DNA from: Nitrosopumilus sp. D6
GTDB taxonomy: Archaea; Thermoproteota; Nitrososphaeria; Nitrososphaerales; Nitrosopumilaceae
DNA length: 33,469 nucleotides
Assembly: GCA_003724325.1 (NCBI GenBank)
Contig: RHFD01000025.1
Location: 1-33,469 of the forward strand
Reading direction: 5' to 3'
Part shown: positions 1-33,469 of the stretch, piece after piece
Numbering within the stretch: position 1 is the first letter of the stretch
Layout of the letters: every line of letters begins with the position of its first letter
Notes under the pieces: model-generated
Seen by the model: only the letters and a program-made list of their open reading frames with translations
Database searches by the model: none
Told to the model about the DNA's origin: nothing
Position numbers and translations under genes: made by a program

Positions 1-141
1 CATCCCGGATCGTCTAGTGTGGTGATCCGGGATTATACCATCCCGGATCGTCTAGTGTGGTGATCCGGGATTATACCATCCCGGATCGTCTAGTGTGGTG
101 ATCCGGGATTATGCCATCCCGGATCGTCTAGTGTGTGATTC
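1..141. repeat. Tandem 38-bp palindromic repeat, about 3.6 units (CATCCCGGATCGTCTAGTGTGGTGATCCGGGATTATAC)
   Basis: Units start at 1, 39, 77 and 115. Each full unit has perfect 10-bp arms ATCCCGGATC / GATCCGGGAT around a 12-nt loop. The fourth unit is truncated after GTCTAGTGTG. The array may extend left of the window. Confidence 0.95.
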
Positions 142-146
142 GTATG

Positions 147-240
147 AAAGTCTTATTAGATATGGAACCGCAGTATTTCCGAGTCAAAGCAATTGATTCA
201 ATCTCATGCTTGGCTCCCCCTCTTATTCAGAGGGGTCCAA
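147..240. repeat. Left copy of a diverged ~92-bp direct repeat containing a CCCCTCT-TATTC-AGAGGGG hairpin
   Basis: AAAGTCTTATTAGATATGGA...AGTATTTCCGAGTCAAAGCA...CCCCTCTTATTCAGAGGGGTCC; matches 1613-1704 in order and spacing. Confidence 0.7.
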
Positions 241-325
241 TAACCATATCATAAATTGCATGCTAGACAAAAGCCCGCAAGAGGATTAAGGAACATACCA
301 AGACTATCGTCAGATACGTATGTAT

Positions 326-598
326 TCAACAGCACTTTAACGCAAGGAGCCACCGGGTTAACAGCTCTTGAATTACCTTGTTTCCACTTACCTCCCATGT
401 CAGGGAATCGGCGGGGCCGAGCTCGAGCACCTTTTCAAAACATTTGATGGCATCAGCTATGCCATTCATGTTAAAGTGTGCAATGCCTTTTTTCAGCCAG
501 AGGTCTGGATTTTCCGGATCTGCCCCTATCTTTACCTCATAACGTCTGATCTCCTCTGTCAGGTACTCGTCGAGGGCGTGTGTCTCAGATTCACTCAT
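326..598 (-). CDS. Short tetratricopeptide-repeat (TPR) protein, possibly truncated
   Basis: MSESETHALDEYLTEEIRRYEVKIGADPENPDLWLKKGIAHFNMNGIADAIKCFEKVLELGP: one TPR unit; the C-terminal ~25 aa do not look TPR-like. Start placed at the internal ATG (598). Confidence 0.55.
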   Translation of the reverse strand: MSESETHALDEYLTEEIRRYEVKIGADPENPDLWLKKGIAHFNMNGIADAIKCFEKVLELGPADSLTWEVSGNKVIQELLTRWLLALKCC

Positions 599-981
599 GC
601 AGATATCTGGCAGAATATAGAGATACACCTGTTAGAGGTGAACCGTTTACGTCAGAGGATTGCCACCACAGGAGGCATGAAGATGTTTGGTATACTGATG
701 ACGTGTATCCCGACGTGGAGAAAAAGGGGGATGAATGTGATGGATCAACTGCTTGAGGTGCCAGAGGCGGCCTGACCCCTTACTCTACTGCACCCGTATG
801 TTAGGCACAAGTGAGAAATAGTGATCGGATTCGTATATCGCATCATGGTAAGAGATTGTATGCATTAAAAAAACTATGGAAAATGACTCTGGTAAAAATA
901 CTGAATTTTACTTTACAATATTTGCAAGATTTCTAGTTAAAATAACACTCTCTGGAACATCACTTGGTATCTTTAATAGAT

Positions 982-1410
982 TCAGTCATATTCCCATGTG
1001 ACTGTTGTCTTTGGAACAAGTTTTAAAATGCATGCCTCGTCTTCACTCAAAAGTTTGATTGCTGCTTTATATTTTTCACCTGTAAAGTACTTTGCAAAAA
1101 TTTCTTCCCCCAATTTTTTTACCTCTGTACCTTTTATTATCTCTGCAATACATTCTCCTGCCACGCCGACTACTGGAGATTTTTCACTTGCATCTATACA
1201 GTAAGAGGCATTTGGGTTTCTTACTAGATTTTTAATCTTTTTTGTTGTTGTAGAAGTTCCCACATAGAAATTCTTGTCTTTGTAAATATACCATACGGGT
1301 GTTATGTGTGGAAAGCCATTCTGAGATATTGTACCAAGTCTCATTATCTTTTGTGTGGTAAGAAAATCTTTTTCCATGTGTGGTGAGTGATTTCTTGTAA
1401 TATAAACCAA
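982..1410 (-). CDS. Pyridoxamine 5'-phosphate oxidase-like (FMN-binding split-barrel) protein
   Basis: MEKDFLTTQKIMRLGTISQNGFPHITPVWYIYKDKNFYVGTSTTTKKIKNLVRNPNASYCID is a typical PPOX/F420-split-barrel N-terminus; the start may be at MEKDFL. Confidence 0.8.
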   Translation of the reverse strand: MVYITRNHSPHMEKDFLTTQKIMRLGTISQNGFPHITPVWYIYKDKNFYVGTSTTTKKIKNLVRNPNASYCIDASEKSPVVGVAGECIAEIIKGTEVKKLGEEIFAKYFTGEKYKAAIKLLSEDEACILKLVPKTTVTWEYD

Positions 1411-1612
1411 AATTCCAAAGACTTTCGCAAATCTAGGCGATATGAATAAAAAAAGTTTCTCATATTTTATACTGTTGCCAGATTGGATATTTTTACTGTT
1501 ATTAAGACGCGCGAGTGTTTTTATGAATTTATAATGACTGAAAACTGACCCAAATCATCCGGATCTAGCATTAACAGTAAAATATCTGAACAGATGACAG
1601 CGTAATTTTCAC

Positions 1613-1704
1613 AAAGTCTTATTAGACATGAAGTGTATAGTATTATTGAGTCAAGCAGTGTTTGGTACGGGGAATTTGACTTATCCTCTGATTCAGAGGG
1701 TCCC
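1613..1704. repeat. Right copy of the diverged ~92-bp direct repeat (CCTCT-GATTC-AGAGG hairpin)
   Basis: AAAGTCTTATTAGACATGAA...AGTATTATTGAGTCAAGCA...CCTCTGATTCAGAGGGTCC; hairpin lies 72 nt from the repeat start versus 70 nt in the left copy. Confidence 0.7.
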
Positions 1705-1837
1705 CGCAACTTTATCTGATTTTTACTAGTGCTAAGCTTTTGGTGTTTTCACAAATTTATCAGATCTAACACTGATTATAATCCACTACAAGACACCCAA
1801 AACATCTGACCTCTTACTGTGATTCTTGTAAAACACT

Positions 1838-1847
1838 TATAATTATG
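1838..1847 (+). promoter_or_regulatory. Candidate TATA box for the 40-aa ORF
   Basis: CACTTATAATTATG upstream of ATG 1865. Confidence 0.4.
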
Positions 1848-1864
1848 CACCCTGTTTAAAATCC

Positions 1865-1987
1865 ATGAGACAGCGAAACGTACTCTTCATTGGAATAGCA
1901 GCAGCCGTTGCCTCGATAGCAATAGGCGGTCACATGGCGTATGGATTCTTCTGCTTTATTCCGCCTGGCTTTATCATCAACTGTTAG
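1865..1987 (+). CDS. 40-aa predicted membrane miniprotein (MRQRNVLFIGIAAAVASIAIGGHMAYGFFCFIPPGFIINC), not in the ORF track
   Basis: ATG at 1865, TAG at 1985-1987; a basic N-terminus followed by a hydrophobic segment. TATA-like TTATAATTAT at 1838-1847 sits about 25 bp upstream, as in leaderless archaeal transcripts. Confidence 0.5.
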   Translation: MRQRNVLFIGIAAAVASIAIGGHMAYGFFCFIPPGFIINC

Positions 1988-2123
1988 AAAAATTATGCAG
2001 GATTGATGGACTAGACAGGGAACTTTTTCTAGTTGAAAGTCAGAGATCAAAAACTGCAGAGAATGCTGGTTTGGAGCAAGACAGATGCCTTGACTATTCG
2101 TATATCTCACGATAGCGTTTTGT

Positions 2124-2171
2124 GCGGTGATCCGGGATCAAGTTTGAACCGGGATTATACCATCCCGGATC
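2124..2171. repeat. Variant/degenerate copy of the 38-bp palindromic repeat
   Basis: GCGGTGATCCGGGATCAAGTTTGAACCGGGATTATACCATCCCGGATCA shares GGTGATCCGGGAT and GGGATTATACCATCCCGGATC with the array at 1-141. Confidence 0.9.
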
Positions 2172-2232
2172 ATTACACCTGAAATCTACAAATACACAAC
2201 ACGTTAAAGACGGCAGCACCACACGTCATTTT

Positions 2233-2973
2233 ATGACCACACTTGAGATTTCCCACAGCAAGAGACTCCTCATAATCCCGGACATACACAACAAGACAAC
2301 AAGGGCAGAAGAGATGATAATGATGGTAGAGCCAGACCACACCATATTCCTTGGCGACTATTTTGACAGCTTTGGAGACAGCTATATGGAGGCAGACGAC
2401 ACTGCAAGATGGCTCAAGAAATCACTAGAGAAACCTGACAGGACGCACCTGGTAGGAAACCACGACCTGAGCTACATGACGCCAAACCCGTATCTGAAAT
2501 GCTCAGGGTATGACGGAGCAAAGTACAAGACAATAGCAGAACACTGCATTGACTGGAAAAAACTCGTCTTATACTGCCAGATAAATGACGACTGGCTGTG
2601 CACCCACGCCGGACTCTCAAAAAGATTCTGCGACTCATTTGATGGTAACATACACGATATACTCGAGTCATCTGCGCGCGATCTATCCACCATACATGAC
2701 AGCGACGCTCCCCATCCATTCTTCCAGGTCGGCAAGCTCCGGGGCGGCACAAAGTCAGTAGGCGGCATACTGTGGTGTGACTATGACGAGTTTGAAGACA
2801 TTCCCGGAATCAGGCAGATATTTGGGCATACAAACTCTGGTGATATACGCCACGTGACAAACAAAGACTCGGAACACTATTGCATAGATACTGGCATGCG
2901 CCACTATGCCCTGTATCATGATGGAGAGCTGCGGGTCTTAAAGACCCGCAGCCTGACAACCAAACCTTGCTGA
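2233..2973 (+). CDS. Calcineurin-like metallophosphoesterase
   Basis: Motifs IIPDIHNK, FLGDYFDSFGD, LVGNHD, CTHAGLS and IFGHTNSGD. Confidence 0.88.
   Translation: MTTLEISHSKRLLIIPDIHNKTTRAEEMIMMVEPDHTIFLGDYFDSFGDSYMEADDTARWLKKSLEKPDRTHLVGNHDLSYMTPNPYLKCSGYDGAKYKTIAEHCIDWKKLVLYCQINDDWLCTHAGLSKRFCDSFDGNIHDILESSARDLSTIHDSDAPHPFFQVGKLRGGTKSVGGILWCDYDEFEDIPGIRQIFGHTNSGDIRHVTNKDSEHYCIDTGMRHYALYHDGELRVLKTRSLTTKPC
2928..2952. repeat. Perfect 12-bp inverted repeat (1-nt centre) inside the 3' end of the phosphoesterase CDS
   Basis: GCTGCGGGTCTT-A-AAGACCCGCAGC. Confidence 0.95.
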
Positions 2974-3035
2974 GGGCGTGAATACCCGACCCTCAATTCG
3001 GCTTGGTGAGAGGGTCATGTCCCCCATTTTAGCAC

Positions 3036-3179
3036 TTATTGTACTAGATTTTGTTCCTTTACAATCCTGACGCAATATTCTACGCCATGACTGACGTGCC
3101 CAAATCTCTTTTGGGCTACCATTGACTTGATCCACTTGTGGGATTCCATGTCCATTGAAATGGTAACTTTTGTTTTCAT
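3036..3179 (-). CDS. 47-aa ribbon-helix-helix (CopG/Arc-like) DNA-binding protein, missed by the ORF track
   Basis: Minus-strand translation MKTKVTISMDMESHKWIKSMVAQKRFGHVSHGVEYCVRIVKEQNLVQ*: beta strand KVTISMD, helix 1 ESHKWIKSMVAQ, turn, helix 2 SHGVEYCVRIVKEQ. Confidence 0.8.
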   Translation of the reverse strand: MKTKVTISMDMESHKWIKSMVAQKRFGHVSHGVEYCVRIVKEQNLVQ

Positions 3180-3180
3180 A

Positions 3181-3220
3181 GCATACTGTTGCATACTACC
3201 CTACTTAATCAATGTACTAT
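3181..3220 (-). promoter_or_regulatory. RHH gene promoter region with direct repeats GCATACT-GTT-GCATACT
   Basis: GCATACT at 3181-3187 and 3191-3197, just upstream of the ATG (3179), followed by TATA-like ACTATAATACC further upstream on the coding strand. Confidence 0.55.
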
Positions 3221-3348
3221 AATACCATACAAAGTATCACCAGCTAGGACAAGAGGGCATGCCATCCCCCCTGTGTGCATCTGAGATTCTGCTATGCCAA
3301 GTTTTCTAATATCAGGCACGCATCTTTGGAATAAAACCCGGGCAATAT

Positions 3349-3594
3349 CTAAAAGAACCCGGGAGGAAGTGATGATACCTGTACGGCCAGAAACGCGGCG
3401 CTAACTGCCAGTACGATTATTGCAGGTACAAACGACAGTACAATGCTGATGATCAGGTGCTTTTTTGCAGCCTTTTTGTTCTTTTCATGCCACAGCAGGT
3501 AGCAGATCAATCCAGACACAATCCCGATGAATATGTGTCCAAGATACCAAAGACTGCTAGGCCTTGGAGTTTGATTATTGTCTTCTACTGCCAA
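3349..3594 (-). CDS. Small membrane protein with two predicted TM helices
   Basis: LGHIFIGIVSGLICYLLWHEKNKKAAKKHLIISIVLSFVPAIIVLAVSAAFLAV. Confidence 0.6.
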   Translation of the reverse strand: MAVEDNNQTPRPSSLWYLGHIFIGIVSGLICYLLWHEKNKKAAKKHLIISIVLSFVPAIIVLAVSAAFLAVQVSSLPPGFF

Positions 3595-3606
3595 CTCACA
3601 ACCACC

Positions 3607-3840
3607 CTACGGGCCTCCGCCCCCAAGCATGGCCTGTAGTGTGCAGTCGGCAACAAGAGCAATTACTTTGGAGGTCTGCTCGTTTGTCAGTCCTGCCAGG
3701 TCGCCATCTGCAAGGCTCATAGCCCTTCCACAGTCCTTGTTGGCAATTATTGCATCAACATCTGGCGCAGACGAGAGTGCTGCAGCAGCTACTGCCACTG
3801 CGACAATTGCAATGCCTATCACCATGTATGTCGGTTTCAT
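3607..3840 (-). CDS. Small membrane-anchored/secreted hypothetical protein
   Basis: MKPTYMVIGIAIVAVAVAAAALSSAPDVDAI..., N-terminal signal/anchor; start placed at the internal ATG of ORF 3607..3903. Confidence 0.6.
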   Translation of the reverse strand: MKPTYMVIGIAIVAVAVAAAALSSAPDVDAIIANKDCGRAMSLADGDLAGLTNEQTSKVIALVADCTLQAMLGGGGP

Positions 3841-3928
3841 GTAATACGTGCCAAGTACTATACATATAGGCAGTATGCCACTATATGGTACATGGTATGA
3901 CAAACAATGATACTATCACACTATAATA

Positions 3929-4111
3929 CTAGCGCCTTTTTCTTCGCTGCCCCGGCTTGTTCTGTCCGGGGTACCTTCCTAGTGCAAACCTCTTTTTAAA
4001 ATTGCCCTTGTTTCTCACGCTGGAACTCGTACCGACAATCTTTCTGCCCTCCACCTTTGGGGTCTGGCCGCGTACCTTGCCTGCCTTTGTAATGGAACCG
4101 TGAGTCGCCAT
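3929..4111 (-). CDS. rps30e: 30S ribosomal protein S30e (eS30)
   Basis: MATHGSITKAGKVRGQTPKVEGRK...NKGNFKKRFALGRYPGQNKPGQRRKRR. Confidence 0.85.
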   Translation of the reverse strand: MATHGSITKAGKVRGQTPKVEGRKIVGTSSSVRNKGNFKKRFALGRYPGQNKPGQRRKRR

Positions 4112-4145
4112 GATTCGATATAATATGCAATGAATTTATGTATTT

Positions 4146-5870
4146 CTACCAGTACCTTGCCTTTACTGTTTCTATGACCTTTTCGTGCTCTGGGCTCTTT
4201 CTCCGGGCATACCTCTCCATGGCCCCAAGCGGCACGCCTCCAAGCGATCTTGCAATTGCGTTGAAAAAGTATCTTCGTGGTCCCCTGGCACCGGTCCTAG
4301 TCATAAACTTTTGAATCCCGTACTTGAAGTTGTGCTGCCACGTCTTGTATAATACCCCTAGCTGCGCAGGCGTCATCTCGTTTCCAATGTTAAAAAAGCT
4401 CGACTTTTCTAGCAGTCCTATTGGCACAAAGGTGAGTGCAGTGGCAGTAAACATTGAATCTGGCTGCTCGCGCTCTAGCTCGTTTATGAGGCGTATCGTA
4501 TCCCACGAGTCCTCTGGAGTCTCGTCATTATCAAGTCCCATTATCATTGTAAATGCCGGAATCCAATAGTTCTCATTCATTGACTTGACGCCTTCTTTTA
4601 CCACCCAGTGCCACTCTTCTGGGGCATATGGCGCAAGCTTTCTGTCTGCGTATTTGTCAATTAGTCTCAGGCTGCCTGTCTCAAAGCCTGCCTGCACGCC
4701 GATCATATTATCAGGGCCTGCGCGCATTATTTTAGAGAGGCTTGGCAATAGTTTTTCGTCTGCAATTGCGCCTGCAAGCGTGCCGTGTGTGGGGTTTGTG
4801 TGCTCTACACCTGTAGACATTATGGCAGTGAATAGCTCTTCGAGCGCCTCGCGGTTTGGCTCCATGCCCTTTGCCGTGCGCGGATTCATCCCATACACGA
4901 ATATATCATCACTGTGCACCCATGCGGACTTTGTGTGCCCCTTTTTCATGTTTATCTCGATCTCTCTTTTGACTTTTTCAGGCGGATAGTACCGTAGTGA
5001 GCGCAGTGTCACATCGCAGAACTTGCAGCCTCTTCCGCATCCGCGCATCACCTCTATCATGCCGTGCATGCTCGGCTCTACAATGTCAGGTATCTCTTCA
5101 ATGTCAGGCCTGTCCCAAAAGTTGACAAACCTGCCGTGTATCTTTTTGCCGTCTCTCTCAAACTCTTTAATGTTTACTTTGAAATCCTTTTGCTTGCGGA
5201 ACGGATCCATATTCTCAAAGTCGCCGTTGATAAGATAGTTAAAGAATCTGCCTGCATGCCCGTCTATCTCTGGCGCAATCCCGCCCAGCTCGCCTTCTAG
5301 TATGGCGTATATTCCAAACTCGGCAATCTTTTCGGGGTCATAGTTGTACTGCCATGTACCTGATGCCCCCGATATCACCTTTGCCTTGCTGCCAGTCCTC
5401 GCCTTTGCCGCCTTTATCCTGTGGTGCAGCTCTGTATTGTATAGCTCGTCATAAGAGATCTGCTTGCGCCCGTACGTAAAGGTCATGGTGACAGGACCCA
5501 TCCCGAGCGGATCCATCTCGTATGTCCCGATTACCTCTGTGCCAGGCCCGATAAACTCTTCAATGTGATCTGGATGCGCCACTACCACCTCGCTTCTTGC
5601 AAAGCCGTCGCGTAATAGCCCTGCTTCTAGCTTGCGCAGGCCGTAGGGGGCATAGTTTGCCACCCCGTTAGTATGCGGAATATAATTGCAGATAAAGTCA
5701 AAGAGCACCTTTGGAGTCACCTGCCTGCCTAGTATCTTGTACCAAAAGCTGCTCTTACTCCTGTGGGGATCTATTGCAGGGGCGCACCCAAAAAAGGTCG
5801 CAAGTGAGAGACCCCGGTACGGCGACATTAGCGTTCTGTCTGCCGTAAGGACTATCTTTGGTAGAGTCAT
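4146..5870 (-). CDS. Radical SAM protein with B12-binding-like N-terminal region
   Basis: RGCGRGCKFCDVTLRSLRYYPPEKV (CxxxCxxC) and downstream radical-SAM-type sequence. Confidence 0.85.
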   Translation of the reverse strand: MTLPKIVLTADRTLMSPYRGLSLATFFGCAPAIDPHRSKSSFWYKILGRQVTPKVLFDFICNYIPHTNGVANYAPYGLRKLEAGLLRDGFARSEVVVAHPDHIEEFIGPGTEVIGTYEMDPLGMGPVTMTFTYGRKQISYDELYNTELHHRIKAAKARTGSKAKVISGASGTWQYNYDPEKIAEFGIYAILEGELGGIAPEIDGHAGRFFNYLINGDFENMDPFRKQKDFKVNIKEFERDGKKIHGRFVNFWDRPDIEEIPDIVEPSMHGMIEVMRGCGRGCKFCDVTLRSLRYYPPEKVKREIEINMKKGHTKSAWVHSDDIFVYGMNPRTAKGMEPNREALEELFTAIMSTGVEHTNPTHGTLAGAIADEKLLPSLSKIMRAGPDNMIGVQAGFETGSLRLIDKYADRKLAPYAPEEWHWVVKEGVKSMNENYWIPAFTMIMGLDNDETPEDSWDTIRLINELEREQPDSMFTATALTFVPIGLLEKSSFFNIGNEMTPAQLGVLYKTWQHNFKYGIQKFMTRTGARGPRRYFFNAIARSLGGVPLGAMERYARRKSPEHEKVIETVKARYW

Positions 5871-5909
5871 GTCATTTAGAAATAATTTTTTGATTTGCTT
5901 TAAACCTTG

Positions 5910-6704
5910 CTAGTATTCTCTGAGGACTCCAGCCTTGTCCCTGTATGTGCGGCCAAACTCTGCATTTGAGGCAAGATGATCCCCGTCAAATACCGTGCCG
6001 TCCCTGCATACGAGATCCTCGCCTGAACAACAGCTTCCGCAGATGCCCACCCCGCACTTCATCATCCTCTCAAGGCTAGCCTGGACAAACACGCCCCGGG
6101 ATCGCGCCGACTCTACTACCTTGTACATCATCAACTCTGGCCCACACACATACACGGCATCAAAGTTTTCTGCATCTAGCAGCCGGTCTGCAGTGTCAGT
6201 AACCATGCCATGCTCCCCGTAACTGCCATCATCAGTAGATACCACTACTGTACCCTCATCTAGCAGCCTTTTTGCAAGGGATTCAAAGAACACCTCGTCT
6301 TTGGTCTTTGCCCCAATTAACAGCGTAATGTGTCCCCTTGCAAATGTGATTAATCGCATCATCGGTACGAGTCCCGTGCCGCCCCCCACCAGCAATAGCC
6401 TGCCAGACCTCACATCAAAAGAGTTGCCATACGGACCCCTCACGCCTATAACATCACCGGGGTTAAGATTGTAGAGTCCCGTAGATGCCGGGCCGTGTCT
6501 GCGTACTGTAAATGCAGCTCTGCCTTTTTTTTCTGATACCATTACACTCATTGGAAGCTCGCTAATCCCGGGAACCCACACCATTGCAAACTGTCCCGGA
6601 AGCACGCTTGACAGCCCGCTTTGAAACGTGAGCGTGCGGACAGTCGGGGTCTCCTCTATTACATCCTCTATCATTACCATTGTGTGGCGCCTAGGATCTT
6701 GCAA
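5910..6704 (-). CDS. pyrK: Dihydroorotate dehydrogenase electron-transfer subunit
   Basis: FAD/NAD-binding ferredoxin-reductase fold; MKCGVGICGSCCSGEDLVCRDGTVF cysteine cluster; adjacent to pyrD. Confidence 0.88.
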   Translation of the reverse strand: MQDPRRHTMVMIEDVIEETPTVRTLTFQSGLSSVLPGQFAMVWVPGISELPMSVMVSEKKGRAAFTVRRHGPASTGLYNLNPGDVIGVRGPYGNSFDVRSGRLLLVGGGTGLVPMMRLITFARGHITLLIGAKTKDEVFFESLAKRLLDEGTVVVSTDDGSYGEHGMVTDTADRLLDAENFDAVYVCGPELMMYKVVESARSRGVFVQASLERMMKCGVGICGSCCSGEDLVCRDGTVFDGDHLASNAEFGRTYRDKAGVLREY

Positions 6705-7593
6705 TACCTGTCATCTCCTGCACCTCTGAATAGTTGTGCTGTTTCATGTATGATTTAATGCCGGCATTTATCTCGGAGAATACATTGGGCTTTTCGCCTA
6801 GCGCACTTCCCACCTGCACTGCAGACGCGCCGGCAAGCAGCATCTCTACTGCATCCTCCCATGTCGAGATGCCGCCGCATCCAATTACTGGCACGTCATA
6901 CCTTGATGTGATCTCATACACACACCTGACTGCGACTGGCTTTATCGGGGTGCCTGATAATCCGCCAAACCTATTACTTAGTATCGGGCGCCCCGTGTGT
7001 ATGTCAATTGCCATTGCGCGCACTGTATTAATTGCAGTAATTGCATCGGCGCCAGCATCCACTGCGGCGCCCACCGTATCAAGATAGTTTACCGTGCCGA
7101 GTCCCACCTTTGCAATTACGGGCGCGCCCGTCTTTTTTACAGCAGATACAATATCGCGCACAAGACCCAGGTCATCGCCTACCTCTAGGCCCACCTTTGC
7201 AACATGGGGACACGACAAGTTTAGCTCGTACCCCAGTATGTTACATTTGGAGAACTGCTCTGTCATGTGGGTGAAATCCCCAGGATCAGAGCCTACCAGA
7301 CTCACAATAACTGGCACATCAGAGTTGCTACCAATCATGGCTGCAAAGTTTTCTGCACCGGGGTTTGAGAGTCCCACTGCGTTTATCCAGCCGCCCCCGC
7401 CCACTCCGACTATTGTGGGGTTGGCATAGCCCTCCCACGGCTCGCGGCTCAGCGACTTTGAGACTAGTGCTGCAGCACCGGAGCGATACAGTCTGCCAAA
7501 CACCTCTAGTGAGATGCCCAAAATTCCTGATGCCAGCATTGCCGGGCCATCAAGGCTCATCTTGCCAATCGAGACTGCAAGGCTTGGCTCCAC
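6691..7593 (-). CDS. pyrD: Dihydroorotate dehydrogenase catalytic subunit
   Basis: GYELNLSCPHVAKVGLEVG, APVIAKVGLG, AITAINTVRAMAID, GTPIKPVAVRCVYEI, VIGCGGISTWEDAVEMLLAGASAVQVGSAL. Confidence 0.92.
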   Translation of the reverse strand: MEPSLAVSIGKMSLDGPAMLASGILGISLEVFGRLYRSGAAALVSKSLSREPWEGYANPTIVGVGGGGWINAVGLSNPGAENFAAMIGSNSDVPVIVSLVGSDPGDFTHMTEQFSKCNILGYELNLSCPHVAKVGLEVGDDLGLVRDIVSAVKKTGAPVIAKVGLGTVNYLDTVGAAVDAGADAITAINTVRAMAIDIHTGRPILSNRFGGLSGTPIKPVAVRCVYEITSRYDVPVIGCGGISTWEDAVEMLLAGASAVQVGSALGEKPNVFSEINAGIKSYMKQHNYSEVQEMTGIARS

Positions 7594-7635
7594 GAGTATG
7601 GGTGTGCGGGATTTTAAATATAACAGTAGCCATCA

Positions 7636-7656
7636 AGCACCGTTTTTAAAGGTGCT
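7636..7656 (+). promoter_or_regulatory. Candidate nop5 promoter: TATA-like TTTTTAAA inside a 6-bp inverted repeat AGCACC...GGTGCT
   Basis: AGCACCGTTTTTAAAGGTGCT, about 20-25 bp upstream of ATG 7673. Confidence 0.45.
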
Positions 7657-7672
7657 ACAAAAGAGTCCATTC

Positions 7673-8854
7673 ATGCATTATGTGGTACTTACAGAGCTTG
7701 GAATTATAGTACTAGACGGCCAGAGTACTAGCAGGGCATTTGCATTTAAAGACGCCGTGTCTGAATACATGGCAGTAAAGGAGAGACGCGCAGATACAAG
7801 CGAGCTTGTAGAGTATCTGTCATCAAAAGAGGCTGCCGCAAGCGACAAGTCCCTGCAGATTCTGCTAGAGAAAAAATACGTCGAGTGCAGGATGATGAGT
7901 CCTGACGAGCTAGATACAGTGCGCGCATCAAGGCAGCAGATGCTAGTTGATGCCGGATTTGCAAGCGATCAGCGCGACGCGCTCGAAAAGCTGCGCTCAT
8001 TTGCGCTCGGACTATCATCTTTAAAAATAGGCGAGGTCTCGCAGAGTCCGGACTTGCACATCATCCAGGCAGTAGGGGCGCTAGATGAGACTGACAAGGT
8101 CGCAAACATAATGGGGGCGCGCATGCGCGAATGGTACGGCCTGCACTTTCCCGAGCTTGACAATGTAATTGATACTATAACAGGATATGCAAAAGTAGTG
8201 CTTGCAGGCAGGCGCGACTTGCTTACGGCAGACATATTTGAAGAGGCAGGGCTTGGGGCAAAGTCAGAGATGCTGCTATTACTTGCATCAAAGAGCAGGG
8301 GCGGCGAGATTACAGATATCAACCTTTGTACGGTCCAGTCCATGGCAAGGCAGGTACTAGAGGCTCACAAGCTGCGTGCAGAGCTAGAAGAGAACATTGC
8401 AGCAGGAATTGAAAAAATGGCGCCAAACCTTGTGGCCATACTCGGGCCGTCAGTAGCCGCCAAGATGCTTGGCAGGGCAGGCAGCCTTGTAAAGCTTGCC
8501 TCGTTTCCTGCAAGCACCATACAGGTAATCGGGGCAGAAAGGGCCCTGTTTCGCGCAGTAAAGACGGGATCTGACCCGCCAAAGCACGGACTATTATTCC
8601 AGCACACACTGGTGCATTCTGCCCCGAGGTGGCAGCGCGGCAAGATAGCCAGGGCCATTGCAGCAAAGGCCGCAGTAGCCGCGCGCGTAGATGTGTACGG
8701 TGAGGGGCTCAACACTACGCTGCTTGAAAAGCTCAACGTGCGTGTCGGCGAGATCTCTACAAGGTATGAAAATCCGCCAGACAGGGAGCCTGTCAGAAGG
8801 GATGCTGCAAAAAAGCGGCGCCAAAAAAAGAAGAGACGCTTTGCCCGACGCTAG
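7673..8854 (+). CDS. nop5: C/D box RNP protein Nop5/Nop56-58 family
   Basis: MAPNLVAILGPSVAAKMLGRAGSLVKLASFPASTIQVIGAERALFRAVKTGSDPPKHGLLFQHTLVHSAPRWQRGKIARAIAAKAAVAARVD. MHYVVLTELGIIVLDG at 7673 is a better start than 7514. Confidence 0.93.
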   Translation: MHYVVLTELGIIVLDGQSTSRAFAFKDAVSEYMAVKERRADTSELVEYLSSKEAAASDKSLQILLEKKYVECRMMSPDELDTVRASRQQMLVDAGFASDQRDALEKLRSFALGLSSLKIGEVSQSPDLHIIQAVGALDETDKVANIMGARMREWYGLHFPELDNVIDTITGYAKVVLAGRRDLLTADIFEEAGLGAKSEMLLLLASKSRGGEITDINLCTVQSMARQVLEAHKLRAELEENIAAGIEKMAPNLVAILGPSVAAKMLGRAGSLVKLASFPASTIQVIGAERALFRAVKTGSDPPKHGLLFQHTLVHSAPRWQRGKIARAIAAKAAVAARVDVYGEGLNTTLLEKLNVRVGEISTRYENPPDREPVRRDAAKKRRQKKKRRFARR

Positions 8855-9509
8855 TCAGTTTGTGTGGGTGAGATCAGGCGGGCGCAAGATGCCTGCCACA
8901 GAGAACATGGTTCCCGGAAACCGCGTCTACAAGGAGAGGCTGGTGCTTCAAGGGGGGACCGAATACAGGACGTGGGATCCGTTCCGCAGCAAGCTATCAG
9001 CGGCAATAATGAACGGGCTTGGAGAGATATCAATATCCAACATGGACAGGGTGCTATACCTTGGCGCATCTACTGGCACCACGCTAAGCCACATATCAGA
9101 TATTGTCGGGCCAGGCGGGGCAGTCTTTGGGGTGGATCACTCTAGCAGGGTCGCAAGGGATTTTATGGACAGGGTGGTAGCATACAGAAGCAATGTGATC
9201 CCCGTAATGCAGGATGCCCGGAGACCTGATGAGTACTTTGCAGTATCTGGCAGGATGGATGCCGTGTATGCTGATATTTCACAGCCAGACCAGACGCAGA
9301 TTGCCATTAAAAACTGTAAAATGTTCCTCAAAAAAGGGGGCGCATTTTTCTTGGTGGTAAAGGTTCGCAGTATCAACGCGCAAAAATCCGTAAAAAAAGT
9401 CGTTGCAGAGGAGGCAGACAGGCTTTCAGACTTTGAGATACTGCACACAATAGATTTGATGCCCTACCACAAAGAGCACGCCATGATAATAGCTAGCCTG
9501 TTATCCTGA
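8841..9509 (+). CDS. flpA: Fibrillarin-like rRNA/tRNA 2'-O-methyltransferase
   Basis: VWVRSGGRKMPATENMVPGNRVYKERL...EYRTWDPFRSKLSAAIMNG...VLYLGASTGTTLSHISDIVG. TTG at 8841 preserves the N-terminal segment conserved in fibrillarins; the next ATG (8889) would remove it. Confidence 0.88.
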   Translation: MPDASQFVWVRSGGRKMPATENMVPGNRVYKERLVLQGGTEYRTWDPFRSKLSAAIMNGLGEISISNMDRVLYLGASTGTTLSHISDIVGPGGAVFGVDHSSRVARDFMDRVVAYRSNVIPVMQDARRPDEYFAVSGRMDAVYADISQPDQTQIAIKNCKMFLKKGGAFFLVVKVRSINAQKSVKKVVAEEADRLSDFEILHTIDLMPYHKEHAMIIASLLS

Positions 9510-10122
9510 GTATAGGGCGCCAGCTCTTGCGCACAAAGCTTGGCATGGAGCCATGTATGGAATAGTATGACTTTACAAATCTGACACTGGTGGGATCCGC
9601 AGGATACCCGCTGCCAAGGTTGTGGTTTTTTGCGAGTCTTTTTATCGACTCGTCACGTGTAACTTTTGCTAGTATCGAGGCAGCAGACACTACTATGAAC
9701 CTCGAGTCGGCGTGATGGTATGACCGTATGGTATTTCCTGACATTTGCGAGATCTTTTTGCCAAATCTTTGCGGGTTGACGTCACACGAGTCCACATACG
9801 AGACATCAGAGTCAAGCTTGGAGGAGACTAGCGCCATGTATTTTGCCTCTAAATCATTGAGGCCGTGCTGCCTCACACTAGCATCAATGGAGCGGGGATG
9901 TATCTTTGCAATGTAGTGATTGTCTGCCAGGGAGATTATTTTACAGTAGAGTCGCTCCCGGGATGCAGGGGTAAGCTGCTTGGAGTCGCGCACGCCAATA
10001 GATGTGAGTGCCTTGAGTTTTCGTCTCTGTATGGAGATGCCGGCTATTACCAGCGGCCCCATCATCGAGCCGCGCCCGGCATCATCTATTCCGCAGACGC
10101 TCACAAGACATCTCTCCGGCAT
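9493..10122 (-). CDS. rnhB: Ribonuclease HII
   Basis: GIDDAGRGSMMGPLVIAG, RDSKQLTPASRERL, YVDSCDVNPQRFG, ASILAKVTRDE. Confidence 0.93.
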   Translation of the reverse strand: MPERCLVSVCGIDDAGRGSMMGPLVIAGISIQRRKLKALTSIGVRDSKQLTPASRERLYCKIISLADNHYIAKIHPRSIDASVRQHGLNDLEAKYMALVSSKLDSDVSYVDSCDVNPQRFGKKISQMSGNTIRSYHHADSRFIVVSAASILAKVTRDESIKRLAKNHNLGSGYPADPTSVRFVKSYYSIHGSMPSFVRKSWRPILRITG

Positions 10123-10156
10123 AGACGTTTAAACCGTGCCGTGGATTGTAGTATAG

Positions 10157-11293
10157 TTGGAGTGCCAGGAGATAGTCGAGGGAGCAACAAGATTACTTGT
10201 ACCTGCGGGATCCCTTCAGGGAGAGGCTCCGCCTAGGAATCCTGCGTTTTTTAATCCGAGGGCTAGAATTACTAGGGACTATTCCATGCTGGCATACTCG
10301 GCGCTACTTGAGAGTATTGAAGGCCCCGGAACACTGCTAGATGTAATGGCAGGAATTGGCGCAAGAGGGCTGCGGGCTGCAAACGAGGCGGGCGCAGACA
10401 GTGTAATATTAAATGATATCAACGGGGCTGCAATCGAGATTGCAAAGGAATCAGCGGCGCTCAACTCACTGTATAATGTAGAATACTCGCAAGATGATGC
10501 GTGCAGGTTTCTTGCCGCCCATTCTGGGCGCGGCAGGCAGGCAGCGATAGTTGATCTCGACCCGTTTGGATCCCCTGCGGCATACATTGACTGCGCGATA
10601 AGATCGGTAATGTACGGCGGAATGCTTGCAGTGGCAGCTACAGATCTGCAGGTTTTAAACGGGCTGTGGAATGACACGTGCCGAAAAAAGTACGGCGGCG
10701 TGCCAATACGCGTCTGCTATGGGAACGAGGTGGCAATCAGGCTGGTACTTGGGTGCATCTGGTCTGTGTGCGCGCGTCTGGGAGTCGGCATGAGTCCGCT
10801 GTTTGTACAAAGCGACATGCATTATTACAGGGTTTATGTGCGCATTGAAAAAAAGACGGGTTCTGGGGGACTGGGACACATCATACACTGCGACGGGTGT
10901 GGTCAGAGAGAGGCAGGTATTGCAGAGTCGTGCAGACTGTGCGGGTCGGCAGTCAGGGTGGCAGGGCCGCTTTGGATAGGAGAACTCTTTGATTCAGAGT
11001 TTGTAAAAAAAATGATATCAATGGTTCCCTCATATATGGTGGAGAGCTCGTGCAAAAAGACGCTTGAAAAGTGCCTTGCAGAGGCGCAGATGCCTGCCAC
11101 ATACTATACCATAGATGAGACTGCTTCGCGTGCAAAGACGGGCCCGCCAAAGCTTGTAAATGCCATACAAATGTTGCGCGAGTCAGGGCATGCGGCAAGC
11201 GTCACATCCTTTGAGAGCACGGGATTCAGAACAGACGCAGATGCGCTCCAGATAGCAGGGGCGCTCTATCAGATGAACCCGAGGCAGACATAG
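10157..11293 (+). CDS. trm1: tRNA (guanine26-N2)-dimethyltransferase
   Basis: FFNPRARITRDYSMLAYSALL, LLDVMAGIGARGLRAANEAG, VDLDPFGSPAAYID, AVAATDLQVLNG; zinc-binding CDGCGQ...CRLCG. Confidence 0.92.
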   Translation: MECQEIVEGATRLLVPAGSLQGEAPPRNPAFFNPRARITRDYSMLAYSALLESIEGPGTLLDVMAGIGARGLRAANEAGADSVILNDINGAAIEIAKESAALNSLYNVEYSQDDACRFLAAHSGRGRQAAIVDLDPFGSPAAYIDCAIRSVMYGGMLAVAATDLQVLNGLWNDTCRKKYGGVPIRVCYGNEVAIRLVLGCIWSVCARLGVGMSPLFVQSDMHYYRVYVRIEKKTGSGGLGHIIHCDGCGQREAGIAESCRLCGSAVRVAGPLWIGELFDSEFVKKMISMVPSYMVESSCKKTLEKCLAEAQMPATYYTIDETASRAKTGPPKLVNAIQMLRESGHAASVTSFESTGFRTDADALQIAGALYQMNPRQT

Positions 11294-11862
11294 TACATCT
11301 CGCTGCTCTGCTTTCTGCTTGCCTTTGGTTTTGTGAGATTGATTCTAGAGAACTTTTTTGAGACATAGTCGCGAAACTCCATTGAGAACTCGCCATCAAA
11401 GACCTTGAATACGGCGTTTCCCTTGTGGGAGAGTACGGCATCCATTATCTTGGTGCAGTCATAGTTAAGGGATATTTGCCTGGCATGATCGACAGACCAG
11501 TTGCCGCTTACCTGCGGGGAGAGGTCACAGATTACGGCATCAGCCTTGCGGCCAAAATGCTCCAGTATCTCGTCTGCGACTCCCGTATCAGATACATCAG
11601 ACTGGATCATGTGTGCTCCCGGGATCTCATCTACATATGACAAATCCACTCCAATCACCTTGCCCTGGTTTCCTGCCATCCTGACTGCCATCTGTGTCCA
11701 TCCTCCCGGGGCGCATCCCAAATCCACCACATTGAATCCGGGTCCGATTATACGGTACGACTGGTTTAGTTCCTTGAGCTTGAATGCAGAGCGGCTCCTA
11801 AAGCCCTGCTCGTGTGCAAGCCTTCGATAGAAATCCTTTCTTGCGTCAGCTAGCTTCATTTT
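11269..11862 (-). CDS. rlmE: RlmE/FtsJ-type rRNA 2'-O-methyltransferase
   Basis: RSRSAFKLKELNQSYRIIGPGFNVVDLGCAPGGWTQMAVRMAG. Start taken at about the MKLADARKDFYRR methionine; ORF 11269..11907. Confidence 0.85.
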   Translation of the reverse strand, partial: KMKLADARKDFYRRLAHEQGFRSRSAFKLKELNQSYRIIGPGFNVVDLGCAPGGWTQMAVRMAGNQGKVIGVDLSYVDEIPGAHMIQSDVSDTGVADEILEHFGRKADAVICDLSPQVSGNWSVDHARQISLNYDCTKIMDAVLSHKGNAVFKVFDGEFSMEFRDYVSKKFSRINLTKPKASRKQSSEMYYVCLGFI

Positions 11863-13004
11863 ACCCGCTTTGTCCCTGCAATGACCCAGTCCTCGATTAG
11901 CTGGCACGTCCTCGGGCTTATCTCGCCGTCAAGGCTGCACTTTTGCTCGACGGGGCAGACAAGGCATGGCGCATTCTCAATTGACTGGGTGCTAATGGGT
12001 GTCTTTTTGAGGATGAGTTTGTACGTCCAGCGGTTCTTCTCTAGGAGCTTTTCGCGCACAATGGTGCCGTTTCTTTCAAGCTTTAGCGCAAGGCGCGAGC
12101 CGTCACGATTTGTTATCTTGAGGCGCTTCCACAGATTTCCCTGCAACATGCCCCCGGACTCGTGGCTTGCAAGTATGTCGCAGACCTTGTTTGTAAGCCG
12201 GTCCATGTCGACTTTTTCTATCTGAAAGTTTTCAATCTCTGCATCTGAGAGCTCTTCTTCGAGCTGCTCCTCAAGCGTCCTTTCGGCCTCTTTTTTTGCG
12301 GCTGCAAGCTCTGCCTTTGTCGGCTTTTTTACCGGCTTTGGTGGCACTTTTTTCTCAGGTTTTTTTATAATCTTTTTAGGCTTTGTAGTTTGTTTTGCTG
12401 GTTTTTTTGTAGTTTGTTTAGTCTTTTCAGGCTTTTTTGTAGTCACCTTTGTTGGTTTATCGGGAGTCTGCTTTGTTGGTTTTTTTGTAGTTTGTTTAGT
12501 CTTTTCAGGCTTTTTTGTAGTCACCTTTGTTGGTTTATCGGGGGTCTGCTTTGCTGGTTTTTTTGTAGTTTGTTTTGTTTGTTTTTCAGTAGCCTGCTTT
12601 GTTGGTTTTTTTGTAGTTTGCTTTGTCTTTTCAGGCTTTGTAGTTTGTTTTTCAGGAGCCTGCTTTGCTGGTTTTTTTGTAGTTTGCTTAGTCTTTTCAG
12701 GCTTTTTTGTAGTCACCTTTGTTGGTTTATCGGGGGTCGGTTTTTTTAGAGTCTTTTCAGGCTCTGCCTTTTTTGCTGGTTTTGTCTCTTTTGTAGTCTT
12801 TGTATTTTCTACAGCATGTCCGGCTTTGGGTTTTGGCACATGCTTTTTGCGCCTAGCCTTTTCCTTTTTCTCCTCGGAATCTAGAATCTTCTTTTGCTGT
12901 TTTAGATCCTTTATCTCGGCCTTTAGCTTTGCCCTTTCTTCTGCTATGGATTCCTTTTTTGTCATCATATCACTCCGTCTGAGATCAACCTTTGGATTAT
13001 CCAT
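11856..13004 (-). CDS. TFE-beta / RNA polymerase III RPC34(RPC39)-like factor with long Lys/Thr/Pro-rich repeat tail
   Basis: C-terminus APCLVCPVEQKCSLDGEISPRTCQLIEDW matches the cysteine cluster recalled for eukaryotic RPC34/39 (APCGLCPV...C..GGEISPSNC.Y...W). Preceded by a winged-helix-like region. N-terminal half is low-complexity KKPTKQTPDKPTKVTTKKPEKTKQTT. Confidence 0.82.
   Translation of the reverse strand: MDNPKVDLRRSDMMTKKESIAEERAKLKAEIKDLKQQKKILDSEEKKEKARRKKHVPKPKAGHAVENTKTTKETKPAKKAEPEKTLKKPTPDKPTKVTTKKPEKTKQTTKKPAKQAPEKQTTKPEKTKQTTKKPTKQATEKQTKQTTKKPAKQTPDKPTKVTTKKPEKTKQTTKKPTKQTPDKPTKVTTKKPEKTKQTTKKPAKQTTKPKKIIKKPEKKVPPKPVKKPTKAELAAAKKEAERTLEEQLEEELSDAEIENFQIEKVDMDRLTNKVCDILASHESGGMLQGNLWKRLKITNRDGSRLALKLERNGTIVREKLLEKNRWTYKLILKKTPISTQSIENAPCLVCPVEQKCSLDGEISPRTCQLIEDWVIAGTKRVK
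12405..12580. repeat. 78-bp near-identical tandem repeat in the TFE-beta-like tail
   Basis: AGTTTGTTTAGTCTTTTCAGGCTTTTTTGTAGTCACCTTTGTTGGTTTATCGGG starts at 12411 and again at 12489 (period 78 bp = 26 aa); shorter related units continue to about 12740. Confidence 0.85.
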
Positions 13005-13006
13005 GC

Positions 13007-13459
13007 CTATTTAACAGTAAATGTCCCGCCAGCAGAGAGGTTTGGGATGTTGCTGTTTACTAGATCCACCTCTAGATTGTAAGTGCCCGAGGTACCTACC
13101 TGCTCGGAGAACTCGGGATCTATCTCGAGTTGGCCGTCGTCATCGGCACACACAGACCTGTAGGATTTTTGATTTCTCTTTTCATCCGGATCGACTATTG
13201 AAATGTAAAGATCACCGCACTTAAACCCGGGATCATCAACTAGCACCTGAATCTCTACTTTCTCAGAGGCATCGTATTCCTCCAAGAGACCCTCTATCAC
13301 AAGCTGGGACTCAGTCTGAGCTGCTCTGGCAGGTTCCGGGGCAGGCTGGATTGAGATGCCATCCTGGTTATACGCAAGACCATACATGACTGCACCTCCA
13401 AATACAAGCGATGCTATCGCAGGTAGTATGAATATGATAAAGGCGTTTTTTGTTACCAT
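13007..13459 (-). CDS. Membrane-anchored extracytoplasmic protein, predicted beta-sandwich
   Basis: N-terminal TM IIFILPAIASLVFGGAVMYGLAYN followed by a beta-rich domain ending GTYNLEVDLVNSNIPNLSAGGTFTVK. Confidence 0.6.
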   Translation of the reverse strand: MVTKNAFIIFILPAIASLVFGGAVMYGLAYNQDGISIQPAPEPARAAQTESQLVIEGLLEEYDASEKVEIQVLVDDPGFKCGDLYISIVDPDEKRNQKSYRSVCADDDGQLEIDPEFSEQVGTSGTYNLEVDLVNSNIPNLSAGGTFTVK

Positions 13460-13542
13460 TTTGTCTAGAGGTTAAAGGATCCCCTTTAATCTGTTTGGCA
13501 AGAACTGCAAAAATCGCAATATAATAGACGTGCTATTGAAGT

Positions 13543-13734
13543 ATGTTGGCAGCTAGACTGGATCTGAAAAGAAAAATTATGAATATTAGGCAGTTCAAAA
13601 GGCCACACATAGGTCATGATCAGCTGGAGATCAGAGCAGTCATGTTTGGCTTTAGAAACGAGTCATGGTATGTAGACAAACCCCTAGATGTCATGAGGGA
13701 TCTAGAAGAAGCATATCCAGAGCAGCTCCCATGA
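13543..13734 (+). CDS. Possible small protein of unknown function
   Basis: MNIRQFKRPHIGHDQLEIRAVMFGFRNESWYVDKPLDVMRDLEEAYPEQLP looks protein-like; AATATAATAG lies just upstream. No family recognised. Confidence 0.35.
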   Translation: MLAARLDLKRKIMNIRQFKRPHIGHDQLEIRAVMFGFRNESWYVDKPLDVMRDLEEAYPEQLP

Positions 13735-13917
13735 ATAGTTGGAAAGACTCTGACTTGCCACACGTGTTTTGATGATCGTACTCTGGCATGGATTATATTT
13801 TTTGAATGAGATTATAGTTATTTCAGGTAGTCATTCTAGGAGATGATCACACTCTTGCACTAGTCTTTGTCAGATCTGTTAGAAATAGGCAAGCCCGAGG
13901 CTGCAATGATCAGTAAA

Positions 13918-13982
13918 TGTCAGGTACATTGACCCCTAGCGCCATCTGCAAGCAGCTAACCTAGGGGATAAGTTGCCTGACA
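13918..13982. repeat. Nested symmetric inverted repeat (22-bp imperfect arms)
   Basis: TGTCAGG-8nt-CCCCTAG...CTAGGGG-8nt-CCTGACA, with a central CTGC-AA-GCAG. Confidence 0.85.
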
Positions 13983-14083
13983 TCCAGTATAGTGTGGTAC
14001 CGGTATAAAAATCAGCACAATTGAGATTCCATATGGAGGCAATGCCATACACAGGATCATACCAGGATAGAATCAGGCAAGTA

Positions 14084-14326
14084 CTAAATTGCAGACTTTA
14101 TTGACTCGTGACTGGCATGAACCAGCCTCAGCGTAGAGTTGATGTTGGCCCGCAGGTGCGCAAGGTTGTCTGACTCTGAGCAGATGACAATCACATCATC
14201 GAGCTTTATGCTTGTCTTTACCGGGTTTTCAGGATAGAATTTGTTGTCTGTATCAAGCGAGTCAAAGACTGCCCTTGTCTTGTCGCCGGCAGACACTGTA
14301 ACTGTAACACTAAACCTTGACGTCAT
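14084..14326 (-). CDS. pcc1: KEOPS complex subunit Pcc1
   Basis: VYPENPVKTSIKLDDVIVICSESDNLAHLRANINSTLRLVHASHESI-like 80-aa protein adjacent to eL43 and the exosome operon. Confidence 0.75.
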   Translation of the reverse strand: MTSRFSVTVTVSAGDKTRAVFDSLDTDNKFYPENPVKTSIKLDDVIVICSESDNLAHLRANINSTLRLVHASHESIKSAI

Positions 14327-14522
14327 AGGCAGTTCCTGCCACCTTGTAGCTGCACTTTTTGCACGACCATATCCCTACTGCATCACGGCTAAACGTGCCA
14401 GAGCCGCACTCGGGGCACGTCCTCTTTTCTTTTAGCTGTAGATGTATCTTTGTGTACTGTTTTCGTATCTTGATTCCATAACGCGCCCCCAGACCCTTGA
14501 GCGACTTTTTTGCCTTTGCCAT
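14310..14522 (-). CDS. rpl37ae: 50S ribosomal protein L37Ae (eL43)
   Basis: GARYGIKIRKQYTKIHLQLKEKRTCPECGSGTFSRDAVGIWSCKKCSYKVAGTAY. Confidence 0.93.
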   Translation of the reverse strand: MAKAKKSLKGLGARYGIKIRKQYTKIHLQLKEKRTCPECGSGTFSRDAVGIWSCKKCSYKVAGTAYDVKV

Positions 14523-14523
14523 C

Positions 14524-15339
14524 TCACGGACCCGCCTGTAGTGCCTTTAGCATTTCACGCACCTTTGCGCCCACCTTTACTGAGAGCTCGCCGCACCGGT
14601 CAATCTCTTCTAATGTAAAGCCATCAGAGCCGCCCTTTTGCAGGGCGCAAATGTTTCCATCAGAGTCCGTGGTAATTGTAATCCTTGCATCAAGTATGTC
14701 CCATTCGTCGCCGTCAGGATCCACTATAATGTGGCTGCCAATCCTTCCCATCGTGACTGACACTGGTATTGTCAGTACAGGCATATTGGCAAGTGCGTCT
14801 TCTGTCAGGACTGGCGCCTCTTCAACCCAGTTCCACTTTGGCACCTTTGCAGTTAATAGCGCCGCAGTAGCTGCATACGAGCACGCATCAAAGAGGTTTC
14901 CATCATTATCTACTACTACATTGTCTGCAAATATTCCCACTACTGACTTGTTTTTTTCAATCACCATCTCTGAGAGATCCAGCATGTGACTCTCCCGGAT
15001 TCCGCGGTCTACCACCCTTGCAAGCTCTATTACCGGCGGTCCCGGGGGGCCTGTCTCTACTGTGGGATGCGATAGTGGTAATAGTTCTGCAGTACACATG
15101 AACATGCCCTTGTCTCCCATGTCTGGAAACGGCCTGTCAGGCTGAATCTTTACTCCGCAGATCACCTCTGTATCTCCAATTCTCACCCTTGCAGAGCCGT
15201 TTGCCTTTGGTATTGCGTTTGGCTCTATTGAGACTTTGCGCGCCTCTTCAGGTGTGCGCCCGTCTACGCGCTTGCCCTGCTCTAGCAGCTCTAGTATCTG
15301 CGCCCTCTTTAGATCATCAATTACTGTGCGGACAGTCAA
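14524..15339 (-). CDS. rrp42: Exosome complex protein Rrp42
   Basis: RNase PH fold: GKRVDGRTPEEARKVSIEPNAIPKANGSARVRIGDTEVICGVK; adjacent to rrp41. Confidence 0.92.
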   Translation of the reverse strand: MTVRTVIDDLKRAQILELLEQGKRVDGRTPEEARKVSIEPNAIPKANGSARVRIGDTEVICGVKIQPDRPFPDMGDKGMFMCTAELLPLSHPTVETGPPGPPVIELARVVDRGIRESHMLDLSEMVIEKNKSVVGIFADNVVVDNDGNLFDACSYAATAALLTAKVPKWNWVEEAPVLTEDALANMPVLTIPVSVTMGRIGSHIIVDPDGDEWDILDARITITTDSDGNICALQKGGSDGFTLEEIDRCGELSVKVGAKVREMLKALQAGP

Positions 15340-16067
15340 GAGCTGCCTCCAAAGTACTTTTCAGCAAGGGCCTTTTTCTGCAGTTCATACACTATCTTGC
15401 ACCCTTCAATTCCGACCCTGACGCATTTTTTGTACTCTTCTGGTGTCAAGACCCCGTCTAGCTGGAGCAGTGTAATCTTTTCTAGTCCCGGCATGTATCC
15501 TATTGGCATGTCTGCCTGGCCTGCCTGGTCTTCCTCGTTGTTTACATCTAAAATTATAGTATCAGCTACCTTGCCTGCGGCGCATGCGGCAACCATGTCC
15601 CTCATTGGAATCCCAGCATCTGCAAGCGCAACTGATGCGGCTGCAAGGGCTGCGCATCTCGTGCCACCGTCTGCCTGGAGTACCTCAATAAATACATCTA
15701 CTGCCGTCCTTGGAAACCGTTTTAGCAGTACTGCCGGCTCTAGCGCCTCTTTGATCACCTTTGATATCTCAATCTCCCTGCGGGATGGCGCCGGTCTTTT
15801 TCTCTCACCTACTGAAAACGGTTCCATGTGGTATCTGACGCGCAAGATTCCCGTGTCCGTGTTTGACATGTGCTTTGGATGCACGTCCCTTGGTCCAAAT
15901 ACACCGACTAGTATCTTGTTGTCGCCAAACTCAATGTATGCAGAGCCATCAGCATTCTTGAGGCCGCCTGCCTTTATCATTATCTTTCTTGGCTCGTCTA
16001 CCTTTCTGCCGTCACAGCGGATCCCGTTCTCGTCTAGCAGGACCATTGTCGCGTCTCTTCCGCCCAT
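15336..16067 (-). CDS. rrp41: Exosome complex exonuclease Rrp41
   Basis: GIRCDGRKVDEPRKIMIKAGGLKNADGSAYIEFGDNKILVGVFGPRDVHPKH. Confidence 0.94.
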   Translation of the reverse strand: MGGRDATMVLLDENGIRCDGRKVDEPRKIMIKAGGLKNADGSAYIEFGDNKILVGVFGPRDVHPKHMSNTDTGILRVRYHMEPFSVGERKRPAPSRREIEISKVIKEALEPAVLLKRFPRTAVDVFIEVLQADGGTRCAALAAASVALADAGIPMRDMVAACAAGKVADTIILDVNNEEDQAGQADMPIGYMPGLEKITLLQLDGVLTPEEYKKCVRVGIEGCKIVYELQKKALAEKYFGGSS

Positions 16068-16744
16068 TATGATTCATTCCTCGATTCTAGCATTTTTTTT
16101 ACCTCTTCGGTCAGATTTGCAACGTGTGCCTTTTGATCGACCATTATGACGGCTTCTTTGGCCTTTAATAATCCCTCGGTAGACTCGCACGATACTACTA
16201 CCCAGCCGTTCTGGCCTATAGTGACTGCCGCATCGGTGGCATTTTCTATCATCTGAATCATGCTGCCTTTTTTGCCTATCAGGCGTGGAATGGTGCCAGG
16301 TGATATCTTGACTAGTATTCCGTTGTCTATCTTGCCTAGATCCCTGTCCCCAATAGTAACTAGTGGATCGCGTGTGCGATCAAAGTTGGCAATACGGACT
16401 GCAACCATGTCTCCCTGCTTTAGCTTTGATGTAAGCTCGTCGGCATGTGCTGAAAAGTCGCGCCCAAAGACATCTTGCGCAGGCAGAAATCCCACATAGC
16501 ACGAGTTTATGTCAAGCTCCCACGAGAGTGACGTGTGTGAGAGTATCTTGCCCACTACGAGGTCGTCTATCTTTGGAATATACTTGCCTGCAAACGGTAT
16601 GACCCGAACAGTGTCGTCATAAATCTCAGATACCCCAACTACGGTGGATATGATATTTTTGTCTTCAAGTATTACGTTTTGCTCTGGCCGGAACGGGCCA
16701 CTAGTTATCACGTCACCGGGAATCACATTTTTTCTGCGTTCCAT
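16067..16744 (-). CDS. rrp4: Exosome RNA-binding protein Rrp4 (S1/KH)
   Basis: VIPGDVITSG...SLSWELDINSCYVGFLPAQDVFGR; KH region PRLIGKKGSMIQMI. Confidence 0.92.
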   Translation of the reverse strand: MERRKNVIPGDVITSGPFRPEQNVILEDKNIISTVVGVSEIYDDTVRVIPFAGKYIPKIDDLVVGKILSHTSLSWELDINSCYVGFLPAQDVFGRDFSAHADELTSKLKQGDMVAVRIANFDRTRDPLVTIGDRDLGKIDNGILVKISPGTIPRLIGKKGSMIQMIENATDAAVTIGQNGWVVVSCESTEGLLKAKEAVIMVDQKAHVANLTEEVKKMLESRNES

Positions 16745-17430
16745 CAGGAAACTACCTCTACAGTCGCAGAACCTTTTGTTATCGAACCTAGCCGGTCTAT
16801 CACGTTTGGCCTTGCGGCAGCAGGTATTTCAAGTATTGCTTTTAGGGAGCCATTATTTTGCCACTCTTCGCTTTTGAGCGAGCCGACTGATTTTAATACA
16901 GAGTACGACTTGGACGCAAACTGTGCCGGCACCACTATCTCCAGCTGCAGATTCTCTGACTTTAGGGCTATGATGGAGCGGAGCTTTTCTACAATGTCTC
17001 CTACCTGCTCCTCTACTCCCTTTTGCGGCTCGACTGAGACCCTGGCATCCTTCATCGCCTGCTCTATGCGCAGCGGCGGGTGCGGCAGGTGTGTCTTTGG
17101 ATCCACGTACGTCTTTGCGATAAATTCGACTATTCTCTTTTTCTTGTCGTCGATCATCTTGCGCCTCTGATCCGTGGTGAGATTCAGATCGCCTTTTTCC
17201 ATTATTATTTTTGCAATCTCTGTCTGATCGTCTGTCTTGAATGCCTTTAGCAGTTTTTCGGCAGGAGGCTTTGTGCCCTTGTTAGAGTCAGAGTAAATGT
17301 CCTCAGAGATAAGCACTGCTGAGATCTCTTTTTTTCTTCCCAGCTTGTAGTCGAGGGCTGGATCCGGCTTTACTAGGAGCTCGAATTTTTCGCCCTCAAA
17401 AGAGTACCGCACTACAGTCGAGTCTGCCAT
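16744..17430 (-). CDS. SBDS/SDO1-family ribosome maturation protein
   Basis: Begins MADSTVVRYSFEGEKFELLVKPDPALDYKLG; located in the exosome operon. Confidence 0.9.
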   Translation of the reverse strand: MADSTVVRYSFEGEKFELLVKPDPALDYKLGRKKEISAVLISEDIYSDSNKGTKPPAEKLLKAFKTDDQTEIAKIIMEKGDLNLTTDQRRKMIDDKKKRIVEFIAKTYVDPKTHLPHPPLRIEQAMKDARVSVEPQKGVEEQVGDIVEKLRSIIALKSENLQLEIVVPAQFASKSYSVLKSVGSLKSEEWQNNGSLKAILEIPAAARPNVIDRLGSITKGSATVEVVS

Positions 17431-17622
17431 CAGCTGCTAGTATGGAGGCTCTGTATTTATACGGTATGAGGTCCGGCCGTGTGGCGCGCTAGTCTGCCGT
17501 CACTCTGAGATACATAAAATGCGGCAGGCACATTCAGAGAACCAGCCTATTATAGTCCACACATCCAATGTCAAGGCCGAATCCAGCTAGATTTTTATGT
17601 GGATTTTTGGGATTTTTTTTAA

Positions 17623-18255
17623 TTGTCATCGCTTGAAGTAATCAGTAAAGATAGCCAAAAAATGTCACTGAGGCTAAAGGGAGTGCCGCTCCAGTACGCA
17701 AACGCGCTCAGGCGCATATGCCTCAACGGGGTGCCCGTCTTTGCAATAGATACAGTCGACGTGATAGAGAACACGTCTGTGCTTCCAGACGAGGGTCTGG
17801 CCCACAGACTCGGTCTCATCCCGCTGGTAACAGACCTCTCTAGATTCAACGAGCCCTCAAAGTGCGACTGCCAGAGCGAGTCGGGCTGCTCAAACTGCAG
17901 AGTCATGCTGGTACTTGATTCCGGCGAATCTGATACTACTAGGATTGTGCTCTCAGAGGAGATTTCATCAGAGGATGACACGGTAAAGCCGACATCTGGC
18001 AAGGTGGCGCTAGTAGAGCTTGCCCCCGGACAGAGGATAAAGATTGAATGTTACGCAAAGCTCGGACGCGGGACGACCCATGCAAAATGGAACTCTTCAA
18101 ACATTGCAACGCTTACAGAGACGGACAAAAAAGACGAGCGCATACTGACAGTAGAGTCCACAGGAGCCCTCACTCCAGAGCAGTTGGTACTAGCAGGAGT
18201 AGACGAGGTGGGCAGCAGGCTCGGCGAGTTTCGAGACATGATGGCAAAGATATAG
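17623..18255 (+). CDS. rpo3: DNA-directed RNA polymerase subunit Rpo3 (RpoD)
   Basis: VPLQYANALRRICLNGVPVFAIDTVDVIENTSVLPDEGLAHRLGLIPL; TTG start; next to eL18-uL13-uS9. Confidence 0.93.
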   Translation: MSSLEVISKDSQKMSLRLKGVPLQYANALRRICLNGVPVFAIDTVDVIENTSVLPDEGLAHRLGLIPLVTDLSRFNEPSKCDCQSESGCSNCRVMLVLDSGESDTTRIVLSEEISSEDDTVKPTSGKVALVELAPGQRIKIECYAKLGRGTTHAKWNSSNIATLTETDKKDERILTVESTGALTPEQLVLAGVDEVGSRLGEFRDMMAKI

Positions 18256-18293
18256 GCATATACATTATATTTGAGGTTTTATCTGCAATCCAC

Positions 18294-18641
18294 ATGACCA
18301 GTCAGGTTACAGTACGCATGGCACGAGATCTCAAAAAGGCCTCGCTCAAAAACGATGCCCCCATCTGGGGAAAACTCGCAGAGTATGCCCTAAAGCCGTC
18401 AGTCGCAAGAAGGGACATCAACCTCAACAGGATAGGCCAGCTTACAAAGGACAATGACACGGTGGTCTTTCCAGGCAAGGTGCTTGGTACAGGTACTGTC
18501 CCCCACAAGATAACATTATTCTCGTTTTCAATATCAGGCGCCGCTGCATTAAAGATTACTGGCGCAGGCGGCAGCCTCATCAGTTATTCCAGCCTGATAG
18601 AGAAGAATCCTACCGGCAAGGGGGTCGTGCTGCTTGGCTGA
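18294..18641 (+). CDS. rpl18e: 50S ribosomal protein L18e (eL18)
   Basis: WGKLAEYALKPSVARRDINLNRIGQLTKDNDTVVFPGKVLGTGTVPHKITLFSFSISGAA; start from ATG 18294. Confidence 0.9.
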   Translation: MTSQVTVRMARDLKKASLKNDAPIWGKLAEYALKPSVARRDINLNRIGQLTKDNDTVVFPGKVLGTGTVPHKITLFSFSISGAAALKITGAGGSLISYSSLIEKNPTGKGVVLLG

Positions 18642-19086
18642 GGTCAGGACTGACAGACCCATAGTAGTTGATGCCACAGGCCACATAGCTGGAAGACTCT
18701 CATCGCATGTAGCAAAACTGTTACTACAGGGTAACAGGGTCTCGATAATCAACTGTGAAAAGATAATGCTTAGCGGCACGAGGGCCAACATTATCAAAGA
18801 GTACCGCGACTTTTTAAAGATAAACAGCATCATACATCCAAAGCACGGGCCCGTGCACTACCGCAGGCCTGACACCATGATCACAAAGATGATCCGCGGC
18901 ATGCTGCCATACGGCAGAAAGCCATCCGGTGTGGCAGCGCACAAGAGGCTCAGGGCATACATCGGCTCGCCCCGGGAGCTAAAGCCGCTTGAAAAGATCC
19001 AGTTTGAAAAGGCAAAGATAGCCAGGTCGTCTTCTAGATACACGACGATGGATGAGCTTGGCTCCGTGATAGGGTGGACGCGATGA
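18634..19086 (+). CDS. rpl13: 50S ribosomal protein L13 (uL13)
   Basis: [33 protein letters not shown]...[28 protein letters not shown]. Confidence 0.94.
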
Positions 19087-19532
19087 CTGTACCAAAGACA
19101 GAGATATACTTTGCAACAAGAAAGACTGCTAGCGCGCACGTCTACATTACAAAGGGGCGCGGCATGATAAGGATAAACAACGTACCAGTAGAAATGATTC
19201 CACACGAGACTGCGCGCGAGGCGATTCTTGCCCCGCTCGAGGTGGCAGGAACCTTGCGCGAAAAGATAGACATCTCCGTGCGGGTCAGGGGCGGCGGCTT
19301 TATGGGACAGGCAGGCGCCACTGCCACCGGCATCTCCCGCGCCCTTACGGGCTGGACAAAGTCCAAAAAGGAGCCAAGGGATCACCCGTTTCCAAAATCT
19401 ACAAGAGACGACCTGAGAAAGAGGCTGACTGACCTTGACAAGTATCTGATAAGCGGCGATGCAAGGAGAAAAGAACCCAAAAAGTTCGGCGGCCCTGGCG
19501 CCCGGAGACGCAAGCAGAAATCATACCGTTAG
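19074..19532 (+). CDS. rps9: 30S ribosomal protein S9 (uS9)
   Basis: [29 protein letters not shown]...[19 protein letters not shown]...[17 protein letters not shown]; the true start may be a few codons downstream. Confidence 0.94.
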
Positions 19533-19534
19533 AC

Positions 19535-20245
19535 TTGAAGGCAGTAATTCTGGCAGGCGGCAGTGGCACAAGGGGCAGGCCGTACACAGAGTATTTTCCA
19601 AAGGCCATGATCCCGGTAAATGGCAGGCCGCTAATAGACCACATAGTAGGGTATTTGCGCACATTTTCATTTATCGGCGAGATAGTCATAATAGCAGACT
19701 TTGAGGGACTTGGCGCCCAGATAAGAGGATACTATGGCAGGCAAAAGGGGATTACCTTTGTGCAGGATTCGCAAAGTGGCACGGGCGGGGATCTAGTACA
19801 TGCAGAGTCCCGGCTCGGAGAGGAGTTTGTGCTGTGGTTTGTAGATAATCTGTGCGCCATTGACCTTGACTCTATGAAAGAGACATTCCATGGTACCGGC
19901 AGCGCCGTCTGCATTGCCACTAGAAAAAAGAGGCGCGAGGAGACGGGGTTTGCAGAAGTCAGGGATAAGATAGTTACGAAATTCTCTGAAAAGCCGGTAC
20001 TAGAGCTGCCCATCTCAGAGTGCCTTGGAATCTACATGATGAACAAAGAGGTAATCCGAAGAGTCCGCTCTGTGCGCACAAAAAAGGTCAACCTCTCATA
20101 TGATGTGCTGCAGCAGCTTGCAGGCGAGGGGAGGGTGGGCGCCTTTGACATTGGAGATACAAGATGGATGGATGTAGAGTCCCCAATGATACTAGAGAGG
20201 CGCAAAAAAGACGTTGCGCACATTACAAAATTGATGGGGTCTTAG
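19535..20245 (+). CDS. Sugar-phosphate nucleotidyltransferase
   Basis: MKAVILAGGSGTRGRPYTEYFPKAMIPVNGRPLIDHIVGYL. Confidence 0.88.
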   Translation: MKAVILAGGSGTRGRPYTEYFPKAMIPVNGRPLIDHIVGYLRTFSFIGEIVIIADFEGLGAQIRGYYGRQKGITFVQDSQSGTGGDLVHAESRLGEEFVLWFVDNLCAIDLDSMKETFHGTGSAVCIATRKKRREETGFAEVRDKIVTKFSEKPVLELPISECLGIYMMNKEVIRRVRSVRTKKVNLSYDVLQQLAGEGRVGAFDIGDTRWMDVESPMILERRKKDVAHITKLMGS

Positions 20246-20804
20246 AGTCCCGCTCAAACCTGGTTATCTTTTCTTCGAGATTTAATGTCCGGGCAATGTC
20301 ATCTAGTCCCTCTAGGAGGATCTTTTTTGCCTGGGGGTCTATCTCAAAGGGTATGGTGTGTGATTCAGCCGTGATCGTCTGCGATATTAGATCCACTCTT
20401 GCCTCTTTTTTCTGCATCAGCGTGAGCGCGTCTTCCTTGCCCACCCTTGCAGGTAATAGTCCGTTTTTTATACAGTTGCTAAAAAAAATGTCTGCAAAAG
20501 ACGAGGCCACTATCACCTCAAAGCCATAGTCGCAGAGGGCCCATACTGCGTGCTCGCGGCTAGAGCCGCATCCAAAGTTACTTCCAGTTACTAGAATCTT
20601 TGAATCCTTGTATGCGGGATCATCTAGTATAAATCCCGGACGCATACTGCCGTCAGGCTCGTGGCGCCAGTCATGAAACAAAAACTCTCCAAATCCCGTC
20701 CTCTGTATCAATTTTAGAAACTGCTTTGGTATTATCTGGTCAGTATCTACATTAGAGCGCCCAAGCGGGATGATTCCTCCAGATATGGCTGTAAATGATT
20801 TCAA
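20223..20804 (-). CDS. leuD: 3-isopropylmalate dehydratase small subunit (bacterial type)
   Basis: [55 protein letters not shown]. Confidence 0.92.
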
Positions 20805-22219
20805 AAGAGATCCCTTGCATCCACAAAGTGGCCATGTATTGCGGCAGCAGCGGCCATGACGGGGCTTGCAAGGTGCGTCCTGCCTCCTGCCCCCTGTCTG
20901 CCCTCAAAGTTGCGGTTTGACGTGCTTGCGCACCTCTCCCCTGGTAATAGTATGTCCGGATTCATTCCAAGACACATGCTGCATCCAGACTCGCGCCACT
21001 CAAAGCCTGCATCAATAAATACAGAATCAAGCCCCATCTTTTCTGCCTCTGTCTTTACCATCTGCGAGCCGGGCACCACCATTGCGCTCACGCCAGGGAG
21101 CACCTTTTGTCCCCGGACTATCTCTGCTGCCTCTGTGAGATCTTCAATGCGCGCATTTGTGCACGAGCCGATAAATACGCGGTCTATCTTTATCTCCTGC
21201 ATTGGCGTACCGGGTACAAGATCCATATACTCTAGCGCCCTTTGCGCAGCGCGCATCTTTTGCTCGTCTGCAAACTCTGCCGGATCCGGCACATTCTGTG
21301 TAATATCGCATGTCATCTCTGGGCTGGTTCCCCAGCTGACTTGTGGCGCCAAATTACCAATGTCAAGCTCAAAGGTGCCGTCAAACTTTGCGTCCTGGTC
21401 AGTATACAGCTCGCGCCATTCCCCTACAAGCGAGTCAAAGTTTGTAGGTGTAAACTCGCGCCCCTCCAAATACTCGAAAGTCTTTTCATCAGGGGCGACA
21501 AGGCCTGCACGCGCTCCTGCCTCAATTGACATGTTGCATATGGTCATCCTCTGCTCCATGGAGAGGGCAGTTATTGCCTGTCCCCGATATTCCATGACAG
21601 AGCCTGCGCCTCCGCCGGTTCCCATCTTGCGGATTATCATTAGCATTATATCCTTTGCAGTAACTGCCAGCGGGTTTTTGCGCACCCCGCTTACTGCAAC
21701 CTCGAGTGTCTTTGGCCTCTCAAGCCAGAGAGTCTGCGATGCAAGCACGTGCTCTACATCACTTGTGCCTATTCCTAGCGCGAGCGCCCCAAATGCCCCG
21801 TGAGTAGAGGTGTGGCTGTCTCCGCACACTATGGTAGTGCCGGGAAGTGTGATTCCAAGCTGCGGGCCTATCACGTGCACTATTCCCTGGCGGGGGCTGC
21901 CGATTCCAAAGAGGCGTATTCCAAACTCTGTACAGTTGCGCTCTAGCGCGCGCATCTGCGCCTCTGATGTCTGGTCTGCCATCGGTAGCGACCTGCTAGT
22001 AGGCACGTTGTGATCCATCGTGGCCACTGTAAGATCAGGCCTCCGGACGCTCCTGCCTGCCAGTCTGAGGCCCTCAAATGCCTGCGGCGAGGTCACCTCG
22101 TGTATCAGGTGGCGGTCCACATACAAAAGCGACGTGTTACCTTCATCAGCAATAACATGCGAGTCCCATATTTTTTCAAGCAATGTGCGTCCCATTATAT
22201 CACTCTGGCTTGTACCCAA
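20801..22219 (-). CDS. leuC: 3-isopropylmalate dehydratase large subunit (bacterial type)
   Basis: [69 protein letters not shown]. Confidence 0.93.
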
Positions 22220-22679
22220 ACAGGCCGCCTGCCTCTATTATTTTTGATATCATCTCGGGGAACGGGCGCATCTTGTATTGCGCGCCTGCAGTAATGTCGC
22301 GCACCAGTCCGGCCCCCACATCAATGTCTATCTCGCTTCCGTCTGCTATTTTTTGGTATGCGTCCTCGCCTATCTCTATTGGGAGCAAAAACGCGCCATC
22401 CACTGCGTTGCGGTAGAATATGCGGGCAAAGGAGAGCGCCAGTACTGCCTTTATCCCCGAGTGCGCAAGCGCAATGGGGGCGTGCTCGCGGCTAGAGCCG
22501 CATCCAAAGTTCTTTCCGGCAAGAATATAGCTGCCTTTTTTGGAGTGAAAATCCGGGTCCATGCCCTCCATTGCATGCCTTGCAAGCTCCTCATAGTCGT
22601 GTATCTTTAGGTACTGTCCCGGAATTATCACATCAGTATCTATATTGTCGCGCCCGTACCTTACCACCTTGCCGCTCAT
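22200..22679 (-). CDS. Aconitase-superfamily small subunit (archaeal LeuD/HacB type)
   Basis: [48 protein letters not shown]. Confidence 0.9.
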
Positions 22680-23947
22680 GGCAGATCCCTCGGGTCAGTT
22701 ATCTTGCCAGTCACTGCAGATGCAGCAGCTACAAGCGGGGAGGCAAGATACGTCTGCGATTCCACATGGCCCATGCGCCCCGGAAAGTTCCTGTTTGTAG
22801 TGCTGATGCATATCTCGTCTTTTGCAAGCACGCCCATGTGCGCCCCGCAGCAGGCTCCGCATGTAGGCGGGCCAATAGTAGCTCCTGCATCAAGGAATAT
22901 GCTCAACAGGCCGTTTTCCATTGCGCGCCTGTATATCGAGATGGCAGCAGGCAGTATCTCTGTTCTTATCCTCACCTTTCTTCCCTTGAGTATTCTTGCA
23001 ACAGCCACTAAATCCTCGTACTTTGCGCCAGTGCACGAGCCAATGTACGACTTGTCAAGCTCTACAGTGGGCGCCTCGCGCACAGGCTTTGTATTTTCAG
23101 GTGAGAACGGCTCTGCGACTAGCGGTTCTAGTTTTTCTGCCTCGTACTCGAATCTCTTTGCATACTGCGCGTCTGCGTCCCCGGTGACGGGGTTTATGTT
23201 TGTGGCCCCGCGCGACTCGAGGTATTGTATTGTCTTTTGATCCGGCTCTACAATGCCGCACTTTGCGCCAGCTTCTGTAGTCATGTTGCACAGGGTGAGC
23301 CTGCTCTGTACTGACATTGCATCAATTCCGGGCCCGCCAAACTGCATGGCCCTGTATGCCCCGCCGTCAGTACCTATCTCGCCGATTATGTGCAGTATGA
23401 GATCCTTTGCCATTATGTGATCCGGGAGCTTGGCATCTAGGTGGAAATAGTACGTCTCTGGCACGCGGAACCATATGCGGCCGTGTAGCAGCACGTATGC
23501 AATGTCTGTATGCCCAAGCCCGCATGCAAAGGCGCCCAGCGCGCCAGTTGTGTTTGTGTGCGAGTCACCTCCCACATACACATCACCGGGCATCACCATG
23601 GCCTCCTCGTGTGATATGGTGTGGCAGATTCCGTACTGGCCCATGCCGTATCTAAAGTGCCTGCCAATGTTATATTTTTTGACAAACGCGGTAAGCTTGG
23701 AGATGTTTTCTGCAGATATCTTTTCTGCAGACGGTACAAAGTGATCCTCTGCTACCCAGACGCGGGACGGATCCCACAGCTTTTCTGTGTCTATTCCCTG
23801 CTTTTGGAGCTTTTCAAAGACCTTTATGACTCCGGGGCCAGACACGTCGTGCATCATTACCTTGTCCACATTTGCAAATGTGACATCACCAGGCGATATG
23901 GAGCTTTTACCTGATGCGCGCGCCAGAATCTTTTCTGTAATGTTCAT
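22676..23947 (-). CDS. Aconitase-superfamily large subunit (archaeal LeuC/HacA type)
   Basis: MNITEKILARASGKSSISPGDVTFANVDKVMMHDVSGP; GDSHTNTTGALGAFACGLGHTD; SYIGSCTGAKYEDL. Confidence 0.9.
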   Translation of the reverse strand: MNITEKILARASGKSSISPGDVTFANVDKVMMHDVSGPGVIKVFEKLQKQGIDTEKLWDPSRVWVAEDHFVPSAEKISAENISKLTAFVKKYNIGRHFRYGMGQYGICHTISHEEAMVMPGDVYVGGDSHTNTTGALGAFACGLGHTDIAYVLLHGRIWFRVPETYYFHLDAKLPDHIMAKDLILHIIGEIGTDGGAYRAMQFGGPGIDAMSVQSRLTLCNMTTEAGAKCGIVEPDQKTIQYLESRGATNINPVTGDADAQYAKRFEYEAEKLEPLVAEPFSPENTKPVREAPTVELDKSYIGSCTGAKYEDLVAVARILKGRKVRIRTEILPAAISIYRRAMENGLLSIFLDAGATIGPPTCGACCGAHMGVLAKDEICISTTNRNFPGRMGHVESQTYLASPLVAAASAVTGKITDPRDLP

Positions 23948-23955
23948 GACTGCAA

Positions 23956-24792
23956 ATGCGTAGAGCGCCGATTAAAAGCTTTTTCAAAACAGTAAAAAGC
24001 ACAGATACACCCTGTGTATTTATGCTTGGTATAATTCCACTAGAGGCAAAAAGGGCAGTTCCTGGGACGGATATATTTGCCGGGCTGTGTGAATCGCTAA
24101 AGGGGGCAGGACACGTGATAAAAGACGGCGATGTGCTAGTAGTATCTACAAAGTACGTCTCGTGCTCGCAGGGAAGAATCCTAAGACTTGATAATATCAG
24201 GCCATCAGGTGCGGGAAGAGACATGTCTAAAAAATACAGGCTTGATCCCGGGATGGCAGAAATAATATCAAGAGAGTCAGACTTTGTGTTTGGCGGGATT
24301 GGCGGATTTGTCATTACCATGTCTGCAGGAATAATGGCGCCAAATGCTGGAATTGACGGCTCTAATGCCGGGCAGGGCTTGGCAGTATTGTACCCAGAGG
24401 ACTCGTACCTTGCAGCAGAGCAGCTGCGCAGAAAAATATTCCTACACATGGGGGTTCATGCCGGGGTAATTCTTGCAGACAGCAGGCTGATGCCGGCAAG
24501 GGTTGGTACGTCCGGCGTGGCAGTTGCATGCGCGGGAATGGAGCCGGTGGCAGACTCTAGGGCGCGCCCCGACCTTGACGGGCGACCACTAAAGGTGACG
24601 TTTCAGGCAACTGCAGACAACCTTGCATCCATTGCAAACTATGAGATGGGCGAGGCAGCAGAGTCCAGGCCGTTTGTAATAGTGAGGGACTCTGGGGTGG
24701 CGCTCACCGACAGACGCCTAGTACCATCAGAGACTGCCGTGCATCCAGAGCAGTGTGTGTATGTGCGCGGGCTAGGCAGAAAGCCAAGCTGA
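23956..24792 (+). CDS. cofE: Coenzyme F420-0:L-glutamate ligase-like protein
   Basis: GIIPLEAKRAVPGTDIFAGLCESLKGAGHVIKDGDVLVVSTKYVSCSQGRI...GVHAGVILADSRLMPARVGTSGVAVACAGMEPV. The start may be the internal MLGIIPLEAK. Confidence 0.82.
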   Translation: MRRAPIKSFFKTVKSTDTPCVFMLGIIPLEAKRAVPGTDIFAGLCESLKGAGHVIKDGDVLVVSTKYVSCSQGRILRLDNIRPSGAGRDMSKKYRLDPGMAEIISRESDFVFGGIGGFVITMSAGIMAPNAGIDGSNAGQGLAVLYPEDSYLAAEQLRRKIFLHMGVHAGVILADSRLMPARVGTSGVAVACAGMEPVADSRARPDLDGRPLKVTFQATADNLASIANYEMGEAAESRPFVIVRDSGVALTDRRLVPSETAVHPEQCVYVRGLGRKPS

Positions 24793-24821
24793 GGCTCTTG
24801 TGTATTGTAAAACTGTAAAGA

Positions 24822-25388
24822 TTATATAGAATTTTCATCTTGGACAGGAAAATTGTTATCTTTTAGAACTTTGAACGAGTCTGTTACGTCCTTTTTGGTA
24901 AATCCCGCATCAGGCTTTAATGCAGTCAGTCTCTTGTAGACAAATTCAGCGTCATATCTGCCTTCAAACCGCATCTGCATGTCGGCAAGATAATGCACGG
25001 ATGCTAGCAGTTCTAGTTCCCTGGGTTTTTTGTCCTTTATGAAAAGTATGATAGAGTCTAGTGTCTTGTCAAACTTTGGTGGAAAATCCCTGAAATCCGG
25101 GAAATTACCTTTGTTGTATTTCATGTTTTTAATGACGGCTTCTGGTTTTTGGGTATGAATATCATTTATCCTGATCTTGTCCATATACATGAAATCTGCT
25201 ACGATGTGCTGAACCTCGCCACTAAAGGGGCCATAGTCAGCCCACTTGTAGTAAAAGCGCCCGTGACTCCGGGTGAAAAAATAAATGCTCTTTTGCAGGG
25301 CCTTTTTGCCCGGCATTCCACCCATCGTATCTGTGGCCTTTTGAACCAGACGTAAGACAATGTCCTTGTCATCAAACAGATCTACCAT
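24822..25388 (-). CDS. Uncharacterised protein with Panacea(DUF4065)/YwgA-like N-terminus
   Basis: GKKALQKSIYFFTRSHGRFYYKWADYGPFSGEVQHIVADFM resembles the K-LQKL-YF...G-......YGPFS-EV signature. Confidence 0.55.
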   Translation of the reverse strand: MVDLFDDKDIVLRLVQKATDTMGGMPGKKALQKSIYFFTRSHGRFYYKWADYGPFSGEVQHIVADFMYMDKIRINDIHTQKPEAVIKNMKYNKGNFPDFRDFPPKFDKTLDSIILFIKDKKPRELELLASVHYLADMQMRFEGRYDAEFVYKRLTALKPDAGFTKKDVTDSFKVLKDNNFPVQDENSI

Positions 25389-25539
25389 TTCAGATTATCA
25401 CATCTATTTGATAGACCCAAGTTAAATCTTGCATCGTCAACTTGTCACAATCCGCACTATTACTGTCTGCAGTACACTGCATTATTTACGCCTCAGATCC
25501 TGCGCTCCTTTAAATAAAGGAATCCTAGTGGGCAGATTA

Positions 25540-26091
25540 ATGGAGTACCTCACCACATACCCAAAGACCATATCATTTCTTGACGGACTAAAGCACAAGA
25601 TAGGAGTGGATGGCAAGGGCGTAGAGCAGTTGCACATTGTGGTGAAAAAAAGCTTTGAAGAGCTGACAGGAATATTTGCGCAAGAGGGATTTACAAAGGT
25701 AAAATTTGAGCGCAAGCAGCCAGAGCAGATAGGCAGCGGGCTGAATCTAAAGCTCAAAAAACCCTGGGAGATGCACATCAGGATGGTCGACCTCAAAAAG
25801 GGACTAATAGGAATACACGCAGAAGTAGAAGTCTCTAGGGACTATCTGCAGCACCTCTTCTCGCAGAGGACACCTGTCATATACGAGGTAGAAGAAATTC
25901 TAAAAAAATACCAGGTCGAGTACAGCATTTGGCATGACAGGGTCAAAAAGAGCGTACTTGACATTGTGGATAACTATCGTGTCAGGCTTGCCACTCCGAG
26001 CATACCGGTATTTGCATGGAAGCCGATGCTCTTTGTAATAGGCACCATTGTGACCATATACGGCTGGAAGTATTTTAACACGATATTATAA
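25540..26091 (+). CDS. Tail-anchored protein of unknown function
   Basis: MEYLTTYPKTISFLDGLKHKIGVDGKG...; one C-terminal TM PMLFVIGTIVTIYGWKYF. ATG 25540 lies about 25 bp downstream of TTTAAATAAAGG. Confidence 0.65.
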   Translation: MEYLTTYPKTISFLDGLKHKIGVDGKGVEQLHIVVKKSFEELTGIFAQEGFTKVKFERKQPEQIGSGLNLKLKKPWEMHIRMVDLKKGLIGIHAEVEVSRDYLQHLFSQRTPVIYEVEEILKKYQVEYSIWHDRVKKSVLDIVDNYRVRLATPSIPVFAWKPMLFVIGTIVTIYGWKYFNTIL

Positions 26092-26092
26092 T

Positions 26093-26413
26093 CTAGATAC
26101 CAAGTGACTCTGCCTTGCTTATCTCTAGGAACACCTTGTCACCTACTGCAAGACCCATGTCCTTGTACTCGTGCATATCTAGCTTTATCTGCGTGACACC
26201 TAGCGGAGCACCAGGACCCCCCATGCCTGAAAGCATCTTGTTGAGATCCTTCATCATGTCGTTCATGTTTGTAAAGCCCATGACCTTTGGACTAGATGGA
26301 TTGGCAAGTCCCGTGCTTTCTGTCATGTCCTTGATTGAGGAGAGCGATACTAGGACGTATGGCGCGGCATCGGGAGCGGCATCTATGCTCTTTACCACAA
26401 ACTCTTTTTTCAT
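26093..26413 (-). CDS. Conserved-looking 106-aa protein of unknown function
   Basis: MKKEFVVKSIDAAPDAAPYVLVSLSSIKDM...ITQIKLDMHEYKDMGLAVGDKVFLEISKA-like protein; TATATATAAT about 25 bp upstream. Confidence 0.65.
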   Translation of the reverse strand: MKKEFVVKSIDAAPDAAPYVLVSLSSIKDMTESTGLANPSSPKVMGFTNMNDMMKDLNKMLSGMGGPGAPLGVTQIKLDMHEYKDMGLAVGDKVFLEISKAESLGI

Positions 26414-26431
26414 GTACTAGACCTGAATCTC

Positions 26432-26443
26432 ATTATATATAAT
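26432..26443. promoter_or_regulatory. Perfectly palindromic TATA element ATTATATATAAT, potentially bidirectional
   Basis: ATTATATATAAT equals its reverse complement. It is correctly spaced for the minus gene 26093..26413 and for a plus transcript starting at about 26463. Confidence 0.55.
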
Positions 26444-26462
26444 GTTAAGGCAGGAAGCATTT

Positions 26463-26564
26463 GCAGTCTGGAATCCCTGCTAGGCAGCCTGCTCGCAGAC
26501 TGGCGTGATCCCGGGATCGCCGATAAGGAACCGGTCTAACACGAGAGTCACTGGCAGTTTTTTT
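26463..26564 (+). ncRNA. Candidate structured non-coding RNA
   Basis: Hairpin CAGTCTG...CAGACTG enclosing CTGC-TAG-GCAG, then GGC-GT-GATC/GATC-GCC hairpin, then T7 (26558-26564), about 25 bp downstream of a TATA element. No credible ORF. Confidence 0.4.
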
Positions 26565-26639
26565 GAGATTAATTTAACAGGTCTCTTATTTTGAAGCGAA
26601 TCACGGCTACATGACTAGACTCTGGGATAGCAGCAAAGA

Positions 26640-26738
26640 TGGCGCCGGGAGGGAGATTTGAACTCCCGTTCCCTTGCGAGAACGCGCTTTATGGCATTGT
26701 TTCCAGGCGCGCGCCCTACCAGGCTAGGCGACCCCGGC
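26640..26738 (-). tRNA. tRNA-Ser(GGA) with a 12-nt intron and encoded CCA
   Basis: Minus strand GCCGGGG-TC-GCCT...GGGC-G-CGCGC-CTGGAA[ACAATGCCATAA]A-GCGCG-(long variable arm TTCTCGCAAGGGAAC)-GGGAG-TTCAAAT-CTCCC-TCCCGGC-G-CCA. Intron 26689-26700 at position 37/38; anticodon GGA at 26702-26704. Confidence 0.9.
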
Positions 26739-26773
26739 ACAAGTCTTTCGACTGTCACTATCGCATAGAGCTC

Positions 26774-26783
26774 ATTATATAAC
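26774..26783 (-). promoter_or_regulatory. Candidate TATA box for tRNA-Ser
   Basis: ATTATATAAC about 40 bp upstream of the mature tRNA 5' end. Confidence 0.5.
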
Positions 26784-26792
26784 ATGTTGGAA

Positions 26793-27215
26793 CTAGCGCG
26801 AGACAGTTACCGTGGCAGAGGCCCTCGGAGTACCCACCACTATCTTGTAGATGCCATCAGGTACTTGCTTGCCGGAATCATTTGTCTGGTTCCATTCCAT
26901 GTCGGCGCTCTCCCCCGGCCCGAGGCTCTGCGCGTCACTGCCGCGGTCAGGCTTGTAAATTCCAATGCCGGACAGATCAGTTACAGACCACCCAAGTGAG
27001 GAATCCTCAAAATATAGTTTTACTGTACCAGTGTTTACAATCAAAAACGCCACGCCTTCTCCTGGCGCATACACGTCTCTTTCTGGTAGAATTGTAACTG
27101 ACGGTCCGTCTACAAACAGTGGCGCCGTGTTTTTTACACTTTCTAGATACACCCCAAATAATAGCGCAGAGACTACTCCCACAGATATGAATGCCACCAA
27201 GCTTTTTGCAAGCAA
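26793..27215 (-). CDS. Membrane-anchored extracytoplasmic beta-sandwich protein
   Basis: N-terminal TM LVAFISVGVVSALLFGVYL; VTILPERDVYAPGEGVAFLIVNTGTVKLYFEDSSLGWSVTD...VPDGIYKIVVGTPRASATVTV. Confidence 0.6.
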   Translation of the reverse strand: MLAKSLVAFISVGVVSALLFGVYLESVKNTAPLFVDGPSVTILPERDVYAPGEGVAFLIVNTGTVKLYFEDSSLGWSVTDLSGIGIYKPDRGSDAQSLGPGESADMEWNQTNDSGKQVPDGIYKIVVGTPRASATVTVSR

Positions 27216-28165
27216 TCTACTGTGTTTGGCGCCATTATTATTCTCCTTGTCTCAAAGGCATGCCCTCTTGTTGCATCGCGTATCTCATCTTCGGACATGC
27301 TTGCCTCTGCAAGCGCCACTGCCTCGCCTTTCTGCGTGTATACTGCCACGAGATCCCCCTTTTTGAGCATCCCAGTCACCTGGAGCACCCCCGGCACTGC
27401 CAGCTGCGCCCCGTGGCATAGAGCATCTACTGCAGAGTCGCGAATCACCACCGTCTTTATCTCGCTGAATGCGTCCTCGACTGGCCTTATCATGGAAGAG
27501 AGCCTGCTGCCGTCCCCGTCCTTCCAGAGCGCAAACGCGTTTGCAAGCTCGTGCAGCGTTACAAGCCCATCTGACTCGTAGAACTGGTTTACCCTCGTCC
27601 TCCGCAGCTCTATCATCGTGGCTCCAGGCCCGAGCACCTCGCCTATGTCATAGTAGAGCTTGCGAATGTATGTGCCTGACTCGCAGACTATCCTAGTTAG
27701 CAATAGCCGCTCCTTTCTCTCCAGTATCTCCAGCTCGTGGATGGTTCTGATTCTAGTCTGCCTTGATACTGCCGAGCGCTGCGGCGGCCTCTGGTATATG
27801 GGGCCAGAAAACATCGAGACTATCTCTGCAAGCCGCTCCTTTGAGGGAAGCGTGTGCACGCGCCCGAGCGCGTGGTACTCTTTTGGCCCCAAAAGCAGCA
27901 CGCCTAGAGCCTTTGTCGCCTCGCCGAGTCCCAGCGGCAGCACACCGGACACCTGCGGATCAAGTGTACCACTGTGTCCTGCCTTTTGAATTCCCAAGAG
28001 ACGCTTGGTCCATGCCACTGTCTCGTGGCTTGTCGGGCCCGGCGGCTTGTCAAGCAGCACTATTCCATAGTCAAGCAGCTGCTCAATGCTCCTCTTCTCG
28101 GGAGGCGTCCCGTAGGAATGATCCGTGATATCCTGGTCCAGCTCTACTAGATCCCTTGTATTCAT
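27173..28165 (-). CDS. cbf5: tRNA/rRNA pseudouridine synthase Cbf5/TruB
   Basis: GIVLLDKPPGPTSHETVAWTKRLLGIQKAGHSGTLDPQVSGVLPLGLGEATK. Confidence 0.93.
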   Translation of the reverse strand: MNTRDLVELDQDITDHSYGTPPEKRSIEQLLDYGIVLLDKPPGPTSHETVAWTKRLLGIQKAGHSGTLDPQVSGVLPLGLGEATKALGVLLLGPKEYHALGRVHTLPSKERLAEIVSMFSGPIYQRPPQRSAVSRQTRIRTIHELEILERKERLLLTRIVCESGTYIRKLYYDIGEVLGPGATMIELRRTRVNQFYESDGLVTLHELANAFALWKDGDGSRLSSMIRPVEDAFSEIKTVVIRDSAVDALCHGAQLAVPGVLQVTGMLKKGDLVAVYTQKGEAVALAEASMSEDEIRDATRGHAFETRRIIMAPNTVDCLQKAWWHSYLWE

Positions 28166-28722
28166 AACAGTGCCCTTACCTCTCTTGCTGCCTTGCCTAT
28201 CACCTGCTGCGCCCCCAAATCATCAGTGTCTATAATTATATCAAAGACAGACTTGTCTCCCCCAAAGTCAAAGCCGTACAGGTTCTTGTAGAGGCTTCTA
28301 TTCCTATCAAAGCGCCTTTTGGTTACCTCGTATGCCTCTTCTGGTGTCATGTTGTCGCGCGACTGCATCCTCTTTGTGCTGCTAGTATGTGAGCCATCCA
28401 GCCAGATCTTGATTCCGCCGCGCACAAGCCACGGCAGCGTATAGCTGGTAATCACCATTGTGCCAAATTCGTAAAGCTTTGCAAGACGCTCATCAAGTCT
28501 CTTGTCAAATTCCGGATTCTCCTCGCGCCGGGAGAGAAACTGCATTCCCTGTTTTGTGTCCCACCAGTCATCCCCCGAGGGCTCAAAGCCCTCCTCTGCT
28601 GCCATCTCCTTTAGTACATCGCCACCACTCAGATAGTCTAGTCCAAACTCTGCGGCAAGTCCCTTTGCGACTGTCGTCTTGCCCACTGCCGGCGGTCCGG
28701 AGATAACTATCGATGCTGTCAA
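28162..28722 (-). CDS. cmk: Cytidylate kinase
   Basis: IVISGPPAVGKTTVAKGLAAEFGLDYLSGGDVLKEMA; between cbf5 and EMC3-like gene. Confidence 0.9.
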   Translation of the reverse strand: MTASIVISGPPAVGKTTVAKGLAAEFGLDYLSGGDVLKEMAAEEGFEPSGDDWWDTKQGMQFLSRREENPEFDKRLDERLAKLYEFGTMVITSYTLPWLVRGGIKIWLDGSHTSSTKRMQSRDNMTPEEAYEVTKRRFDRNRSLYKNLYGFDFGGDKSVFDIIIDTDDLGAQQVIGKAAREVRALL

Positions 28723-29336
28723 GTGCCCATTGTAGTCTTTGTAAGTTTCATTATGATTCCGCTAAAGGCAATAGAGGACAAAAAGTACCACGCCCACAGG
28801 TATAGCGCGTTTTCCTCCTCGCAGACATGTGTAGTGTCTGCTGCCTGCTCTGCAGTGCAAGTTAACTGGAAAAAGTCGCCGGGAATCACGTTGAGTGATA
28901 TGGGGGATAGCGCGACAGTATATGAGAATAGAAACGGGAGTACAAAGTAAAATATCAGTATCAGTGGCACAAACGTAATCATCATGGGCCTCATGTTCAT
29001 CTGCATCATCTCCATTGACATCTTGTTCATGTATGAGGACTTTTTGCTCAGCTCGTTTATCTTTTCCTGATTTTTTGATCTCATTGCAGACATGCGCTCT
29101 TTTTGCCACGCCTTTGTCTCCTTCATTATTCTACTGAGCTTTACCTGGTCGACCATCTTTTTGCGGACGCCGGCATTAAACAAGTTGAGCAGTATGCCAA
29201 ATCCTGACACGGTAAACATTGAGAGTATTAGCCCCTGTACTATCGGATCGGCGCTTCCAAGGGCGCCCCTCTCCCCACCGAGAAAGTCAAGCTGCAAAAA
29301 TATCTCTGATAAAGAGGTAAATACTCCGAGGTCCAT
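28719..29336 (-). CDS. DUF106 / EMC3-TMCO1 (Oxa1 superfamily) membrane protein
   Basis: Three-TM architecture with cytosolic QVKLSRIMKETKAWQKERMSAMRSKNQEKINELSKKSSYMNKMSMEMMQMNMRPMMITFVP; secY-adkA-cmk neighbourhood. Confidence 0.88.
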   Translation of the reverse strand: MDLGVFTSLSEIFLQLDFLGGERGALGSADPIVQGLILSMFTVSGFGILLNLFNAGVRKKMVDQVKLSRIMKETKAWQKERMSAMRSKNQEKINELSKKSSYMNKMSMEMMQMNMRPMMITFVPLILIFYFVLPFLFSYTVALSPISLNVIPGDFFQLTCTAEQAADTTHVCEEENALYLWAWYFLSSIAFSGIIMKLTKTTMGT

Positions 29337-29337
29337 C

Positions 29338-29925
29338 TTACAGCCCTATTGCCCCCATTATCTTTTCAGTCGCCGCCTCTACCTTGCCCTCTCCATTGAG
29401 CACGTGCTTTACTGGCGAGCCCGTAATGACTGCGCATGCAGATATCATGCCTGACTGTATGTCAAGCTCCTTTTTTATGTTGGCAAGTGTTATCTTGTCC
29501 CTGCTTCTCGTACTGTCTTTCATCCTCCTGTTGTAGATCTCCTCAGGCTTTGCAGATACAGAGACAAAGTTAGTCGGCTTTATTATCTTGAGGACGTGGT
29601 CTGGCAGCCCCGGATAGTATCCTTCTGGCGAGTTGATAAAGGCGTGCGTGTCCACTATTACCACCTGCTCTGTCCTCTCTGCAATCTGTTTTGCGGCAAT
29701 CGTCTGCAGGCGCTGCTGCTCTGATACTGGCAGCTTGCGGAGCTTGTCACGGTTATCTGTACCGCTCTTTTTTGCCACCTCGAACATGAGCGTGCCAAAG
29801 CTGATAACGCAGACGCTCCTGTCGCGATCCTTGATGGCATCTACAATCCTGGAGAGCAGCGTGGTCTTTCCCACCCCTGGTATACCCACCAGTACAACCA
29901 GTTTATTTTCTGCCAAGCAGAGCAC
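29338..29925 (-). CDS. adkA: Archaeal adenylate kinase
   Basis: LVVLVGIPGVGKTTLLSRIVDAI...VSFGTLMFEVAKK; downstream of secY. Confidence 0.9.
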   Translation of the reverse strand: MLCLAENKLVVLVGIPGVGKTTLLSRIVDAIKDRDRSVCVISFGTLMFEVAKKSGTDNRDKLRKLPVSEQQRLQTIAAKQIAERTEQVVIVDTHAFINSPEGYYPGLPDHVLKIIKPTNFVSVSAKPEEIYNRRMKDSTRSRDKITLANIKKELDIQSGMISACAVITGSPVKHVLNGEGKVEAATEKIMGAIGL

Positions 29926-31333
29926 CCAGACGCGGCATGACGACTTCTACTTGTTCCCTGACTAGCTGTGTATAATAGTTTATGAGTATGTCCACCATGA
30001 GCAGCACGCCTATTCCAGAGCCGAACACACCAAGCACGTCAGAGACTCCGGCAAGCAGGCCCAGAATCATGGATCCAATCAGCGTCACTGACGGGATGTA
30101 CTTGTTTAATAGCGCCTCTACTGGCTTGTTTGACCTGCGGAATCCCGGGATCTGCACATCTGCATCAAGCAGGTTTTGCGCCGCGCTCTTTGGAGAGAGG
30201 CCTCCCAGCTCTACCCAGAGCTTGCCAAAGACTACTACTATTCCCATAATAAACAAGACGTACCCTACTGCGCGCGACGGATCTAGCGCCGCCACATCAA
30301 GGCCGCGCGGGGGAGTCATATAGTATATGAGCCCCCCTATCGGTGTCGACGGACTCGTCGGATCAAACTGCGCTATTATGTTCATGAAAAAGTTATTGTT
30401 GCGCGGATTTGTGTTTGCCCACAATATCTGGAATATAAAGACGGCATTTGCAGTAAGCGCCGATGCGAGAATCACAGGTATGTTTGAGACGTACATTAGC
30501 TTTATCGGGTACACTGCAGAGAATCCCCGGTACTTTGTAGAGACTATTGGTATCTCTATCTTCATTCCCTGTGTAAATACGAGTATCAGTAGTATGCCTG
30601 CAGTAAGGAACAACCCAAAGATGCTCGGCAGCTGGTTTGAGCGGAACAGTATGTTTGATACATCCCCAAATGATATAGACTGGATCACATACGGCAGTAT
30701 TCCAATGGTTCCCCCGTCGCCGGCAGGAAGCGGGCTAAACAAGCTCCACAGTATCTGCTGTGCCACGCCTGCCATGATAAACAGGCTTATTCCGCTACCT
30801 AGACCCCATCCCTTTTGTATCAGCTCGTCAAGAAACATGATTATTACAGAGGCGGCCATTAGCTGCCCTATCATGATGTATAGTACTGACGCGTCAGATA
30901 TTCCGGGGCCGTACACTGCTATTCCATACACGATAGACTCGGCTACAATCACCACATAGGTGACAAGCTTTGTGGCAGTCTGAAATATGCCGCGCTCTTC
31001 GGGTTTTTTAAAGTCAAACTTTAGTATCTCTGATCCGCGCAAGAGCTGCATCAAGAGTCCTGCAGTCACGATGGGACCTATTCCAAGCTCTACTAGTGTT
31101 CCCTGCTGCGAGGCAAAGATGACCCTTGCAAAGGCCAGAAAGTCAAAGGCCGGAGCTGTGGCGCCAAACAGAGGTGTCTGCCCCATCACCATGTAGATGA
31201 GCAGTGCAACTCCGCACCACAAAAGGCGCGTCGGAAGTGGAATCTTTTTTTTAGGCTTTGGCACCTGTGGAAGGTACGGCTCTGCCTTGAAGACGATGCG
31301 GCGGATAAATGTAGTGACGCTGCCCTCAGCCAT
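29903..31333 (-). CDS. secY: Preprotein translocase subunit SecY
   Basis: Multi-TM; GIGPIVTAGLLMQLLRGSEIL; ELIQKGWGLGSGISLFI. Confidence 0.95.
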   Translation of the reverse strand: MAEGSVTTFIRRIVFKAEPYLPQVPKPKKKIPLPTRLLWCGVALLIYMVMGQTPLFGATAPAFDFLAFARVIFASQQGTLVELGIGPIVTAGLLMQLLRGSEILKFDFKKPEERGIFQTATKLVTYVVIVAESIVYGIAVYGPGISDASVLYIMIGQLMAASVIIMFLDELIQKGWGLGSGISLFIMAGVAQQILWSLFSPLPAGDGGTIGILPYVIQSISFGDVSNILFRSNQLPSIFGLFLTAGILLILVFTQGMKIEIPIVSTKYRGFSAVYPIKLMYVSNIPVILASALTANAVFIFQILWANTNPRNNNFFMNIIAQFDPTSPSTPIGGLIYYMTPPRGLDVAALDPSRAVGYVLFIMGIVVVFGKLWVELGGLSPKSAAQNLLDADVQIPGFRRSNKPVEALLNKYIPSVTLIGSMILGLLAGVSDVLGVFGSGIGVLLMVDILINYYTQLVREQVEVVMPRLGALLGRK

Positions 31334-31751
31334 TTTCAGTCAGCACTCCCCCACCGGCGGCCTCTAGTTTCTTTTGCGCCGACGCGGTGAACTTTTTGAC
31401 GGTGACAAAGTACGCTTTAGATACCTTTCCGCCTCCGAGAAGCTTTTCATATCCGGCCTTTTTGAGGTCAATTATTTTTTTTCCGCCCTCCTCGCTGCCG
31501 AGTCGCGCAAACAAGTCATCTAAATCCCGGATGCCTGCCCACTTGGTAGTGACGTTTGGATGCGGAGGCCTAGTCGGGCTGTGTCCATAGTGATCCGGGT
31601 CGTCTTTTAGCATAGAGCTGTAGTGGTGCTTCATCATGCCGCTGATACCCAGCCCGCCCTGATGCCCGCTTGCGCGGTGCTGGCCTACCTGGCCCCATCC
31701 CATGTGGCGTCCTCCCCTGAGTCTTCTAGTCTTTCTTAGCCTTGTTGCCAT
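31326..31751 (-). CDS. rpl15: 50S ribosomal protein L15 (uL15)
   Basis: MATRLRKTRRLRGGRHMGWGQVGQHRASGHQGGLG. Confidence 0.94.
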   Translation of the reverse strand: MATRLRKTRRLRGGRHMGWGQVGQHRASGHQGGLGISGMMKHHYSSMLKDDPDHYGHSPTRPPHPNVTTKWAGIRDLDDLFARLGSEEGGKKIIDLKKAGYEKLLGGGKVSKAYFVTVKKFTASAQKKLEAAGGGVLTENG

Positions 31752-31752
31752 C

Positions 31753-32223
31753 TTACATCATGTTCCTCACTATACTGCCTAGATCCTTGTTTTTGCCTAG
31801 CACACCCTTTTGTCCGTACAGCTTCTTTGTGCTGCGCTTGAATCCGTGCCTCGGAGGGGCAAGGGCAAACCATGGTTTTAGCGGCTTTAGCTTTGAGAGA
31901 GCAGCCCTGCCTTCTGCAAGGGCAGACGCAAGCTCATCAGAGCTTGCAAATCCCAGGTCTTTGAGATCCTCGGCAGTCACCTTTTTGTAGCCGGACTTTC
32001 TGGCTTTTTTGTCGACTAGCTCCTTTGCAAGTTCGGCATCAAGCTCTACCCAAGAGACATAGTGCTGTACCTTTTTGAGCATTCCTGCAGTGTTCTCGCG
32101 TATAGGTAGTATCGTGGCACGGTACTTTTTGTCAAGCTTTAGCAGCATCATTGTATGAGATGCCCAGTACGGGACATCTGCCTGCCCCTTTATTCGAACC
32201 ACCAGAAACGCGCTTGCCATCAT
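31753..32223 (-). CDS. rpl30: 50S ribosomal protein L30 (uL30)
   Basis: LVVRIKGQADVPYWASHTMMLLKLDKKYRATIL; PWFALAPPRHGFKRSTKKLYGQKGVLG. Confidence 0.92.
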   Translation of the reverse strand: MMASAFLVVRIKGQADVPYWASHTMMLLKLDKKYRATILPIRENTAGMLKKVQHYVSWVELDAELAKELVDKKARKSGYKKVTAEDLKDLGFASSDELASALAEGRAALSKLKPLKPWFALAPPRHGFKRSTKKLYGQKGVLGKNKDLGSIVRNMM

Positions 32224-32226
32224 TTA

Positions 32227-32928
32227 TCAACCCTGGCTGAATGTCTGCCTCAGACAGTCCAGTATCGCCTTTGAAGTAGAGTTCATCGTGGGAGTCGATC
32301 CCTTTGCAGTAGTCCACGCATCCTTTAGTCCTGCAAGCTCTAGCAGCCGCTTTATCTTGCCGCCTGCCACAAGCCCGAGCCCGCGCGGAGCCGGAATTAT
32401 CTCAATTGTGACGCTTCCTCCCTTGCCTCTTACCTTGAATGGTATGGAGTGTTTTTGATCACATCTGCACTCCCAGCTGCCGCATCCGAGCTTGATAGGA
32501 TTTACGTTGAGGAATGCCTGGTTTGTGGCCTTTTCAATTGCAATACGCATCTGCTTTGACTTGCCCTGTCCGATTCCAAGATAGCCGTTTGAATTTCCCG
32601 CAGCTACAATTGCCTTGAACCTAGTGGACTGGCCGTTTGATGTCATCTTTTGTATCATGCCTACATCAACTACCTCGCTTTTTAGATCCGGTAAGAGTTT
32701 TTTGATGATTCCTGATTCCTGGATGCGCAGTCCGGACTCGATTATCTCCTCAAGGGATGTAATCTCACCAGAGGATACTTTTCGTCCGAGTATTGTCTTT
32801 GGAATCCATATTTCTGGTTCCGGCTCGCGCCTTGGTCGTCTTGGCCTGTCTTCTTCTTTTCTTCCCGGCGGACCGCGCCCATATACAGGTGGACTGCGTC
32901 GACGCTGGCCCTGTGTTGCCTGGCTCAT
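32227..32928 (-). CDS. rps5: 30S ribosomal protein S5 (uS5)
   Basis: KMTSNGQSTRFKAIVAAGNSNGYLGIGQGKSKQMRIAIEKA; GSVTIEIIPAPRGLGLVAGG. Confidence 0.95.
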   Translation of the reverse strand: MSQATQGQRRRSPPVYGRGPPGRKEEDRPRRPRREPEPEIWIPKTILGRKVSSGEITSLEEIIESGLRIQESGIIKKLLPDLKSEVVDVGMIQKMTSNGQSTRFKAIVAAGNSNGYLGIGQGKSKQMRIAIEKATNQAFLNVNPIKLGCGSWECRCDQKHSIPFKVRGKGGSVTIEIIPAPRGLGLVAGGKIKRLLELAGLKDAWTTAKGSTPTMNSTSKAILDCLRQTFSQG

Positions 32929-33407
32929 TTTACCTCGCCGTCTATTCCGGACTTTATCTTTGATACCTCGTTTTTAACGGTGAGATGCTCGCCGTTGATC
33001 CTCTCCTCTGATGGAAACGTATCCCCGCTTGCAGGCACCTTTACTCCCGCATCAATCACACCCTTTAGTGCAGCTGCCATTCTCTGCGTGTATTTTTTTG
33101 TCCCCGTGTATAGTATGGCATCTCCTGCTCCGCCGAGTAGAGCCTTTTTGCCTGCAAGGTATCCGGTAAGATATGCGGCAGGAACACTCTTTCTAGAGCC
33201 CTTCCAGCCCTTCTCAAGCAGATATCTCGAGTGCGCAGATGCCACCACCTTGTCGCCGGCAATGCCGGGCTTTAGTATCTGCACCTGGGTGTTCTCGTTG
33301 GTAATGTTTACCGTGATAAAGTCACGCTTGCCCATGAGCATGGTACCGCGCTTTTTATAATTGGTCTTTTCCTCCCTGAGTCTTCTCAGGATCTTTGCAT
33401 ATGCCAT
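32925..33407 (-). CDS. rpl18: 50S ribosomal protein L18 (uL18)
   Basis: YAKILRRLREEKTNYKKRGTMLMGKRDFITVNITNENTQVQILKPG; GDAILYTGTKKYTQRMAAALKGVIDAGVKVP. Confidence 0.93.
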   Translation of the reverse strand: MAYAKILRRLREEKTNYKKRGTMLMGKRDFITVNITNENTQVQILKPGIAGDKVVASAHSRYLLEKGWKGSRKSVPAAYLTGYLAGKKALLGGAGDAILYTGTKKYTQRMAAALKGVIDAGVKVPASGDTFPSEERINGEHLTVKNEVSKIKSGIDGEVK

Positions 33408-33433
33408 GTATAGAATCCGGGTTTGAATCAGCT

Positions 33434-33443
33434 CTTATATACG
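33434..33443 (-). promoter_or_regulatory. Candidate TATA box upstream of rpl18
   Basis: Minus strand CGTATATAAG about 30 bp upstream of ATG 33407. Confidence 0.5.
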
Positions 33444-33469
33444 TTAAGCGTAATTTTGGCGCAGGGATT

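Follow-up and report, generated by a model that had tools for sequence, protein, structure and literature searches.

The window analysed here, 33,469 nucleotides in length, comprises bases 1–33469 of contig C10 in a 1.17 Mb genome that is assembled into 106 contigs and 85% complete, and its base 1 is the start of the contig, that is, an assembly edge and no biological boundary. It opens with a palindromic tandem array, followed by a segment at 142–2123 that carries a TPR-like ORF and a pyridoxamine-5′-phosphate-oxidase-family (PPOX) gene, a further, diverged cluster of this repeat family, a calcineurin-like phosphoesterase gene and the gene for ribosomal protein S30e (Table 1). The gene content of the segment had been given by a first-pass annotation of the sequence as a TPR fragment, a PPOX-like gene and a 40-aa membrane ORF; the PPOX-like gene was confirmed by Pfam, the TPR matches fell below the Pfam cut-offs, and the 40-aa ORF is present with no independent support. 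Members of the genus are mostly labelled Nitrosopumilus, and the closest named relative is Nitrosopumilus sp. H13 (DNA identity ~84%; 94% amino-acid identity for a radical-SAM neighbour protein), which has been assigned to the 'sponge clade' of deep-sea sponge-associated Thaumarchaeota (PMC9289680). Elsewhere in the window, a tRNA-Phe call at 26640–26738 is 99 nt, above the usual length, and possibly contains an intron, and tandem repeats at 12382–12705 with periods of 78 and 66 bp (multiples of 3) are probably coding.

Table 1. Features of the window and of the interrupted arrays on contig C98
Feature	Position	Strand	Evidence or remark
Palindromic tandem array, 38-bp unit × 3.7	1..139	.	tandem-repeat detection, 98% matches
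~104-bp diverged direct repeat, first copy	147..250	+	local alignment
90-aa TPR-like ORF	326..598	-	weak TPR_1/TPR_2 matches, below Pfam cut-off
131-aa PPOX-family gene	982..1377	-	Pfam PF01243
Second dispersed MITE-like element, ~125 bp (approximate ends)	1478..1605	.	copy on C27 (L326:724-850)
~104-bp direct repeat, second copy	1613..1716	+	local alignment
Second, diverged cluster of the palindromic family	2116..2172	.	3 cores, spacings 17 and 15
Calcineurin-like phosphoesterase	2233..2973	+	detected in 4 other genomes of the genus (60 relatives searched, E below 1e-60)
Ribosomal protein S30e, anchor of the rps30e-radA slot	3929..4111	-	
MITE-like element in array spacer	C98:442-514 (L176:442-514)		10-bp flanking duplication TCAACACGAT
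MITE-like element in array spacer	C98:28708-28782 (L285:1009-1083)		5-bp flanking duplication ACCAT

The palindromic array and the segment beyond it

The 38-bp palindromic tandem repeat noticed at first pass at the window start was borne out, with units that are mutually 98–100% identical and a decayed end that reaches ~143. Each unit contains two WTCCSGGA cores, the spacing of which alternates between 23 and 15 bp, and folds, as had also been proposed, into a hairpin with a 10–11 bp stem (DNA z-scores of −4.75 and −4.39); the window contains four occurrences (≤3 mismatches) of a 29-mer that spans the unit junction, against 0.00 in shuffles. The array does lie at the window edge, which is an assembly edge; since the window starts at a contig end, the array is visible only up to that point and extends past the contig start. 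An Rfam search of the window for known structured RNAs gave no match at gathering thresholds. The array differs from CRISPR-like arrays in that the spacers repeat along with the units and are not unique. With regard to integron attC arrays, the units were observed to be identical and head-to-tail, and they do not occur as one per cassette.

According to the first-pass annotation, the fourth unit stops at 141, sequence resembling roughly the missing half of a unit resumes at about 2124, and the simplest reading would be that the ~1.98-kb block between them inserted into, or expanded within, the array. The junctions do not bear out a split unit in detail. Unit 4 does not end at 141 and instead decays into the core that follows (GTGT-GTGATTCG vs GTGTGGTGATCCG). 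The distal cluster, which precedes the phosphoesterase start by ~60 bp, has its own spacer (CGTTTTGTGCGG vs CGTCTAGTGTGG) and a core, then rearranged sequence containing another, degenerate core (GAACCGGGAT), plus ATCCCGGATC. This distal copy is diverged (87% over 23 bp) and overlaps the content of unit 4, the edges at 141 and 2124 sharing ~18 bp and both containing a spacer and the beginning of the core behind it.

Within the block, the ~104-bp direct repeat brackets the TPR and PPOX genes (local alignment score of 34; the highest score among 1000 shuffles was 27), the MITE-like element at 1478–1605 is 87% identical over 92 bp to its C27 copy, which has ~24-bp inverted ends (TTGCCTGATC...GATCAGGCAA), and the GC content at 1001–2000 is lower (35.6%). 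No recombinase ORF, inverted ends, integrase or tRNA attachment site was recognised at the locus, and no empty allele of the block was found, the H13 contig ending 167 bp past the S30e match. The PPOX gene was considered as a mobile accessory gene and rejected as such, its family being present in 56 of the 61 genomes searched, though at other places.

A genome-wide repeat family on a 16-bp lattice

The repeat also occurs outside the locus in the window. A genome search with the array DNA and a three-core pattern located a family of 90 WTCCSGGA cores at 12 sites on nine contigs, with clusters beyond C10 on C29 (two), C52, C56, C81, C87, C93, C98 (two) and C105. The core consensus, (T)GATCC[C/G]GGAT, is palindromic and set on a 16-bp lattice, core spacings being 16 bp in 33/78 and 31–32 bp in 15/78; the higher-order units are 32, 38 and 47 bp long, the last of these on C29, and the largest arrays reach 18 cores. 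Predicted genes flank the array sites, although some arrays are crossed by minus-strand ORFs; the majority of arrays begin 8–60 nt beyond a stop codon, and several are located between convergent genes, such as pyrG and nadK.

The three-core pattern matched 26 times per strand in the source genome and 0 times in a backwards control, and it was found in none of 94 other genomes of the genus except two, in both of which the matches are coding-like by sequence, one being a collagen-like repeat. Single TGATCCSGGAT sites number 44 in the source genome, 19 in H13 and 15 in the sponge symbiont G021, all above the backwards control. A large dispersed family of single units was nevertheless rejected: as the exact cores outside arrays fall mostly within long open frames and are perhaps merely coding, they were not counted as members, which leaves a family that is small by REP-family standards. 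A viral origin of the repeat was also rejected, the exact 26-mer being absent from viral contigs.

A multicopy gene pair, encoding a large protein without a Pfam match and a small Cys-rich zinc-finger-like protein, was observed at L048:4636-6999, L175:924-1226 and L176:113-415 and at H13 contig ends (L226, L234, L235 and L236), and palindromic arrays follow its copies in the source genome. A stretch in C81 (GTGATCCGGGAGAGC) is suggestive of a core that derived from the 3′ end of the zinc-finger-like gene, or of a derivation in the reverse direction.

Two arrays on C98 are interrupted by a ~75-bp MITE-like element with the ends GGCTCTG...CAGAGCC (GGCTCTGGTAAATATGAGTGATC...GATCACCTATTTTTAACAGAGCC), which is present in 11 copies in the source genome (at sites on C98 (two), C4, C105, C27, C92, C86 and C51) and in one diverged copy in H13, and for which no parental transposon was identified. 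The core-to-core spacings across the two inserts are 99 and 96, and subtraction of the insert plus one flanking duplication (83 and 80, respectively) leaves 16 in both cases. This exact restoration of the 16-bp spacing is direct evidence that a mobile element can interrupt array units, and it identifies both C98 sites as interruptions with a restorable unit. The general first-pass suggestion that the arrays are insertion targets thus finds support at these C98 spacers rather than at the junctions of the C10 block; most of the 12 sites contain no insertion. On C29, a PD-Lambda-4-like gene (L048:260-3997) has an array on either side, both built from one and the same 47-bp unit; it encodes 1245 aa and matches PADLOC PD-Lambda-4_A at 3.6e-26.

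The rps30e-radA slot

The gap between rps30e and radA was measured in the 65 relatives where a single locus contains both genes (Nitrosopumilus-related loci L058–L137) and was found to be bimodal, at 80–321 bp in 54 and 1.2–6.9 kb in the remaining 11. On C10, ~3.9 kb lie beyond rps30e and radA is not reached before the contig end; radA was not found in 60 further contigs of the source genome that were sampled, nor on C85, which carries L21e and rpoF. In three relatives that share the phosphoesterase, radA lies upstream of it, at ~170 bp or less in two and at ~1.6 kb in G021, with no TPR/PPOX block at that place. On the matter of synteny, therefore, the first-pass reading stands in part: the TPR/PPOX block is not syntenic in relatives that lack the repeats, but the slot that holds it varies there without them. 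Because of this variation, the arrays are unnecessary to explain accessory genes in the slot, and the most fitting view of the 142–2123 block is that it belongs to an accessory island which occupies the rps30e-radA slot and carries array copies at two places. The slot itself is a candidate insertion hot spot; like known hot spots of accessory-gene insertion, it is near-empty in most relatives and exceeds 1 kb in 11/65, but unlike these, it shows no integrase or tRNA attachment site at C10, and the arrays occur in the source genome only. To our knowledge, rps30e-radA has not been described before as a variable slot in Nitrosopumilus.

Insertion of a ~1.98-kb accessory segment into one unit, with the array serving as a specific insertion or recombination site, would account for the cores on both flanks of the block, its lack of synteny in relatives and its lower GC content, and would agree with other arrays being interrupted by a MITE or flanking a defence-like gene. 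We consider it unlikely, however, given the overlapping edges, the divergence and rearrangement of the distal unit, the failure to recognise inverted ends or a recombinase at the block or to find an empty allele, the variability of the slot in repeat-free relatives and the emptiness of most of the array sites.

Probable lineage-specific expansion of a REP-like repeat

The arrays are probably REP/BIME-like, lineage-specific palindromic minisatellites, which grow by slippage and recombination and act passively, as occasional insertion targets. The basic unit would be the palindromic core repeated on the 16-bp lattice, with the 32-, 38- and 47-bp units arising when a pair or trio of cores was duplicated jointly with its spacers. 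Ancestrally, single units may have stood just past stop codons, and some of these units would have expanded in the source lineage to as many as 18 cores; slippage of replication at the hairpins, together with unequal recombination, is the most likely cause. Such arrays would be non-coding, tolerated in 3′ intergenic DNA, and presumably passive as landing and recombination sites: the exact lattice restoration shows that the ~75-bp MITE-like element has inserted into two of them, and the bracketing of accessory genes on C29, and possibly that on C10, may have come about by array-array recombination. As the species is represented by one fragmented genome, expansion, contraction and transposition are read here from a single snapshot.

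Comparison with H13 at the array sites bears on this history. At C52, the H13 pyrG and nadK stop codons abut where the source genome has ~350 bp with 14 cores; at C93, a 305-bp array-containing stretch of the source genome is missing in H13; and at C105, the repeat stands right after the stop codon in both genomes, H13 having essentially one copy. The simplest reading of these alignments would be old single units followed by a recent array expansion in the source lineage; the empty H13 sites at C52 and C93 could also be deletions in H13.

The same gene ends bear on whether the arrays are functional 3′ elements, selected between convergent genes as bidirectional terminators or mRNA-stabilising hairpins, roles that have been proposed for bacterial REPs. 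The strong hairpins, the distance of 8–60 nt from the stop codon in most arrays and the convergent pairs such as pyrG-nadK are consistent with selection of this kind, but H13 lacks the arrays at the corresponding gene ends, the rest of the genus has no arrays, the distal C10 cluster lies upstream of a gene, and archaeal terminators are usually T-tracts, all of which makes the proposal rather improbable. Quite improbable, too, is that the arrays are recurrent capture sites, at which accessory genes (PD-Lambda-4-like on C29, PPOX/TPR on C10) were gained via recombination between dispersed arrays, the family forming a RAYT-less scaffold for cassette exchange. It is very unlikely that the repeats form a true REP/BIME family moved by a RAYT-like Y1 transposase that escaped detection: they are palindromic, extragenic, clustered and targeted by insertion elements, but no Y1_Tnp (PF01797) match at E≤1 was obtained in H13 or in the source genome, an absence that is not final at 85% completeness of the latter (the control was positive in 10/14 genomes).

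The reading as REP/BIME-like minisatellites also sets the family among known systems. For bacteria, there is a large body of work on palindromic extragenic repeats. Like bacterial REPs, BIMEs and REPINs, the units are short, palindromic, extragenic, clustered and hairpin-forming and often lie past gene ends; ordered tandem clusters are likewise seen in REPINs (PMC3116915), and the two MITE copies in array spacers parallel the use of bacterial REPs as insertion-sequence targets (Tobes & Pareja 2006, PMC1525189). Unlike them, the family is a strict 16-bp-lattice minisatellite in an archaeal host, has no RAYT that could be found and occupies 12 sites only, despite its 90 cores, where REPs usually exceed 100 copies per genome (PMC2817692). 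As neither RAYT association nor high copy number was found, we describe the repeat as REP-like without assigning it to a REP family. Extragenic palindromes in archaeal genomes have been reported as archaeal REPs with RepRanger, in a paper whose main text mentions neither tandem arrays nor any Nitroso- or thaumarchaeal name (PMC12306157); here, by contrast, one specific family with a lineage-restricted expansion is concerned. The ~75-bp element in the two C98 arrays, with its defined ends and 11 copies, resembles MITEs, but the palindromic array itself differs from them: its length is not fixed, and it has neither terminal inverted repeats nor target duplications. In the open-access literature searched, no description of palindromic extragenic repeats in ammonia-oxidising archaea was found.

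In this case the expansion is restricted to one lineage, the nearest relative has empty sites, and the 16-bp lattice makes the footprints of insertions exactly legible; it also reveals rps30e-radA as a variable slot in Nitrosopumilus. If the arrays help to capture genes, such as defence genes, they would provide a testable route of genome plasticity in ammonia-oxidising archaea.

Follow-up and report, generated by a model that had tools for sequence, protein, structure and literature searches.

The gene tfeB, on the reverse strand of a 33,469-nucleotide stretch of DNA (the window), is identified from its sequence as encoding TFE-beta, the archaeal RPC34/RPC39 orthologue and Fe-S subunit of the general initiation factor TFE-alpha/beta, with a long lysine-rich tail ahead of its core domains. 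Comparison across the family to which the window belongs makes a new pattern visible: the repeats that build this tail are replaced in almost every species, and its positive charge is always kept. Neither the TFE-beta identity nor the tail is new, as the low-complexity N-terminal tail of the thaumarchaeal RPC34 orthologue was noted already in 2009, in a study whose Cenarchaeum symbiosum query core comprised residues 244-362 (Blombach et al., 2009, PMC2770514). What is added here is the family boundary of the tail, the turnover of its repeats, the conservation of its charge and a conserved segment at its N-terminal end.

Identity and core domains

Profile comparisons link the protein to RPC34. 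A profile of 18 Thermoproteota relatives matched human RPC6 at 7.4e-9, covering both the winged helix and the Fe-S block, and the Pfam family RNA_pol_Rpc34 (PF05158) matched 16 of these 18 relatives, with a best value of 1.1e-10. The APCLVCPVEQKCSLDGEISPRTCQLIEDW block of the window protein also aligned with the human Pol III subunit RPC6/RPC39 in a single-sequence search (0.0037), and the C-terminal part of the protein matched RNA_pol_Rpc34 at 4.5e-4, below the curated cut-off. These similarities, together with published descriptions (PMC2770514, PMC4495717), bear out the TFE-beta/RPC34 identity proposed in the initial annotation, which had also suggested the profile comparison of the C-terminal part. 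Its description of the factor as Pol III-like is sound as an evolutionary relationship; a Pol III-specific function is unsupported. In Sulfolobus, TFE-beta acts as a general factor that stimulates initiation, and its [4Fe-4S] cluster is required for pairing with TFE-alpha (Blombach et al., 2015, PMC4495717).

Searched at full length, the protein gave no Pfam match even at E<=10, linker histone included, and only the C-terminal part alone matched; genes of this kind are therefore easily left unannotated. The gene is likewise absent from the matches of a PF05158 scan of its own genome, which reflects the limited sensitivity of a single profile on a divergent protein. Orthologues were found in 276 of the 301 genomes of the class, nearly all of them single-copy, and in 72 of the 81 genomes of the phylum sample. 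The partner TFE-alpha is encoded elsewhere in the same genome (G000:C18:7934-8224; PF02002, 3e-16) as a 190-aa protein with no comparable tail. Second TFE-beta-like matches, possible paralogues, occur outside the family of the window in genomes G167, G190, G265 and G355, one of them in a 418-codon open frame.

The C-terminal 130 residues contain a winged-helix-like segment and the APCLVCPVEQKCSLDGEISPRTCQLIEDW block, as the initial annotation had described. The winged-helix domain (12003-12203 (-)), running from about DRLTNKVCDILA to WTYKLILKK, is placed by the Thermoproteota alignment and by the RPC6 match; a low-confidence AlphaFold core model (pLDDT 45) shows the order H-H-H-E-E but is too weak to establish the fold. 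The alignment leaves only ~10 residues between it and the Fe-S domain APCLVCPVEQKCSLDGEISPRTCQLIEDWV (11883-11972 (-)), which is defined by the human RPC6 match, by PF05158 and by a C-terminal motif C-x2-C-x5-C-x10-C whose four cysteines are invariant across the 18 diverse sequences aligned. Between the tail and the winged helix lies an acidic spacer, ELAAAKKEAERTLEEQLEEEL (12249-12311 (-)), in which the stretch TLEEQLEEEL precedes the C-terminal core; a TLEEELEEQL block is conserved in relatives. The last 25 residues before the core carry a net charge of -4 in the window protein and a median of -5 in the family, where they are mostly acidic.

It is extremely improbable that the gene encodes a MarR-type regulator or is an assembly chimera. 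The winged helix is weakly similar to a MarR profile, but the RPC6 and PF05158 matches and the Fe-S domain contradict such an assignment, as do the widespread, nearly always single-copy orthologues and the occurrence of the same architecture in 89 proteins. The MarR misannotation of the thaumarchaeal RPC34 family has already been explained (Blombach et al., 2009, PMC2770514).

Reading frame and lysine-rich tail

The frame at 11856-13004 (-) is unbroken, with 382 codons and no internal stops in the ORF listing, and takes in the K/T/P/Q-rich N-terminal ~230 aa, in agreement with the single continuous ORF first annotated. The frame stands, but its start probably lies further in: relatives begin with MAKKKD or MTKKKD, which correspond to residues 13-14 of the window frame (12968/12965), and by inspection an SD-like GGAG (12973-12976) lies 7 nt upstream of M14. 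The probable true extent of tfeB is 11856-12968 (-). With these starts and this GGAG, translation probably begins at residue 14 or 13, giving a protein of 369-370 aa with an extension of 239 aa before the core. The tail is not an assembly artefact, because the same architecture recurs in 89 distinct relatives; a chimera or frameshift, which would have made the tail a separate ORF, was rejected on this ground.

The low-complexity tail (12312-12878 (-)), delimited by Tandem Repeats Finder and by comparison with relatives, consists of ~190 residues of K/T/P/Q repeats between the N-terminal segment and the acidic stretch, with a unit of ~26 aa (PTKVTTKKPEKTKQTTKKPxKQTPDK). At the DNA level, Tandem Repeats Finder detected units of 78 bp and 66 bp with 95% match; both are multiples of 3, so the repeats are in frame. 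The fractions of K, P and T in the whole extension are 0.30, 0.11 and 0.17, a composition from which we infer that the tail is disordered. Its earlier description as histone-H1-like applies to composition alone, since no linker-histone Pfam match appeared at E<=10. Searches with the tail sequence found no similar tail elsewhere in the same genome and no further such tails in the genomes of three relatives.

Distribution of the tail in Thermoproteota

The family of the window (f1) is taken to be Nitrosopumilaceae from its named relatives, Nitrosopumilus and Nitrosarchaeum. All 89 distinct full-length proteins of this family carry the tail, in a set built with a minimum extension of 50 residues; the only closed frames below this minimum were L183, where a run of N breaks the frame, and L187, which has no ATG start for its tail and was included manually. 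Extensions range from 57 to 277 residues with a median of 109, and the 239 residues of the window protein rank fifth. By comparison, none of 47 loci from other Thermoproteota families (class and phylum) has a lysine-rich extension longer than ~30 residues. The tail, thought unusual when first annotated, is thus standard for this family; the suggested comparison with other Thaumarchaeota places it in 89 of 89 proteins within the family and at none of the 47 loci elsewhere. Because Nitrososphaeraceae-like and other Thermoproteota use TFE-beta without a tail, the tail is dispensable for the basic function of the factor. At one locus of another family (L165), a longer upstream frame is not lysine-rich and probably reflects a wrongly called start codon. 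L124 (G096:C1; family f4) has a short N-terminus rich in K, P, A and R, MKAKPAKKPARKPAAQKKARVARKAAG, possibly an independent gain.

Every full-length family member seen has a tail, and apparent absences had other explanations: a run of N at L183, tails without an ATG start at L187 and L211, a contig end inside K-rich repeats at L129, L142 and L213, and a contig end before or at the tail at L202 and L205. Many contigs built from short reads break off within the tail repeats (e.g., L012, L018, L022, L033, L129 and L213); tail lengths in draft genomes are therefore often underestimated and the gene is split. Longer tails were also encountered. An extension of ~303 residues with a net charge of ~+70 (L206) was added after the 89-protein set. 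In a one-contig 3.2 Mb genome (L214; G134:C1:1734500-1738100), the TFE-beta core lies in a 1025-codon open frame with an extension that, counted from the first ATG, has 871 residues, a net charge of +109 and 45 GGKK units in GGKKAAPAP-type repeats; its start is uncertain, and the protein may reach 1005 aa.

Repeat turnover and charge conservation

The repeat unit of the window protein was found in no other genome among 61 of the family, and the unit varies by species even at 90-95% core identity. The window shares 90% identity with Nitrosopumilus sp. H13 (L003) in the core DNA and 86% in rlmE; the tails are alignable only in patches of 32-60 nt, about 75-84% identical. Leaving aside the last 25 residues of the extension, the tail has a net positive charge in 89 of 89 family proteins (+6 to +52). 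The positive bias persists where the tail DNA is 84% GC, and K-rich repeats are present also in reduced genomes of 0.8 Mb. Between repeat copies, pooled pN (0.104) is lower than pS (0.189), which is weak evidence for possible purifying selection within the repeats because the copies were chosen by amino acid similarity, a choice that lowers pN.

Such turnover might also arise if the tail were a largely neutral minisatellite, expanded by replication slippage where disorder is tolerated. The in-frame tandem repeats in DNA, their species specificity and the spread of lengths (57-277 aa, and perhaps 871 at the extreme) agree with this account. We nevertheless regard it as improbable, as charge remains positive in every protein despite turnover and a wide GC range, no full-length family member lacks the tail, pN is below pS (subject to the choice of copies) and a conserved segment lies beyond the tail.

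That segment, M(M)TKKESIAEERAKLKAEIKDLKQQKKILD (12879-12968 (-)), is helix-like and was defined with a profile of 23 relatives. The profile of their first 34 residues scored the window protein at 39.4 bits, a value reached by 0 of 200 shuffles, and also detected the divergent members L177, L178, L180, L187 and L196. It found no match in Nitrosarchaeum-like and some other clades of the family, which are mostly shorter-tailed. No description of the segment was found in the cited literature on RPC34/TFE-beta (PMC2770514, PMC4495717).

Genome neighbourhood and proposed role

Downstream of tfeB lies rlmE (11269-11859 (-)), encoding an FtsJ-type 23S rRNA 2'-O-methyltransferase (Pfam FtsJ, 1.8e-52). 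Its start falls inside the tfeB stop in an ATGA overlap of exactly 4 nt (11856-11859), confirming the overlapping arrangement first reported, and this overlap is kept in 101 of 102 testable family loci. RNA-processing genes are dense between 7514 and 17430 of the window: Nop5, fibrillarin, RNase HII, Trm1, rlmE, tfeB, Pcc1, L37Ae, Rrp42, Rrp41, Rrp4 and SBDS. Directly upstream of tfeB, 13007-13459 (-) encodes a protein of 150 aa whose N-terminus appears to form a membrane anchor and which has no match in Pfam or NCBIfam.

We lean towards a model in which the tail of this TFE-beta is a disordered polycation that binds the nucleic acid backbone, probably that of promoter-flanking DNA, and raises residence and open-complex stability. 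By homology with Sulfolobus, the clamp of RNA polymerase would be the site where the Fe-S domain pairs with TFE-alpha, and the winged helix would lie near promoter DNA. The intrinsically disordered N-terminal extension could then bind the nearby backbone non-specifically; as a positively charged chain anchored to the winged helix, it may lengthen local residence and stabilize the open complex. The conserved far-N-terminal segment possibly docks on a partner, in which case the tail would serve as a tether, and the acidic spacer beside the winged helix might limit self-binding.

A polycation cannot tell DNA from RNA, and the tail might instead bind RNA (rRNA or tRNA transcripts), a different polyanion (for example polyphosphate) or chromatin proteins. 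The gene does sit beside those for rlmE, Trm1, the exosome (Rrp41/42/4), SBDS, fibrillarin and Nop5, and a role in stable RNA transcription has been argued from gene context (Blombach et al., 2009, PMC2770514). However, tail-less relatives also keep the rlmE linkage, so the neighbourhood gives no explanation for the tail, and Sulfolobus TFE-beta acts in initiation (PMC4495717). We consider these other targets unlikely relative to promoter DNA. A more far-reaching reading, less likely than not, is that the TFE tail of Nitrosopumilaceae is a selected, sequence-free, charge-conserved tether with a docking end, and that repeat expansion sets its length (57 to possibly ~870 residues).

Strong conservation is the rule among basal initiation factors, and here a whole family of abundant marine archaea has gained a fast-changing, always positive tail on one of them. 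The many natural tail variants and the tail-less outgroups offer a test of whether transcription initiation in archaea responds to charge and length alone and not to sequence. If the tail does act as a tether, this would be an archaeal instance of a core initiation factor that bears a disordered extension, and the family would provide a natural series for the effect of polycationic tails on open-complex formation.

Comparison with known systems

The closest counterparts are the thaumarchaeal RPC34/TFE-beta proteins already described (PMC2770514, PMC4495717), which share the winged helix, the four-Cys Fe-S domain, the low-complexity N-terminal extension and the linkage to RNA-modification genes; the window protein differs from them only in its particular repeat unit and length. 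Sulfolobus TFE-beta has the core domains in common, but lacks the long tail and carries its Cys ligands at residues 92-112 (PMC4495717). Human RPC39/RPC6 (POLR3F) has a nearly identical Fe-S motif and one related winged helix; it has a structured insert where the window protein has only ~10 residues separating these two parts, and its match includes no lysine repeat tail. Linker histone H1 tails and AlgP-like proteins resemble the window tail in their K/P/A/T-rich repeats, yet no homology to either was detected and the globular H15 winged-helix domain of H1 is absent from the window protein. An analogy is offered by mycobacterial sigma-A, a protein unrelated to TFE-beta that is also a general initiation factor and bears a disordered N-terminal extension of ~207 residues that is important for its function (PMC10011835).
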